This document shows positions 1 through 64,000 of a stretch of 64,000 nucleotides of DNA, piece after piece; within the stretch, counting starts at the first letter, position 1; each line of letters opens with the position of its first letter. The stretch spans positions 62,001 to 126,000 of the forward strand of contig SZXV01000010.1 of NCBI GenBank assembly GCA_005862225.1. Direction: 5' to 3'. The DNA is from Chlorobium sp. Lineage in GTDB: Bacteria > Bacteroidota > Chlorobiia > Chlorobiales > Chlorobiaceae. Under the pieces are notes generated by a model, which saw only the letters and a list, made by a program, of their open reading frames with translations, searched no databases and had not been told where the DNA came from. The translations under genes were made by a program, and so were the position numbers.

Positions 1-573
1 CAGCCCAATGTTCTTGCTGGCGTGCTTGATATCAACGCATCAGACAAGGCTGCCCGATTCATAAGGTTCTGCAATGCCTTCAACATACCACTCGTCACCT
101 TTGTCGATGTTCCAGGCTTTTTGCCCGGTGTCGAGCAGGAGTATGGCGGGATCATCCGGCATGGCGCCAAGATGCTTTTTGCCTATTCCGCTGCCACGGT
201 TCCAAAAATTACGGTGGTACTTCGCAAAGCGTATGGCGGAGCCTATCTGGCCATGTGCAGCAAGGATCTTGATGCCGACAGAGTCGTCTCATGGCCTTCG
301 GCAGAAATTGCCGTCATGGGAGCTGATGGAGCCGTTGACATTATTTTCAGGAACGAGCTTAAAAACGCTGACGACCCCGCAGAGCGCCGCCAGGAGCTGG
401 TCAAGGAGTACCGTGAAACCTTTGCCACCCCTTACGCAGCGGCCGCACATTTTCAGGTTGATGACATCATTGAACCGTCTGAAACTCGCCGCTATCTGGC
501 CATGTCACTCGATTTTCTCCATTCAAAACGGGAATTCAGGCCCCAGAAAAAACATGGCCTGATTCCACTTTAA
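1..573 (+). CDS. acyl-CoA (propionyl/methylmalonyl-CoA) carboxylase carboxyltransferase beta subunit, C-terminal part (5' truncated by window)
   Basis: Frame open from base 1; motifs [52 protein letters not shown] typical of PccB/MmdA carboxyltransferases. Confidence 0.93.
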
Positions 574-583
574 CCGTATTCCA

Positions 584-793
584 ATGGAAGCAACCATACC
601 TGAGCCCATACAGAGTGAGCCACAAATAACCGAAGAGCTGCTGGTCATTATGTCGTCGGCCATCGCCGCATATCTCGGAAAAAACGTCAGGATACGCAGA
701 GCCCGCTTCATCAGCAACCAGGGGCCAAGCTCCTGGTCTCAACAGGGGCGCGTCTCCATACAGTCATCCCATACCTTCAGCACCACAAAATAA
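584..793 (+). CDS. small conserved protein of carboxylase/decarboxylase operons (OadG-like C-terminal region)
   Basis: Between carboxyltransferase and biotin carrier genes; VIMSSAIAAYLGKNVRIRRARFI resembles small accessory subunits. Confidence 0.55.
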   Translation: MEATIPEPIQSEPQITEELLVIMSSAIAAYLGKNVRIRRARFISNQGPSSWSQQGRVSIQSSHTFSTTK

Positions 794-804
794 GGAATAT
801 TACC

Positions 805-1200
805 GTGCAGTTGATTTTAACCATAGACGGAAAAAAATATGTAGTTGACGTTGATGTCCTGGAAGGAGAGGAGATCCGTACCCCGGACTCTTTCCAGGAA
901 CAGACCTCAACCATTCAGTCGAGACAGATCGTCGCGCCATCGCCTCAACCTCTTGCAATGCAGCCCGTTGCGGACGGTTTGCCGGACGAAAAAGTTTGCC
1001 GGAGTCCTATCGCCGGGATTGTGCAGCGAGTCAATGTTCAGGTGGGTCAAAAGCTCCAGATAGATGACCTGCTGGTCGTGCTGGAGGCCATGAAGATGGA
1101 GACAAATATCACAGCCCATTCGGCTGGTACCGTCAAAAAGATCATGGCATCACCGGGAGAGGCAGTAAAAAGCGGTCAGGCTTTGATAGAATTCGAGTAA
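805..1200 (+). CDS. biotin/lipoyl-binding carrier protein of acyl-CoA carboxylase
   Basis: Biotinylation motif VLEAMKMETNI; SPIAGIVQRVNVQVGQ. Confidence 0.92.
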   Translation: MQLILTIDGKKYVVDVDVLEGEEIRTPDSFQEQTSTIQSRQIVAPSPQPLAMQPVADGLPDEKVCRSPIAGIVQRVNVQVGQKLQIDDLLVVLEAMKMETNITAHSAGTVKKIMASPGEAVKSGQALIEFE

Positions 1201-1347
1201 AAATTTTCATCCCAACTCATCGAAAGGCGCTTGTTATCAAGCGCCTCCGTGCCGAAATTGATGCACGCACCAGCATACTGATGATAAAAAAGCGAGTTCA
1301 GAAGGGCAAATAAGAAAAACGGTGACGCTTCGATACGCGCTCCCGGG

Positions 1348-2865
1348 CTACTCAACGTCCTTAATCACGCCAACAAGTTGAAACAGGGTTTTGAGATCGA
1401 GGTGCTGACGAAAGTGATCGGCAAGCAGTTCATAGCTCTCCTGACGCCCCTTTTCTGCTCTTTGGGGCTTCCATGATGGCTCCAACAGATTGAGAAACCA
1501 CGCTTTGACCGCAGGCTCATCGAAAATGCCGTGAAAGTAGGTGCCAATCACCTTTCCGTCACTGCTCACCACACCATCCGCATCACACTCTGCGCGATTA
1601 TTCCTGGCGGAGACGCTGATAAAGGGATGGCAATCAGCGCCGACGCTGCTTCGTCCGTTATGAATTTCGTAGCCATAAGCCTCAACAGTGGTGCCGTGGA
1701 TGGTGCCCACAGTATTGGCAAGGCACTTCTCCGGCTCCAGCGCCGTCTCAATATCAAGCATCCCAAGCGTCTCTGTAACGCCCGCTTCCCCCTCAATACC
1801 ATGCGGGTCAGAAATAGAGCGTCCCAGAATCTGATAGCCTCCACAGATACCCATGATGATGCCACCCTGCTCCCTGAAGGCCCGTATTTCATCCTCCCAG
1901 CCAAGCTTCTGCATCCAATCAAAATCACCCCGCACATTTTTTGAACCCGGCAGAATGAGCGCCTTGTACCCTTTCAGCGACTTTGGATGATGAAGATAGT
2001 GCAGCGCAACCGAGGGGTCATGCTCAAGTGGCGAGAGATCGGTAAAATTTGCAATATGGGGATAATAGATGACGGCAACCCCTATCTTTCCCGCTTCTGG
2101 TTCACCGGCAGGGTCAACCTTCGCCGAAAGCGGCACCGCATCTTCCGCATCAATGACGAAGCCCCTGAAATAAGGGATAACCCCAAGCACCGGCACACCG
2201 GTCATGGACTCAAGCATGGTGACGCCGTCACGGAAGAGGTCGATATCGCCTCGAAAACGGTTGATAATGACACCTTTCACCAGTGCTCGATCTTCGGGTG
2301 GCAGCACGGCAAGCGTGCCAACCACCTGCGCAAAGACACCGCCACGATCAATATCAGCCACCAGAATCACCGCAGCATCAGCAGCCCTGGCGGTTCGCAT
2401 GTTGACAAAATCGCGATCGTAAAGGTTCATCTCGGCACATGAGCCCGCCCCTTCGATAACCACCAGCTCGTGGCGCTGCATGAGCCGGTCGAGACTCTCG
2501 CGGGCAGCCTCGGCCCAGAGGGTGGTATCCATAAAATAACCTTTGGCTGTCTCGTTGCTGCACGCCTTTCCCTGAAGCACCACCTGCGCTCCAGTGTCGG
2601 AGTTGGGCTTCAGAAGCACCGGATTCATGTCGGCATTGGGCATCACCCGTGCCGCCTCGGCCTGGGCAATCTGCGCCCGGCCGATTTCAAGGCCATCAGG
2701 GGTGACGCCGGAGTTGTTCGACATGTTCTGCGCCTTGTAGGGCGCTACGTCAATTCCTGCATTGCTGAATATCCGGCAGAGCGCCGTGGCAACAATACTT
2801 TTACCAACGTCGGAGGCTGTGCCGAAGATGGCAAGCGAACGATACTTTTGAGCGGGCTCTACCAT
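1348..2865 (-). CDS. cobQ: cobyric acid synthase
   Basis: [51 protein letters not shown], glutamine amidotransferase [11 protein letters not shown]. Confidence 0.96.
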
Positions 2866-2922
2866 GTTTCGTGGTGGACAAGAGAGTTGAGCAGCATAGT
2901 AATAACAGAGCCTTTAAAAAAA

Positions 2923-4923
2923 TTATATATCACCCCTTATACCAAAGGTAACCGTACGTCCGGGCATGGGATACCCTTTTGCGTACTGATAATCACGATC
3001 AAAAAGATTATTGACTTCACATGATATTGTTAACCCTTTGCCGTTTTTTCGAGACTCATCAATAGTAAATTTTTTTGAAACAGTCATATTGGCAACCACA
3101 AATCCCCCCTTGGTGATAACATCTACAGGATTTGGATAGATATTGTCCTCATAGTTCTCAATCTGGGTAACACCGGTGTAGGCAATGTTAAAAACTCCGT
3201 TAAAACCCCGTTGATTAAGGCATCTTAATCCGGCAGTGGCATTCCATTCAGGGGTATAGAGAAGAAGTGCGTTTGTGGACTCATCCCGATACTTTGTCAA
3301 ATATGTATAATTGACATAAGGGGTGAGTGTCCATTCCGCACCAAAAGGGTGAAGTGATTTCGAACATTCAGCTTCAATACCTGAAATCGTTGCGCCCCCC
3401 AAATTAACCCAGGTTGCATTTCCTCCAATACTTGCTGATTGTATTTTATCCTTAAAATCTGTTGTAAAAACAGTGAAGGAGGATGCTAACCCGTTGCATG
3501 CAATATCAATACCTGCTTCATAAGTTTTGCTGGTTTCGGGCCTGAGAGCTGCATTACCAACGTAATGCGTCCCCCACGGTGACACAAAGTTAGCGGCAAG
3601 TTCATCAGTGGCCGGCATTCTGAAACCTTCTCCATAAGATGCCCGAAGCTTCATCGAATCCTTTAAATTCCATGCAACACCAAATTGTTTGGTGAAACTG
3701 TCAGAACCCTGCTTTTGCTGAGCGGAAGATTCAAGCCTCTGATACATGAGATTATAAGAATCATAACGACACCCGGCCGACAGCACCAGTCGTTCATCCA
3801 TCAAAAATCCTTTAAGCAGCAAAAAATAAGCGGGATTATCGTACCGTGACTTAAACGGAGCATAAGGCGTCGAGACCTCTTCATACTTGACCCAATCGAT
3901 ACCGGTCGTCGTTCTGATAACATCGTGATTGTATGTTAACTGAGCCTGAGCACCCTTGTGATCAACATTTTTACTATAAGGAATACCATCATCCCAATAA
4001 TCAGGATTACTGAACAGCGGATTGAAAAAGGTATACTTGTCCTGACCGGTAAAATAACGGGTCATCCATGTCAAGCGCTTATCGGCTGTTGATCCGTCAT
4101 AGATGAAATCCAGAGAATGGTTTTTCTGCACGGTATAGTCATCAAAATCATTCTGACTCAGATAAGATGGCGCACCTGTCTTTCCAACTTCAAAATGGTT
4201 ATAGACAATACCGATCCTGTTCCCCGGCAGAAACTCATATCCTATATTGAAACTTCCTGTTTTTTCATCGTCATAACCAGTATTTACATACTTCGTCCCA
4301 TTCCCGGTTTTATAGTCTCCCATCTTTGATTGAGAAACAACAAGGGAAAAGTCCAACTTGCCTGCGCTCCCGCTTGTCCCTGCCGTTGTTTTTATAAAGT
4401 CATAACTGCCCGCTTTCTGTTCCATAAAGAAAGATGGAGTTCCTTTGCCTTTAGTGGTAATGACATTAATAATGCCACCGATAGCAGCAGAACCGTACTG
4501 TACTGCTGCCGGACCACGAATAATTTCAATACGTTCAATATTTCCAGTAGCAATCTTTGCCAGATTACCTGTACCAATGCGCCGCCCATTAAGCAGAACA
4601 AGAACCTTCCCTCTTAGATCAATACCGTGTGTTTCTGAACGGAATCCTCTGATTCCAACAGTAGTTGACGTACCCGGATATTTCTGGACATGACCAAGAC
4701 TTTTTTCAGCAAGCAGTTCGCCAAGATCCTGTGCTGAAGATTGCGCAATCTCATCTTTGTCAATAATTGAAATATTTGAAGTCACATTTTTTTTCTGTTC
4801 TGCAACACGACTGGAAGTCACCACCAGTTCCTCTCCTAAAAAGCTCCTCGACTGCTCTTCAGCCAGAAGCCCTTTGCCGCACAGCAAGCCTGCCATGACA
4901 ACAAGAAATACTTTTCTGTTCAT
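2923..4923 (-). CDS. TonB-dependent outer membrane receptor (probable cobalamin/corrinoid transporter, BtuB-like)
   Basis: Signal peptide, plug domain (ERIEIIRGPAAVQYGSAAIGGIINVITTKGKG), C-terminal beta-barrel; downstream of a cobalamin riboswitch. Confidence 0.9.
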   Translation of the reverse strand: MNRKVFLVVMAGLLCGKGLLAEEQSRSFLGEELVVTSSRVAEQKKNVTSNISIIDKDEIAQSSAQDLGELLAEKSLGHVQKYPGTSTTVGIRGFRSETHGIDLRGKVLVLLNGRRIGTGNLAKIATGNIERIEIIRGPAAVQYGSAAIGGIINVITTKGKGTPSFFMEQKAGSYDFIKTTAGTSGSAGKLDFSLVVSQSKMGDYKTGNGTKYVNTGYDDEKTGSFNIGYEFLPGNRIGIVYNHFEVGKTGAPSYLSQNDFDDYTVQKNHSLDFIYDGSTADKRLTWMTRYFTGQDKYTFFNPLFSNPDYWDDGIPYSKNVDHKGAQAQLTYNHDVIRTTTGIDWVKYEEVSTPYAPFKSRYDNPAYFLLLKGFLMDERLVLSAGCRYDSYNLMYQRLESSAQQKQGSDSFTKQFGVAWNLKDSMKLRASYGEGFRMPATDELAANFVSPWGTHYVGNAALRPETSKTYEAGIDIACNGLASSFTVFTTDFKDKIQSASIGGNATWVNLGGATISGIEAECSKSLHPFGAEWTLTPYVNYTYLTKYRDESTNALLLYTPEWNATAGLRCLNQRGFNGVFNIAYTGVTQIENYEDNIYPNPVDVITKGGFVVANMTVSKKFTIDESRKNGKGLTISCEVNNLFDRDYQYAKGYPMPGRTVTFGIRGDI

Positions 4924-5080
4924 TGAAATAACCTGTTTTCAGTTTGAGAAATAGATCAACTGACAGGGGTAAGCAAAAGGCATAGGTAACGACATGAGCA
5001 TCAACAAGGTAATGCAAAAAGAGGTACAGCTTTGCCCCGACTATATCCCGTAGTCCGATTGTATTCATGCAAAAATAACT

Positions 5081-5300
5081 GGCAGGTCTCCTGACTATCA
5101 CGGCTTGGTTCCGTTTCGGCCTTCCCGCAGTTTTCCAGAGGCGGAAAACATTGCAGTGACCTGAAACGACCAGCAAAATCAATGCATTATGGCAATGCGA
5201 AGCTTTTCTGGTATACCGTTGTACAGTTGCGGGTACAGTGTACGATTCTCACGTACTTCCCTATTCTCCGGCTTTTAAGCCGGCACCAGCTACGACGAAA
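5081..5300 (-). promoter_or_regulatory. cobalamin (B12) riboswitch
   Basis: On the minus strand: GGTGCCGGC..., GCCGGAGAATAGGGAAG, CCCGCAACTGTA, and the 3' conserved GTCAGGAGACCTGCC; located upstream of the TonB receptor and divergent from nudix/btuF. Confidence 0.88.
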
Positions 5301-5485
5301 GAACAATTATCGAGCCTTAAATACCAAATAATTTTCTGAAATCCAACAGCAAGCTCCCCATCATTCCCGGAAAAAATTATGCCAATCCTGAAATCAGTTT
5401 AACCAGGCTTCAAGAGATATCATCTTTTTTTACCATCTTTGCGGGTAAAGCAAAAAATGCGGTTAACAACCATATCATCCGTCCT

Positions 5486-5896
5486 ATGACCAAAGCCACC
5501 GTCGCAGCAATTGTTACGCAAAGTGATGACAAACCCGATATCATTCTGCTTACCAAACGCCATGTTCGCCCTTTTCAGGGGTGCTGGTGTCTTCCGGGAG
5601 GACATATCGATGTCGGTGAAACTGCTCTTGCTGCGGTTATTCGTGAAGTTGCCGAAGAGACCGGGCTCTCTTTCAGCAACCCGCACTTTCTTGACTACAG
5701 CGATGAAATTTTTCCTGAATACAATTTTCATGCTGTGGCACTGGCCTTTAGCGGTTTCGGAACCGGCAAGCCTGAATTAATGCCCGATGAGGTAGAAGAG
5801 ATTGCCTGGTTCTCGTTGGAAGAGGCCCTTGCCTTGCCTCTTGCTTTCAATCATTTGCAGATACTTCAACGATATGCAGAACATCGTGCGCACTAA
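5486..5896 (+). CDS. NUDIX hydrolase
   Basis: Nudix box [24 protein letters not shown]. Confidence 0.93.
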
Positions 5897-6767
5897 AATT
5901 TCTATACCATTTTTTTTACTGTCGTTTCTGTTGCTGCTTGCTTCAGGATGTACTCAAAAGCCAATCAATATGGCCGGAAAAGCACCAGCAAAACCACGCA
6001 TTGTAAGCCTTGCGCCGAGCCTGACGGAAATGATTTTTGCTATCGGAGCGGGTGATCAGCTTGTGGGAAGAACAAGCGCCTGCGACTGGCCCGCCGCTGC
6101 GGCAAAGGTTCCTGTCATAGGCTCATTTGGACAACCTTCACTTGAGCTGCTTGCAGCCATTCGCCCGGATATAGTTGTTGATGTTGATCTTGCTGATGAA
6201 GAGACTGGCAAAAAAATATCCGCCCTTGGCTTGCAGAGAGAGACTTTTAGCTGCAAGTCTCCAGATGATATTCCGGTGGTCTTGCGTAAACTTGGCAAAC
6301 TGACTGGCCACACCAGAGTGGCCGACAGTCTGGCACTTTCAATCACCAATGGTCTTGAGGAATTCAAAGAAAAGGCACAGCATCTAACGAAAAAAACAGT
6401 TTATCTGGAAATCTGGGACGACCCTTTCTGGACTGGAGGAGAAAAAAGCTATACCTCGGCTTTAATTGCTTATGCTGGCGGCAAGAATATCGGTGACATC
6501 GTAAATAAAGATTATTTCGAGATTTCGCAGGAGTGGGTCATCCAGAAGAACCCTGATATCATTGCATGCATGTACATGTCAAAAGAGTCTTCTGCTGCCA
6601 ACAAGGTCATCACACGGCCTGGATGGGAATCTATTCGTGCTGTGAAAAACCATCAAGTGTACGACAGCTTCGACAACAACCTCTTTCTGCGTCCCGGCCC
6701 ACGAGTTCTGGAAGGAATTGCGCAGTTATATCGAACGATTTATTCTGATGAGACACCTGCTCGCTGA
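5874..6767 (+). CDS. cobalamin ABC transporter substrate-binding lipoprotein (BtuF-like)
   Basis: Lipobox [38 protein letters not shown]; overlaps the nudix gene; B12-locus context. Confidence 0.85.
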
Positions 6768-7066
6768 TTGTTATTCTCGTTGAAAGAGCCTACAATGAGC
6801 TCCCTTTTTTCACTGAGAGCAAAAATTTCCTGACGACGCCAACTGACGATCATAGCCTTGACAAGTCCTCCAATAAATTCATTGGAAAGCGGCGTTGCAG
6901 AAAATCCGTCAGTGAAGTGGCCGGACAAAGTCATTCAAAAAAAAAGTTTTTCCGTGTACTGAACACATATACTTTTACAAAATTACCCCTCATAAACCCA
7001 ATAAAGTTCCATCACCAACCATTGTTGCTGCACTGAACAGCGGGAAAACCCTTTTGGTTACAGGTG

Positions 7067-7447
7067 TTAAGCTACCTCGATGCTCTTGCAGCGAAGGATA
7101 GAATGTATTGCTTCTCTCTTGATCTGCATCCCCTCCTCAAGGTCATAATCATCTTGCAGACCCAGCCAGAACTTGGCGGAATTGCCGAAATATTGTGACA
7201 GGCGCAATGCCGTGTCGGCGGTGACACGTCGCTTCCCTTTCAATATCCCGGATATCCGGGTCTGAGGAATCCCGATATCTTTGGACAGTCTGTACGCCGA
7301 GATCTCCAGTGGAATTAAAAATTCATCCATCAGAACCTCTCCCGGGTGAATATTTCTTAATTCGTTCATTTCAGTGATAGTCAATAATTTCTGCTTCGGA
7401 GGCATTTCCATCTGGCCATCTGCATAGTGGTTGGTTGAAAAGATCAT
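7067..7447 (-). CDS. HigA-family XRE antitoxin (true start may be internal, [11 protein letters not shown])
   Basis: [66 protein letters not shown] is typical of HigA. Confidence 0.88.
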
Positions 7448-7719
7448 TGCAGTGACACCTGAAGCTTTTTGCCAAGCGCCTCAGCATAATGAAACAGCGT
7501 TGAAAGCTTAATATCCTCTGAATGGTTTTCCATACGTGAAATTGCTGATTTTTTGGTCTTCAATTTGCCAGCAAGCTCTTCTTGCGTTAAACCTGCCTTT
7601 TCTCTTGCATAGCGCAGCAGCTCACCAATTTTGAACTGCTCATACCCATCGTCAAAAGTTTTCGCAAACTCCAGATCAACCTCTTTTCGCTGTTGAATAT
7701 AGCGTTGTACATCATCCAT
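7444..7719 (-). CDS. XRE-family antitoxin/transcriptional regulator
   Basis: [44 protein letters not shown]; start [10 protein letters not shown]. Confidence 0.85.
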
Positions 7720-8104
7720 GATATTTCCTCCTGAAATATTCTTCCTTTCGTTGTTCTGCCAGTGTAATTTCCGATTGAGGTGTTTTTTGACTTTTCTTTG
7801 CAAATCCATTGGTTAGAACAATCAGCGCTCCAACATCAAAAAAGCCTAACAATCTGAATGCGTTATTCCCATGCTTTACCCGAACTTCCCAGATGTCCTT
7901 CGTGTTTCGCAACTTTTTCAAATATTCACTGGATATGGCGGGCAATTCCTTAACCAGATTGAGTACCCATAACACCTTTTGAGCCTCTTTTGCAGAAAGA
8001 GAGTCCAAAAACTCCTCTACCGGCTTTTTGCCTGAAGAGGATATGAAAAACATTATGGTACGCATGGCTAAAGGTAACATTAAGGTTAACTTCTTACAAT
8101 ACAA
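7712..8104 (-). CDS. RelE/HigB-like (Gp49 family) toxin
   Basis: [18 protein letters not shown]...[34 protein letters not shown]. Confidence 0.85.
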
Positions 8105-8403
8105 GAAAGCTTAATTTGCTCAATAGTATTTCAATTTCGTTGTATTAACATAAAAAAAGAGTAATTGTTCAAAAAAAAGGGGGCTGCATGGGAGAAATGG
8201 ACGCGAGGGTACAGAAGCACAGAACAAAGTTGCGCAATGAAGGAATGAGTCCGGTGCAACTTTGGGTACCAGATACAAGGCGTGCGGGGTTTCCAGAGGA
8301 GTGGCTGCGACAATCAGCGCTGCTTTTTCAAGTCTGGATGATGCGACAATGATGGCGGCAAATCTCGCAGTTGCCCTCTGCTGAAATCCGCACAAAACAT
8401 TCG

Positions 8404-9498
8404 TTATCTCTTCCCTCTCCGTTCCAGCCCCAGAGCATCTGCAGCAAGCATGGCATCAAGTACCTTTTCGGGCGTAATGGCAACCGCTTCGTGATGGATG
8501 GACTGCTCAGGTGCACAGGCTTTTTCAGCCGCCAGCATCAGTTTTTGGCGATCGGCGTTGCCAAGCCCAATATCAGCAAGCGTTGTCGGCAAGCCAACAT
8601 CTTCACAAAAAGAAAAAACTGTTGCTGATTCGTCAGGCGGAGCATCCGTAAGCTGGAGACCAGCAAGAACACCAAAGGCGACCTTTTCTCCATGATAGAA
8701 TGAATGAGTCTCCTCCAATGCGGTAAGGCCGTTATGGATAGCATGGGCTGCCGCCAGCCCGGCGCTCTCAAACCCGATGCCGCTCAACAGGATATTCGCC
8801 TCGATAATGCGCTCCAAAGCCGGTGTCTCCAGATGCCTCTCACTGGCAACTTTTGCGGCAACCCCATAGGTCAGCAGTGTCTCATAACAGAGTTTGGCAA
8901 TGCCGAGTCCCACCATGGTGCCATACCCGCCGCACTCATTGGGCGAATGGGTGCGCTCGCATGAGCGTGCCTCAAACCAAGTGGAGAGCGCGTCTCCCAT
9001 CCCGGCCACAAGAAAACGTGTCGGCGCCGCAGCGATGATGCCAACATCCACAAGCACCACTGCCGGGTTTGTTTTTTGATAGCTCACGGATTCGAAAATT
9101 CCCTCTTTCGAATACACCACGGCACACCCGCTGCATGGCGCATCGCTCGAAGCAATCGTGGGAATAATGATCACCGGAATCCCGGCACGGTCGGCAACAA
9201 TTTTTGCCGTATCAATGGTTTTGCCTCCGCCCATCCCGACAAGCACGTCCACCCTTTTTTGCGTAACAATGTCAGAGAGCCGGGTTAACTCCTCCTGACA
9301 ACACTCTCCCCGAAAGAGTTCAACCGGGATTGAGGAGGCGCTCCAGTCAACACCACATCCGGGAAGCACCTTGCTATGAACAGAGGGCGATGCCAGAATC
9401 AAACCCTGTTGGCCAAGCAACTGTATCAATGCCGGCAGCTCGCGAACGGCTCCAACGCCCTGAATATATTTTCCGGGAAAAACTGCTTTCTTGAACAT
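8404..9498 (-). CDS. gldA: glycerol dehydrogenase
   Basis: Fe-dependent alcohol dehydrogenase fold: GGGKTIDTAKIVADRAGIPVIIIPTIASSDAPCSGCAVVY; HAIHNGLT...HSFYHGEKVAFG. Confidence 0.9.
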   Translation of the reverse strand: MFKKAVFPGKYIQGVGAVRELPALIQLLGQQGLILASPSVHSKVLPGCGVDWSASSIPVELFRGECCQEELTRLSDIVTQKRVDVLVGMGGGKTIDTAKIVADRAGIPVIIIPTIASSDAPCSGCAVVYSKEGIFESVSYQKTNPAVVLVDVGIIAAAPTRFLVAGMGDALSTWFEARSCERTHSPNECGGYGTMVGLGIAKLCYETLLTYGVAAKVASERHLETPALERIIEANILLSGIGFESAGLAAAHAIHNGLTALEETHSFYHGEKVAFGVLAGLQLTDAPPDESATVFSFCEDVGLPTTLADIGLGNADRQKLMLAAEKACAPEQSIHHEAVAITPEKVLDAMLAADALGLERRGKR

Positions 9499-9749
9499 GT
9501 GTACCCCCTGTATTTGTGGCAGATGATGTAAATAACGATGACTCGAACTCAATCTGAGGATGAAATAAGCTTACCGCTGAGTCAAACTACAAAAAATACA
9601 GCTCATTTCATGGATGGCAACAGTCTGATGAATGGAGTAAGCGCCGATTGTTCAGAATTCCGCAGGCATCAATCAGGGATAAAATCACTATAATTTTGTT
9701 GCAAGTAGCGACGTTTCTGTATATGATTAATGAAGATGGAATACAACGA

Positions 9750-12326
9750 ATGGACAGAAAGGATATGCAAAAAGGTATAACAAAAAGTGACAGGCTTCGG
9801 TCAACGGATGTGAGTTTCTGGACACTCAAGCCTGAAGATGCGCTCCTGAACCTTGACAGTAACGTTAAGGGTTTGTCGGAAAAAACTGCCCAGGAACGAT
9901 TGAAGCTATACGGCCCAAACTCCCTGAAGGGGGGTTCCAGAACTTCAGCTCTCATGCTTTTTCTGCTGCAATTCAAAAGCCCGGTGACGTTACTGCTGAT
10001 CTTTGCTGCCGGGCTCTCGTTTGCCCTGCATGACAAAACTGACGCATCAATTATTCTGCTTATTGTTCTGGTGAGTGGCTTGCTCGGCTGGTGGCAGGAG
10101 AAGGGGGCGGCCAGCGCGGTCGATCAATTGATGAAAATGGTACAGATCAAATGTCAGGTACTGCGTGAGGGAGAGGAAAAAGAGATTCACATCGAAGAGG
10201 TGGTGCCGGGCGATGTTGTGCTGCTCTCTGCCGGAGATATGATCCCCGGCGACAGTCTTCTCCTTGAATCAAAAGAGCTGTTTGTGGACGAAGCTGCCTT
10301 CACAGGCGAAACCTATCCGGTTGAGAAAAACAGCGGCGTTCTCCCCGCCGATACCCCGTTGTCCAAGAGAAGCAACACCCTGTATATGGGCGCCCATGTC
10401 ATCAGTGGAAAAGCAAAAGCTCTGGTTATGGTGACGGCAAAGCAGAGTGAATTCGGAAAAATTTCCGACTCGCTTCGCTTGAAAGCTCCGGAAACGGATT
10501 TTGAACGTGGGGTACGCCGGTTCGGCTATATGCTGATGGAGATCACCATGGTGCTGGTGGTCATTATTTTTGCCGTCAATGTACTTCTACATAAACCAAT
10601 TCTTGACTCCTTCCTCTTCTCCATGGCGCTGGCCGTCGGTCTTACTCCACAGTTGCTGCCAGCCATTATCAGCGTCAACCTTGCCTCTGGAGCCCGCAAC
10701 ATGGCGAAGCAGCAGGTTATTGTGAAGCGCCTCTCGTCTATCGAAAACTTTGGAAGCATGAACATCCTCTGTTCAGACAAGACGGGCACAATCACCGAGG
10801 GTAAGGTAAAATTGCACAAGGCATTATCCGTTTCGGGCGATCCGTCGGACAAGGTGCTGCAATACGCCTGGCTGAATGCCTCACTGCAAAAGGGGTTTCA
10901 AAATCCCATTGATGAAGCAATTTCCAACTACAGCCGGACTACCAGCAAACCTCTTTTTGAGGTGCAAAGTGAAGTGCCTTATGATTTTATCCGAAAACGC
11001 CTGACCGTTCAGCTCCGTCATGCCTCTGAAAATATTGTGATCACAAAAGGCGCGCTTAATCAGGTGCTGGAGGTGTGCAGCATGGCGGAAAACGAAGATG
11101 GAACTCTTGTTGCGCTGGATGAAAAACGCCCTCAGATTATGGAGCGATACAAGCAGCTTAGTTCTGAAGGGTACCGCACGCTTGGTGTGGCATGGAAAGC
11201 CGGAAACCCTCAGCAGAATTTTACCCGCAAGGATGAATCCGGGATGATCTTTCTCGGCTTTGTCACCTTTTTTGATCCTCCCAAGGAACATGTTCAGGCA
11301 ACAATTCAAAACCTCGAAAAGCTCGGGGTTGCCCTGAAAATCATTACCGGCGACAACGCTCTGGTGGCGGCAAGTCTTGGACGACAGATCGGCATCGCCA
11401 ATCCGGTCGTCCTCTCTGGTCCGGAAATCCGCAAAATGAGTGATCTGGCACTGATGCAGCAAGCCGTGCGAACCAATATTTTTGCTGAAGTGGAGCCGAA
11501 TCAAAAAGAGCGCATTATCCTGTCGCTGAAAAAGAGTGGGAACGTCGTCGGCTTTATGGGTGACGGGATTAACGACGCCTCGGCGCTACATGCCGCTGAC
11601 GTGGGAATTTCGGTTGATTCTGCTGTGGATGTTGCCAAGGAGGCTGCCGAAATTGTGCTGCTCAACCATGATCTCAAGGTTCTGGAGCAGGGCATAATTG
11701 AAGGGCGAAAAACCTTCACGAACACCATGAAGTATGTCTTTATGGCGACAAGCGCCAATTTCGGCAACATGTTCAGCATGGCCGGAGCTTCCCTGTTTCT
11801 GCCGTTTCTGCCGCTTCTTCCAAAGCAGATACTGCTCACCAACCTGCTGACCGACTTCCCGGAGATCACCATCTCCAGTGACCGCGTGGATGCCATCAAC
11901 ATTGCCCAGCCGCACCGCTGGGATATCAGCTTTATCCAGCGCTACATGATCACCTTCGGCATTCTCAGCTCGCTCTTCGACTTTTTTACCTTTGGCGTCC
12001 TTCATTATGTGCTGCACGCCGGTGAAGCTCAGTTTCAGACCGGCTGGTTTGTTGAATCGGTCATTTCAGCATCGCTCATTGTGCTGGTAATTCGCACTCG
12101 CCTGCCCTTTTTCAAAAGTCCTCCCGGCAGGTATCTGTTGACTGCGACACTGCTTGTGGTCATGGCTGTGCTGGCACTGCCTTTTACTCCTTTGGCAGTG
12201 ATGTTTGGCTTTGCACAGTTGCCATTAATCTTTTACGGCTGGATGCTGCTGATTGTGGTGCTGTATATTATTTCAGCCGAGGTGACGAAGCACTTTTTCT
12301 ACAAGAGACTGGAAAATATGGGGTGA
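9750..12326 (+). CDS. magnesium-translocating P-type ATPase (MgtA/MgtB-like); start codon uncertain
   Basis: SDKTGTITEGKV phosphorylation site, MGDGINDASALHAADVGISVDSAVDVAKEAAEIVLL. Confidence 0.88.
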   Translation: MDRKDMQKGITKSDRLRSTDVSFWTLKPEDALLNLDSNVKGLSEKTAQERLKLYGPNSLKGGSRTSALMLFLLQFKSPVTLLLIFAAGLSFALHDKTDASIILLIVLVSGLLGWWQEKGAASAVDQLMKMVQIKCQVLREGEEKEIHIEEVVPGDVVLLSAGDMIPGDSLLLESKELFVDEAAFTGETYPVEKNSGVLPADTPLSKRSNTLYMGAHVISGKAKALVMVTAKQSEFGKISDSLRLKAPETDFERGVRRFGYMLMEITMVLVVIIFAVNVLLHKPILDSFLFSMALAVGLTPQLLPAIISVNLASGARNMAKQQVIVKRLSSIENFGSMNILCSDKTGTITEGKVKLHKALSVSGDPSDKVLQYAWLNASLQKGFQNPIDEAISNYSRTTSKPLFEVQSEVPYDFIRKRLTVQLRHASENIVITKGALNQVLEVCSMAENEDGTLVALDEKRPQIMERYKQLSSEGYRTLGVAWKAGNPQQNFTRKDESGMIFLGFVTFFDPPKEHVQATIQNLEKLGVALKIITGDNALVAASLGRQIGIANPVVLSGPEIRKMSDLALMQQAVRTNIFAEVEPNQKERIILSLKKSGNVVGFMGDGINDASALHAADVGISVDSAVDVAKEAAEIVLLNHDLKVLEQGIIEGRKTFTNTMKYVFMATSANFGNMFSMAGASLFLPFLPLLPKQILLTNLLTDFPEITISSDRVDAINIAQPHRWDISFIQRYMITFGILSSLFDFFTFGVLHYVLHAGEAQFQTGWFVESVISASLIVLVIRTRLPFFKSPPGRYLLTATLLVVMAVLALPFTPLAVMFGFAQLPLIFYGWMLLIVVLYIISAEVTKHFFYKRLENMG

Positions 12327-12401
12327 GTGAGAGTCAGTTGGGTGCGCCGAGCTGGAGCTCGGCGTTCCCCTGCTTCATCGTTGCGAAATATCCCTTCGAT
12401 A

Positions 12402-12839
12402 TTATTTCGCGACTGGACGCTGCTGCGCCGCCAGGTATCTCGACATTTCCGGCCAGAAGGTCAGCATCTGCCTGCGGTCAAGTTGCTCAATCTCCTTGCC
12501 ATAACGATCTTGCACAAGTTTCCTGAATGCAGGTGACGCCTTTGCTGCCTGGAGGTCGCGGTTGCGAATGATTGCGGAGAGTGCAGCAAAATTTGATCTT
12601 TTCGCTTTATCAATCGTGGCAATCCTGGAGAGCAATCCTGTGTTGACCTTACTGCCGCTGGTAGTGGTGGCATTACCCGGATTTGCTTTGTCAGCCGGAG
12701 AGCTTTGAACAACTTGCGCAGGGCTGCTCTTTTCTTTATCGGAACTGGATGGCCCATACCAGCCGAGAACAACAGGAAGCACTGCGGCAATAATAGTGAC
12801 AACTCCTCCAATAAGCGCTAATTTGATTTCTGTTTTCAT
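12402..12839 (-). CDS. hypothetical membrane-anchored protein
   Basis: N-terminal TM segment LALIGGVVTIIAAVLPVVLGWYG; open frame with RBS-like upstream sequence. Confidence 0.55.
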   Translation of the reverse strand: MKTEIKLALIGGVVTIIAAVLPVVLGWYGPSSSDKEKSSPAQVVQSSPADKANPGNATTTSGSKVNTGLLSRIATIDKAKRSNFAALSAIIRNRDLQAAKASPAFRKLVQDRYGKEIEQLDRRQMLTFWPEMSRYLAAQQRPVAK

Positions 12840-13034
12840 GACGAGCCATTTTTGAGGTGAAGGTGAGAAAACAAAATGTTTTCATCAAAGATAATACGGG
12901 TATCCAGGAAAAGCAATAAGATAGAGAGTCAAGAGGCGAGAAGCAGAAATTCGCGAAACATTATTTTTTTGCGTACACTTTCCTTGCCAAATGCCAAAAG
13001 AACAAACTGGTAACTGACTCTTACGATTACATCC

Positions 13035-13463
13035 ATGCTGATTTCACGAAAAATCGAGATCGATTACGGCCATACCCTTCCGAACAGCTTTTCGTTCTGT
13101 AATCAACTACACGGCCACCGAGGGGTAGTTGTTGCTACCGTTGAAGGTGAACTGATTGAGCGAAATGGTGATGCGGAGGAGGGAATGGTGATGGATTTCA
13201 AGTTTTTGAAGGAAATTATGCGGCTCCACATTCACGACAAACTTGATCACGGCTTTGCAGTCTGGAAAGATGATCATGAAGATCTGGAGTTTATCCTGAA
13301 GCGCAATTCCCGGGTATTGGTGACTGATCAACCACCAACTGCCGAATGCCTGGCGAAATGGGCATTTCACCAGATTCAACCCCATCTGCCTCAAGGGGTA
13401 ACACTGAAGCAGCTTCGCTGGTATGAGACTCCAAACAATTGGGCAGAATATGATGGCATATAA
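13035..13463 (+). CDS. 6-carboxytetrahydropterin synthase family protein (QueD-like)
   Basis: Pterin-synthase residues: CNQLHGHRGVVVATVEGE, MVMDFKFLKEIM, LDHGFAV, WYETPNNWAEY. Confidence 0.88.
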   Translation: MLISRKIEIDYGHTLPNSFSFCNQLHGHRGVVVATVEGELIERNGDAEEGMVMDFKFLKEIMRLHIHDKLDHGFAVWKDDHEDLEFILKRNSRVLVTDQPPTAECLAKWAFHQIQPHLPQGVTLKQLRWYETPNNWAEYDGI

Positions 13464-13536
13464 CCTGAAAGTCGGGTAAAGCTTACATTATTTGCAGGGC
13501 ACTCCCTAATATTCCAGGAACAACCTGTCTCCGGTT

Positions 13537-13612
13537 TTGAAAACACTGAAACAACCGATCGGGCAAGAATGCATCATCTCGCTTGCCTCCATGTATGTCC
13601 CGATCACGTCGC
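13537..13612 (+). pseudogene. fragment of DUF4143-type ATPase (C-terminal tail)
   Basis: KTLKQPIGQECIISLASMYVPITS matches QTLKQPIGQGCVISLAPMYLPITS of the intact copy (about 22507-22572). Confidence 0.75.
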
Positions 13613-13763
13613 CACATCCCCGTTCATGTATCAGGATAAGAAAACGCTACACTCAGTACCCGTTCAGAGCCGGTACTGTTATTGATAGTTGCATGACAGT
13701 GAGACTGACCGGGTTGCTAAAGGTTATATTAATTGTTACCTTGTATCAAAAGGAGATTTGATT

Positions 13764-14033
13764 ATGTCACAGACAAAAGGTGTCAAGTTAGGCGATAATA
13801 CACAACAACGACTTGTGGCTCTCGGTCGTATTCGAGACAGATCACCCCACTGGCTTATGTGCAGGGCAATCGAAACGTACCTGGATCGCGAAGAAAAATA
13901 CGAGCAGGAAAAGCGGGAGGATATGGAGCGGTGGGATCAGTATCAATTGACCGGCGTTGCAGTGCCCCATGAACAAGCGGCTGAGTGGCTTGAAAATCTG
14001 GCGCAAGGGAAGGTGACGACGTGCCCCGGATAA
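13764..14033 (+). CDS. ribbon-helix-helix (CopG/ParD-like) antitoxin
   Basis: MSQTKGVKLGDNTQQRLVALGRIRDRSPHWLMCRAIETYLDREE; overlaps the downstream toxin gene. Confidence 0.8.
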   Translation: MSQTKGVKLGDNTQQRLVALGRIRDRSPHWLMCRAIETYLDREEKYEQEKREDMERWDQYQLTGVAVPHEQAAEWLENLAQGKVTTCPG

Positions 14034-14311
14034 AATGGCTTCCGGATGCATTGGCCGATGTCGATCGGCTTCATGCGTTCCTGCATGAAAAAAGCCCCGA
14101 GGTGGCAGCACGAGCGGCAAGGGTCATTCTTGACGGTGCAGGACTACTGGAATCGATACCGGAGATTGGCCGCCCCATGGACGATGACACCGGCAGACGC
14201 GAACTGGTTCTCTCTTTCGGTGCGGGTGCTTTTGTGCTTCGTTATATGTGGGACAGAGGCGATACTGTTGTTATTATCCGTGTCTGGCACAGCAAAGAAA
14301 GCAGAATGTAG
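14021..14311 (+). CDS. RelE/ParE family toxin
   Basis: IKWLPDALADVDRLHAFLHEKSPEVAARAARVI...GRRELVLSFGAGAFVLRYMWDRGDTVVIIRVWHSKE. Confidence 0.85.
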   Translation: MPRIKWLPDALADVDRLHAFLHEKSPEVAARAARVILDGAGLLESIPEIGRPMDDDTGRRELVLSFGAGAFVLRYMWDRGDTVVIIRVWHSKESRM

Positions 14312-14495
14312 AACCTTAAAAGCCAGTCACCATCCTTTGAATCCATCGGGCGAAATGGCCAAATTCTGATTCTTTCACAAAAGTTTACGTAGTTGCGAGC
14401 GACCCGTCATCTGTCACCAGCACAAGCGAATCAGCGCGAAGCGTCCTTATACAGCGCATTGTCAGGCATAGTTTCAACCGGCACCATCTCTTCAA

Positions 14496-14766
14496 TCTAT
14501 AATAAAATCAGCCGAGTCATGCCTTACAAAACAAGAACACTTGAGATCTTTTTTCTGCAAGCAAGTTAAAAATTCTCCGTCATGCTGCTGACAGTACCTC
14601 GCCAAACCGGAAAAACAACATTCTGGAATTACAGGGCATGATCCTTGGTTGAACCAACTCAGCATCCTGCCGGCCAGTTCAGCAAGCTTGTTTCTCTGAA
14701 GCGGAACTCCGACGTTAATCAATCACGTCATCGAGACGGCTTTCGATAGCGACTATCTGTAATTCA
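14496..14766 (+). pseudogene. internally deleted copy of the DUF4143 ATPase unit (5' end joined to 3' trailer)
   Basis: TCTATAATAAAATCAGCCGAGTCATGCCTTACAAAACAAGAACACTTGAGATC... through CCGGAAAAACAACATTC matches 21363-21495, then jumps to the trailer matching about 22620-22755. Confidence 0.85.
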
Positions 14767-14767
14767 A

Positions 14768-14998
14768 TTATCGGCCAATTGCAAAATTCTGCTCGTCTGA
14801 TTGTCGAGGATGATGCGTCCCGTCCATGTTGACTTCCGGGTTAGGCGTTTTAAGTTGCTTCGCCAATGTAAAGCCTATTTTTTCTGCCAGTAATACAGGA
14901 ACGGCGTTTCCAATTTGACGCATAGCCTCACCCCAGGCACCTTTGATGACGAAATCATCAGGGAACGTTTGAATTCGTTTTGCTTCAAAGGTCGTCAG
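14768..14998 (-). pseudogene. truncated C5-cytosine DNA methyltransferase (C-terminal fragment)
   Basis: TTFEAKRIQTFPDDFVIKGAWGEAMRQIGNAVPVLLAEKIGFTLAKQLKTPNPEVNMDGTHHPRQSDEQNFAIGR is identical in sequence to the end of 22760..23971. Confidence 0.92.
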
Positions 14999-15408
14999 GC
15001 ACTGCTTGTCCAACTTTTGCCGCCAGGAAAACACAATCCACGAAGTGTTCTACAAAGCATGGTAAAGCTATCAAATCAATTCTTGAGGATACGAGCCTCA
15101 CCACCTCAAGCTTCTGATTGTGAAAGTCTCGGGGATAAGCGGATATCAAATCACCTATATGGTCGCTGACATATTTAGGGTCATACTGGGCAACGATTCT
15201 CATTGCACGATAATCCGGAAAGCACTTTTTAACTACCTCAATGGACTCTGGCAGTAGAGCTTCTGCAACCTTGATTCTATAGCTAAAATCATTTATTCCG
15301 TCGGATGACACGAGGAAATCAAGTGCTTTCTGAAGCTCCTCATTCGTGGCTCACCACAATGCAGCCTCCTGTTTTCTGGACTTTCACGATTCTTGGGAAG
15401 AATCGACT

Positions 15409-16005
15409 TCAAGATGTATGAAAAATATTCTTGACCAATCGGTAAACGGTTGTGCCGGTTTCCTTTGGCCAGTTGTCGCACTGGTTGTTATCCCGTTGTT
15501 CTGCTCTTCGGATGGCTGCGGTAATCATTTCGACAGTAATCTTGCGGGAGTCTATTTCTTTGTCATATTCGGGCAGATATCGCTTTAACCGTTCTGAACA
15601 CTCGCGGGATGAAGAAATTCCTGAAGCTTCTTCAAAATGAAGTAAAAGCCAGTACTCAAACTTTGGGTTACTCAGTGCAAAACCAATGTTTTTCTGAGTG
15701 GTTGACCAGGCATAAAGCTGATCGAGTTGACTTTCATCCCACTGGTCACGGTCGGCAACTAACCATGCTTCGTCTGAACTTTTCAGGCTCTCTTTTTTGA
15801 GATATTGCTCCATTTTTTTCAAGAGAGCCAAGGGGGCCAGACCTTCTTTTGTTTTGAGACAGTGTACCTTGATGACTGAGTGATTGTTTTGTAACAGATC
15901 GAAATATTCTGGCTCCGTTTTATTTCCTTCAGTGGCGAGAACAAAGAGTTTCCGGTATCTTCGCACACCGATGCGCCGTTGAAAGTCTCTTCTTGGTGTG
16001 GCCAT
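15409..16005 (-). CDS. rloB: RloB-like protein (defence-associated, OLD/TOPRIM-like)
   Basis: VRRYRKLFVLATEGNKTEPEYFDLL...WLVADRDQWDESQLDQLYAW...FALSNPKFEYWLLLHFEE. Confidence 0.88.
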   Translation of the reverse strand: MATPRRDFQRRIGVRRYRKLFVLATEGNKTEPEYFDLLQNNHSVIKVHCLKTKEGLAPLALLKKMEQYLKKESLKSSDEAWLVADRDQWDESQLDQLYAWSTTQKNIGFALSNPKFEYWLLLHFEEASGISSSRECSERLKRYLPEYDKEIDSRKITVEMITAAIRRAEQRDNNQCDNWPKETGTTVYRLVKNIFHTS

Positions 16006-17351
16006 TACTCTCCCACTGTAGTTTTATTTTCGCAGTAGGGGTTCATCATCATAGGGATAACGCTGGTACGCATTCTTGGTATGCCTCCGAGTCTGCCCTG
16101 GAGATAACTTTTCCGGATATCTTTGTCGTAGCGGACATCTTTATAGTCGCTGAATGACAACAGGCAGGATGAGCCTGACGCATTGCGTTCAGCAACCCAC
16201 ATTTCATCACGCCGGAACAGTTGCTGATCCATCAGCAGCACGTCATGGGTGGTGAACAAGAGCTGGCAACGACTCTCCTGCGAACAGTTTTCAAGATAGC
16301 CTTCCAGAAGTGAGCGGGTCAGCAGGGTGTGCAGACTGCGATCAAGTTCATCAATGATATAGACTTTTTTTGATGAAGGGGCGGAGAGTTCCAGAAAAGC
16401 CGGCAAGAGATCAATCACCCGTCGGGAGCCATCTGATTCCTGTTGTAACTCAAATTTTGCCTCCGTTCCGTCTGTTTTTTGATGAAAGGTTACCAGCTTC
16501 CAGGCAATGAGTTCACCCTCTTTTCGTGTGACCACATAGCGGTCAAGATCGGGCTCCAGCCGTATCGCTTTTCCCTCTTTGACCTCTTCCTGTATCAGGT
16601 TTTTAATGGCATCAGGGAATGGGAGATTATCAAACGGGATTTTCTCGCCTCCGAGATGAGTGATTCCGGTGTCAAGTTTTGGCAGCATGCTATTCATGGT
16701 CGCATACAATGGATGCCCTTCATCAAGAAACTGCTCGAATGGTTCAAATCTTGAATCGGGAGCGACCAGTTCCAGAATATTCCTGAACCAGTTGTAGACC
16801 GGACGGAAGGTTTCAACTTTTTGTGAAACCGAGTTGGTGAGAAACAACTGATTATCGCGTGTTCCCTGAAAGGCAAACTCAAGGAATGGGCGCTGTTCAA
16901 GGCCAGCGCCAAAAGCTATCGCCCCATGGTGCCGGTGGTAGAGTGTTTTTTCACTGCTCGATGTAATTTCGATCAGTTTCTCTTCCAGAACAGCTTTTCG
17001 GGTAAGGGTAAAACCGAATTCGTAAATCGATTCATCAATGAGGAGTTCAAATGAAAAACGGGAAGGCTTTGACGCGCATTGCGTATTGAGGCGAAAGGTC
17101 TCGACGGGAATGAGGGCATCGGGCAGGGTTCCCCTGACCACCAGATTTTTGGCAAAACTCAGCGCCTTGAAAAAGTTTGTCTTTCCCGAGGCATTGCCGC
17201 CATAAATGGCAGCGATCGGCAGTATCCGTGTCGAGTATTTTGCCACTTTTGGAACGCGCTCGCTATGTTGCCGTTCGCGGCTGGCAATCATGGAGAAGGA
17301 GACCGGCTCCATGAAGGATGCCCAGTTTTCAAGAGAGAAATTGATTAACAC
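16005..17351 (-). CDS. rloA: RloA-like AAA family ATPase
   Basis: [22 protein letters not shown] Walker [25 protein letters not shown] Walker [13 protein letters not shown]; shares 1 bp with rloB. Confidence 0.9.
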
Positions 17352-17473
17352 AATAAGGCTGTTTTATGAGATAAAATCACTTTCTGATGCCTTAAAATAT
17401 TCTTTTCAGAAGATTATTCCTCTTTGAAAGAGAAAATTTCTCATAATATTGCATAATTTCACCATCAAGAGCT

Positions 17474-17928
17474 ATGAGACTTTCCCGAATACATTCTAAC
17501 CCTGTGCTGGATTTTTACACGGCTAATCTGGCGACCGTGCTGGAGTTGCCGCTGTTTGCGACGGGGGTGTCGGCTGGGCTCCCCTCCCCCTGCTGAGGAT
17601 TATGTGGAGATCGCGCTCGACCTGAACAGGGAGCTGGTGAAGCATCCGGCGGCTATGTTTTACGCACGGGTAAAGGGTAGGACGATGATTGATGCGGGAA
17701 TTGAGTGAGGGCGACCTGCTTGTGATTGACAAGGCGCTTGAGGCGAAGGATGGGGATATTGCGGTCTGTTTTCTTAACGGGGAGTTTACGGTGAAGCGGC
17801 TTTCGGTGCGGGATGACGGGGTCTATCTTGTCCCGGCCAATGCGGAGTTCAAGCCGATACGCATTACTGAGGAGAATGACTTTCTGGTGTGGGGAGTTGT
17901 CGCCTGCATTATCCACAAACCGCGATAA
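17474..17928 (+). pseudogene. umuD: UmuD-like S24 peptidase, frameshifted
   Basis: LPLFATGVSAG / EDYVEIALDLNRELVKHPAAMFYARVKGRTMIDAGIE / EGDLLVIDKALEAKDGDIAVCFLNGEFTVKRLSV; two +1 shifts, at the C-tract near 17580 and at GAGTGAGGGC near 17706. Confidence 0.82.
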
Positions 17929-17948
17929 ACTGACCGGAGATTTGCGTT

Positions 17949-18110
17949 ATGTTTGCTCTGGTTGACTGCAATAACTTTTATGCTTCGTGTGAGCGGGTGT
18001 TTAACCCTGCTCTGCGCACCCGTCCGGTGGTGGTGCTCTCCAATAATGATGGCTGGATTATTGCCCGGTCGGAGGAGGCCAAGGCGCTTGGCATTCAGAT
18101 GGGAATATGT
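17949..18110 (+). pseudogene. umuC: truncated UmuC-like Y-family polymerase (N-terminal about 50 aa)
   Basis: MFALVDCNNFYASCERVFNPALRTRPVVVLSNNDGWIIARSEEAKALGIQMG, then sequence switches to an IS3-like end. Confidence 0.88.
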
Positions 18111-18418
18111 CAACAAAGATGTCGCGTTTTTTTAAAAAAATCAATCTTTTTTATCCGGGTTCAGAACGACTTCCCGGAGAACTTTCCAATGTTTGACTGG
18201 TCGTGAACCCCAGCGTTCAGGATGTGTAGCCTGAGCATGTCTCATTGTTCTGTTTCTCTGTTCAAAAATTGCTTCTGCCTGACCAGAGCGCATCTGTTCC
18301 GGTGTTACGTAACCAAGAGATGAATGCAAATGTTCAGTATTGTACCAATGGACAAATGCGGCCATCCATAATCTTGCTTCGTTCAGGTCTTCGAATCGTC
18401 CAGGATAATTAACCCGGG
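18111..18418 (-). mobile_element. IS3-family remnant (C-terminus of OrfB transposase)
   Basis: RVNYPGRFEDLNEARLWMAAFVHWYNTEHLHSSLGYVTPEQMRSGQAEAIFEQRN typical of IS3 OrfB; cut at the junction with ATPase fragment near 18418. Confidence 0.85.
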
Positions 18419-18920
18419 AGTGGACTTCACCAGAAACGCTGGAAGCGGGAGCGATGTCAGGAGCCATTCTTGAAAGCTGGGTAGTATCGGAGATCATCAA
18501 AAGCTGGTGGCACAACGGCAAGCGAGCCCCCATTTTCTACTATCGCGACAAGGATGCCAAAGAGATTGATCTGCTCATTCATCAGAACGGCACACTCTAT
18601 CCGGTAGAAATAAAAAAATCGGCAAGTCCGGGAAAAGAGGCCATTCACCATTTCGAGGTACTTTAAACCCTGAAACAACCGATCGGCCAAGGAGGCATCA
18701 TCTCGCTTGCCCCCATGTATCTCCCGATCACATCAACCATCGATAACGTACCAGTGGGAATGGTGTAAACCCGGGTTCAGGAATACAGTGCATGATCCCG
18801 GGTTGAACCGACTCAGCATTATGCCTGTCAGTTTGGCAAGTTTGTTTCTCTGAAGCGGATCTCCGAAGTCAATAAATCACGTCATAGAGACTGCTTTCGA
18901 TAGCGGCTATCTGTAATTTT
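18419..18920 (+). pseudogene. 3' part of the DUF4143 ATPase unit (C-terminus plus trailer)
   Basis: Matches 22256-22755: EAGAMSGAILESWVVSEIIKSWWHNGKRAPIFYYRDKDAKEIDLLIHQNGTLYPVEIKKSASPGKEA plus trailer ending CTATCTGTAATT. Confidence 0.88.
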
Positions 18921-19278
18921 CACGACACTGATGGAGTGCGTTGTCAGATGAGTGGGCTTGTCTCCATCCTTTGGGAACGGCTTTGCCAACGTAGATAGGA
19001 TAGCTATATGAATGGCGGTTTAGCTCGTCAGATCGTTTGTACAGAGGATTACTCCCTGTGTAATAGAGTGCGTACACCCCTGTTCCTTGAAATGATTCTG
19101 GCGGAGGGAGCGTGTGAACAGGTGTGCCATTAAAGAATCTGACCGCATCTTTGACCAGTTCGGCAAAGGCATCGTTTCTATAGTCGTAGGGTATGGGTTC
19201 ACAAAGTTTTGCACGATAATGGAGCGCCTCAACTCCAAAATTACTGCTCGCTTTGCAATCTCGAACCTCGCCGAAGCT
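18907..19278 (-). pseudogene. N-terminal part of an Eco29kI-like GIY-YIG restriction endonuclease (truncated at about 18918)
   Basis: Minus-strand frame reads ...EALHYRAKLCEPIPYDYRNDAFAELVKDAVRFFNGTPVHTLPPPESFQGTGVYALYYTGSNPLYKRSDELNRHSYSYPIYVGKAVPKGWRQA...; GIY-like GVYALYYTG and YVGKAVPKG; no ATG in frame. Confidence 0.75.
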
Positions 19279-19293
19279 TCATAGGGAAAATCA

Positions 19294-19593
19294 TCAGCGC
19301 CTGATTTGGTCCTCTTTTGCTGCTCCATCCACCAGTGTTCCGTTAATGAACTTGTGAATAATACTTGAGATATAACTCTGATACGGCAACCCTTCCTTGA
19401 CGGCCTTTCTTTGCAACTCAGTGAGGTCTCTTTCAGAAATCCGAATATTCAGCCTCCTGTCCTTTCTCAAAGTATTACAGGCATACTCCGTCAATTCTTT
19501 TCTTCTTTTTGGAAGGTCGGCGACAGGAACCCATTCACCTTTTTCAAAGCTATCCAGTATTTCCTTCTCTTCTTTGGTCAGTTTAGCCGTCAT
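19294..19593 (-). CDS. BrnA-like antitoxin
   Basis: RRLNIRISERDLTELQRKAVKEGLPYQSYISSIIHKF; overlaps the BrnT-like toxin gene. Confidence 0.78.
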   Translation of the reverse strand: MTAKLTKEEKEILDSFEKGEWVPVADLPKRRKELTEYACNTLRKDRRLNIRISERDLTELQRKAVKEGLPYQSYISSIIHKFINGTLVDGAAKEDQIRR

Positions 19594-19867
19594 GTTTTTC
19601 TCCAAAATATTGCTGAGTGGCCTTCCTGCTCGGGATAATGGTTTTCAGAAACAACTCTTCCTCATTCTCAACATAAGGTACAAGATATGCGTAATTGGTC
19701 ACGCTCAGTACCATGATTCGTTGTCCAAGGTATACCTTCTGGTTGGGATGAAGATAATCGTCCAATATCTCACCCCTTTCAATAAAGAAAACCACATCCT
19801 CGAAACAGATTCCCCGTGACGCTTTGAGTGCCACGCTCTTTTCCGTGCTCCAATTGATGCGTTTCAT
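19583..19867 (-). CDS. BrnT-like toxin
   Basis: INWSTEKSVALKASRGICFEDVVFFIERGEILDDYLHPNQKVYLGQRIMVLSVTNYAYLVPYVEN...LKTIIPSRKATQQY; DUF497-like architecture. Confidence 0.78.
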   Translation of the reverse strand: MKRINWSTEKSVALKASRGICFEDVVFFIERGEILDDYLHPNQKVYLGQRIMVLSVTNYAYLVPYVENEEELFLKTIIPSRKATQQYFGEKHDG

Positions 19868-19927
19868 TCCATCAATTTATCATAATGTGTGCAGTTTGGC
19901 AACGGCAAACTACTTGTTTTTGCGTGT

Positions 19928-19989
19928 GGTCTAACGCCTAAATAACCCGCAAAACCGAAGGTTTTGACAGGTTGATCTATATGTTAGCT
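19928..19989 (-). repeat. attC-like integron recombination site
   Basis: Minus strand: AGCTAACATATAGATCAACCTGTCAAAACCTTCGGTTTTGCGGGTTATTTAGGCGTTAGACC; terminal TAAC...GTTAGAC (GTTRRRY) and inner inverted repeat AACCTGTCAAAACC/GGTTTTGCGGGTT; about 27 nt after the stop at 20017. Confidence 0.75.
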
Positions 19990-20016
19990 TACTCCTTCCT
20001 CCATCTATGACCACTT

Positions 20017-20679
20017 TCAGAACTCATTAGCTTGCTTTGAGTTTTCGAGATACTGCAACTCTTTGCTGTAGTATTCTACAATGTGACCAATATCGAAGTC
20101 CTTCCCGGAAAGAGATAAATAGATTTCAGTTGTATTCGTTTCCCATGAAGTTACGAAGGTAACATTTCCAGAACTGATCTGCTGTCCCCAATGGGTTGGT
20201 TCTTTCTTCCAAATGCTGTTATCATCTTTCCAGACTTGCTTAGAACTACTACTCTTGCCATATTTGCCTTCAAGAATTGTCTTAGCATTGTTGTAGTCAT
20301 CAATATAGTCGTTATAGTTAGTATGTCGCGACTGAAAAATATACCTACCTCGAACGAGACGATCGTCAACATAGTAGTAGGCGACAAAGCAGTCGATGCC
20401 AGCAACTTTGGTTTGGAATGCTATGACATTATCCTTATCATAATCTGGCTTCTTCCCTTCGGAGGAAATAGCTGCCGCTCTTGGTGTACCCCAAAGCACG
20501 TTTCTAAAATCCGAAGAATTTGCTGACTTGTCCTGAACGACCTTCCATGTTCCATTGTCGTAAAGAACAGCTACTCGCCCGTCGTAAAGTATAATCTTTT
20601 CGTCTCCAATCGCTGTCGCTGTCGACACAACGAGAAACAAGAAAAAGAGCGATAGATGAATACTGCTTTGAATCCTCAT
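20017..20679 (-). CDS. hypothetical exported protein
   Basis: Signal peptide SLFFLFLVVSTATAIGDEK; coding-like composition; directly followed by an attC-like site. Confidence 0.7.
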   Translation of the reverse strand: MRIQSSIHLSLFFLFLVVSTATAIGDEKIILYDGRVAVLYDNGTWKVVQDKSANSSDFRNVLWGTPRAAAISSEGKKPDYDKDNVIAFQTKVAGIDCFVAYYYVDDRLVRGRYIFQSRHTNYNDYIDDYNNAKTILEGKYGKSSSSKQVWKDDNSIWKKEPTHWGQQISSGNVTFVTSWETNTTEIYLSLSGKDFDIGHIVEYYSKELQYLENSKQANEF

Positions 20680-20746
20680 TTTTTCCTCCTATTGGCTCAA
20701 TGCCATCTATTTTCTCCGTTTTTCTTCCGCGCCCGCAGGGTCAACC

Positions 20747-21090
20747 TAACAATAATTAGATGGATCCGCCTATACTGCGGATTTTTGAGTTAAAGTACAT
20801 ATAAGACGTCATTTTCAAACCAAAAAAATAGTTCTAACCGTTTTTTTATAAATAAGTTAAATCTTTTATTGCTTTTTATTTCAGCGTTTTATATGGATCG
20901 GCATAAAAACGATACTTACAAGCCGTCAACAGGCCTTTTTACTCCATAACCACCTTTTTTATAACTTGCGTGTAAATTATTGTAGCACTTATATCTTTAT
21001 ACTCCAAAAATCAGATCGTCTTTACTAAACTGTGTTCATGGACTCCATCCTGGAAGGAAAAAAATATAACGATAGCAAAGATGAGCCTCT
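20747..21090. repeat. dispersed repeat, copy 1 (about 345 bp)
   Basis: TAACAATAATTAGATGGATCCGCCTATACTGC...GATAGCAAAGATGAGCCTCT matches 27555-27901 with scattered substitutions. Confidence 0.88.
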
Positions 21091-21096
21091 CATAGT

Positions 21097-21345
21097 TCAC
21101 TCACCTATCGCCTCACTCAACCTCTCGCGGACAAAATGGCTGAGACGGGCTATGCCGAGGTTTCGGGCCAGTTCAACCTGGTCGCCATTGGTTGCAAGCA
21201 GTTTGTCTATGGCACCGAGGATCCCCAAGGCACTGACCTCTTCCTGGAAGATGGATTCGACCATGTGCATGACGCGCCGAACCTTTTCCCCACCTGCATC
21301 ACTCTCAGAGGTACTATCTTTTTTACCTGTTGCACTCTTTCATTT
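21097..21345 (-). pseudogene. C-terminal relic of an unidentified protein
   Basis: Minus-strand frame ...SATGKKDSTSESDAGGEKVRRVMHMVESIFQEEVSALGILGAIDKLLATNGDQVELARNLGIARLSHFVRERLSEAIGE*; no start in the window segment, abuts the ATPase unit. Confidence 0.5.
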
Positions 21346-21386
21346 TTTCGGCTATTTTTATACTCTATAATAAAATTAGCCGAATC

Positions 21387-22607
21387 ATGCCATACAAGAC
21401 CAGAACACTTGAGATCTTTTTCCTGCAAGCGAGTCAACAATTCCCCGTCATGCTGCTGACCGGACCTCGCCAAACCGGAAAAACAACATTCCTTCGCCAC
21501 CTGGCAGGAGAAGAGCGGTCGTATGCCTCTCTTGACGACCCGATGCTCCGGGCACTCGCCAGGGAAGAACCCGCGCTTTTCCTGCAACGCTTTACCTCAC
21601 CGGTTCTCATCGACGAAATCCAGTACGCACCCCAGCTTCTGCCCTACATCAAAATGGCGGTCGACAACGAACAGCAAGCCGGAAAATTCTGGCTCACCGG
21701 CTCACAGCAATTCCATTTGATGAAAGGGGTCAGTGAATCGCTCGCTGGTCGTGTCGGGGTGGTCAACCTGCTTGGATTCTCGCAGAGAGAGCTTTTTGAC
21801 ACTCCTTCTGCAGAGCCGTTTCTGCCGATTCCAGAAATCATGAAACAACGTGCAGAAAGCCGGCAATTGCTTCTGCCGGAACTCTACCGGAAAATCTGGC
21901 TTGGATCGTTTCCCGCTCTTCATCAGGAGAATCCTGCCGATCATGACCTGTTCTACAGTTCATACGTCCAGACCTATCTGCAACGTGATGTGCGGGATCT
22001 GGCCAATGTCGGCGACGAAAGTGCATTCCTGAGTTTTCTCCGCTCCTGTGCAGCACGAACCGGCCAGATGCTCAATATCCTGGATCTTTGCCGCAACAGC
22101 GACATCAACCATGCGACCGGAAAACGATGGCTCTCGATTCTTGAAAATTCAGGCATCGTCTACCTGCTCGAACCATGGCACACCAATATCAACAAAAGAG
22201 TGGTGAAAACCCCGAAACTGTACTTCCTCGATACGGGACTTGCAGCCTGGCTGACCGAGTGGACATCACCCGAAACGCTGGAAGCGGGAGCGATGTCAGG
22301 AGCCATTCTTGAAAGCTGGGTGGTATCGGAGATCATCAAAAGCTGGTGGCACAACGGCAAACGAGCCCCCATTTATTACTATCGCGACAAGGATGCAAAA
22401 GAGATTGATCTGCTCATTCATCAGAACGGCACACTCTATCCGGTAGAAATAAAAAAATCGGCAAGTCCGGGAAAAGAGGCCACTGGCCATTTCGAGGTGC
22501 TTCAAACCCTGAAACAACCGATCGGGCAGGGGTGCGTCATCTCGCTTGCCCCCATGTATCTCCCGATCACATCTACCATCAATAACGTACCAGTGGGAAT
22601 GGTGTAA
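21387..22607 (+). CDS. AAA ATPase with DUF4143 domain (intact copy)
   Basis: LLTGPRQTGKTTFLRHLAGEERSYASLDDP Walker A; SPVLIDEIQYAPQLLPYIK; C-terminal DUF4143 SWVVSEIIKSWWHNGKRAPIYYYRDKDAKEIDLLI. Confidence 0.92.
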   Translation: MPYKTRTLEIFFLQASQQFPVMLLTGPRQTGKTTFLRHLAGEERSYASLDDPMLRALAREEPALFLQRFTSPVLIDEIQYAPQLLPYIKMAVDNEQQAGKFWLTGSQQFHLMKGVSESLAGRVGVVNLLGFSQRELFDTPSAEPFLPIPEIMKQRAESRQLLLPELYRKIWLGSFPALHQENPADHDLFYSSYVQTYLQRDVRDLANVGDESAFLSFLRSCAARTGQMLNILDLCRNSDINHATGKRWLSILENSGIVYLLEPWHTNINKRVVKTPKLYFLDTGLAAWLTEWTSPETLEAGAMSGAILESWVVSEIIKSWWHNGKRAPIYYYRDKDAKEIDLLIHQNGTLYPVEIKKSASPGKEATGHFEVLQTLKQPIGQGCVISLAPMYLPITSTINNVPVGMV

Positions 22608-22759
22608 CCCGGGATCAGGAATACAGTGCATGATCACTGGTTGAACCGACTCAGCATTTTGTCGGTCAGTTTGGCAAGCTTGTTTCTCTGAAGCGGAACT
22701 CCGACGTTAATCAATCACGTCATCGAGACGGCTTTCGATAGCGACTATCTGTAATTCAA

Positions 22760-23971
22760 TTATCGGCCAATTGCAAAATTCTGCTCGTCTGATTGTCGAG
22801 GATGATGCGTCCCGTCCATGTTGACTTCCGGGTTAGGCGTTTTAAGTTGCTTCGCCAATGTAAAGCCTATTTTTTCTGCCAGTAATACAGGAACGGCGTT
22901 TCCAATTTGACGCATAGCCTCACCCCAGGCACCTTTGATGACGAAATCATCAGGGAACGTTTGAATTCGTTTTGCTTCAAAGGTTGTCAGGTATCGAACG
23001 CGGCCATCATTGAAACGGATCATGTTTTCCCCTCCTGGCACTCCGTGTCCGCCTGCTTTGATTGTTTTTGACGGCCAATCAAAATCACTACCTGTATGCC
23101 CTTGGTAGGCACGCGCACCATCCCGAAAGATGTGGTCGATTATTCCATGATCTGATTTTGGGTCTGGCGTATCACATAATGCATCCCGCATGGTTTGCCA
23201 GGGCAATAATTCTGGTTCAAACATTCCGTACTTGTCTCTTAGTCGAGATATTCTCTCTCTCAGAGATGCATCTACATCAGGTTGCAAGAGTTTCGGTACT
23301 CTATGGCGCGACCAGTATTCGCCCGTTACGTACATGTCCCAGAGAAGCCTCTCTTCTGAGTGTGTTTCAACAGGGAATGACCAGGGCAATGAGATGTCTG
23401 CTCTTGTTCCAACAATTACAACCCGCTCTCGTGTTTGTGGCACGCCATAATCTGCGGCATTTATCAGTTTGAACTGCACATTGTACTTTTTCCCTGTATA
23501 GTAAAGTCTACCAATATTGCGTAGTTCATCGAGGTGCCTTTTCCAGTTGGAGTCATTGCCCGAAATAAAATCCGGGTAACGTAATCTGAGAATTATGTAT
23601 TCAAAATACTCGGAAAAAGTTGGGCGAAGCAGGCCTTTAACATTTTCAAATATAAATGCTTTTGGAGCAAGTTTTTCGATTGCGCGTATGGCATACGGAA
23701 ACATATCCCGGTTGTCCAGGTCGGCTTTGTGCTTGCCGCCCAGTGAAAATGGCTGGCACGGCGGGCCTCCTGCAACAATATCAATATTCGCAAGGCTGTT
23801 TAAATCAAAATCTTTTATGTCACCAAAGAAGACTCGCGCAGGATCAAAATTCTCAGAAAGCGACTCACACGCATGCCGATTAAACTCAACAAAGGCGGTG
23901 TGCTCAAATCCGGACAACTCCAGGCCCTTTGCCAGACCGCCTGCACCTGAAAAAATTTCAAGAGTCTTCAT
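22760..23971 (-). CDS. C5-cytosine DNA methyltransferase (probable partner of an Eco29kI-like REase)
   Basis: EIFSGAGGLAKGLELSGF, GGPPCQPFSLGGK, FENVKGL, C-terminal RYLTTFEAKRIQTFPDDF...IGNAVP. Confidence 0.93.
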   Translation of the reverse strand: MKTLEIFSGAGGLAKGLELSGFEHTAFVEFNRHACESLSENFDPARVFFGDIKDFDLNSLANIDIVAGGPPCQPFSLGGKHKADLDNRDMFPYAIRAIEKLAPKAFIFENVKGLLRPTFSEYFEYIILRLRYPDFISGNDSNWKRHLDELRNIGRLYYTGKKYNVQFKLINAADYGVPQTRERVVIVGTRADISLPWSFPVETHSEERLLWDMYVTGEYWSRHRVPKLLQPDVDASLRERISRLRDKYGMFEPELLPWQTMRDALCDTPDPKSDHGIIDHIFRDGARAYQGHTGSDFDWPSKTIKAGGHGVPGGENMIRFNDGRVRYLTTFEAKRIQTFPDDFVIKGAWGEAMRQIGNAVPVLLAEKIGFTLAKQLKTPNPEVNMDGTHHPRQSDEQNFAIGR

Positions 23972-24155
23972 TGCGATGGCCCCAACTTCTCAAGGTGAAG
24001 GCGAATATTTGTAATTATTGTGTTTTTCTCGGCATGTTTCCCATTGCATTTATTCGCCCAAGTCCGGCCTTCATGAATAACATCCCAATCTGATTTAGCT
24101 TGTTCGTATCGCCCTCTTCCAGGGTCGTGATTGCCAAATCCATCACAATGTATTG
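23968..24155 (-). pseudogene. C-terminal part of an Eco29kI-like restriction endonuclease, overlapping the methyltransferase start (ATGA)
   Basis: PIHCDGFGNHDPGRGRYEQAKSDWDVIHEGRTWANKCNGKHAEKNTIITNIRLHLEKLGPSQ*; resembles the end of Eco29kI-family REases (DGFGNHDPG..R....WD..H.GR.WA). Confidence 0.7.
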
Positions 24156-24157
24156 GA

Positions 24158-24664
24158 TTACTTCTTCGGCAACTCAGGTAGGCTATCAAGTTTTAAAAGC
24201 TGGTTTCTGCCACAATACATTGCAATTATAAAAAACAAAAAAACAGCCACAAACCAGAGCCACTCATAATAAAGAACGATTCCTCTCGTTTTCCATAGTA
24301 GGGCAATGGCTGCAACAAAGGAAAGTATAGTAAAGCCACGTGATCCCATAACGAAGAAGCGATCTCTATTTTGGCTAACAAAGGACTCATAATCTTGTTC
24401 AGTTTTATCACTACTGGGATGAAGGCGGAGAAAAGCACCAACACGACGTATTGAGAAATGCTCACCCATTACGAGAAAGTCTAGAAATACAGCTACAAGA
24501 GGGGCAAAGTACAATGTTTGGTAGAATGCCGTAATATCATTGATCTTGATAGCACCGAAACCTAAGAGGGCTGATACGAAGGTAATTTTTAGAACATCAA
24601 GCCTGTTTCGACGATGCTGGGTTTCACTAATTTCCTTGTAAAGCCTATTGAAGGTTGGATTCAT
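24158..24664 (-). CDS. hypothetical multi-pass membrane protein
   Basis: Several TM segments (ITFVSALLGFGAI, TLYFAPLVAVFLDFLVM, FTILSFVAAIALLW, WLWFVAVFLFFIIAMYC); AAAGGAGAAG RBS right after an attC-like site. Confidence 0.75.
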   Translation of the reverse strand: MNPTFNRLYKEISETQHRRNRLDVLKITFVSALLGFGAIKINDITAFYQTLYFAPLVAVFLDFLVMGEHFSIRRVGAFLRLHPSSDKTEQDYESFVSQNRDRFFVMGSRGFTILSFVAAIALLWKTRGIVLYYEWLWFVAVFLFFIIAMYCGRNQLLKLDSLPELPKK

Positions 24665-24679
24665 TTTCTTCTCCTTTAT

Positions 24680-24750
24680 GCCAACGCCGCGCTCTGCGGC
24701 AAATTTGGAGCGCAGCGGAAAATTTGTCCGACAGAAGCGCCTTGTTAGGT
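24680..24750 (-). repeat. attC-like integron recombination site
   Basis: Minus strand: ACCTAACAAGGCGCTTCTGTCGGACAAATTTTCCGCTGCGCTCCAAATTTGCCGCAGAGCGCGGCGTTGGC; arm GCGCTTCTGTCGGACAAATTT pairs with AAATTTGCCGCAGAGCGC leaving single unpaired bases; ACCTAAC...GTTGGC ends. Confidence 0.88.
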
Positions 24751-24753
24751 GCT

Positions 24754-25590
24754 TTAAATACCATTTCTCGCTGACTTAATATCAAGAAGATTAATTTTAT
24801 CAATCTTGCTCTTGTGGATGACAATCGTTAGCTTCGCCGGGTACTTGAACCGCATTTCACTAATGCGGAATGTCCACAACATTATTTTCAAAAGATCTTC
24901 ATCACTTATAGTTTTATGCCCTTGAATTCGTGTAATCCCAGAACCAAAAATCGGCGTAGTTACGCTCTGCTGACCATACACATTGTTGACCTTGTCCCAA
25001 AAATTAATTAGAAATTCAAGGTACTCAGGAATAGTGAGCACTGCTTTATTGTTATTATCGAACTTCGAAAAAGCGGCCAAAAGAAAATCTTTATATACGC
25101 AAATAGAGCCGATCTGATACCGCCACTTTTTACCCACGACTCGCTCGGCGTTGCTCCCAAGTTTTTCACTTTCATCGAAGGGATAGTTATCGATATGGCT
25201 ATCAAGTTCTGAAACTTGATCACCACAATGATGTTTTATAAAAATTCCGTTCAGTGAATTTTCAGAAATTATTTTGTTATCTACGATTGTGTCAAAGTAC
25301 TCATTGAAAGCAATGGCCTTTAAGCCGGGTTCGGAAAAAATGTCGCCTACTTTTATCGTGACCTCACTTCCTTCAATATTGATATCAATTTTATTGAGAT
25401 TGTTAGACCAAATCCAAATTGCCAAATAAATCAACGCCAACAGCCCAATAAATATCCATCCATAGGTGCTTTTGCAATTTGTTGGAATATCGACAAACAA
25501 TACAACTAAAGAAAGAGTCGCGCTTATGGCTGAGGTAATCTTGAGAAAGTTCTCAATCACCCTCCTGTCAATGAAACTAACCTTTGTCAT
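24754..25590 (-). CDS. TM-macro domain protein (type II Thoeris ThsA-like)
   Basis: Two N-terminal TM helices (ITSAISATLSLVVLFVDIP, WIFIGLLALIYLAIWIW) followed by a macro-like domain (ITVKVGDIFSEP-type: VTIKVGDIFSEPGLKAIAFNEYFDTIVDNKIISENSLNGIFI); 4-bp overlap with the TIR gene. Confidence 0.75.
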   Translation of the reverse strand: MTKVSFIDRRVIENFLKITSAISATLSLVVLFVDIPTNCKSTYGWIFIGLLALIYLAIWIWSNNLNKIDINIEGSEVTIKVGDIFSEPGLKAIAFNEYFDTIVDNKIISENSLNGIFIKHHCGDQVSELDSHIDNYPFDESEKLGSNAERVVGKKWRYQIGSICVYKDFLLAAFSKFDNNNKAVLTIPEYLEFLINFWDKVNNVYGQQSVTTPIFGSGITRIQGHKTISDEDLLKIMLWTFRISEMRFKYPAKLTIVIHKSKIDKINLLDIKSARNGI

Positions 25591-26150
25591 ATTTTGTACC
25601 AGTAATAATCTGGACTCGTTTTGGTGGCAACCATAAAATCGCTGTCTTTGAGCGCTGCCTCAATGATGTCCTTCTTGTTGGGGATGTGAAGTGACGGAAC
25701 CTTACTCATTGAATCTCTAAAAATAGGTAAGTTACCCCACAGATTCTTTACAGACTGTCTCAGTGAACCATTAATCAGCAGGCTGGCCTTAGAGTCATAC
25801 TCTGGATATACAACAATAACAGGCAGTCCTTGATTATTTATTCCGTAGTCAATTTCTTCACGTAGAGCTCTTGAGCTTACTGTGCTGGAGCTAAGAAAAA
25901 GTACAACATTTTTAGAACTCCTAAGACGCTCTTGAAGTCTTGGCTTTAGTGTTTTTTCCCAATCGCTGCCGTCACGGACGTTGTATGTCTTATCATGCGA
26001 ATCATTAAATGGAAATGATGCTTCTTTTCCTTTCCATGCCCGCAACATGTTGTAATAGCAGAAATCTTTTGTTGCATTTGCGCCGAGAGCGCTTGCGTTG
26101 AAAGGTTCTGCAACATAAAAGGCTGCGTAATTGCCGTTTTTATATACCAT
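25587..26150 (-). CDS. TIR-like (MTH538/DUF1863-type) domain protein (Thoeris ThsB-like)
   Basis: AAFYVAEPFNASALGANATKDFCYYNMLRAWKGKEASFPFNDSHDKTYNVRDGSDWEKTLKPRLQERLRSSKNVVLFLSSSTVSSRALREEIDYGINNQGLPVIVVYPE. Confidence 0.82.
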   Translation of the reverse strand: MVYKNGNYAAFYVAEPFNASALGANATKDFCYYNMLRAWKGKEASFPFNDSHDKTYNVRDGSDWEKTLKPRLQERLRSSKNVVLFLSSSTVSSRALREEIDYGINNQGLPVIVVYPEYDSKASLLINGSLRQSVKNLWGNLPIFRDSMSKVPSLHIPNKKDIIEAALKDSDFMVATKTSPDYYWYKI

Positions 26151-26194
26151 TTTTTTCTCCAAATTTTAATTTTCCAGTAGCCAAGCTTGGCCCC

Positions 26195-26360
26195 TAACAA
26201 TAATTAGATGGATCAGCCAATACCGCAGATTTTTTAATTCTAACCCATATAAGCCGCAAATTCAAAATCATATAAAACGCTGTTAATTTCCTTATTCTCA
26301 GCAATTTATACCATAATCACTTTTTATTTGAGCGTCTTATATTGATCAGCATAAGACCGC
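26195..26360. repeat. dispersed repeat, diverged partial copy
   Basis: TAACAATAATTAGATGGATCAGCC...CTTATATTGATCAGCATAA, similar to 20747-20915 and 27555-27720. Confidence 0.7.
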
Positions 26361-26722
26361 TGCTAAAACCCCATAGTTCCAGAAGTTCCTACCACCAGCT
26401 CGAGCATCGGGAAATATACGTCATATTCAGCAAAATTATATCCTCAGAATCAACCAGTATTGTTGCTGACAGCCTGATGCAGTTCATCTTCATCGGCTAT
26501 GGCATCCTGCACCAGATCATCAACGAAACCGATGGAGCCCATTATGAGTTGGAAGTCTTTACTATGAGAGTAAGATCGATAATAAATTCACCGAGGTGAA
26601 ATGTGGATGCTCAGGAAAATGTCAACAAGTTTTTCAAACGTTTCCTCGTAAGGCGTTGAGTAAAGAGAGTAGGCGAACGTCGCTTTTGCAATTTGAGAGA
26701 ATACCGAATGTCAAAGCTGTTT

Positions 26723-27523
26723 CTATTGCACAGCCTCATAGCGGATTCCGAGTGCAAATGTGTTTCGGCCGTTACAGCTTGGACATATCCAACTCTTCCC
26801 GACTTCCAGCTCATGGAGCCAAACGACTATTTTGTGAGTACAATCACCATTCGCGCACTCAACTTCATATTGTTGCGGTTGCCATTCGACATTGTTATTC
26901 CCTTTGTCGACAATGAGGTATGAAGCATGGCACTCGTAGCATTCGACCTCCACTATTTCTTGCCCGTAGGGTATGCGCTTACGAACTGGTTTCCTGCATT
27001 CCACACACTCCATCGTCGCAAAACTACCCAATGTAACATTGAAGACTGGGGATACAAGAACTGCTCTGACAAACGCTGCAATTTCCTCACAACGGAATCG
27101 TATCTTGCCAAAGTCCAGCGACTTTCCTGCTCTGACCTGTTTCATCGACTGGACATGGAGATAGTTGCCTAAGGCGTCATAATGTTTCCGCAAGGTGGCC
27201 ATATTGAGAACTTTCTCTGAACCCAAAGACCTCATCACCTGGGCCGGAACGCCGTACTCTTCTTCTTCGCCAAATGCGAAGGAGCTATCCTTGTCGGCTG
27301 TGGGATCTATATCCAGAAGCACCGTCATCACCTTGCGCGGTTGCCAAGTCTCGTATTCTGCTGGTGGAAATTCGTCCTTGTACGCAAGGGCACGGTCGTA
27401 AGTAAGTGCCTCCATTGACATCCGGAGTTCAAGGGCGGCGTATTTCAACCGTTCATCATCGCCGTTCCCAAGCTCTTCTTCGTACCGTTTAAGACATTTT
27501 CGCGCGTAATTGCGATAATTCAT
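26723..27523 (-). CDS. hypothetical protein with several C-terminal CxxC pairs (zinc-ribbon-like)
   Basis: Full-length ORF; CVECRKPVRKRIPYGQEIVEVECYECHASYLI and CANGDCTHKIVVWLHELEVGKSWICPSCNGRNTF. Confidence 0.8.
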   Translation of the reverse strand: MNYRNYARKCLKRYEEELGNGDDERLKYAALELRMSMEALTYDRALAYKDEFPPAEYETWQPRKVMTVLLDIDPTADKDSSFAFGEEEEYGVPAQVMRSLGSEKVLNMATLRKHYDALGNYLHVQSMKQVRAGKSLDFGKIRFRCEEIAAFVRAVLVSPVFNVTLGSFATMECVECRKPVRKRIPYGQEIVEVECYECHASYLIVDKGNNNVEWQPQQYEVECANGDCTHKIVVWLHELEVGKSWICPSCNGRNTFALGIRYEAVQ

Positions 27524-27554
27524 GTTTTTATCTCATATGCTTTTTTGGAGTGCA

Positions 27555-27901
27555 TAACAATAATTAGATGGATCCGCCTATACTGCAGATTTTTGAGTTG
27601 CCGTACATATATGACGTCATTTTCAAACCAAAAAAAAATAGCTTTAACCTTTTTTTTATAAATAAATTAACCCTTTTATTGCTTTTTATTTCAGCATCTT
27701 ATACGGATCGGCATAAAATACGATGTTTACAAGCCGTCAGCAGGCCTTTTTACTCCATGACCACTCTTTTTATAACCTGCGTATAAGCCATTGTAGCACT
27801 TATATCATTATGCTCCAAAAATCAGATCGTCGTTACTAAACAGTGCTCATAGACTCCATCCCGATAGGGAAAAAACAGGGCGATGGCAAAGATGAGCCTC
27901 T
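27555..27901. repeat. dispersed repeat, copy 2 (about 345 bp)
   Basis: Matches 20747-21090. Confidence 0.88.
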
Positions 27902-27903
27902 TA

Positions 27904-27995
27904 CTCTATAATAAAATCAGCCGAGTCGCACCTTACAAAACAAGAACACCCGAGTTCTTTTTCCTGCCAGCGAGTCAACAACTCCCCCTCACAAA
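27904..27995 (+). pseudogene. 5' fragment of the DUF4143 ATPase unit
   Basis: TCTATAATAAAATCAGCCGAGTCGCACCTTACAAAACAAGAACACCCGAGTTCTTTTTCCTGCCAGCGAGTCAACAACTCCCC matches 21363-21450. Confidence 0.82.
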
Positions 27996-28096
27996 AGACA
28001 TTGTTCTCGTTACGCTCTTTTTTTGGTATGTTCAGTAATACGCATTTATTACGTATTACCAATTTTAGCTCACCCAGAACAATTTAACCTGAACTT

Positions 28097-28765
28097 ATGC
28101 GACTTCATGATTTTGATCCTGAAAACCGACCGAGAGAGCGTTTCCTCAGCAGCGGACCTGCCTCCCTCAGTCCGGCTGAACTGTTGGCAATTATCCTGCG
28201 CTTCGGCTCAAAACAGCTCAACATTGTTGATACCTGTAATGAAATTATAGCCCGCTTCACCCTTGAAAAACTGGTTAATGTCACGATTGGAGAACTTCAG
28301 GAGATCAAGGGAATCGGAGAAACAAAAGCCATGCAGATTGTCGCTATTTTCGAATTGAACAAGCGGTTGCACTATAGCAGGAACAACAGGAAAAAAATCC
28401 AGGCTGCAAGGGATATTTTTGAATTCATGGCTGGTCGTATCCCGGATGAAACAAAAGAGCATCTTTACGTTCTGCACCTGAACACCAAAAACCAGATTAT
28501 CAAGACGGAACTGGTCTCTGTCGGAACCCTGAACGCTGCCCTCATTCACCCAAGAGAGGTCTTCAAGGCGGCCATCAGGGAGAGCTCACACGCCATCATT
28601 CTTGTGCATAACCACCCTTCCGGCGATGTTGAACCGAGCAATGCTGATAAACAGATTACCGAACTCCTGAAAAAGGCAAGCGCCGTCATTCAGATTGAAT
28701 TGCTTGACCATGTTATCATCGGAAAAACTGATTGGTTCAGCTTTCGCGAAAGTGGTCTTCTCTGA
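28097..28765 (+). CDS. radC: RadC/JAB-domain DNA repair protein
   Basis: [33 protein letters not shown] motif [27 protein letters not shown]. Confidence 0.95.
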
Positions 28766-28820
28766 TAAAAAATTGCAATAAAACTTTTTAACTTTCGGAC
28801 AACTTTTTCCCCCCTGAACT

Positions 28821-29552
28821 ATGAAACATATCATCCTCATAACTGGCGCAGGCAAGGGTATCGGCAAAGCCATTGCCCTTGATTTTGCAAAAGCCTCAAC
28901 AACATATCCCGATTTTGAGCCTCACCTGATCCTTGTATCAAGAACCGTATCGGATCTTGAAGCTGTTGCGGAGAAATGCCGTGCCTGTGGTGCGGCAGCG
29001 GAGATCGTTAAGGCCGATATTTCCGATATGGCACAGATCGACCAGCTTGTCAGCAGCACGCTGGAGCGATACGGAACCATTGACTGCCTGGTGAACAATG
29101 CCGGTGTTGGCCGTTTCAAGCCATTCACTGAATTGACCGTGGATGACTATGAGGACACGATGGGTACAAACCTGAAGGGCACTTTTTTCCTTACGCAAAA
29201 AGTGTTCCCTGTCATGGAAGAGAAAAAGTCGGGGCACATCTTCTTTATCACCTCAATTGCCGCCGAGACAGCGTTTAAAAGCTCTGCTCTCTACTCAATG
29301 TCCAAGTTCGGACAGAAGGGATTTATTGAAGCTGTCCGGCTCTATGCCAAAACCTGTAATGTCAAGATTACCAATGTGATGCCGGGCGCGGTCTATACGC
29401 CAATGTGGGGAGAGGTGACGGATGAGATGAAAGCGATCATGATGATGCCTGAAGATATTTCGGGCCCTCTTGTCAACGCCTATCTCCTGCCGCAACGCAC
29501 GTCAGTGGAAGAGCTGGTGTTAAGGCCGGTTTCCGGCGACCTCGGTGAATGA
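28821..29552 (+). CDS. short-chain dehydrogenase/reductase (SDR)
   Basis: LITGAGKGIGKAIALDFA; VNNAGVGRF; SSALYSMSKFGQKGF. Confidence 0.92.
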   Translation: MKHIILITGAGKGIGKAIALDFAKASTTYPDFEPHLILVSRTVSDLEAVAEKCRACGAAAEIVKADISDMAQIDQLVSSTLERYGTIDCLVNNAGVGRFKPFTELTVDDYEDTMGTNLKGTFFLTQKVFPVMEEKKSGHIFFITSIAAETAFKSSALYSMSKFGQKGFIEAVRLYAKTCNVKITNVMPGAVYTPMWGEVTDEMKAIMMMPEDISGPLVNAYLLPQRTSVEELVLRPVSGDLGE

Positions 29553-29645
29553 GGACGGCAAAAACTCGTGAGCTGTGGGAAAGCAGGCTTTTTTCCTGTA
29601 TTTTCTGGTTCATCTTAAAAAAATAATTTTTGATTCTACACCATC

Positions 29646-30104
29646 ATGAGCCTGAAGGAAAAAATAGACCTTGATCTTAAAAATTCGATGAAAAGCGGTG
29701 ATAAAACCCGCCTGAACGCCATTCGCTCAATCCGCGCCGCCCTGCTTGAAAAAGAGGTTTCGATTCGCGTTGCGGGAAAGGCTGTGCTCACTGAGGAGCA
29801 GGAACTTGAGGTGCTGGTCAGCCTTGCAAAAAAACGCCGCGATGCCATTGAGCAGTTCACAGCCGGAAACCGTCTTGACCTGGCTGAAACAGAGCAGTCG
29901 GAGTTAGCCGTGCTTGAGGAGTATCTGCCGGCTCCGGTCTCTGACGAGGAAGTAACCGCAGTCATACGGGATATTATCACGCAAACAGGCGCTGCATCCA
30001 TGAAAGAGATGGGCAAAGTGATGGCTGAAGCGATGAAAGCGCTCAAAGGAAAAGCTGACGGCACCAAGGTTCAGCAGATCGTCAAGTCACTGCTTTCAGC
30101 ATAA
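29646..30104 (+). CDS. GatB/YqeY domain protein
   Basis: LKEKIDLDLKNSMKSGDKTRLNAIRSIRAALLEKEV...KADGTKVQQIVKSLL. Confidence 0.93.
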   Translation: MSLKEKIDLDLKNSMKSGDKTRLNAIRSIRAALLEKEVSIRVAGKAVLTEEQELEVLVSLAKKRRDAIEQFTAGNRLDLAETEQSELAVLEEYLPAPVSDEEVTAVIRDIITQTGAASMKEMGKVMAEAMKALKGKADGTKVQQIVKSLLSA

Positions 30105-30122
30105 CCCATTCTATCTCTTACT

Positions 30123-31409
30123 ATGCTTGACATCAACTATATCCGTCAGAATCCAGATGAAATTTTGGCAATGCTGCACAACCGGCAGCTCTCCGCAGAG
30201 GAGCCAAAACTGCATAGGGTGCTCGAATGCGACAAAGAGCGTAAAGGACTGGTGCAGCGTTCGGATGCACTAAATGCAGAGCGCAACAAACGCTCAAAAG
30301 AAATTGCCGAAAAGAAAAAAAAAGGCATTCCCCCCTCTGAATATGAAATGATCTATGAAATAGTTCAAGATGAAAATCGACAAATTGCTGAAATAAATAC
30401 AAAACTAAGACCACTTGAAGAGGAGATTGAGAATATTCTTCTGGCGCTGCCCAATAAACTGGACTCTTCAGTTCCAGCCGGCCGAAGCGCTGCTGATAAT
30501 GAGATTTTCGGTGAACCGGTCAGCTTTGTGCACGACCTTGACTTTCCGGTGAAAAACCACCTTGAGTTGGGTAAATCTCTCGGCATTCTTGATTTTGAAC
30601 GTGGCGCAAAGATAAGCGGAGCCGGGTTTCCTGCCTACATTGGCAAAGGCGCCCGTCTGGAACGCGCATTGATCAACTTCATGCTTGATACGCACACCGA
30701 GCGTCATGGCTACACTGAAGTCTTCCCTCCCTTTCTTGTCAATCAGGAGTCACTCAGGGGAACGGGTCAGTGGCCAAAATTTGCTGACCAGGTCTACCAC
30801 ATCGGCGAAGATGACCTCTATGCCATTCCGACCGCTGAGGTACCGGTCACCAACCTGCACCGGGGAGAAATGCTCGAAACAAAAAGTCTCCCGATCTCTT
30901 ATGCCGCCTATTCAGCCTGTTTCCGTCGTGAAGCGGGAAGTTATGGCAAGGATACACGAGGGTTCCTCAGGGTGCACCAGTTCAACAAGGTTGAGATGGT
31001 AAAGTTTACCCGACCTGAAGAGTCTTACGCCGCGCTTGAACAGATTCGCTCTCATGCTGAAGCAATTCTTGTGGCTCTGAAAATCCCTTACCGGGTACTC
31101 CTGCTCTGCAGCGGCGACATCAGCGCCAACGCAACAAAATGTTACGATATTGAGGTCTGGTCACCTGCTGAACAAAAATATCTCGAGGCATCAAGCTGCT
31201 CAAATTTTGAGGATTACCAGGCAAGAAGATCAAATATCCGTTTCAAACCCGACAGCAAGTCAAAACCGGAATTTGTACACACCCTGAACGGCTCGGGTCT
31301 GGCAACTTCACGGCTGATGGTCTCATTGCTTGAGCACTACCAGACGCCGGAGGGGCATATCAGGGTGCCGGAGGCATTGCAGCGCTATACCGGATTTGAG
31401 GAGATATAA
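30123..31409 (+). CDS. serS: seryl-tRNA synthetase
   Basis: [18 protein letters not shown]; class II motifs [45 protein letters not shown]. Confidence 0.97.
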
Positions 31410-31457
31410 AACCTGGGGGCGCCGAGCTGGGGTTCGGCCTTCCCACTCCTGCCTCCA

Positions 31458-32528
31458 TCATGGTTCAAGACGATCAAGAAAACTCCTCACCATGCCGCTG
31501 ACTGTTGCAACATCAATAAGAAAAGCGTCATGGCCATAAGGTTCGTCCAGGTAGAGAATGCTCGAATTCGGCATGAATCGGGCAAGCTCTTCCTGCTCCT
31601 CTTTCGGATAGAGAATGTCTGAATTGATGGAGAGAATTTCCACAGGGATCTGTATCGAACGCAAGACCTCTTCATACTCTCCCCTGCCTCGTGAAAGGTC
31701 ATGCATATCCATCGCCCTGGTGAGCGTTATATAGGTGTTGGCATCAAAACGCTCCACCAGTTTCCGCCCCTGATGGTGGAGGTAGCTCTCGACCTTGAAG
31801 GTTTTTCCCGCCTGCTGATAGTCGCGGCCAAAGCGCGACTGAAAGTTTTCAAAGCTCCGGTAGGTGCACATCGCCATCATCCTTGCCGCCGCAAGACCTT
31901 TTGCCGGAGGATGACCCTCGTCATACCAGCCATTGTTCCAGTCACGATCAGCATAAATCGCCTGCCGCTGCGCTTCGCTCTGACCGATACACCACGAAGA
32001 GTGACGCCCTGAAGCGCCCATCGGCATCAGTGCCTGAACAACGTCAGGATAGAGAAATCCCCACTCAAGCACCTGCATCCCGCCAAGAGAGGCTCCCACA
32101 ACAAGCTTGACCCGATCAATACCCAGACCGGAAAGCAGGAGGCGCTGGACATGAACCATATCCCTGATCGTAATCAGTGGGAAATCGGGGCCGTAATGAC
32201 TACCGGTAACTGGATTAATGGAACCTGGGCCGGTTGTACCGTAACAGCTCCCAAGCACATTGGAGCAGATAATAAAATCTGAGGTGTCATCAAACGCCCC
32301 CCCTTTGGAAAACATGCCAGCCCACCAGGCGTCAGCATCGGCTGAACCGGTTAAAGCCTGACAGACCAGGATCACATTATCTTTTGCAGCATTCAGGGTT
32401 CCCCAAGTTCTATAGGCAACCCGCACCGAAGGAAGGACGTCACCAAGCTCGGTCGTAAAGAGTTTGTTCGAATCGAAATAGTGCGTTTTTTCTGAAATAA
32501 TCTCAGTATATGCTCTCATGCGCTTCAT
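31458..32528 (-). CDS. metX: homoserine O-acetyltransferase
   Basis: VAYRTWGTLNAAKDNVILVCQALTGSADADAWW; GPGSINP; GASLGGMQVLEW; PYGHDAFLID. Confidence 0.94.
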   Translation of the reverse strand: MKRMRAYTEIISEKTHYFDSNKLFTTELGDVLPSVRVAYRTWGTLNAAKDNVILVCQALTGSADADAWWAGMFSKGGAFDDTSDFIICSNVLGSCYGTTGPGSINPVTGSHYGPDFPLITIRDMVHVQRLLLSGLGIDRVKLVVGASLGGMQVLEWGFLYPDVVQALMPMGASGRHSSWCIGQSEAQRQAIYADRDWNNGWYDEGHPPAKGLAAARMMAMCTYRSFENFQSRFGRDYQQAGKTFKVESYLHHQGRKLVERFDANTYITLTRAMDMHDLSRGRGEYEEVLRSIQIPVEILSINSDILYPKEEQEELARFMPNSSILYLDEPYGHDAFLIDVATVSGMVRSFLDRLEP

Positions 32529-32885
32529 ATCAATTTGCAAAGCTTGTTCAAAAACCACCTTATGGGCAGCGCTATCACTCCCGGAATGCGCAAACAACCC
32601 TGATACAACGGGTTACAGGAAAATGTCTGAAGAGCGGTATGAACCTGCAAGGAAAGGCATACATACCATCATCATTCCCGGTTCTCTTGTCCGGGATGGA
32701 ATTGGCACCGATCATCGTGCAATGACGGTTGCCAAGGCTTCTCAGGGCCAGTCCCTCCACCTTTCTGGATGATAGCTTGAAATCTTTAATAGAACATTTA
32801 GTCTGATTAATCTACAACAGGGATTAGTATTTTACAAACAGCCTGAAGAAACGAAGGTACTTTAAATGATATTTAATTATTTCCC

Positions 32886-34196
32886 ATGACCACCGCACGA
32901 GAACTGGCTTTGAATGTTTTGCAGTCACTTGAAACCGGAAAACAGCGATCTGACCAGATTCTGCACCGCACGCTGCAACATTGTGAACTGAACCGCGTTG
33001 ATCGGGCGCTTTCAACAGGATTGGTTAACGGAGTTTTGCGTTACCGTCTTCAGATAGATTTTATTATCGGGCGCTTCTATCATCACAATTTTGAAAAGGC
33101 GGCTTCTGTCCTGAAGAACATTCTTCGCCTCGGTGTCTATCAGATTCTTTTCCTCAACAAGGTGCCAGACTGGGCGGCCGTGAACGAATGCGTGAAACTG
33201 GCCAGAAAGTACAAGGGTGAACGTCTGTCGAAATTAGTCAACGGGGTGTTGAGAAAAATTACGCCTGAGAGCGTCACACTTGACGAGTGGCTGAAGAATA
33301 AAACCATTGAGGAACAGCTTTCAATACAATACTCACACCCGCAATGGCTGGTTGAACGCTGGATCGAGGCTTTCGGAAGAGAAAAAACAGAATCTATCCT
33401 TTCCTATAACAATCAGTTCCCGCTGTTTGGATTCAGAATAAACCGCCTGAAAACGTCGGAAGAGAAGCTGTTTGCTGATCCGGCACTTGCGGTTGCGCAT
33501 GAACCGTGCAGTGTGGATCCGTTCTTTCTTTCAAAAGATTTTAACTCTTTTGAACCGGCCGTGACTGATGGTCGTCTTACTGTTCAGAACCCGACACAGG
33601 GACTTGCCTGCCTGCTGCTTAATCCCGCTCCCGGCATGACGGTGGTTGACTTGTGCGCAGCACCTGGAGGCAAGGCTACCTTTATAGGGGAGTTGATGCA
33701 AAACCGTGGCCGGATTATCGCTGTCGACCGTTATGAAAAAAAACTTTCAAGAATAGAGGCTCATGCTGAGGCGCTCGGTATTACCATCATAAAAACTGTT
33801 GCGGAAGATGCACGGAGTTTTGTGCCTGAATTCCGCCCCGATGCCATCCTGCTTGATGCTCCCTGTTCGGGTACCGGGGTTCTTGGCCGACGCGCAGAAT
33901 TACGCTGGAAACTAAGCCCTGAAATGCTTCTGGAGCTCCGAACGCTGCAAGCCGAACTCCTTGATCATGCTGCGGAGCTGCTGGATGAAGGGGGAAAGCT
34001 TATCTATGCCACCTGTTCAATTGAAGCCGAAGAAAATAACCTGCTGATTGAGGCATTTCTTCAGAGACATTCTGATTTTATTGCGGGCCCCGAAGGCGCT
34101 CTGCTCACGCTGCCGGGTGAGCAGCCGGGTTTTGACGGCGGGTTCTGCCAGAGGTTGCTTAAACAGGGCAAAGAGAGAGATGGAGAGTCTGGATAA
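32886..34196 (+). CDS. rsmB: 16S rRNA (cytosine-967-C5)-methyltransferase RsmB
   Basis: NusB-like N-terminus, VDLCAAPGGKATFIGELMQNRGRI, DAPCSGTGVLGRRAELRWK, LIYATCSIEAEEN. Confidence 0.94.
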   Translation: MTTARELALNVLQSLETGKQRSDQILHRTLQHCELNRVDRALSTGLVNGVLRYRLQIDFIIGRFYHHNFEKAASVLKNILRLGVYQILFLNKVPDWAAVNECVKLARKYKGERLSKLVNGVLRKITPESVTLDEWLKNKTIEEQLSIQYSHPQWLVERWIEAFGREKTESILSYNNQFPLFGFRINRLKTSEEKLFADPALAVAHEPCSVDPFFLSKDFNSFEPAVTDGRLTVQNPTQGLACLLLNPAPGMTVVDLCAAPGGKATFIGELMQNRGRIIAVDRYEKKLSRIEAHAEALGITIIKTVAEDARSFVPEFRPDAILLDAPCSGTGVLGRRAELRWKLSPEMLLELRTLQAELLDHAAELLDEGGKLIYATCSIEAEENNLLIEAFLQRHSDFIAGPEGALLTLPGEQPGFDGGFCQRLLKQGKERDGESG

Positions 34197-35094
34197 TCAC
34201 TTCAAAAGAGTGCTGGAAAGTTTCCTGAACTATATGCTTGTCGAACGCAACTTTTCGGGAAATACCAGGGATTCATATAACAACGATCTCAGTCGCTATC
34301 TGCTTTTCATGCATCGCCATTCGAGACCGATTGAGGCTATTACGACCGCCCATATCAATGAATTCATCACTGAACTTTACTCCATCGGCCTTGAGGCAAG
34401 TTCAATGGCTCGAAATATTTCTGCAATCCGTTCGTTTCATAAATTCCTTGTGATCGAACGAACACTCGACAACAACCCGGCTGAGAGTCTCCGGCAACCC
34501 AAGCAGGCAAAATACCTCCCGAACGTCCTCACCATTGACGAAACCATGCGACTGCTTGATGCGCCAATGACTCTCGTGCCTCCCGGAAAATATCTGCTGC
34601 GAGACAAGGCGATGCTTGAACTCCTCTACGCAACAGGGGTCAGAGTCAGTGAACTCATTACTATCCAGCAGCAGAGTCTCTATCTCGATGCTGGATTTAT
34701 AAGAATTTTCGGGAAAGGATCGAAGGAGAGGCTTGTGCCGGTTGGAAGCTCAGCCATTGAATGGGTGAAGCGATACCAGAGTGGACTTCGAGTCACTCTG
34801 GTTAAGCACAATTCCGATGATTACCTGTTTCTCAATGCTCGCGGAATAAAACTGTCGCGCATGGCACTTTTTACCATGATTCAAAAATATGCTGCGATGG
34901 CAGGAATAGAAAAACATATCAGCCCGCACACCTTCCGCCATACTTTTGCCACCCATCTGCTCGAAGGCGGAGCCGATCTTCGCGCAGTCCAGGAGATGCT
35001 TGGCCACAGCTCAATTGTCACCACCCAAATCTACACGCACATCGACCGCTCATTTATCAAGGAGGTGCATAAAACCTTTCATCCAAGAGGATAA
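34180..35094 (+). CDS. xerD: site-specific tyrosine recombinase XerD
   Basis: SAM-like N-terminus; ATGVRVSEL, HTFRHTFATHLLEGGADLRAVQEMLGHSSIVTTQIYTHID. Confidence 0.92.
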   Translation: MESLDNHFKRVLESFLNYMLVERNFSGNTRDSYNNDLSRYLLFMHRHSRPIEAITTAHINEFITELYSIGLEASSMARNISAIRSFHKFLVIERTLDNNPAESLRQPKQAKYLPNVLTIDETMRLLDAPMTLVPPGKYLLRDKAMLELLYATGVRVSELITIQQQSLYLDAGFIRIFGKGSKERLVPVGSSAIEWVKRYQSGLRVTLVKHNSDDYLFLNARGIKLSRMALFTMIQKYAAMAGIEKHISPHTFRHTFATHLLEGGADLRAVQEMLGHSSIVTTQIYTHIDRSFIKEVHKTFHPRG

Positions 35095-35101
35095 GAGGGG
35101 C

Positions 35102-35584
35102 TTATTTGTATCCCATTGTCTCAATAATGAGTCTTTTCTTGTCGTGGCTCTCCATTTCGATCTTAAAGGCCGACAGAGTCATATTGACATCAATGAAGAA
35201 AAAGAGCAACGAAAAGCTAAGGCAGAGCATACTGAAAATGAAAATCCCCGACAAGAGCATCGGCAGATCAAGATTGATCAGCGCACTCAGAAACAGCAGG
35301 ATAATCAGCCAGCTCGCGCCAATACAGGTCAGACATGCCAATAAAATTGATATACGAATATAGCGAGCGCGCTTCCAGAGAATGGCGACCTCCTTATTGA
35401 TTCTGAGGATATAGGATTCGGGATAGGATTCCAGATCATCAAGAAGCGAACGTGAACGATCAATAACCCGACCAAGTCTGTTGGTCATCGTAAGAAACAG
35501 AAGACCGAGGCCCGATATGAGAATCATCGGGCCAATTGCGGTTTGAAGAATAGGGACAAGCTCCCTGAATGAAGTAACTGACAT
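35102..35584 (-). CDS. DUF2721-family membrane protein
   Basis: ILISGLGLLFLTMTNRLGRVIDRSRSL plus two further TM segments. Confidence 0.8.
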   Translation of the reverse strand: MSVTSFRELVPILQTAIGPMILISGLGLLFLTMTNRLGRVIDRSRSLLDDLESYPESYILRINKEVAILWKRARYIRISILLACLTCIGASWLIILLFLSALINLDLPMLLSGIFIFSMLCLSFSLLFFFIDVNMTLSAFKIEMESHDKKRLIIETMGYK

Positions 35585-35601
35585 AATGTTCGGGCAATTC
35601 C

Positions 35602-37389
35602 TTAACCCTTTCTTTTCTTTTTATTGCCAGTAAAGAAAGTTGTCTCTTTTCCGGCTGGTTTATATGGCTTTTTAAAACTCTTTTTTATCCCGTATGGCGA
35701 CTCTCGTTCCTGATCTTCCATTTTGGAGAGCCTCAACTGACGGCCGCAGACCCTGACCTTTCTCAGCTCATGAAACACATTATCCGGCATTCCCTGTGGC
35801 AGTTCAACCGTGCTGTAGGAATCGTTAATCGAAATATGGCCGACCGACTCGGGATCAAGTCCAACCTCATTTAAAATCGCGCCGAGAATATTTCCGGCCT
35901 TCACCCCATGCTCGCTGCCAACCTCAAGACGGTAGCGTTCTTTGCCTTCATCTCCATAGCTTTCTCCCTTCCCTCTCCTTTTGACGGGCCCACGATCCCG
36001 GTCAAAACTACGCTCTCTGCCCGATCCTTCTCTCTCATCATGAAACTTTGTTTTCTCAGGCTTATTCGATAAAAGAAGCGGGGTTTCCCCCTGAACAATC
36101 GATGCAAGGGCTGCCGCAGCTTCGAGTTCCGCGACATCATGCTCGTGACAGTACTGTTCGATAAGCTTGGTAAAAAATCCAAGATCTTCAGCGGCAATCG
36201 TATCAGTAATGCGCTGGTTGAATTTTGCAATCCTCTTGTTGTTGATGACTTCCGTTGTTGGCAGTTCCATCAGCTCAATACGGCTGTGTGTTGCACGCTC
36301 TATAGAGTACAGCATGTTTTTCTCTCTTGGAGAGACAAACAAAATGGCATCACCAGCACGTCCGGCACGCCCGGTACGCCCGATACGGTGTACGTATGAT
36401 TCGGTGTCGGAAGGGATATCGTAGTTGATGACATGGCTGATACGATCAACATCAAGTCCACGTGCAGCCACATCGGTAGCAATCACAATACTCAACACGC
36501 CGCTCTTCAGTTGTTCGACGGTGCGTTCACGCTGACTCTGGGGCATATCACCGTTAAGTGCGGCTGCGCCAAATCCCCTGGCCTGAAGTTTTTCAGCAAG
36601 TTCAATGGTCATGGTTTTGGTGCGCACAAAAATGAGCATCCCGTCAAACGGTTCGACTTCAAGAATTCTGGTCAGAATGTCAATTTTGTGGCTTCCACCA
36701 ACAATCCAGTAACGCTGACGAGTGGTATCAACTGTTGTCGTTTTTGACTGTATGGTAATCTCTGCTGGATTATTCAGATGCTTTTGGGCAATACGGCGGA
36801 TCACCGAAGGCATGGTGGCAGAGAAGAGGGCGATCTGACGGTCTTTGGGTGTCTGGTCAAGAATCCAGTCGACATCATCAATAAATCCCATGCGAAGCAT
36901 TTCATCTGCTTCGTCAAGCACCAGACATTTGAGAGCATTGAGATTAAGTGAACCACGACGAATATGATCCATGACACGGCCGGGAGTTCCGACAACGACA
37001 TGCACGCCGCGTCTCAACATGCGAAGCTGAATACCATAATCCTGTCCTCCATAAATGGGAACGACATGAAAACCCTTGAGATATTCTGCATAACGCTGAA
37101 ATGCCTCTGCTACCTGAATGGCAAGCTCCCGTGTAGGGGCAAGCACAAGCGCCTGGGGTTCGGCCTGTTCAAGATTGATATTAGAGAGTATCGGGAGAGC
37201 AAAGGCTGCGGTTTTTCCTGTCCCGGTCTGCGCCTGGCCAAGAACATCACGTCCTTCAAGAATAAGTGGAATTGTCTGAGCCTGAATTGGTGTTGGGGTT
37301 TCGTACCCAACCTCTTGAAGTGCTCTCATCAAGGGTTCCGCGAGCTGGAGGACGCTAAAATCCATCGGCAATAATTGCTGTTCTTTCAT
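35602..37389 (-). CDS. deaD: DEAD-box ATP-dependent RNA helicase (DeaD/CsdA type)
   Basis: AQTGTGKTAAFALP, PTRELAIQVAEA, VLDEADEML, SATMP, HRIGRTGRAGRAG; C-terminal RNA-binding domain (DbpA-like). Confidence 0.94.
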   Translation of the reverse strand: MKEQQLLPMDFSVLQLAEPLMRALQEVGYETPTPIQAQTIPLILEGRDVLGQAQTGTGKTAAFALPILSNINLEQAEPQALVLAPTRELAIQVAEAFQRYAEYLKGFHVVPIYGGQDYGIQLRMLRRGVHVVVGTPGRVMDHIRRGSLNLNALKCLVLDEADEMLRMGFIDDVDWILDQTPKDRQIALFSATMPSVIRRIAQKHLNNPAEITIQSKTTTVDTTRQRYWIVGGSHKIDILTRILEVEPFDGMLIFVRTKTMTIELAEKLQARGFGAAALNGDMPQSQRERTVEQLKSGVLSIVIATDVAARGLDVDRISHVINYDIPSDTESYVHRIGRTGRAGRAGDAILFVSPREKNMLYSIERATHSRIELMELPTTEVINNKRIAKFNQRITDTIAAEDLGFFTKLIEQYCHEHDVAELEAAAALASIVQGETPLLLSNKPEKTKFHDEREGSGRERSFDRDRGPVKRRGKGESYGDEGKERYRLEVGSEHGVKAGNILGAILNEVGLDPESVGHISINDSYSTVELPQGMPDNVFHELRKVRVCGRQLRLSKMEDQERESPYGIKKSFKKPYKPAGKETTFFTGNKKKRKG

Positions 37390-37774
37390 TTGTAATTTTT
37401 TCCTTTCCAAATCATTGATAAAAAAATGCCTCGTTCGAGGCGAGAATGGCAGCAATGCAGGAAAGAACAAAATGAAGAAAAGTTCTCATCAACCGAAAAC
37501 ATCAGGGCTGTTCTCTTTGAAAAAACAAGCACCATCGAATCGTCACAAACACATAAAACTTTCCGGTCAGTACGACCATATTTTTTTATGTATTCTTTCT
37601 TAGCATATTCACCACGCATTAAAAACGGTAGCATAGTACCATTTTTTTTTGTAAACGACGAATTTATTTTTTATGCGCGGTTATTGAGTTTTCGCAACAC
37701 AGCTAACCATACCTGCGACTTTTTTGTTACTTTCAAATGTCATCAAGCTTTTTTGTACAAGGCAATAAGTCGTT

Positions 37775-39046
37775 ATGAACAGTCCCGCTATCGTATTCTA
37801 TACCATTTTTTCCCCTGTTTTTCTCGGGATTGCAAAACTTTTCAGTGTTTTTCATACCAAGCTTCAGACTTTTTTCAGGGTGCGGAAAAATCTATTCCAG
37901 GAACTGGAACAAAAAATCAGCACACTCGCTCCTTCTTCTTTCAGATTATGGGTTCATGCTGCATCGGTCGGTGAATTCGAGCAGGCGCGACCGGTCATTG
38001 CTGACCTGAAAAAAAAACATCCTGAGTTCACTCTTTTTGTCTCCTTTCTTTCAGATTCAGGCTATAACGCCAGAAAAAATTTTCCTGATGCTTCCGCCGT
38101 CTTTTACCTGCCAACAGACACTCATGCCAACGCAAGAAAGCTCCTTGCGCTGCTCAGGCCGGATGTGCTTGTACTGATGCGCTACGACTTCTGGCCAAAT
38201 CATCTCATCGAAGCAAAAAAATGCGGCACAAAGCTGATTCTTGCCGCAGCGGTACTGCAAGAGAACGCACCATATTTCAAACCCCTTCTGAAAGGCTTTT
38301 ACCAAAGCATTTTCCACCTGTTTGATCATATTTATACCGTTTCATCAAAAGATACCCTTGCTTTCAGTCAGGTATTCAATTGCCGGCAGGCAAAAACTGC
38401 GGGCGACCCGAGGTTTGACCAGGTCTTGCTGCGCAGCCAGAACTGTGCAAAAATTGATCACCTCAAACCTTTCTTTGAAAACCGCACCGTTCTTGTTGCA
38501 GGAAGCGTATGGGAGCAGGACGAGATGCTGCTCTTGCCTGCATTGCTGGGGCTTGAGGAAAGGCCGGCGCTGATTCTGGTGCCGCATGAAGTCAACCCCG
38601 AAAACATGGAACGCCTTTACCAGAAGCTGCAAAACCAGTCTCTCCCTTATGTGCCAGTATCACGCATCAAGAGCGCATTCAATCCTGAACAGGAAATTCT
38701 GGTTATCGACCAAACCGGTTATCTTGTTGAACTCTATTCTCTCGCCTCAATAGCTTATGTCGGTGGAGGGTTCGGAGTGAATGTGCATAATACGCTCGAA
38801 CCGGCAGTTTACAGCATTCCGGTGATGTTTGGCCCCAGATATCATAACTCGCCCGAGGCAGAAGGAATTGTCGCCGCTGGAGGCGCTACCGTCATTCATG
38901 ATGAAAAGGAACTTGCCGCTGCACTGAAAACATTGACAGCCGATCCCGCTCAAAGAAAAATAAACGGGATGGCGGCTGGAAAGTTTGTACAACAAAGCAC
39001 TGGCGCGACGGCAATCATTTCTGACGGCATTGAACAATACATGTGA
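37775..39046 (+). CDS. waaA: 3-deoxy-D-manno-octulosonic acid (Kdo) transferase
   Basis: LWVHAASVGEFEQARPVI; VLMRYDFWPNHLIEAKK; YVGGGFGVNVHNTLEPAVYSIPVMFGPRYHNSPEAEG. Confidence 0.94.
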   Translation: MNSPAIVFYTIFSPVFLGIAKLFSVFHTKLQTFFRVRKNLFQELEQKISTLAPSSFRLWVHAASVGEFEQARPVIADLKKKHPEFTLFVSFLSDSGYNARKNFPDASAVFYLPTDTHANARKLLALLRPDVLVLMRYDFWPNHLIEAKKCGTKLILAAAVLQENAPYFKPLLKGFYQSIFHLFDHIYTVSSKDTLAFSQVFNCRQAKTAGDPRFDQVLLRSQNCAKIDHLKPFFENRTVLVAGSVWEQDEMLLLPALLGLEERPALILVPHEVNPENMERLYQKLQNQSLPYVPVSRIKSAFNPEQEILVIDQTGYLVELYSLASIAYVGGGFGVNVHNTLEPAVYSIPVMFGPRYHNSPEAEGIVAAGGATVIHDEKELAAALKTLTADPAQRKINGMAAGKFVQQSTGATAIISDGIEQYM

Positions 39047-39087
39047 CTGAACGATGATGATAAAAAATCATCTCACTGGGACAGTCA

Positions 39088-39114
39088 TAAATACACAATA
39101 TCACCTACGTCCCC
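39088..39114 (-). repeat. 27-bp repeat, inverted relative to 50940-50966
   Basis: TAAATACACAATATCACCTACGTCCCC is the exact reverse complement of 50940-50966. Confidence 0.95.
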
Positions 39115-39132
39115 TGTTTCGCTCCCCGGTTT

Positions 39133-40506
39133 TTACTGGCGGGAGAAGTAGTCTTTTGTTTCTGCTGCTACGACTGGACTGAGCACAATCAGGGAGACAA
39201 GGTTTGGCAAGGCCATAAGAGCGTTGGCGATATCAGCAAAGCTCCATACTACCTGGAGGGAAGCTACTGAGCCGACCATGACTGCTGCTACCCATGCCCA
39301 TCGGTAGGATTTTATAAATTTTTTGCCAACAAGGTATTCGACTGCTTTTTCTCCGTAATAGGACCAGCCAAGAATGGTCGAAAAGACAAAGGTCAGGAGA
39401 CCGATGGTGAGAACGGTATTACCAATATAGGGGACTGCCTCAAAGGCCGCGCTGGTAAGCTCTGCGCCTTTCAGGCCGTTTTGCCACATACCGGAGTTGA
39501 CAACGACAATTCCGGTTGCAAGGCAGACGACGACGGTATCCCAGAAGGTGCCTGTTGATGAAATAAGCGCCTGTTTGACGGGATGTTTGGTCTGTGCGGC
39601 AGCAGCGACAATCGGAGCACTGCCAAGCCCTGATTCGTTGGAAAAGAGGCCTCGGGCAATACCGAAGCGCATCGCCTCCTTGACTCCCGCACCGGCAAAG
39701 CCTCCAAGAGCCGCCTGACCGGTAAATGCTGATGAAAGAATAAGCTGAAAGGTATCAAGCAGAGTTTCGTGTTTCAAGACAAGCAGTACAAGACATCCTG
39801 CCACATAAAAAATGGCCATAAAGGGCACAAGATATTCACACACTTTTGCAATAGAGGTAATACCGCCAATAATGACAACTGCGGTAAAAATGGTCAAGAC
39901 CACACCAGTTATCCAGGGTGAGATGTGAAAATTGTTCTCTACCATCACCGCAATGGAATTGGCCTGAACCATATTGCCGATACCAAATGCTGCAATAGAG
40001 GTAAAAACAGCGAAAAGAACCGCGAGCCATTTCATGTTCATCGCTTTTTCCAGTACATACATGGGGCCGCCCGAAATTGTGCCGTCTTCTCCAACCGTTC
40101 GGTATTTCACAGAGAGCACAGCCTCGGCATATTTGGTGGCAATACCAAACACCCCGGTCAGCCACATCCAGAGAACTGCTCCGGGACCACCTGCTGCAAC
40201 GGCAGTCGAAACACCGACAATGTTACCTGTTCCTATGGTTGCGGCGAGAGCGGTTACAAGCGCTCCAAAATGGCTTATCTCCCCTTCTCCCTCCTTTGTC
40301 CTTGTGAAAGACATCTTTATTGCCCGGAAGGTATATTTCTGAATAAAACCAAGCCTGAATGTCAAAAAAAGATGCGTTCCAAAAAGAAGCACCAACAGAG
40401 GAATCCCCCAGACATAGCCGCTGATCTGATCCAGTACTTTTTCAAGAGTCTCCACGAAACCTCCCTGAGTTTGAAGATGATGATGTTTGGTAATAGAAGA
40501 GAACAT
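39133..40506 (-). CDS. AGCS-family sodium:alanine/glycine symporter
   Basis: ALAATIGTGNIVGVSTAVAAGGPGAVLWMWLTGVFGIATKYAE; GIARGLFSNESGLGSAPIVAAAA. Confidence 0.95.
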   Translation of the reverse strand: MFSSITKHHHLQTQGGFVETLEKVLDQISGYVWGIPLLVLLFGTHLFLTFRLGFIQKYTFRAIKMSFTRTKEGEGEISHFGALVTALAATIGTGNIVGVSTAVAAGGPGAVLWMWLTGVFGIATKYAEAVLSVKYRTVGEDGTISGGPMYVLEKAMNMKWLAVLFAVFTSIAAFGIGNMVQANSIAVMVENNFHISPWITGVVLTIFTAVVIIGGITSIAKVCEYLVPFMAIFYVAGCLVLLVLKHETLLDTFQLILSSAFTGQAALGGFAGAGVKEAMRFGIARGLFSNESGLGSAPIVAAAAQTKHPVKQALISSTGTFWDTVVVCLATGIVVVNSGMWQNGLKGAELTSAAFEAVPYIGNTVLTIGLLTFVFSTILGWSYYGEKAVEYLVGKKFIKSYRWAWVAAVMVGSVASLQVVWSFADIANALMALPNLVSLIVLSPVVAAETKDYFSRQ

Positions 40507-40669
40507 ACGCTATCTGAAGGAAAATCCCGAAGGAGAAAACTGCCTGTTAAAGAGAGTGCCTGTTTATTAGCAGGGTTCTTTGTATCTTTTCCGGAAAAGT
40601 CAAGTTTACGTCATTTTTTTTACCCCAAGCAACAGTAATAAACTGAAAGCAGAGAGCCGATTCTAAATC

Positions 40670-42259
40670 ATGGATTTAATAAAAGAGACAGCGAGAAGAA
40701 AGACGTTTGCCATTATCAGTCACCCTGATGCCGGAAAAACAACCCTGACAGAAAAATTTCTGCTTTTTGGCGGAGCAATTCAAACCGCCGGAGCCGTTAA
40801 AAGCAACAAGATCCGCAAGACAGCGACCAGCGACTTTATGGAGATCGAAAAACAGCGCGGAATCTCTGTTGCCACCTCGGTCATGGGGTTTGAGTATGCC
40901 GGAAAACGGGTCAATATTCTTGACACTCCGGGTCACAAGGATTTCGCCGAGGATACCTACCGGACGCTGACCGCCGTTGACAGTGTCATTCTTGTAGTCG
41001 ATTGCGTCAAAGGAGTTGAGGAACAGACTGAAAAGCTGATGGAGGTGTGCCGTATGCGCAACACTCCTGTCATCATCTTCATCAACAAGATGGATCGTGA
41101 AGGGAGAAACCCTTTTGAACTGCTTGATGAGCTTGAACACAAGCTCCAAATCAGTGTCCGGCCCCTCACCTGGCCGATCAGTCAGGGGCAGACCTTCAAG
41201 GGAGTCTACAACCTCTACAACAAAGAACTCAACCTTTTTGAAGCCAATACCACCCGCATCAGCGAAAGCAATATCCGGGTCAATGACCTGAACGATCCTG
41301 AACTGGATAAATGGATTCCGGAAAGTTTCGGCAAAAAACTCCGGGAAGACGTTGCCCTGATTGAAGGTGTCTATGAACCTTTTCATGTTGAGACCTATCG
41401 TGCCGGACATCTTGCTCCAGTATTTTTTGGAAGCGCTATCAATAACTTTGGCGTCAGAGAGCTTCTTGAAACATTTCTCACCGTCGCACCAAGCCCGGAT
41501 GAGCGGGAAGCAACTGAACGGATCGTTAAAGCTTCGGAAGAGGCTATGAGCGGATTTGTCTTTAAAATCCATGCCAATCTCGATCCGAACCATCGCGACC
41601 GCACCGCTTTTTTCCGGATCTGCTCCGGCAGTTTCGAGCGCAACAAGTTCTACTACCACACCCGACTGAAGAAAAAAATACGCTTTTCAAGCCCGACGCA
41701 ATTCATGGCCAATGAAAAAAGTGTTGTTGATGAGTCATGGCCTGGCGACGTGATCGGTCTCTACGACAACGGATCCCTGAAAATTGGCGACAGCCTGACT
41801 GAAGGCGAGGATCTTCATTTCCGTGGGATACCAAGCTTTTCACCTGAAATCTTCAAGGCGCTGGAAAATCGCGACCCAATGAAAGCCAAACAGCTCGACA
41901 AGGGGGTGCGCCAGCTCACCGAAGAGGGGGTCGCCCAGCTTTTCATCCAGCATGGCACGCGCAAAATTATCGGCACCGTCGGAGAGTTACAGTTTGACGT
42001 CATCAAGTTCCGCCTGGAACACGAATACGGGGCACAGTGCGACTTCACCCCCCTGCGCTTTCACAAGGCATTCTGGATTACCGGAAACAACAAAGAGATG
42101 CTTGAGGAGTTTTTGCGCCGCAAATGGAACGCCGTGGCCCGCGACAAAGAGGAGCATCCCGTTTTCTTTGCAGAAAGCGAATGGATGCTCAAAATTGCCA
42201 AAGATGACTACCCTGAGCTGGAGTTCCATACCACCTCTGAGTTCAAAACCGAAGGTTAA
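40670..42259 (+). CDS. prfC: peptide chain release factor 3
   Basis: [68 protein letters not shown]. Confidence 0.97.
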
Positions 42260-42351
42260 AAAACGGAGACTATGCAGGTTCTCGGCAGGGCAGTGAACTT
42301 ATTGTGAAAATTTATGTTATGTGTTCAATAAACTTTTTGTTTTGGACTGAC

Positions 42352-43671
42352 ATGAAAAGATTTGCTGCGCTTGCGTTACTGATGCTCTGCCTTCTGTGGC
42401 CTGAGCTGACAACAGCGGAAGAGGTGAAAGGACAACCGGAAAATCTGACCTCGCTTGTTGCCGCAGGATTGGCCAATAATCCTGAACTGAAAGCTTCCGA
42501 GTCACGCTGGCAGATGTTTTCAAGCAAGGTAAAGCAGGCCGGAGCGCTTGACGATCCAATGGTCATGCTGAAGGTACAGAACACCCCGGCCAGGGAACCA
42601 TTGGTGTTTAACAAGGATCCCCAGTCCGCCAGGGTCATCGGCATATCCCAACTCCTCCCCTTTTGGGGCAAGCGGGGCCTTCGCCGTGATATTGCAAGCT
42701 ACGAAGCCGATTCTTACCGCTGGGCCTTTGAAGAGCGCAAACTTGAGCTGACACGCATGATCAAGGAGAACTACTACCAGCTCTGGGCGGTTGACAAGGA
42801 ACTTGAAGTCGTCAGCAAAAACCTCAGGATTCTGACAGATTTTGTTACGATTACCGAGTTAAAATACTCTGTCGGACAGGGTGTGCAACAGGATATCTTC
42901 AAGGCTGGCCTGGAAAAATCAAAAATGCTTGAGATGCAGATTACCTTGCAGCAGCAGCGCAAGAGTCTGGAAGCCACCCTCAACTATCTTCTCTCTCGCC
43001 CAGGGAAGACCCCGGTTGGCCCGGTCGCTGATTTCTCCCTGCCGTTTATCACCGTCTCTCAGGAACACCTGAACAATACGGCTATGGATCAGCGGCCACA
43101 GGTCAAAAGTCTCTTCAGTCTTGAAAAAAAGGCAGAAGCATCCCGACGACTGGCAAAAAAGGAGTTTTATCCCGATTTTAACCTTTCTGCGGAGTATATG
43201 ATCCGTGACCCTGTATCAACAGAGATGGCATCGGATCCGGGCGACAACATGGTGAGCATTGGAGTGACGTTCAACCTCCCTCTGCAGCAGGGTAAACGAC
43301 GGGCAATGCTGGCCGAATCAACCTATGAGGCTGCAATGGCGACTGAAGAGCTTCATTCCCTGAAAAACAACATCTCTTATACCATTAACGAAAGCCTTGT
43401 TCAACTGGAACGACGCCGTAAACTTGTTGAACTCTACAAGGGAGGCCTTATTCCCCAGGCATCGCAATCCCTTCAATCAGCACTTATCGGCTACCGGGTT
43501 GGCAATGTGGATTTTCTGACTCTCCTCGACAGCAGAATGACCCTGTTCAACTATGAGCGCGAACTCTATGAATCGCAGGCCGAGTATATGATGAAACTTG
43601 CGCAACTCGAAGCGGCAGTCGGAACTGATCTCACAACAGCATCAGAGACCTCTCTGCATCATGACAACTAA
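42352..43671 (+). CDS. TolC-family outer membrane efflux protein (CusC-like)
   Basis: LVAAGLANNPELKASESRW...; heavy-metal efflux operon position. Confidence 0.9.
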   Translation: MKRFAALALLMLCLLWPELTTAEEVKGQPENLTSLVAAGLANNPELKASESRWQMFSSKVKQAGALDDPMVMLKVQNTPAREPLVFNKDPQSARVIGISQLLPFWGKRGLRRDIASYEADSYRWAFEERKLELTRMIKENYYQLWAVDKELEVVSKNLRILTDFVTITELKYSVGQGVQQDIFKAGLEKSKMLEMQITLQQQRKSLEATLNYLLSRPGKTPVGPVADFSLPFITVSQEHLNNTAMDQRPQVKSLFSLEKKAEASRRLAKKEFYPDFNLSAEYMIRDPVSTEMASDPGDNMVSIGVTFNLPLQQGKRRAMLAESTYEAAMATEELHSLKNNISYTINESLVQLERRRKLVELYKGGLIPQASQSLQSALIGYRVGNVDFLTLLDSRMTLFNYERELYESQAEYMMKLAQLEAAVGTDLTTASETSLHHDN

Positions 43672-43689
43672 CGACATAACTGTATAAGC

Positions 43690-44970
43690 ATGGCCCTCAA
43701 CAAAAAAATCGCACTCCCTCTGCTGGTTTTTCTTCTCGCTTGTGCTGCGGTTGGCGGCTGGTTTCTCTGGCAAAATCAACTCTCCGACAAATCCGCTGCC
43801 GAAAAAACGACCCGGGTAAAGCAGCTCTACACCTGTTCAATGCATCCATTCATCATCAGGGAGAAGCCTGGCCTCTGCCCTGTCTGCGGTATGGAACTTA
43901 TCAGAAAAATTGATAACTCCGCAAGCAGCGCAGCGCAGACACCAGCAGATATGCCTGCTCACGTCTCTCTCTCCCCTGCTCAGCGGGTCATGGCCAATGT
44001 TGCTACCGTTGAAGCAAAACAAGAGATCCTGAACAAGGAGATCAACGCTGTTGGGATTGTGCAGTACGATCAGTCGCGACAGGCCAGGGTCACCGCATGG
44101 GCGACAGGCCGTATCGACAAATTGCAGGTCAACAGTGTCGGAGCTTTTGTCAGCAAGGATATGCCTGTAGCAGAGCTTTACTCCCCCGATCTGGTTGCTG
44201 CACAGCAGGAGTATCTGCTTGCCATCAGGAGCCGAGAACAGTTGAAAGACTCATCATTCCCCTCAATCTCACAGAATGGCGAGGGACTGGTTACGTCGGC
44301 CAGAGAGCGACTGAAACTTCTCGGAGTACGGGAGAACCAGATTGCGACGCTGAAAAAAACCGGCAGGCCTGATATCCGCCTTGCCATCTACTCCCCTTTC
44401 TCTGGCATCGTTATTGAAAAAATGGTGCAGCAGGGGCAGTACGTCAACACTGGTGAGGTGCTTTTCAATATTGCCGATCTTTCAGCGGTGTGGGTTGAGC
44501 TTGAGCTCTATGAAAACGAATTCCCGAATATCCACATCGGCCAGCAGGTTGACATTCGCTCCCGCTCGTTTCCCGAAAACGTGTTCACTGGCCGGATTGC
44601 CTTCATCTATCCTTTTCTCGATCCAAAAACAAGAACTCTCAAGGCTCGGGTGGAATTGCGTAATCCCGGCTTGAAGCTGAAGCCCGACATGTTTGTCAAC
44701 GCCAGTATCAGGGTGCCCCTTGAATCGACAATTGTTGTTCCTCTCACCGCCGTCATTGATACCGGAAAACGACAGGTCGTATGGGTGGAAAGCTCTCCGG
44801 GGATGTTTGAACCACGTGACGTTCAGGTTGGAGAGAAGAATACCGACAATATCCAGATTTTGTCAGGTATAAATCCGGGTGACAAGGTGGCGGTCTCAGG
44901 AGCCTACCTTATTGACTCTGAATCTCAGTTGAAAGGCAACAGCAGTGAACCTGACAAGAAAACCAGATAA
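43690..44970 (+). CDS. cusB: RND efflux periplasmic adaptor (CusB-like) with N-terminal heavy-metal-binding domain
   Basis: YTCSMHPFIIREKPGLCPVCGMELI (HMBD); membrane-fusion protein core. Confidence 0.92.
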   Translation: MALNKKIALPLLVFLLACAAVGGWFLWQNQLSDKSAAEKTTRVKQLYTCSMHPFIIREKPGLCPVCGMELIRKIDNSASSAAQTPADMPAHVSLSPAQRVMANVATVEAKQEILNKEINAVGIVQYDQSRQARVTAWATGRIDKLQVNSVGAFVSKDMPVAELYSPDLVAAQQEYLLAIRSREQLKDSSFPSISQNGEGLVTSARERLKLLGVRENQIATLKKTGRPDIRLAIYSPFSGIVIEKMVQQGQYVNTGEVLFNIADLSAVWVELELYENEFPNIHIGQQVDIRSRSFPENVFTGRIAFIYPFLDPKTRTLKARVELRNPGLKLKPDMFVNASIRVPLESTIVVPLTAVIDTGKRQVVWVESSPGMFEPRDVQVGEKNTDNIQILSGINPGDKVAVSGAYLIDSESQLKGNSSEPDKKTR

Positions 44971-45000
44971 CATGAACGATTTCCGACAAGAACTGCTGCC

Positions 45001-48000
45001 ATGATAGAAAAGATCATTGAATACTCCGCCCGCAACAGGGTGATCATCCTGATGGTCTTCGGCCTTGTCATAACCTGGGGTATCTGGTCAATCTACAAGA
45101 CTCCGGTTGATGCCATTCCTGACTTGTCCGACAATCAGGTCATCGTTTTTACCGACTATCCGGGCCGTTCGCCGCAAGTGGTGGAAGACCAGGTTACTTA
45201 CCCGCTTGCCGTCAACCTGCAGGGGCTTCCCCAGGTTCGTGCCGTGCGCGCATCGAGCGCTTTCGGCTTTTCAATGATCTATGTCATTTTCGACGACAAG
45301 GCAGACATCTACTGGGCCAGAACCCGCGTTCTTGAGCGCCTGAACTACGCGGCATCACTCCTGCCTCCGGGCGTCGTTCCTGCCCTCGGCCCAGACGGTA
45401 CCGGTGTAGGCCATGTTTTCTGGTACACCATTGAGGGAAACGGGTACGATCTGGAACAACTCAGAACCCTGCAGGACTGGTTTGTGCGCTACCAGCTCAA
45501 TACCGTTCAGGGAGTTGCCGAGGTGGCCTCTATCGGCGGTTTTGTGCGGGAATATCAGATTGATCTTGATCCCAACAAGCTTTTTGCCTACAACATCAAG
45601 GTCGGCAAAGTGATGGAGGCCATCAAAGCCTCAAACAAGGATGTGGGAGGAAAGCTGATCGAACAGGCTGACGCCGAATATCTGATTCGTGGAAGTGGCT
45701 ATGTGAAGTCGAAAGCTGATCTGGAGGATATCGTTGTCGGAGCCGATATGCGCGGTATTCCCGTCTACCTCAAGAACCTTGGCACTGTTCAGATTGGAGG
45801 CGCCATTCGACGCGGTTTGCTGGAGATCAACGGCAAGGGAGAGGCGGTGGGCGGCATCGTCGTCATGCGGTATGGTGAAAATGCCAAGGAGGTGATTGAC
45901 AGGGTCAAGCAAAAGATTACAGAGCTGGAAAAGGGATTGCCGCCCGGAGTCAAGATAAAAGTCTCCTATGACCGCTCCGACCTGATCATGCGGGCCATCG
46001 ATACACTGAAAAAAAATCTGCTTGAGGAGTCAGTGGTTGTCTCTCTGGTCATTCTTGTTTTTCTGCTTCACTTCCGCAGCGCTCTGGTGATTGTGCTCAC
46101 CTTGCCGATTGCCGTCCTTATCGCCTTTATCACCATGAAGCTGATGGGAGTCACCTCAAATATCATGTCGCTTGGCGGTATTGCCATTGCTATTGGTGTG
46201 CTGGTGGATGCAGGTGTGATCATGGTGGAAAACTGCTACCGCCACCTCTCGGAGATCCCGCCTGAAGAACGGGATGCAAAACGACTGGAGATTGTCATCA
46301 GTTCAGCCAGGCAGGTCGGACGGGCAATCTTCTTCTCACTGGCGATCATCATCCTCTCCTTTGTGCCTGTCTTTATGCTGGAAGGACAGGAGGGCAAACT
46401 TTTCCATCCCCTGGCCTTCACCAAGACCTTCTCCATGATGGGTTCGGCCATGATTGCCATCACGCTGGTTCCTGTGCTGATGTACTACTTTATGCGAGGC
46501 AGGATGCGCCCAGAAAGCGCCAATCCGGTCTCCACCTTTTTCATCAAGCTCTATTCGCCGGTTATACGTCTGGTGCTGCGCTGGAAAAAGAGAACCATTG
46601 TCCTTAATCTGGTGGCCCTCGCCATTGCCGTGCCGATGTTCATGAATCTCGGCTCCGAATTTATGCCGCCCCTCGACGAAGGATCGCTGCTCTATATGCC
46701 TGTAACGCTGCCCAACGTCTCCATCACCGAGGCCAAACGCATTATCCAGATACAGGACAGTATCATCAAAAGCGTTCCAGAAGTCGAGCATGTTCTGGGA
46801 AAGGTCGGACGGGCTGAAACCTCCACTGATCCTGCACCGGTCTCCATGTTTGAGAGTATCATCATCCTGAAACCCAAAGAGCAATGGCGTGCGGGAATAA
46901 AGAAAGCTGACATTGTGGCTGAACTGGACTCCAAATTGCAACAGATCGGCGTGCGCAACGGATGGACCCAGCCAATCATCAACCGCATCAACATGCTCTC
47001 AACCGGTGTGCGCACCGACCTTGGCGTCAAAATTTTCGGCAATGAGCTGAATGTGCTGAAAAGTCTGGCGCTTCAGGCTGAAACCATTCTCAAGCCAATC
47101 AATGGCGCGGCTGACGTCGTGGCTGAACGGGTTACCGGTGGCAACTACCTCGACATCAACATCGACCGGGAAGCTGCCGCCCGTTATGGGGTGAGTGTCG
47201 GCGATATTCAGGATGTCATTGAGACCGCCCTCGGAGGTGAGATGCTCTCAACCGCCGTTGACGGACGCAACCGCTTTCCCATCCGCCTCCGATACCTGCG
47301 CGACTACCGCGACAATATCCCGGCAATCGGACGTATTCTTGTCGGCAGCATGGATGGCGCGCAGGTGCCCCTCTCGCTCGTCACAACCATGAAAATCAAC
47401 ACAGGAGCGCCTGAGATCAACAGCGAAGGCGGCCTTCTGCGCTCGCTGGTCTATCTGAACGTCCGGGGGCGCGACATGGGAAGTTTTGTGACAGAAGCAA
47501 AGCAGGTGCTGGAACAAAAGCTCAAGCTGCCTGCCGGTTATTACGTTGCCTGGTCAGGACAGTGGGAAAACCAGATTCGCGCCAAAGAACGCCTGCAAGT
47601 GCTGATCCCGCTCGGAATGGTCATCATCTTTATCCTGCTTTATTTTACCTTCAAGTCGCTGCTTGAGGCTTCAATGGTGATGCTTTCAGTGCCTTTCGCC
47701 CTTGTTGGCGGGGTCTATCTGGTTTCAGCTTTGAGTTATAACCTCTCTGTGGCGGTCTGGGTAGGCTTTATCGCCCTCTACGGCATAGCCGTTGAAACTG
47801 GAGTGGTCATGGTCATCTACCTGCACGAAGCGCTCGACAAAAAACTGATCAACGGGCCCTGCACCGAGCAGGATATTTATGACGCGGCCTTTGAAGGAGC
47901 CGTTCTCCGACTGCGCCCAAAACTGATGACCGTTGCCGTAGCCCTTTTGGGTCTGATTCCAATCATGTGCTCAACGGGAACAGGTGCCGATGTGATGAAA

Positions 48001-48138
48001 CCAATAGCCGCCCCGATGATTGGAGGAATGATTTCGTCGGCAATTCATGTTCTTATCATGACACCAGTTATCTTTGTCATGATGAAAACAAGGGATCTGA
48101 AGAGAGGCCGTTTGCGTCATTCGGGCTTGAAGCACTAA
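45001..48138 (+). CDS. cusA: heavy-metal efflux RND transporter (CusA/CzcA family)
   Basis: 1045 aa; TPVDAIPDLSDNQVIVFTDYPGRSPQVVEDQVTYPL; VDAGVIMVEN; TM repeats. Confidence 0.95.
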   Translation: MIEKIIEYSARNRVIILMVFGLVITWGIWSIYKTPVDAIPDLSDNQVIVFTDYPGRSPQVVEDQVTYPLAVNLQGLPQVRAVRASSAFGFSMIYVIFDDKADIYWARTRVLERLNYAASLLPPGVVPALGPDGTGVGHVFWYTIEGNGYDLEQLRTLQDWFVRYQLNTVQGVAEVASIGGFVREYQIDLDPNKLFAYNIKVGKVMEAIKASNKDVGGKLIEQADAEYLIRGSGYVKSKADLEDIVVGADMRGIPVYLKNLGTVQIGGAIRRGLLEINGKGEAVGGIVVMRYGENAKEVIDRVKQKITELEKGLPPGVKIKVSYDRSDLIMRAIDTLKKNLLEESVVVSLVILVFLLHFRSALVIVLTLPIAVLIAFITMKLMGVTSNIMSLGGIAIAIGVLVDAGVIMVENCYRHLSEIPPEERDAKRLEIVISSARQVGRAIFFSLAIIILSFVPVFMLEGQEGKLFHPLAFTKTFSMMGSAMIAITLVPVLMYYFMRGRMRPESANPVSTFFIKLYSPVIRLVLRWKKRTIVLNLVALAIAVPMFMNLGSEFMPPLDEGSLLYMPVTLPNVSITEAKRIIQIQDSIIKSVPEVEHVLGKVGRAETSTDPAPVSMFESIIILKPKEQWRAGIKKADIVAELDSKLQQIGVRNGWTQPIINRINMLSTGVRTDLGVKIFGNELNVLKSLALQAETILKPINGAADVVAERVTGGNYLDINIDREAAARYGVSVGDIQDVIETALGGEMLSTAVDGRNRFPIRLRYLRDYRDNIPAIGRILVGSMDGAQVPLSLVTTMKINTGAPEINSEGGLLRSLVYLNVRGRDMGSFVTEAKQVLEQKLKLPAGYYVAWSGQWENQIRAKERLQVLIPLGMVIIFILLYFTFKSLLEASMVMLSVPFALVGGVYLVSALSYNLSVAVWVGFIALYGIAVETGVVMVIYLHEALDKKLINGPCTEQDIYDAAFEGAVLRLRPKLMTVAVALLGLIPIMCSTGTGADVMKPIAAPMIGGMISSAIHVLIMTPVIFVMMKTRDLKRGRLRHSGLKH

Positions 48139-48255
48139 AAATACTTTGTGCCAGGGACTCTTTTTTCGAATCCCCCCTGAACGATAACATCGAAATGAAT
48201 GTTACGATGCTTTTGGATGGTACACACACAAACATATTGCTATAAGGATGAAACG

Positions 48256-48618
48256 ATGAAAAGAATTGATCTGAAAAGAGTAACAATAGTTGCGACAACA
48301 CTTTTAAGTTTTGCCTCGGCGCCATTCTCTTTGGCTTCCACAGTTGCGAAAACATTTACTGTCAACTATACAAAAGCCCAGGATATTACCCCCAAGGCAT
48401 TTACTGTAAAAACCGGTGAGAAAGTACGTCTTGAAGTCAATGCCTCAGAGACTGGCTCAGGATGTATGAGCAGCATTATGGTTCCAGGACTCTGGAACCA
48501 GGCTCAACCTCTGGTGAAAGGCAAAAAAATTGTCATGGAGTTCACACCCCAAAAACCCGGAGTTTACAAAATAACCTGTGCGATGGGTTTGTCGCGTGGT
48601 GTGATCAACGTCCGATAA
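48256..48618 (+). CDS. periplasmic cupredoxin-domain protein
   Basis: Signal peptide; KAFTVKTGEKVRLEVNASETGSGCMSSIMVPG...KPGVYKITCAMGLSRGVINV. Confidence 0.85.
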   Translation: MKRIDLKRVTIVATTLLSFASAPFSLASTVAKTFTVNYTKAQDITPKAFTVKTGEKVRLEVNASETGSGCMSSIMVPGLWNQAQPLVKGKKIVMEFTPQKPGVYKITCAMGLSRGVINVR

Positions 48619-48627
48619 ATTTTTGTA

Positions 48628-50886
48628 ATGGCCAGCCAAACCTACAGCGTCAAAGGGATGCACTGCGCAAGCTGCGCTGCAATCATCACCAAAAAGCTCT
48701 CAAAGGTTGAAGGCATCAAAGAGGTCAATGTCAATCTGGCTACTGAAACCGCGAAACTCGAGTTTGACGATAAGGGTCTGACGGACGATGTGCTCAATGA
48801 GATTGTCAGCAAATATGGCTACTCTCTTGAGATCGAAAAACCTCCTGTTGCAGTAGCCAATGCTGATGTCACAAAAACGGGCTCTAAAAAAGAGCAGGAG
48901 TTGCGCGCTCAGCTCAAAACGTTACAGTTTGCCCTGCCGGTTGCCCTGCTGGTTTTTATCCTGATGATGTGGGATATCAGTTCGATGTTCTTCCACATTA
49001 TTCCGCACATCCCTCTTTCCATGGAGCATCTGAACATCTTCTTAATGCTCCTTTCCACCTGGATGGTTTTCCGTACCGGAGCGCCATTTCTGCATGGAAT
49101 CGTCATATTTTTAAGGAGCGGAGCCGCAAGTATGGATACACTTATCGGCATCGGCACCCTGAGCGCATATCTCTACAGCGCTGTCATCACGCTTATTCCT
49201 GCTGTTAAAGCGTTTCTGCGGGCGCCTGATGCTACCTATTTCGATGTTACCATCGTTGTCATCGGCTTTGTGCTGCTGGGAAAATATCTGGAAGCCCGCT
49301 CCAGAATAAAGACCGGTGAGGCTATTGAAAAATTAATGGGTCTTCAGGCAAAGTCAGCGCTTGTGATGAGAATGGGCAAAGAGATTGAGATTCCCGTGCA
49401 GCAGGTGAGAAAAGGCGATGTTGTGATGATGAAACCCGGGGCTAAAATTCCTGTTGATGGCACCATCAATGAAGGATATTCCACCATTGACGAATCCATG
49501 GTGACCGGAGAATCGGTACCTGTGGATAAAAAGAGTGGAGATCCTGTTGTCGGCGGTACCATCAACAAACAGGGTTCCTTCACCTTTACGGCTTCTCATG
49601 TTGGTGGAGATACCCTCCTTGCCCGCATCATCAGGATGGTCGAAGAGGCTCAGGGTTCAAAAGCTCCGATTCAGAACATTGCCGACAAGATCTCCGGAGT
49701 ATTTGTCCCGCTTGTTCTGGCGCTTGCTGCACTAACCCTCATTATCTGGCTGACCGTTGGGTCATCACTGCTTGGCTTCCCCGTCGCTCTTTCATACGGC
49801 ATCATGGGTATGGTCGGCATTCTCGTTATCGCCTGCCCCTGTGCGCTTGGACTCGCAACTCCTACCGCTATTATTGTCGGCATTGGCAAGGGGGCTGAGT
49901 ACGGTATCCTGATACGAAATGCTGAAAGTCTCGAAAAGCTCAGCTCGATTGATACTGTTGTCTTCGACAAAACGGGCACCATTACCACTGGAAACCCGCA
50001 GGTGAGTGATATCATTTCTCTTGACAAGGAGAGAAGCATCAGCTCATTGCTGCAAGTCGCTGCCACCATTGAAAACCGTTCTGAACATCCTTTGGCACAG
50101 GCCATTGTTGAGGCAGCCAAAAAGCAACAGCTCACCCTTGGCGAAATTACCGATTTTATGGCCCTTGAAGGTATCGGAGTTTCGGGAAGAATTTCAAAGA
50201 CTCCGTTTACTGTTCGCAAACCGCTGGAGAGTGAAAAAGCAATGCCCGAGATTAAAAAACTTCAGGAAGAGGGCAAAACGGTGGTTTTGATTGATGAGGA
50301 TGGTACATGCAGAGGGTTGATTGCCCTGAGTGACACCGTCAAAGAGCAGGCCCGAGAAGCCGTTGCCGCGCTTCACCGCAAAGGGCTCAAGGTGATCATG
50401 CTCACCGGCGACAACCTGCCAGCGGCAAACTATATGGCCTCGCAGGTCAGCATTGACGAGGTGATGGCTGAAGTGCTGCCACAGGAAAAAGCTGAGAAAA
50501 TAAAAAAATTACAAAAAGAGGGAAGAAAAGTTGTGATGGCCGGAGATGGCATCAACGATGCTCCCGCTCTCGCCCAGGCCGATGTTGGCATTGCTATGGC
50601 GACCGGAACAGATGTTGCTATAGAATCAGCCGGTATCACCCTGCTCAAGGGCGACATCAACAAGGTTGCACAAGCTATTACCTTGTCACGCGCCACGATG
50701 CGGGTTATTCGTCAGAACCTTTTCTGGGCCTTTATCTATAACATTATCGGTATTCCCCTTGCCGCCGGGGCACTTTTTCCTCTCTGGGGCATCTTCCTGA
50801 ACCCGGTCTTTTCAGGCCTTGCAATGGCTGGCAGCAGTGTGTCAGTGGTCAGCAATTCATTACGGTTGAAGGGGAAAAAACTCTGA
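48628..50886 (+). CDS. copA: copper-translocating P1B-type ATPase
   Basis: HMA motif MHCASCAAIITKKLS; CPC motif IACPCALGLATPTAI; FDKTGTITTG; GDGINDAPALAQADVGIAM. Confidence 0.96.
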   Translation: MASQTYSVKGMHCASCAAIITKKLSKVEGIKEVNVNLATETAKLEFDDKGLTDDVLNEIVSKYGYSLEIEKPPVAVANADVTKTGSKKEQELRAQLKTLQFALPVALLVFILMMWDISSMFFHIIPHIPLSMEHLNIFLMLLSTWMVFRTGAPFLHGIVIFLRSGAASMDTLIGIGTLSAYLYSAVITLIPAVKAFLRAPDATYFDVTIVVIGFVLLGKYLEARSRIKTGEAIEKLMGLQAKSALVMRMGKEIEIPVQQVRKGDVVMMKPGAKIPVDGTINEGYSTIDESMVTGESVPVDKKSGDPVVGGTINKQGSFTFTASHVGGDTLLARIIRMVEEAQGSKAPIQNIADKISGVFVPLVLALAALTLIIWLTVGSSLLGFPVALSYGIMGMVGILVIACPCALGLATPTAIIVGIGKGAEYGILIRNAESLEKLSSIDTVVFDKTGTITTGNPQVSDIISLDKERSISSLLQVAATIENRSEHPLAQAIVEAAKKQQLTLGEITDFMALEGIGVSGRISKTPFTVRKPLESEKAMPEIKKLQEEGKTVVLIDEDGTCRGLIALSDTVKEQAREAVAALHRKGLKVIMLTGDNLPAANYMASQVSIDEVMAEVLPQEKAEKIKKLQKEGRKVVMAGDGINDAPALAQADVGIAMATGTDVAIESAGITLLKGDINKVAQAITLSRATMRVIRQNLFWAFIYNIIGIPLAAGALFPLWGIFLNPVFSGLAMAGSSVSVVSNSLRLKGKKL

Positions 50887-50939
50887 TACATGACCATATC
50901 CTGATCGAAAAAAGCAGCCCCCCCTGTCTAATTATAAAA

Positions 50940-50966
50940 GGGGACGTAGGTGATATTGTGTATTTA
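50940..50966 (+). repeat. 27-bp repeat, inverted relative to 39088-39114
   Basis: GGGGACGTAGGTGATATTGTGTATTTA. Confidence 0.95.
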
Positions 50967-51108
50967 CGTTACTCGTTTCATATTCTGCGTACATCAAGCT
51001 TAAACGATAGTTAAAATACAGCGTGCAGTTGAGCAACCGAAAATGATGTTTCTGCTGAAATGAAAATCCTTTATAAATTGCCCGATCTCTCTTCCAATCA
51101 AAAAAAAC

Positions 51109-51681
51109 ATGCAGAGCAGTTTCACAGAAAACAGAATTTTTGAAAAAATCGATTTCAGGGATGGCTCACTGGCCATAGGAACGTACGAAGATTGCAGATT
51201 TCTCAACTGCAACTTCAACAGCGTCAATCTCTCCGACAGAACATTCATCAACTGTATCATTGATGGCTGTGACGCAAGCCTGGTAAAACTCAAAAATACA
51301 AGTTTGCAGAAGGTGAAATTTATAAACTCAAAGTTACTGGGTGTGCAGTTCAGTGAATGCAGACAATTTCTGCTTGAACTTGATTTTGCAAACTGCATGA
51401 TCAAGCTCTCTCTCTTTTCACAGATGAAGCTTAAAAATATCCAATTCAAAAATTGTAACTTGCAGGAAGCTGATTTCAGTGAAGCAGACTTGACCAGAGC
51501 TCTCTTTGAAAACTGTGACCTGCAGCAGACGACCTTTTTCCACACCAACCTTGAACATGCAAATTTTACTTCGGCGCTCAATTACTCTATCAATCCCGAA
51601 ATAAACCGCCTCCGACATGCCAGATTCTCAATTCCCGGTGTTCTTGGACTATTGGATCCTTACGGAATCGAGATCGAGTGA
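51109..51681 (+). CDS. pentapeptide-repeat protein (Qnr-like fold)
   Basis: FRDGSLAIGTYEDCRFLNCNFNSVNLSDRTFINC...NCNLQEADFSEADLTRALFENCDLQQTTF. Confidence 0.9.
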   Translation: MQSSFTENRIFEKIDFRDGSLAIGTYEDCRFLNCNFNSVNLSDRTFINCIIDGCDASLVKLKNTSLQKVKFINSKLLGVQFSECRQFLLELDFANCMIKLSLFSQMKLKNIQFKNCNLQEADFSEADLTRALFENCDLQQTTFFHTNLEHANFTSALNYSINPEINRLRHARFSIPGVLGLLDPYGIEIE

Positions 51682-51900
51682 AACTATTTGCATTAAAACG
51701 GCCGTTGTGTTTGTATCAGATGATAATTGAAAAAAGCTGTTTAAAAGCTGACGCCGTATTTCTTTGATCAATTATGTTATATTTACCCTGATCAATGCAT
51801 TATTGAAAGAACAAAGACTTTTTATTAATGCATCTCAAAAAACTCGCAGCAGATTTTTATAAAAATAACTTTCCCTCATAACATAAACACACATCCGGCT

Positions 51901-52128
51901 ATGGCAAACGAAAACAGCGGCGTCTTTTCCGACCTCTTCAATGCGGTCGGTGTTCCAATCCAGAATCTTGCTGACACCTTGGGTAGCGGCGTCAATTCAG
52001 CCCTTTCGATCGTACAGTCCTGCCTCACGCTCTGTACAACAATCGTCACGAACACGGCAAACACTGCCATCGAGATCATTCAGTGCGTTGCTACAGGCAT
52101 CACATCCGCCATCACCCCGAAAAAGTAA
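51901..52128 (+). CDS. small chlorosome envelope-like protein (CsmB/CsmF family, tentative)
   Basis: 75-aa hydrophobic protein MANENSGVFSDLFNAVGVPIQNLADTLGSGVNSALSIVQ...TGITSAITPKK; monocistronic with strong hairpin downstream. Confidence 0.55.
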   Translation: MANENSGVFSDLFNAVGVPIQNLADTLGSGVNSALSIVQSCLTLCTTIVTNTANTAIEIIQCVATGITSAITPKK

Positions 52129-52148
52129 GCACCCGCTTGTATTGAAAA

Positions 52149-52188
52149 TCCTGCACCTTACCATTCCGGCTCAAGGTGCAGGGATTCT
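52149..52188 (+). terminator. hairpin, probable terminator of the small chlorosome-like gene
   Basis: TCCTGCACCTTACCATTCCGGCTCAAGGTGCAGGGATTCTTC. Confidence 0.65.
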
Positions 52189-52197
52189 TCCCTCGAA

Positions 52198-52893
52198 TTA
52201 TAAAACGGTTCCGAATAGCCTGCCAACACCCGCTGTAAGACCCATGGCAAGTGCTCCCCAGAAAGCAACACGCATTGCGCCCTGCACAAGAGATGCGCCG
52301 CCTGCATACGCAGCAGTTCCACCTAAAACAAGTAACACTGCAAGTGCCGTTGCAGAGGTGACCTCAGCAACATAGGCTGAAGGTGCCAGCAAGGCTGCCG
52401 CAATCGGAATAACCGCGCCAGCAATGAAAGAGATTGCAGAAGAAAATGCCGCCTGGATGGGCCGTGCACGCAAAGTCTCAGTAATACCAAGTTCATCGCG
52501 GGCATGTGCCCCGAGCGCATCTTTCGACATAAGACTTTCTGCGACAAGCCGTGCCAGCGGTTGATCAAGACCCCGACTTACATAAATAGCGGTCAGCTCC
52601 TCCAGCTCATGTACCGGATCCTCTTCTAATTCTCTCTTTTCCCTGGCGATATCCGCCTCTTCGGTATCCGCCTGCGACTGAACCGATACATACTCCCCGG
52701 CCGCCATAGACATGGCGCCAGCAACAAGACCTGCCACACCTGTTATCAGAATATTGCTATGAGAGGCTCCGGCAGCAGCAACACCAATAACAAGACTTGC
52801 GATAGAGATGGTTCCATCATTCGCGCCAAGCACAGCAGCACGAAGCCAGCCGATCCGATCTGATCTGTGGGACTCTTTGTGAATGAAAGGCAT
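52198..52893 (-). CDS. VIT1/CCC1-family iron/manganese transporter
   Basis: GWLRAAVLGANDGTISIASLVIGVAAAGAS; VAGLVAGAMSMAAGEYVSVQSQADTE. Confidence 0.92.
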   Translation of the reverse strand: MPFIHKESHRSDRIGWLRAAVLGANDGTISIASLVIGVAAAGASHSNILITGVAGLVAGAMSMAAGEYVSVQSQADTEEADIAREKRELEEDPVHELEELTAIYVSRGLDQPLARLVAESLMSKDALGAHARDELGITETLRARPIQAAFSSAISFIAGAVIPIAAALLAPSAYVAEVTSATALAVLLVLGGTAAYAGGASLVQGAMRVAFWGALAMGLTAGVGRLFGTVL

Positions 52894-53024
52894 AAGCAAA
52901 ATCTCCTTTTTGAACAACAATTTGAAAGATGACAAACACTGGTCGAAAAACCAGGCGACCACCAACAAGAAAGCCGCATTGCTGCGGCTCTCTTGTGAAT
53001 AAATCGTGCAAATCAAAACAAGAT

Positions 53025-55511
53025 TTAATGCTCGTCTACTTTGATCCTCATGGAGAAGAAGGAGCGATGCACAAACACAAGTGAAAGCACAAAGAATACT
53101 GCGGCCAAAGTCAGCGCAACCTGAGGAGCAAGCTCAATGGCAAGCTCGATGGCAAGAAGACCAAACAGAGTGGTGAATTTGATGATCGGGTTCAAGGCAA
53201 CCGAAGAGGTATCCTTGAAAGGATCGCCAACGGTATCACCAACAATCGAGGCATCATGCAGATCGGTGCCTTTGGCATTGAGTTCGGTTTCAACAAGCTT
53301 CTTGGCATTGTCCCACGCACCACCGGCATTGGCCATGAAGATAGCCTGGTAGAGACCAAAGAGTGCGATGGAGATCAGGTAGCCAATAAAGAAGAATGAA
53401 TCGAGACAGGCAAAAGCAAGTGTCGTGAAGAATACGGTAAGAAAAATATTGATCATACCTTTCTGTGCGAACTTCGTACAGATTTCCACAACCTTTTTGC
53501 TGTCCTCAATCGATGCTTTTTCAACCGAGCTGTCGAGCTTGATATTCTTTTTGATGAATTCAACAGCAAAGTAGGCACCTGTGGTCACGGCATTGATTGA
53601 TGCGCCGGTAAACCAGTAGATCACCGCGCCGCCCATCATGAGCCCAAGCAGGAATGGAGGCGACAGAATCGAGAGCTTTGCAATGGCAGAGGTATCGGCA
53701 AGACCATTGGTCAGGATCATGATAATCGAGAAGATCATCGTTGTGGATCCTACCACGGCGGTACCGATAAGCACTGGTTTGGCCGTTGCCTTAAAAGTAT
53801 TGCCAGCGCCATCGTTTGCTTCAAGATATCTTTTTGCATTGGTAAAGTCAGGCTGAAAACCAAACTCGCTCTGGATGTTCTGCTTGATGTTCGGAAGAGT
53901 TTCGATAAGCGAAAGTTCGTAAACGGACTGTGCATTATCAGTAACAGGACCATAAGAGTCAACCGCGATTGTCACTGGGCCCATGCTCAGGAAGCCGAAA
54001 GCGACAAGACCGAAAGCAAACACAGAAGGAGCCAGCATGATGACTTTATCAAGTCCGACAGTCGCAAGTCCTTGAGCGCTTATCAGGTCAGGGGTCAAAC
54101 CGAGAGTGGTTATGCCAAGAGTACTGAGGCCATAAGCCGCGCCCATAAGGCCAACAATAGCAAGTCCCATCCAGTATGCGCTGAAGTTACCGGCAACAAG
54201 ACCCGCAAGAATGTTCAGGGCTGCTCCACCCTCTTTGGTACACTGAACGACGTTGCGGACATGGGCACACTCTGTGGAGGTAAAACGGTTCACCAGTTCA
54301 GGAATAAGAGCACCGGCAATCGTTCCGCAGGTGATAATCGAAGCAAGCTTCCACCACATGGTACCGTCACCAAGGTTGCTGATCAAGTAGAAGGATGCAA
54401 TGTAGGTAAGGATGATCGATACAATTGAGGTCAACCAGACAAGCGTGATCAACGGCTTCTCAAAGTTCATTTCGTCAGCATTGCTGTACTTCATCTTGGC
54501 CAAAGCAGCATTCGCCCAATATGAGAATGCACTGGCAAGAATCATGACAAGACGCATGGCAAAAATCCAGACAAGCAGCATAATCTGCACTTCAGGTGCC
54601 TTGATGGCAAGCAGGATAAAGGAGATCAGCGCAACACCGGTAACGCCGTAAGTCTCAAAACCGTCAGCGGTAGGACCGACAGAGTCGCCAGCATTGTCAC
54701 CGGCACAGTCGGCAATAACGCCAGGGTTGCGTGCATCATCTTCCTTGATCTTGAAGACGATCTTCATAAGATCGGAACCAATGTCAGCAATTTTGGTAAA
54801 GATACCACCAGCAATACGAAGCACCGAAGCGCCGAGAGACTCACCGATAGCGAAGCCGATAAAACATGGGCCCGCAAAATCTTTAGGCACAAAAAGCAGA
54901 ATACAGAGCATAACAAAAAGCTCAATGCTGATAAGCAGCATACCGATGCTCATACCTGCTCTGAGCGGAATGGCATAGGTCGGGAAAGGTTTTCCACCAA
55001 GACTTGCGAATGCCGTTCTTGAGTTGGCAAAAGTGTTGATCCTCATACCAAACCATGCAACAGTATAGCTTCCGAGAATACCGATAAGACTTGCAAGCAG
55101 AATGGACAGCACCTTTATTGTTTCCAAATGACGAAGCCAGCCGAAATAAGCAACAATAATTGCGCCAATGAGAACCCAAAGAACAAGAATGAATTTACCC
55201 TGCGTTACAAGGTAAGTCTTACATGTTTCATAGATCAGTTCGCTGATCTCGCGCATGGCGTTATGAACCGGAAGATTGCGTATACCCATGTACTGTACGA
55301 TACCAAAAATCATGCCAAACAGGCAGATGGCAAGACCCCACAACAAGAGCGTATCACCAGGTATTCCGCCCAGAAATGATACCGAGTGTAAATTTGGCAA
55401 TACCAAATCGGCCTCGCTTGCCAGCGCATTGGGCGCTTGTAACAAAACTCCAAGGCCTCCCAGAACTGAGACAGCTCTGGCCCACCATGTTACGTTAAAC
55501 GGTTTTTTCAT
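53025..55511 (-). CDS. hppA: membrane-bound cation-pumping pyrophosphatase
   Basis: DCAGDNAGDSVGPTADGFETYGVTGVAL; DAVxDN-type and GGAWDNAKK, HDASIVGDTVGDPFKDTSSVALNPIIK. Confidence 0.95.
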   Translation of the reverse strand: MKKPFNVTWWARAVSVLGGLGVLLQAPNALASEADLVLPNLHSVSFLGGIPGDTLLLWGLAICLFGMIFGIVQYMGIRNLPVHNAMREISELIYETCKTYLVTQGKFILVLWVLIGAIIVAYFGWLRHLETIKVLSILLASLIGILGSYTVAWFGMRINTFANSRTAFASLGGKPFPTYAIPLRAGMSIGMLLISIELFVMLCILLFVPKDFAGPCFIGFAIGESLGASVLRIAGGIFTKIADIGSDLMKIVFKIKEDDARNPGVIADCAGDNAGDSVGPTADGFETYGVTGVALISFILLAIKAPEVQIMLLVWIFAMRLVMILASAFSYWANAALAKMKYSNADEMNFEKPLITLVWLTSIVSIILTYIASFYLISNLGDGTMWWKLASIITCGTIAGALIPELVNRFTSTECAHVRNVVQCTKEGGAALNILAGLVAGNFSAYWMGLAIVGLMGAAYGLSTLGITTLGLTPDLISAQGLATVGLDKVIMLAPSVFAFGLVAFGFLSMGPVTIAVDSYGPVTDNAQSVYELSLIETLPNIKQNIQSEFGFQPDFTNAKRYLEANDGAGNTFKATAKPVLIGTAVVGSTTMIFSIIMILTNGLADTSAIAKLSILSPPFLLGLMMGGAVIYWFTGASINAVTTGAYFAVEFIKKNIKLDSSVEKASIEDSKKVVEICTKFAQKGMINIFLTVFFTTLAFACLDSFFFIGYLISIALFGLYQAIFMANAGGAWDNAKKLVETELNAKGTDLHDASIVGDTVGDPFKDTSSVALNPIIKFTTLFGLLAIELAIELAPQVALTLAAVFFVLSLVFVHRSFFSMRIKVDEH

Positions 55512-55764
55512 TGTTCCTTTTTTTTCACTGTTTTTTCTGACTAAAAAAAAACTTGTTACAAACAAAAATTAAAAAAAGCTTCGATCCTGCAACCAACTTG
55601 CAAGTCTTAATTTGCAACTTTTTTCATGAATCTCAATACCTTTTTAAAGAAGTTAGCAAAGGTATCCCACTATTTCATACCAAGATGTTATATATTCAGT
55701 CCATTCTGACACCACTTTTAAGAATAGCGAGAAACCAACTTCTCAGGATTTATTTGTTCGAACT

Positions 55765-56337
55765 ATGAAACTTATTGTTGGCCTTGGAAATCCAGAATCT
55801 GTCCATGTTGGCACACGACACAACATTGGCTTTAGTGCTGTTGAAACAATCGCCACCTCTTTTGGTGCAAGATTCAGCAAGGGAAAAGGAAAATTTCTTC
55901 GGGCATCAATCTCCCATAACGGAGTGCCTGTCATCATCATCAAACCCATGACCTATATGAACCTTTCAGGTCATGCTGTGGTTGCTGCAATGAATTTCCA
56001 CAAAATCAGGCGCAGCGATATTCTTGTTGTTTGCGATGACCTCAATCTTCTTTCGGGCACTATCCGCATCCGTTCAAAAGGGTCCGCCGGTGGTCAGAAT
56101 GGACTTAAACATATTATTGAATGCCTTGGAAGTGATGAATTCGCCCGTCTGAGAATCGGAATAAGACCTGAAGAGCAGCCGTTGAACTCTTTTTCATCTT
56201 TCGTGCTCGGAAAATTCAATGAAGATGAGAAAAAAGTGATGGAGAAGGTTTTGCCAGCATGCAGAGAAGCCGCACTTGATTTCGCAATCAATGGTATTGA
56301 TCACGCCATGAACCATTACAACAAGCCTCTCGTTTAG
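55765..56337 (+). CDS. pth: peptidyl-tRNA hydrolase
   Basis: LIVGLGNPESVHVGTRHNIGFSAVE; KPMTYMNLSG; DLNLLSGTIRIRSKGSAGGQNGLKHI. Confidence 0.95.
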   Translation: MKLIVGLGNPESVHVGTRHNIGFSAVETIATSFGARFSKGKGKFLRASISHNGVPVIIIKPMTYMNLSGHAVVAAMNFHKIRRSDILVVCDDLNLLSGTIRIRSKGSAGGQNGLKHIIECLGSDEFARLRIGIRPEEQPLNSFSSFVLGKFNEDEKKVMEKVLPACREAALDFAINGIDHAMNHYNKPLV

Positions 56338-57161
56338 CAGTGTGCGAGATGAGCTGAATTATCAAATGAACAGGGTGCTGAGTACTTTTTCAAAAAGAGT
56401 ATTGCCTTGGTGTTGAACTCTTTGGGTTGATCGACATTACAGACATGTCCTGAATTTTTTATCACCTCAAGCCATGAATTAGTATGTCTGGTCACGATAT
56501 AACGTACAGCAGGAAGAAACATGTGATCTTCATCACCCATAAGGTAAAGGGTAGGAATTGCGGTATCTTTTTCTTCAAAATATTTTAACAGCGGAGTAAT
56601 TTCGTACGTCAGCGTGAACCACCGCATAAACTCTTTCTGAGCAACCTTTTTAGCTTCATTCACAAAAAGAAGCCTTGACTTTTTATGGCGCTCGCTGGGC
56701 ATGATGATCCAGGCAAAAAAGCTGTAGAGCCACATATATGGCACCACCCGTTTAAACATGTTTCCAAGTGTAACAAGAACCTTCGCCCGAATGTTCAGCC
56801 TTATGATAGCGCCTCCCATAATCATGGAACTGACCCTCTCTGGAGCAATTTCACTGAGATTGCGAATAAGAATTGTCCCGAGTGAAATACCTATGAAGTG
56901 CGCTTTCTCGATGTTGAGTGTATCAAGGACCTCAAGAACATCACGAGTAATATCCTCAAAATCGTAATGACGCACCCCTTTGGGAATGGCCACTCCTTTT
57001 GACTTGCCATGCCCTCTGAGATCAACAAGCAGAACATTGAAATGCTTGATGAACTCTTTTATCTGAAGAAACCAGATCGAAGAACTACCGCCTGCTCCAT
57101 GCACGAATACAACCCAGGGAGCTGTGGAGTTATCCAACTCATACGTTTTGTAATGAAGCAT
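56334..57161 (-). CDS. alpha/beta hydrolase
   Basis: VVFVHGAGGSSSIWFLQIKEF; GHGKSKG; GISLGT; NSGHVCNVDQPKEFN. Confidence 0.9.
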   Translation of the reverse strand: MLHYKTYELDNSTAPWVVFVHGAGGSSSIWFLQIKEFIKHFNVLLVDLRGHGKSKGVAIPKGVRHYDFEDITRDVLEVLDTLNIEKAHFIGISLGTILIRNLSEIAPERVSSMIMGGAIIRLNIRAKVLVTLGNMFKRVVPYMWLYSFFAWIIMPSERHKKSRLLFVNEAKKVAQKEFMRWFTLTYEITPLLKYFEEKDTAIPTLYLMGDEDHMFLPAVRYIVTRHTNSWLEVIKNSGHVCNVDQPKEFNTKAILFLKKYSAPCSFDNSAHLAHC

Positions 57162-57225
57162 TGTAACGAAACAGTTATTTACATTCGAATTGTATGTAAG
57201 CAAAACAACATCAAAAACCAAAAAG

Positions 57226-57768
57226 TTACATACCACTTCGAATAACTCGTACCATTTCAAATATGGCAATTCCCGCAGCAACAGCTACATTCAGGGAATG
57301 CTTGGTACCATACTGAGTAATTTCGAGCACATCATCACAGTATTTCAGCAGATCATTTTCAAGACCGTCAACCTCGTTGCCAACGACAAGGCAGAGTGGA
57401 AAATCACCGGAATGCAGAGCTGTGTAAGGACGACTTCCTGCAGCGATCTCAAGTCCACAGATTCTCACTCCCTCTTGCTTCATACTTCCAAGAACCTCAA
57501 GAGGATCTGCATGATACTCCCACAAAACAGTCTCCTCTGCCCCCAAAGCTGTTTTGGAAATCTCTTTTCTTGGCGGGGTTGCCGTATAACCGGAAAGTAT
57601 CATTTTTTCAATCCCGGCAGCATCTGCCGTGCGAAACATGGCGCCAACATTCCACATACTGCGAATATTATGCAACATCAGCATAATCGGGTGTTTCGGT
57701 GCTGCCACATACTGTTCCGCACTCAGCCGATTCATCTCTGTACCATGTAACTTTCTGAACTCAGGCAT
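57226..57768 (-). CDS. TrmH/SpoU-family RNA methyltransferase
   Basis: LHNIRSMWNVGAMFRTADAAGIEKMILSGYTATPP; LVVGNEVDGLEND; SLNVAVAAGIAIFEMVR. Confidence 0.92.
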   Translation of the reverse strand: MPEFRKLHGTEMNRLSAEQYVAAPKHPIMLMLHNIRSMWNVGAMFRTADAAGIEKMILSGYTATPPRKEISKTALGAEETVLWEYHADPLEVLGSMKQEGVRICGLEIAAGSRPYTALHSGDFPLCLVVGNEVDGLENDLLKYCDDVLEITQYGTKHSLNVAVAAGIAIFEMVRVIRSGM

Positions 57769-57774
57769 ACACGT

Positions 57775-58842
57775 CTATAAGGCGCAGAGTTTTTCAATGA
57801 GGCGTTGATTTTCCTCGACAAGCCCCACATTGAACCTCAGACAGTTCTCCATAAGATGATAACCGGAAACATTTCGCACCAGAATACCCTCATTACAGAG
57901 GTGTTGAAAAACAGCACTGGCATCGCTGACTCTGATGATAAGAAAATTGGTGTCACTTTCCATCAACTGAATACCTTGTATGGATGAGAGCGCTGCAGAG
58001 AGCTTCTCCCGTTCATGAAGAATGAACGAAACGGCATCTGTAACCAGCGAGTAGTTTGCCAACACCCTGGTGAGCGTTATCTCTGCCAGCCTGCTGGAGG
58101 CAAAGGGTATTTTCGGCTTTGCAAGCTCAGCCATCAACAGAGGATTCGAAAGAGCAAAACCAATCCGGATCCCGGCGAGGGCAAGTGCTTTGGACATGGT
58201 ACGAAGCACAACAAGGTTGGGAAGAGTATCAATAAGCTCGAGAATTGAACGCTGCCTTGAAAACTCAATATAGGCTTCATCAACAAGAACAATCGCATCA
58301 GATGATTCCGCAATCAAACGTACCTCTTCAAAAGAGAGGGATTTCGATGTCGGATTGTTTGGTGTCGAAATGACGATAATATCAACCTCCTCGTCATGCG
58401 CCGTTCGAAGAATTGCCTCCGTATCAAACTCAAGATCCGGAAGCATAGGAACACGGACAATCCGGGACTGTAAGAGCAATGCTATTTTTTCGTAGAGCGA
58501 AAATGAAGGATCAGGAATAAGGATTTTTCGACCTGGACCGAGACTTGCCAGAAATATCGTATAGAGCATTTCGTTGGAACCGTTGCTCATCATGACTGAA
58601 TCAGGCGAAATACCCAGAAATTCAGCATAAGCTTTCATTCCGCGATACGGCAGAATATCGGGATAACGGTTCCACGACTCCTTGATAAACTCTTCTATAA
58701 TTTCCTCTTTGAGCCACATCGGCACATCAAAGGGACTCTCATTCTGATTCAGCTTTATCTCTGCGTACTGACCGCCCTCAACCTTGTACGTCGCAATATT
58801 TTGTAATGCGGGATTCAGAAGGCTTTTCATATCTCTTTTCAT
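57775..58842 (-). CDS. hisC: histidinol-phosphate aminotransferase
   Basis: KLNQNESPFDVP; SNGSNEMLYTIFLA; STPNNPTSKS; RTMSKALALAGIRIGFALS. Confidence 0.93.
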   Translation of the reverse strand: MKRDMKSLLNPALQNIATYKVEGGQYAEIKLNQNESPFDVPMWLKEEIIEEFIKESWNRYPDILPYRGMKAYAEFLGISPDSVMMSNGSNEMLYTIFLASLGPGRKILIPDPSFSLYEKIALLLQSRIVRVPMLPDLEFDTEAILRTAHDEEVDIIVISTPNNPTSKSLSFEEVRLIAESSDAIVLVDEAYIEFSRQRSILELIDTLPNLVVLRTMSKALALAGIRIGFALSNPLLMAELAKPKIPFASSRLAEITLTRVLANYSLVTDAVSFILHEREKLSAALSSIQGIQLMESDTNFLIIRVSDASAVFQHLCNEGILVRNVSGYHLMENCLRFNVGLVEENQRLIEKLCAL

Positions 58843-59019
58843 TCTACGCCTGTCAATGTTACGATGAAACGCTTATTCCGGAAAAATTCCCCGGTAAGAG
58901 CTGCAATTTTTTATTAAAAAAGCATCTTTTTCTGACAATTCATGAAAATATTCTGGACAATCCTCAATTTTTTTATAAATTAAAACAGGACAAAATAAAT
59001 CCAATATTGCGGAGGCAAA

Positions 59020-59442
59020 ATGAAAAGTAACAATAAAACACCTCTTGATCTTCTCGATGATATATTCAGCCTTGCCTGGTGGATGACTGGAAATGAGGCT
59101 GTTTCTCAAGAAATTGTCAACAAAACTTACCTTTCTGCAAAAACTATAACAAGAGAAACAGAACTGCTGAAATCTTTCAGAAGATGCTACGTTGAACAAT
59201 TTGGACAATACTCTGATTTCTGTATCAGCGAAAAAGAATGCGACCGAGAAATTGAACCGATGAATTCAATGAAGCAATGGACTGCAGATATAAAGTTATC
59301 TGTATTATTGAGCGAAATATCCGGCCTGCAACACCACCAGATTTCGGAGATTGTCGGCAAACCGCTTGACACAATAAGAACTTGGCTGTTCTGGGGGAGA
59401 AAACTATTAGTCAATACCAACCCGCTCAAAGCATCTGCCTGA
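59020..59442 (+). CDS. short sigma-70/ECF-like protein with C-terminal region-4-like HTH
   Basis: TPLDLLDDIFSLAWWMTGNEAVSQEIVNKTYLSA (region 2-like); LLSEISGLQHHQISEIVGKPLDTIRTWLFWGRKLL (region 4-like). Confidence 0.6.
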   Translation: MKSNNKTPLDLLDDIFSLAWWMTGNEAVSQEIVNKTYLSAKTITRETELLKSFRRCYVEQFGQYSDFCISEKECDREIEPMNSMKQWTADIKLSVLLSEISGLQHHQISEIVGKPLDTIRTWLFWGRKLLVNTNPLKASA

Positions 59443-59460
59443 AAAAGTATCTTTTTTTGA

Positions 59461-59492
59461 AAGGCCACTTATAGTCAACAGTGGCCTTTTGA
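59461..59492 (+). terminator. rho-independent-like terminator
   Basis: AAGGCCACTTATAGTCAACAGTGGCCTTTTGATTTT. Confidence 0.75.
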
Positions 59493-59560
59493 TTTTATAC
59501 ACTCCTCTTTATATTGAGCTCTTCGATGCTTTGACGGCTAACTTTACTCTTATTTATTCC

Positions 59561-60562
59561 ATGATTATTATCACCGGCGGTGCTGGATTTATTGGCAGCG
59601 CAATGCTTTGGGAGCTTAACCGCAAGGGTGAAAATGATGTCATCATTGTTGATGATCTCGGCTCAACAACAACAGAAAAGTGGCGTAATCTCTCTGGACT
59701 GAAGTTTGCTGACATTATTCCTATTGACCTTTTTCCCGACATCCTTGAGAAAGGGGCTCTCGGGAAGATTTCGGCGATCTTCCATATTGGGGCAAACAGT
59801 TCAACCACTGAAACTGATGCCGATCACCTTCTGACCAACAATTATGGCTACTCAAAAAGAGTCGCCTCATTCTGTATGGCTCATGCTATCCGACTTGTTT
59901 ACGCATCAAGCGCAGCTACATACGGCAATGGATCGAATGGGTACAGCGATGACATGACTGACCTTCATATCCTTCGTCCTCTCAATATGTATGGATATTC
60001 AAAGCATCTTTTCGATCTCTGGGCTGTAAAAAATCATCTTCTTGACCATGCGGCCGGCCTGAAATTCTTTAACGTTTACGGCCCGAACGAATATCACAAG
60101 GGAGATATGAGCAGTGTTGTCCTGAAGGCATTTCATCAGATTCAGGATAACGGATCAGTAAAACTCTTTCAGTCGCACAGACCTGACTTCAGGGATGGCG
60201 AGCAACTCAGAGATTTTGTTTTTGTCAGGGATTGCACCAGAATCATGGCATGGCTTCTTGAGAACCCTTCTGTTGCCGGGCTTTTTAATATCGGGAGTGG
60301 AACAGCAAGGAGCTTTAAGGATTTGGCCACAGCAACTTTTGATGCTCTTGGAAAGCAACCAGTTATCAACTACGTCCCAATGCCTGAAACCCTTCGCGAC
60401 AAGTATCAATATTACACCTGCGCAGATATTACCAAACTAAGGAAAGCAGGATTCAGCGAACAACTGACCTCGATCGAGGATGGTGTACAAGAGTATGTAC
60501 AACAATATCTCGCTTCTGACAATCGGTATTTTAATCACAGCGGCACATCCTTATCATCCTGA
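59561..60562 (+). CDS. hldD: ADP-glyceromanno-heptose 6-epimerase
   Basis: IITGGAGFIGSAMLWELNRKG; HIGANSSTTETDAD; YGYSKHLFDLW; NVYGPNEYHKGDMSSVV. Confidence 0.92.
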   Translation: MIIITGGAGFIGSAMLWELNRKGENDVIIVDDLGSTTTEKWRNLSGLKFADIIPIDLFPDILEKGALGKISAIFHIGANSSTTETDADHLLTNNYGYSKRVASFCMAHAIRLVYASSAATYGNGSNGYSDDMTDLHILRPLNMYGYSKHLFDLWAVKNHLLDHAAGLKFFNVYGPNEYHKGDMSSVVLKAFHQIQDNGSVKLFQSHRPDFRDGEQLRDFVFVRDCTRIMAWLLENPSVAGLFNIGSGTARSFKDLATATFDALGKQPVINYVPMPETLRDKYQYYTCADITKLRKAGFSEQLTSIEDGVQEYVQQYLASDNRYFNHSGTSLSS

Positions 60563-60805
60563 AGATCATGGGAAACGACATCAAGCTGTTCCTGCAAATG
60601 ATTGAAAACGCAATGATGAGAAAAATTCTGAAAAACTGCATCCATCAGAACTACTGCTTGATGAACTGATGGCTATTCTGCTCAAAATAAAACCTTAAGT
60701 GATTCAACGTTTTTTTTGAGCTAAAAAAAAATCATATATTTACCCGAGTTCACCCGAATAGTTCTTTCTATCTTTTTTTACAACTTTTAAGCGAGGAAAT
60801 TGAAT

Positions 60806-60994
60806 ATGGCACTCTTCATTACCGACGAATGCACTTACTGTGGAGCCTGTGAACCAGAATGTCCGGTTACCGCAATTTCTGCTGGCGACGATGCGTATAT
60901 CATTGATGCGGGTAGCTGCACTGAATGCGAAGGATATGCTGACGCACCAGCTTGCGTTGCCGTTTGCCCTGCAGAGTGCATCGTTCAGGGATAA
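60806..60994 (+). CDS. 2[4Fe-4S] ferredoxin (Chlorobium type)
   Basis: CTYCGACEPECPVTAI and CTECEGYADAPACVAVCPAECI with the extended second cluster loop. Confidence 0.95.
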   Translation: MALFITDECTYCGACEPECPVTAISAGDDAYIIDAGSCTECEGYADAPACVAVCPAECIVQG

Positions 60995-61019
60995 CTCTCA
61001 ATAAAACTCAGTGAAACAA

Positions 61020-61056
61020 AAAAAGCGGAAGGCTGAAAACCTCTCCGCTTTTTTTT
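61020..61056 (+). terminator. rho-independent terminator of the ferredoxin gene
   Basis: AAAAGCGGAAGGCTGAAAACCTCTCCGCTTTTTTTT. Confidence 0.82.
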
Positions 61057-61096
61057 GTTGAACAACTAAACCTTGACAAAAAAACCTGTTGCAGCA

Positions 61097-61402
61097 TTAA
61101 CCGACTTCGTAATCCACAATCCGTCGTTCTTGAATTGCCTCTCCGATAAATGGCTTCAGTGCTTCATGCTCTGGATTAATCTGATATTGTGCAAGAGCAT
61201 TTCGGTCGATAAACTCGCTATATAAAATTACATCGCATGAGCTGTCGGTACGGCTGAAATCCAATCCAACTTCAATCGTCATCATCCCGGGAATTCGCCC
61301 ATCAAGTTTCAACAACTTTTCCCTGATTAGCGCAGCATTGGTTTGTTTATCATTGCCATGAGCAACATCCTTAAGCCGCCACATTACGATATGCTTGATC
61401 AT
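61097..61402 (-). CDS. Dabb-domain (stress-responsive A/B barrel) protein
   Basis: MIKHIVMWRLKDVAHGND...IEVGLDFSRTDSSCDVILYSEFIDRNALAQYQINPEHEALKPFI. Confidence 0.9.
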   Translation of the reverse strand: MIKHIVMWRLKDVAHGNDKQTNAALIREKLLKLDGRIPGMMTIEVGLDFSRTDSSCDVILYSEFIDRNALAQYQINPEHEALKPFIGEAIQERRIVDYEVG

Positions 61403-62837
61403 TATGACTGCAGATTTGGTTAAATCGAATCGAACGATGATAGGACAGGGTCGCTTTCTTTTTGTTTTTCCTGACCGGTTTCGAGGCTACAAGTTCATGT
61501 TTTTTCAAATTCCTGCTGTTCTTCAGCACAGCTATCATCTCTTTCTTTGACTTCCGACTGCCCTTCAGGCTCGCTATCGCCTCTTTCTTCGACTTCCGGT
61601 TGCTCTTCAGGCTCGCTATAACCTCCTTCTTTGACTTCCGGTTGCTCTTCAGGCTCGCTATAACCTCCTTCTTTGACTTCCGGTTGGCCTTCAGACTGGC
61701 TACAAGCTCTTTCTTCGACTTTCTGCTGTGCTTCAGGCTGGCTGTCATTTGCTTTTTGGACTTATGCCCCTTATTGACATGACCTGTTCTCGAATGTTCG
61801 TTAACAACAATATTGGCTGAACTGCGAGAATCATCTCTGGATACTGTGTTGAACCAGGACGCTGAAGCAGGGCTGTCTGCCAAAAATGCCCTGTCGAACA
61901 TGTTTGAAGCCACATTCCAACGATCAGTTTTAGCGTTCAGCATGACCAGCAGAATATCCTTATTATCCTTGATAGCCCTGGCAATCAAACACCCGCCTGC
62001 TTTGGTGGTATAACCGGTCTTGATACCTACCGCATAGGGATATTTATCAAGAAGCTTGTTGTGAGTTCTCAGAACATAAACCTTGTGGGTCGTCTGTTCC
62101 ATGAATATAGCTTTCTCAAGACGTGCAACATGGTTAAACATCGGATTCCTGACAGCGTATTCTGTAAGACGCAACAAATCTCCTGCTGTAGATATATTCC
62201 CAGTATAGATACCTTTATCAAAACCGGCAGGATTGGTAAACCATGAATTTTTCATGCCGATCATTTTGGCCTTGTAGTTCATGGAAGCAACAAATGAATC
62301 AACACTACCAGAAAGATAAATCGCTATGGCAAATGCTGCATCATTGCTTGAATTCACCATAGCAGCCTTAACCAGATCAAGAAGCTTGATTTTATCACCT
62401 TGCCTGAAACCTGCTTTAGACGGCTCAACCATGGTCGATTCTTTGGTAATAAGGACGTCCTGATCAAGTCTGCCACTTTCGATGGCAATAATACAGGTCA
62501 GTATCTTTGTGAGGCTGGCCGGAGAAACTGGTCTGTCGACATCCTTGGCCATCAAGACTTTAGAACTCCCAATCTCCTTAAGAATGTAGGAGTTTATGCA
62601 GCCTTGAGAGAAGAGTGAATCATCTATTTTTTGAGCTCTCAATGAAAGAGGCATGGTCATGACCGTGATAACGATAACAAAAAAGGCAACAAGGTATTGC
62701 AGTATCAAGAAAGAAAGCCTCCTCTGTGTACGGAAAGACTGTTTCCATGAAAGAAACATCGGGAATTTCAGGAGCTGAAATAGCATTGATGGAATAAATT
62801 GTTCTTTTTTAATGCGAATGCGAGAAGGTAATAACAT
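61371..62837 (-). CDS. D-alanyl-D-alanine carboxypeptidase (S11/DacF-like) with lysine-rich repeat tail
   Basis: SPASLTKILTCIIAIE, SSNDAAFAIA, KTGYTTKAGGCLIA; C-terminal SLKxxRKSKKExIA repeats. Confidence 0.92.
   Translation of the reverse strand: MLLPSRIRIKKEQFIPSMLFQLLKFPMFLSWKQSFRTQRRLSFLILQYLVAFFVIVITVMTMPLSLRAQKIDDSLFSQGCINSYILKEIGSSKVLMAKDVDRPVSPASLTKILTCIIAIESGRLDQDVLITKESTMVEPSKAGFRQGDKIKLLDLVKAAMVNSSNDAAFAIAIYLSGSVDSFVASMNYKAKMIGMKNSWFTNPAGFDKGIYTGNISTAGDLLRLTEYAVRNPMFNHVARLEKAIFMEQTTHKVYVLRTHNKLLDKYPYAVGIKTGYTTKAGGCLIARAIKDNKDILLVMLNAKTDRWNVASNMFDRAFLADSPASASWFNTVSRDDSRSSANIVVNEHSRTGHVNKGHKSKKQMTASLKHSRKSKKELVASLKANRKSKKEVIASLKSNRKSKKEVIASLKSNRKSKKEAIASLKGSRKSKKEMIAVLKNSRNLKKHELVASKPVRKNKKKATLSYHRSIRFNQICSHNDQAYRNVAA
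61505..61765 (-). repeat. in-frame tandem 42-bp repeats within the carboxypeptidase gene
   Basis: Unit CCTCCTTCTTTGACTTCCGGTTGCTCTTCAGGCTCGCTATAA; two consecutive units identical, neighbours degenerate. Confidence 0.92.
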
Positions 62838-62940
62838 ATTTCACCCTCAATAAAGTAAAGCAAAGGGATAAAATGCAAACGGGTTAATACCTTTTTTTAA
62901 AAAAAATTGCTCCCCGGGTTATAATGCGGAAATTTATCTA

Positions 62941-63567
62941 TTAGCGTTCCGAAACAGCAAGTTTTACAGCAAGACTGACAAACACTACGGCAGCGATCCT
63001 GTTGAGAGCTTTCTGAGCGAGCACGGAGTTGCGAAACCTCTCTCCAAGACTACCTGCAAAATAACTGATAAGACCAAAAACAAGTAACGTCGCCGTAAGG
63101 AAAACACCACCAAGCTGAAAAAACTGCAAAATCATGGAGCCACGATGCGGATCAGCGAATTGCGGCAAAAATGCCATAAAAAAAAATGAAACTTTGGGAT
63201 TGGTCAGATTCATTACAATACCCCTCAGATACAGGCGCCCGTTGGAGAGCGCCTGAACGGGTGTTTGTTGATGTGTGATAGCTGTTGCCTTAAGTGCCTG
63301 CCAGGCAAGATAGACAAGATATGCGGCACCAATAAATTTCAAGGTACCAAAAGCAAGAGATGATGAGCGCAAAAGAGCGGAAAGTCCAAACGCAACAGCA
63401 GCAGTATGTCCAAAAAGACCTGTGGCAAGGCCAAGTGTCACATAGATTCCTGCTTTCCGTCCGTTCTGGGCTGACTGCGCCAGGACAAAAAGGTTGTCAG
63501 GGCCGGGAGACAATGCAAGAATAAGTGATGTCGAAAAAAATGCAAGCAGCACATTACTGTCAATCAT
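62941..63567 (-). CDS. LysE/RhtB-family amino acid exporter
   Basis: ALSPGPDNLFVLAQSAQNGRKAGIYVTLGLATGLFGHTAAVAFG; GIVMNLTNPKVSFFFMAFLPQF. Confidence 0.92.
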   Translation of the reverse strand: MIDSNVLLAFFSTSLILALSPGPDNLFVLAQSAQNGRKAGIYVTLGLATGLFGHTAAVAFGLSALLRSSSLAFGTLKFIGAAYLVYLAWQALKATAITHQQTPVQALSNGRLYLRGIVMNLTNPKVSFFFMAFLPQFADPHRGSMILQFFQLGGVFLTATLLVFGLISYFAGSLGERFRNSVLAQKALNRIAAVVFVSLAVKLAVSER

Positions 63568-63722
63568 AACCGCATGTTGTCTTCGTTATATTTTATTGAC
63601 CGCATCGAAAACCTGCCTTCAGATTCAAGCGTGTATTCTCTTAACAATAACAATAATCATTAGATTCCGAACAATCAAATATCACTTGGCTGAGGTACCC
63701 ATTATTGATATATTTGTTTATT

Positions 63723-64000
63723 ATGATAAAGTTATGGACTACAATAGCAATCTTTGCCACTTTGGATTTCACCTGTTTAACGGGATGTATCATGGCTGTT
63801 GAGAAAAATTCATTATCACGGCCACAAACTTTTGTGTTGTGTGGAAAAATCGTAACCGGCGGGGTGATTTGTCCACTTTTACTTTGTGAAGACGGAGAAA
63901 CAATTGCACTTGATGGGGTAAGGCCTGGGCAGTTTGAAACAGACACCCGACTCAAACTTGAAGGCATTAAAGTAAATTATTCCCCATGCCAACAAGGAAA
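63723..64000 (+). CDS. hypothetical lipoprotein (3' truncated by window)
   Basis: MIKLWTTIAIFATLDFTCLTGCIMAVEKNSLSRPQTFVLCGKIVTGGVICPLLLCEDGE...; lipobox-like LTGC; open to the window end. Confidence 0.5.
   Translation, partial: MIKLWTTIAIFATLDFTCLTGCIMAVEKNSLSRPQTFVLCGKIVTGGVICPLLLCEDGETIALDGVRPGQFETDTRLKLEGIKVNYSPCQQG

Follow-up and report, generated by a model that had tools for sequence, protein, structure and literature searches.

The usual picture of an integron is a single integrase with a single attI site and a single cassette array. The recombination of the attC bottom-strand hairpin with attI by the integrase IntI is established integron biology. Integrons are already known in Chlorobi (PMC2426708, PMC9024848), and the intI of Chlorobium phaeobacteroides groups with the Treponema denticola type, in which intI is transcribed toward attI (PMC3607928). 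The attI sites outside resistance integrons are poorly described (PMC9024848). The use of CALINs (clusters of attC lacking integrase) by IntI in trans has been described in a study of Xanthomonas (PMC12444791). No report of multiple or orphan attI sites in integrons was found in the literature searched, whose coverage was incomplete.

The locus described here lies in the window, which is the whole stretch of 64,000 nucleotides analysed. It resembles the T. denticola-type sedentary chromosomal integron in its attC type, its GTTAGGT-like R′ box in attI, its cassettes of accessory genes and toxin-antitoxin pairs and, in relatives, its intI-attI-cassette order. The difference is that a genome here has many attI copies, most of which lack intI, and each copy heads a short cassette run of its own. 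Like the CALINs of IntegronFinder, it has attC cassettes and no intI nearby. A CALIN implies no attI, whereas here a recognisable attI heads each cluster, and cassettes were replaced there after the loss of intI. Frequent intI decay and cassette clusters at several loci are shared with the inactivated intI and dispersed CALINs of Xanthomonas (PMC12444791, available part), where a dispersed attI family is not reported; one is present here.

The site at 19929–19989 is best explained as a functional-type attC that forms the 3′-end of a one-gene cassette (20749–19935), probably captured at the attI at 20747 by an IntI acting in trans. We give this reading, which rests on sequence comparison, a probability of about 0.88. 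The attC bottom strand would fold into a hairpin, IntI would recombine it at G^TT with the double-stranded attI, and the cassette gene would be inserted behind attI in the direction of transcription. The catalysing IntI would come from elsewhere in the genome or arrive on another element, and the cassette promoter would be carried by attI. Capture is placed in trans because the intI once fused to the attI at 20747 was already truncated.

The attC site at 19929–19989 and its cassette

The features of the two cassettes and of the block that follows the first one are as follows.

19929–19989, minus strand: attC in question, 61 nt (fold, covariance model and comparative breakpoint)
20017–20679, minus strand: cassette gene, 220 aa, with an N-terminal hydrophobic segment
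20749–19935, minus strand: one-gene cassette, 815 bp, from the crossover of attI copy 3 to the crossover of attC 19929
19583–19867, minus strand: BrnT-like toxin gene of the next cassette (weak match, E = 0.019, below cut-off)
19294–19605, minus strand: CopG/BrnA-like antitoxin gene of the same block (just below the curated cut-off)
24679–24750, minus strand: second attC, R″ ACCTAAC and R′ GTTGGCA (model R1, 20 bits, E = 0.023)
25587–26162, minus strand: Thoeris ThsB (TIR-like), first cassette gene (PF08937, 2e-27; PADLOC ThsB, 1.6e-76)
24754–25590, minus strand: Thoeris ThsA (Macro-domain type), second cassette gene (PF20016, 6e-65; PADLOC ThsA, 2.8e-124)
26197–24685, minus strand: two-gene Thoeris cassette, 1513 bp, from the crossover of attI copy 2 to attC 24679

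The minus-strand letters of 19929–19989 are AGCTAACATATAGATCAACCTGTCAAAACCTTCGGTTTTGCGGGTTATTTAGGCGTTAGAC. The initial annotation had marked an attC-like site on this strand about 27 nt past the stop codon of the 20017–20679 gene. The sequence is present and the distance is 27 nt; the site proper is 19929–19989, as the marked one included an extra 3′ C at 19928. Its boxes are R″ AGCTAAC (19989–19983) and R′ GTTAGAC (19935–19929), with the crossover at G(19935)^T(19934). They are able to pair, with 5/7 pairs formed, and position 2 of R″ is G where the consensus (RYYYAAC/GTTRRRY) has Y. The predicted fold is a single stem of −22.3 kcal/mol. Its base is 5 bp of R″/R′, followed by a 3/3 unpaired spacer (ATA vs GGC) and the 5-bp L box; further up, the stem is interrupted by an extrahelical C and, 6 bp later, an extrahelical T, and it ends in a 7-bp terminal hairpin closed by a TTC loop. 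The imperfect inverted core with a TTC loop noted earlier is seen in the computed fold. The unpaired central spacer and the variable terminal structure required of an attC are both found at 19929.

The extrahelical bases are the top-strand C at position 16 and T at position 23, and they coincide with those of aligned class 1 attCs, a set taken from plasmids. The first extrahelical base on the R″-L″ arm is the bottom-strand G16 that Bouvier et al. (PMC2727003) describe as absolutely conserved. The site is like the class 1 attCs of aadA, orfF and cmlA in its R″/R′ and L″/L′ boxes, extrahelical bases 16 and 23, unpaired spacer and length of 61 nt, whereas the core and loop sequence, the host and the integrase lineage differ. 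In attC 24679, the first extrahelical base is T (A on the bottom strand), unlike the usual C/G.

A strict rule modelled on class 1 attCs, which required a single stem with more bulges in its 5′ arm and took energy into account, matched only 19929–19989 and 24679–24750 in the whole window. The same rule gave 15 sites in 60 Markov-shuffled windows (0.25 per window) and zero in about 187 kb of other Chlorobiia DNA. Folding every R″-R′ pair without the single-stem rule yielded many false hairpins in coding DNA. The covariance model R1 was made in this analysis from 14 attCs; none came from the window, three came from other parts of the window's genome, and the E-values it gives are approximate. 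In the covariance scan that the initial annotation had proposed, R1 ranked attC 19929 first in the window with 29.2 bits and E = 1.6e-4 (0.006 genome-wide); after the two attCs the next match had E = 0.8. The shuffles and the scan favour a real site over a chance hairpin. An Rfam search of the window gave no attC family match and returned only the SAM and cobalamin riboswitches, on the minus strand at 32666–32775 and 5064–5305. Judged from its predicted fold and the comparison with relatives, the minus-strand hairpin at 19929–19989 is a genuine integron attC.

A comparison with relatives had also been proposed, and it located a breakpoint exactly at the GTT triplet. The BrnT/BrnA (BrnTA) block at 19936–19269 recurs in two other species (G069:C143 and G054:C72) with 94.6% identity over 668 bp. 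The similarity begins at 19936, the C before G^TTAGACC, and the similarity to a third relative (G066) breaks at 19935. This breakpoint at 19936/19935 coincides with a crossover at the G^TT of R′. Upstream of the block, G069 and G054 have a different hairpin, which in G069 is the attC-like ATCTAACAAAATCACTTCACTTGACTGTCGGCTTCGCCGCCAGCAGGTGACCTTTTCGTTAGAC (R1 E = 0.007). No attC was found by R1 at the 3′ side of the BrnTA block in the window.

The 220-aa cassette protein had no match in Pfam, NCBIfam or PADLOC, and among 98 genomes of the class its gene was found nowhere else except for partial matches of 26–28% in one distant genus. The ThsB/ThsA pair is bounded exactly by an attI crossover and attC 24679. 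A DNA-level search of the other 97 class genomes found the Thoeris genes absent; the query matched in the attI core, the attC and its end only. Another genus (G021:C6) carries an attC that shares 86% identity with 24679 over 83 nt, and the ThsB/ThsA genes have no match there.

The R″ of attC 19929 agrees at 6/7 positions with the 5′-end of its own cassette, TTAGGT. The R″ of both window cassettes fits its own 5′-end at 6/7 and those of the neighbours at 4/7 and 5/7. Across seven attI-led runs, the own 5′-end fitted at least as well as the neighbour's in 16/16 cassettes, better in 8 and worse in 0. This is expected if the cassettes once were circles.

The attI copies and the absence of an intact integrase

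Three copies of a repeat sit directly before minus-strand genes, next to the cassettes in the window.

27555–27725, minus strand: attI copy 1, crossover G(27558)^T(27557)
27727–27800, minus strand: decayed intI 3′-end upstream of copy 1, with a frameshift
26723–27523, minus strand: gene behind copy 1, 266 aa, no family found
26195–26365, minus strand: attI copy 2, without an intI stub, crossover G(26198)^T(26197), leading the Thoeris cassette
20747–20915, minus strand: attI copy 3, about 165 nt, crossover G(20750)^T(20749), leading the cassette 20749–19935
20916–21000, minus strand: decayed intI 3′-end directly upstream of copy 3 (TAA at 20918–20916), aligned to intact intI 3′-ends

The repeats at 20747, 26195 and 27555 were assigned as attI because the same repeat directly follows the stop codon of an intact intI in relatives. 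Copy 3 is 74–84% identical to those attI regions, and intI reads toward attI in this lineage. No attC was detected after the gene at 26723–27523.

The initial annotation had read the two attCs as one array. The attC assignment holds, while the annotation missed that the repeats are attI and that the genome has no intact intI found. The sites, 4.7 kb apart, belong to two separate units, each with its own attI (20747 and 26195), and an ATPase gene in the opposite orientation lies between the units. The spacing said to be the same at both sites also differs, from gene to site (27 vs 3 nt) and from site to next gene (61 vs 14 nt). Repeated fragments of a DUF4143 ATPase gene and of the DNA methylase gene at 22760–23971 occur at 13537–15034, 18418–18918, 21330–22756 and 27902–27991, and the DUF4143 ATPase flanks attI copies 1 and 3.

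In 39 distinct attI copies, the G^TT is invariant. Over the 60 nt that lead up to the crossover the information is mostly 1 to 2 bits per position, with 1.3–2 bits at most core positions as far as G^TT, and it drops to about 0.1 bit from +5. The 3′-end of the attI core, CTAAT-TATT-GTTAG, forms an L/R simple site. The core also contains a conserved inverted repeat, ATCYGC...GCGGAT (20747–20828 and equivalents). The consensus attI has a TATAAT-like box about 45 nt before the crossover, which by eye is degraded in copies 1 and 3. The attI copies without intI share a left edge, GCGTTnTTATGC, also a GTT, about 158–165 nt before the crossover. Such edges would fit a GTT-to-GTT movement of the attI unit itself; decay of many integrons or homologous recombination may also account for them. 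In several species an attI lies just behind the clpC terminator (L060 11608–11773, that is G000:C13:27607; L121, L125 and L128), intact or decayed and with different sequences behind it, and other species have no attI at that place.

The genome of the window (G000) is 2.5 Mb in 13 contigs and 99.96% complete. It encodes no protein at the IntI cut-off of 265 bits, only stubs, and no complete integron (intact intI, attI and attC) was found in it. Only at C10 (L011 3467–3730) does a clear IntI piece survive, a 3′ remnant that adjoins serB and has a truncation point in common with G085 and G082. The tyrosine recombinases at C11:38965–39780 (495–497 aa), at 34048–35094 of the window and at C4:249414 were rejected as IntI candidates: all scored far below 265 bits and belong to ordinary XerC/D or to other recombinase types. 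The genome holds six full-length attI copies, two degraded cores (C3 and C4:43623) and about a dozen attCs, of which 6/12 lie at most 2.5 kb behind a same-strand attI (chance per attC about 0.4%). In the genus, attI matches occur in 52/65 genomes, with up to 12 listed in one genome, and intI exceeds the cut-off in 13/65. A second integrase-less run in the same genome (L061 6592–14420; G000:C4:692591–700419) has an attI behind rfbC and then five attCs. Among the genes carried there are one for an Mrr-type restriction enzyme and one for a protein that matched Schlafen AlbA_2 and gave weak matches to type I specificity.

Cassette exchange and the alternative readings

The loci G000:C10, G085:C2 and G082:C22 have serB and the intI truncation at −364 in common, with flank identity of 86–93%. 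The identity ends at +5/+6, and different cassettes lie beyond. In G053:C18, attI copy 3 has an orthologue that matches it at 88% identity over 1062 bp, a stretch that takes in the truncated intI; the break is at +3, and four other attCs follow. Between G062 and G084 the identity is 99.84% across 4878 bp as far as +5, beyond which they differ; this pair is weaker evidence, since the G062 contig stops about 190 bp further on. As the intI truncation is a shared one, the cassettes of at least one lineage changed after the local loss of intI. The simplest and most likely reading is that IntI acted in trans; a caveat is that attI is repeated and that the genomes of some relatives are drafts, in which joins at repeats can be wrong. 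The run of G085:C2 behind the truncated intI (L147 7515–11549) includes, behind an attC, a 5′-truncated version of the BrnTA block of the window; it also has what by eye is a class A beta-lactamase-like gene.

These comparisons bear most directly on the possibility of a fossil integron, in which capture took place with intI intact in cis, intI later decayed, no recombination has occurred since, and the site is an inert CALIN remnant. The stubs of intI carry indels, the attI cores at C3 and C4:43623 are degraded, and some cassette ends have no attC. The genome in which no intact intI was found fits such a remnant, and it also counts against capture in trans, as present activity would be without a visible enzyme; the BrnTA block, with no detectable attC of its own, is a second point against capture in trans. 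The window units may be inert today. But species with the same truncated intI and flank hold different cassettes, with breaks at most 6 nt from G^TT, so at least one lineage changed its content after the loss. We consider the fossil reading unlikely, at about one chance in four.

The other two alternatives are much less probable. A chance hairpin or a transcription terminator of the 20017–20679 gene would account for an inverted repeat 27 nt past the stop codon, but the hairpin has no U-run behind it. The R″/R′ boxes, both extrahelical bases and the covariance score fit an attC, the shuffle and control rates are low, and in other species the homology of the downstream block stops exactly at the R′ crossover; this explanation is extremely improbable. 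The repeats at 20747, 26195 and 27555 could instead be an unrelated REP or MITE-like family with GTTA merely as an end motif, given that a genome can have as many as 12 copies, many of them lacking intI, and that the core has a conserved inverted repeat. Against this, the repeat lies directly behind an intact intI stop in relatives, as in Treponema-type integrons (PMC3607928). It also ends one-sidedly at G^TT, leading into cassettes that end in attC, and its last bases make the L/R simple site. We regard such a family as quite improbable. Capture of the 20749–19935 cassette in trans is the reading that we prefer.

A wider arrangement, which we hold tentatively and at somewhat less than even odds, is a distributed integron. 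Chlorobium chromosomes would carry many orphan attI platforms, on which an IntI resident only at times would act in trans. At every platform, cassettes would land and be expressed separately, phage-defence genes among them, and the attI unit may itself move GTT-to-GTT. The comparative breakpoints define an attI family dispersed over genomes mostly without intI. A Thoeris pair, an Mrr-type restriction enzyme and toxin-antitoxin genes are placed in such cassettes, and trans-acting integron integrases and multi-site cassette expression become directly testable.

Follow-up and report, generated by a model that had tools for sequence, protein, structure and literature searches.

Clusters of attC sites without a functional integrase are termed CALIN in IntegronFinder, by a definition that needs attC sites only. 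The locus studied here, in a stretch of 64,000 nucleotides of Chlorobium DNA (the window), resembles a CALIN in its attC arrays without functional integrase, but attI-like sites and an intI remnant persist. Reverse chromosomal integrons have been described in Treponema denticola, Chlorobium phaeobacteroides and Blastopirellula marina; in these, as here, intI is transcribed toward attI and the cassettes, and attC stands behind the cassette genes (PMC3607928, PMC6557892). The host of the C. phaeobacteroides integron belongs to the same bacterial group as the present one. Unlike in these integrons, the attI-like sites are here multiplied and apart from intI, of which only a fragment is left. The delta-attI sites of class 1/2 integrons are, like the sites here, attI fragments ending in GTTRRRY away from intI, but they replace the attC downstream of a gene, whereas here long attI-like copies stand upstream of cassettes at scattered loci (PMC12901181). 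In the TM-macro type of Thoeris, ThsB produces ADP-ribose-type nucleotides, whose binding causes the macro domain of ThsA to oligomerise (PMC11204291). The pair found here is built in the same way, with a TIR ThsB and a ThsA carrying N-terminal TM helices and a macro domain, close to PDB 8v6s and 9uv0, except that both genes lie in one integron cassette. Defence genes as integron cassettes, as here, have been reported by Getz 2025 (doi 10.1038/s41564-025-01927-7) and Darracq 2025 (doi 10.1126/science.ads0768); as presented in PMC12926258 and PMC13064858, these studies concern Vibrio or sedentary integrons generally, whereas the present case is a TM-macro Thoeris in a green sulfur bacterium. 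Defence cassettes are already known, as are reverse integrons in Chlorobium, and the dispersed attI-like sites decoupled from intI are the less expected part.

We conclude that the hairpin behind thsA is very probably the attC of a Thoeris cassette, which IntI inserted at an attI-like site of a reverse-type integron before being truncated. The features that compose this locus are, in window coordinates:

24679..24750, minus strand: attC site of the Thoeris cassette, R'' ACCTAAC ... R' GTTGGCA (covariance model, fold, compensatory pairs)
24685..26197, minus strand: complete integron gene cassette from G^TT to G^TT, 1,513 bp (alignments to two hosts)
25587..26150, minus strand: thsB, TIR domain protein, 187 aa from ATG (PF08937 2.2e-27, PADLOC ThsB1 1.6e-76)
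24754..25590, minus strand: thsA, 278 aa, TM and macro domain (PF20016 6e-65, PADLOC ThsA1 2.8e-124)
26195..26356, minus strand: attI-like site loaded with the Thoeris cassette, ending ...TCTAATTATTG^TTA
26357..26677, minus strand: upstream part of the solo attI-like platform, resembling by eye a deleted intI 3' end

The TIR/macro pair recognised upstream of the attC in the preliminary description proved to be Thoeris ThsB/ThsA of the TM-macro type from its Pfam, PADLOC and PDB matches. The ORF listed for thsB begins at TTG (26162). ThsB matched PDB 9uv0 (3.5e-79) and also PDB 3hyn; ThsA matched PDB 8v6s (1.3e-102), with two N-terminal TM helices predicted from hydropathy, followed by the macro domain. 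The pair is predicted to be expressed and to defend its host against phage. Among plasmid records, only distant relatives of thsBA were found, the best-covering ones with an identity of about 67% across no more than 71% of the query, and in the literature searched, which covered few subscription journals, a Thoeris pair reported as an integron cassette was not found. The earlier attribution of the DNA to a green sulfur bacterium fits, since the genome encodes the FMO bacteriochlorophyll-a protein (472 bits). The FMO gene (G000:C9:61185-62236) matches in two overlapping frames, which suggests a frameshift or an assembly error.

The minus-strand sequence first quoted as attC-like was found at 24680-24750, and the full site including both R boxes covers 24679-24750. 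It begins 3 nt past the thsA stop codon (24754-24756), and the next ATG (24664) comes after a gap of 14 nt. The R'' box ACCTAAC matches RYYYAAC fully and the R' box GTTGGCA matches the GTTRR of GTTRRRY, the last two positions deviating; the AAC and GTT of the R boxes are invariant in the four homologous attC sites. The minimum-energy DNA fold of the exact 72-nt site exhibited the attC shape, with the R'' and R' boxes base-paired, spacers left single-stranded, an L stem of 18 bp and a loop, and the single unpaired bases already seen on one arm are extrahelical T, T and A on one side of the L stem. Two properties were counted against the attC reading: R'' and R' pair at five of seven positions, with the outer two unpaired, and the L arm carries three extrahelical bases compared to the usual two. 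Unpaired outer positions can arise when R' derives from neighbouring DNA. Together with a few flanking bases, the stretch adopted a different minimum-energy fold of ordinary stability (z -1.4); because the flanked attC is not unusually stable, fold energy, which alone proves nothing, was not relied on. The attC sequence occurs once in its genome, so the REP/MITE nature named beforehand as a refutation was rejected, and the cassette-end comparison and the covariance-model match speak against it as well.

An attC covariance model of our own was built from 12 sites of Methylococcaceae, Paraperlucidibaca, Pseudidiomarina and two relatives of this genome. None of the training sites comes from the Thoeris cassette or from the window's genome. 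The check with an attC covariance model, suggested at the outset, gave 31.7 bits for the Thoeris attC (E 2e-5, the E-values of this model being only roughly calibrated), and with default filters this was the sole match below E=5 in the 64 kb window. With the filters off over 10-30 kb, a second attC appeared at 19929-19989 (26.9 bits, E 8.8e-5). A regex/pairing motif scan also placed the Thoeris attC first with a score of 20.0, but a shuffled window reached 19.3; for this reason the motif scan was replaced by the covariance model, and only this model and the comparative evidence carry weight. A gapped consensus pattern search returned zero matches. Of 473 attC candidates from the whole genome, 150 received a score, and the Thoeris attC is not among the matches listed. 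From both filter settings and follow-up scans, the genome holds at least 13 attC sites; 10 of 13 lie at most 8 kb downstream of a same-strand attI-like copy, a count in which sites within one array are not independent.

The same cassette is present in Desulforhopalus singaporensis (L016) with 92.7% DNA identity, the alignment running from 26197 to 24683 and then stopping, and in Pseudidiomarina (L022) with 71% identity, aligned from 26198 to 24683. Position 26197 is the TT of GTTAGGGG and 24683 the TT of GCGTT. These end points are the positions where IntI cuts (G^TT). Seen against these two other hosts, the cassette is bounded by G^TT at both ends, and the claim that the attC belongs to a gene cassette is borne out by the limits of homology, which coincide with the predicted G^TT points. 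Most of the stem sequence is changed in the Pseudidiomarina attC with the pairing kept. In the same way, nine stem pairs are changed on both sides across the four cassette homologues with pairing kept, and 97% of stem cells and 90% of all cells are paired, compared to at most 44% over the whole structure in slid-alignment controls. As the four sequences amount in effect to two pairs, these compensatory pairs are supportive and not conclusive. Covariance-model attC matches were obtained behind thsA in L017, L018, L019 and L022, and attC sites stand behind thsA in Methylococcaceae, Gallionellaceae and Paraperlucidibaca contigs; homologous sites behind thsA were also found in L016 and L021, and in a cyanobacterial contig (L054), thsA is followed by an attC at a distance of about 180 bases. 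ThsA relatives are present in many genomes and most have no attC behind the gene, so that Thoeris is only sometimes a cassette. Both the attC call and the cassette structure are strongly supported by these sequence comparisons.

Four other genomes have platforms that are 80-87% identical to the one upstream of thsB, with a common G^TT end and unrelated sequence beyond. In relatives with intact intI, the element spans the intI 3' end and the sequence behind it, up to the GTT that starts the first cassette gene. Because it lies directly 3' of intact intI in these relatives, the element is taken as the attI, or its 3' part, of a reverse integron, and the copy upstream of thsB probably functions as an attI. 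In this genome, one attI-like copy follows the intI remnant and the copy before thsB does not. Among the matches listed, the genome has eight attI-like matches, seven of which end at the core; the eighth (C4:43623-43655) consists of 33 bases and stops short of it. In an alignment of 40 copies, conservation stands at about 1.9 bits per base immediately ahead of the core and drops across it to 0.6 and then, a few bases on, to about 0.1-0.2; GTTR, i.e. a purine opening the next segment, is found in 37 of them. These 40 copies were drawn from 47, six without core-pattern match (most with a changed core) and one too short being left out, so the conservation figures describe intact-core copies. Six related platforms of other genomes and that of the window have their upstream sequence in common, in most pairs up to the core, and share almost nothing downstream; since the more distant upstream flanks are also dissimilar, a single orthologous locus does not simply account for the platforms. 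That the repeated element of 82-350 bp might itself be a long attC was discarded, as it has no R'' box at its start and follows intI in relatives. A second sequence family (GGAATACTCAAAATCCCTGCGTACATT...) is repeated immediately upstream of the attI-like copies of several genomes (L179, L182, L189, L195 and L205).

In agreement with the preliminary description, no IntI was found in the window; the tyrosine recombinase at 34048-35094 scores as XerD, far below the IntI cut-off, and was rejected as the integrase. The search for intI over the full genome, also proposed there, returned no intact IntI in the 2.5 Mb assembly, only a C-terminal fragment. This fragment, an 87-aa ORF on contig C10, is identical from FHAQLIKRATC to its end to the intact integrases of relatives and is followed by an attI-like element. 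The intact intI genes of relatives scored 455-482 bits with TIGR02249 (cut-off 265), and their products carry an extra ...PNAPAEWRWQWVFPQ... segment between the catalytic motifs, which XerD lacks. Such an extra segment tells IntI from XerC/D. An intact intI beside attI, as in a complete integron, is not present in this assembly. The earlier alternative of an integrase-less attC cluster thus holds in that no integrase stands beside it, but the locus is not made of attC only, with three attI-like copies in the window. The sequences indicate that IntI is lost or decayed, rather than never present. A 497-aa tyrosine recombinase with an N-terminal extension (G000:C11:38965-39780, L005) scored below the IntI cut-off, and similar proteins occur in several relatives. 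Behind the attI-like copy by the intI remnant, a 275-aa protein (G000:C10:2451-3275, L236) has a weak TIR/deoxyribosyltransferase-like match and is possibly a defence effector.

Further cassettes and attI-like copies surround the Thoeris cassette in the window:

27555..27901, minus strand: second attI-like copy with decayed intI 3' end, 88% identical to the 20747 copy and with the same 3' end
26723..27523, minus strand: ORF of 266 aa without family match, directly after the second attI-like copy
24158..24664, minus strand: membrane-protein ORF of 168 aa directly after the Thoeris attC, with hydrophobic segments in its translation
22813..24145, minus strand: Eco29kI-type restriction-modification cassette remnant, with REase 3' end, DNA methylase and half attC
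20747..21090, minus strand: third attI-like copy with decayed intI 3' end, then ORF 20017-20679
20017..20679, minus strand: cassette gene of 220 aa without family match, after the third attI-like copy
19929..19989, minus strand: second attC in the window, 27 nt past the stop of the 220-aa gene

The covariance-model scan found no attC behind the ORF at 26723-27523, and the membrane-protein ORF at 24158-24664 lacks an attC of its own. In the Eco29kI-type remnant, whose DNA methylase is at 22760-23971, only the first half of the attC is left (22838 onward). In Gallionellaceae L018, the Eco29kI-type cassette still stands behind the thsBA-attC with an attC of its own, and the remnant in the window matches it with 86.7% DNA identity. 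Contig C4 carries an array of several cassettes with many defence-type genes. Behind its attI-like copy come genes most of which have an attC at or near their stop, in the order 8xMP-like membrane protein, two unknowns and an Mrr-type nuclease without detected attC; farther along, there are a protein of 275 aa and an AlbA_2 protein that is weakly similar to a type I specificity subunit. Directly behind the second attC of the window, two small ORFs (19294-19867, minus strand), one with a weak CopG antitoxin match and the other BrnT-like by eye, are possibly a toxin-antitoxin cassette. The N-terminal part of an Eco29kI-type restriction endonuclease, interrupted by stops, lies at 18900-19240 (minus strand); repeats come next, and then an ORF with a transposase core (rve_3) at 18141-18533. 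An AAA_14/DUF4143 gene, the PADLOC candidate PDC-S01, is located at 21330-22607 on the plus strand, and fragments of it are duplicated at 14.5-15 kb and 18.4-18.9 kb, inside the cassette region. The window also contains a cobalamin riboswitch (5064-5305, minus strand) and a SAM riboswitch (32666-32775, minus strand), both above Rfam gathering scores.

The element upstream of thsB might instead be a dispersed repeat, a MITE-like or promoter module that ends at GTT by chance, with the cassette at a secondary site. A module of about 165 bp without intI does occur at many loci, its copies being 70-88% alike, and solo platforms of about 0.33-0.5 kb stand in unrelated flanks in different species; however, the position directly behind intact intI in relatives, and the fact that nearly all copies end at the G^TT core with different sequence downstream, unlike an insertion by its own ends, make such a repeat very unlikely. 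It could also be asked whether the hairpin is the intrinsic terminator of a thsBA operon and its likeness to attC incidental, given its long stem only 3 nt past the stop codon. No T run follows it, the covariance-model match is specific, a further attC stands behind the 220-aa gene, and homology to the other hosts stops inside the R' box at the cleavage point, which largely refutes the terminator and leaves it hardly credible.

An intact intI may, on the other hand, have been lost in an assembly gap, the integron then being complete and active. The assembly has 13 contigs, attI-like repeats often break assemblies, and contigs of several relatives end close behind intI or attI. Against this stand the listed completeness of 99.96% and the place of the intI remnant, which adjoins a serB-like gene inside contig C10, away from the contig end. 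An intI hidden in a gap is possible but less likely, and we consider a complete and active integron in this genome unlikely.

For a Thoeris cassette loaded at a reverse-type integron, an attC, the cassette ends, an attI-like element 3' of the relatives' intI and no intact intI here are apparent from the compared sequences, and we infer that IntI carried out the insertion. The circular cassette would have brought one attC, which IntI would have joined, folded as a single-stranded hairpin, to attI at its G^TT core, giving the order attI - thsB - thsA - attC that is found here. IntI would later have been cut down to its C-terminal fragment in this genome, and the remaining attI-like sites, each with different genes behind, would be a mostly immobile remnant. 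ThsB would sense phage and make a nucleotide from NAD+, clustering the TM-macro ThsA in the membrane.

A complete antiphage system that moves between phyla as a single integron cassette, with ends that can be identified, is thereby seen outside Vibrio and clinical integrons. The scattered solo attI platforms might, more tentatively, form a distributed integron in which one intermittently present IntI loads all of them in trans, a possibility we hold doubtful. A solo platform shared by several genomes with different genes behind is compatible with loading in trans, and also with parallel loss of intI after loading or with other rearrangements. This natural set of attI-like sites unlinked from an integrase makes the loading of a remote attI by IntI in trans testable, and if the integron is distributed, lineages that lose IntI would keep their loaded sites as fixed gene islands.
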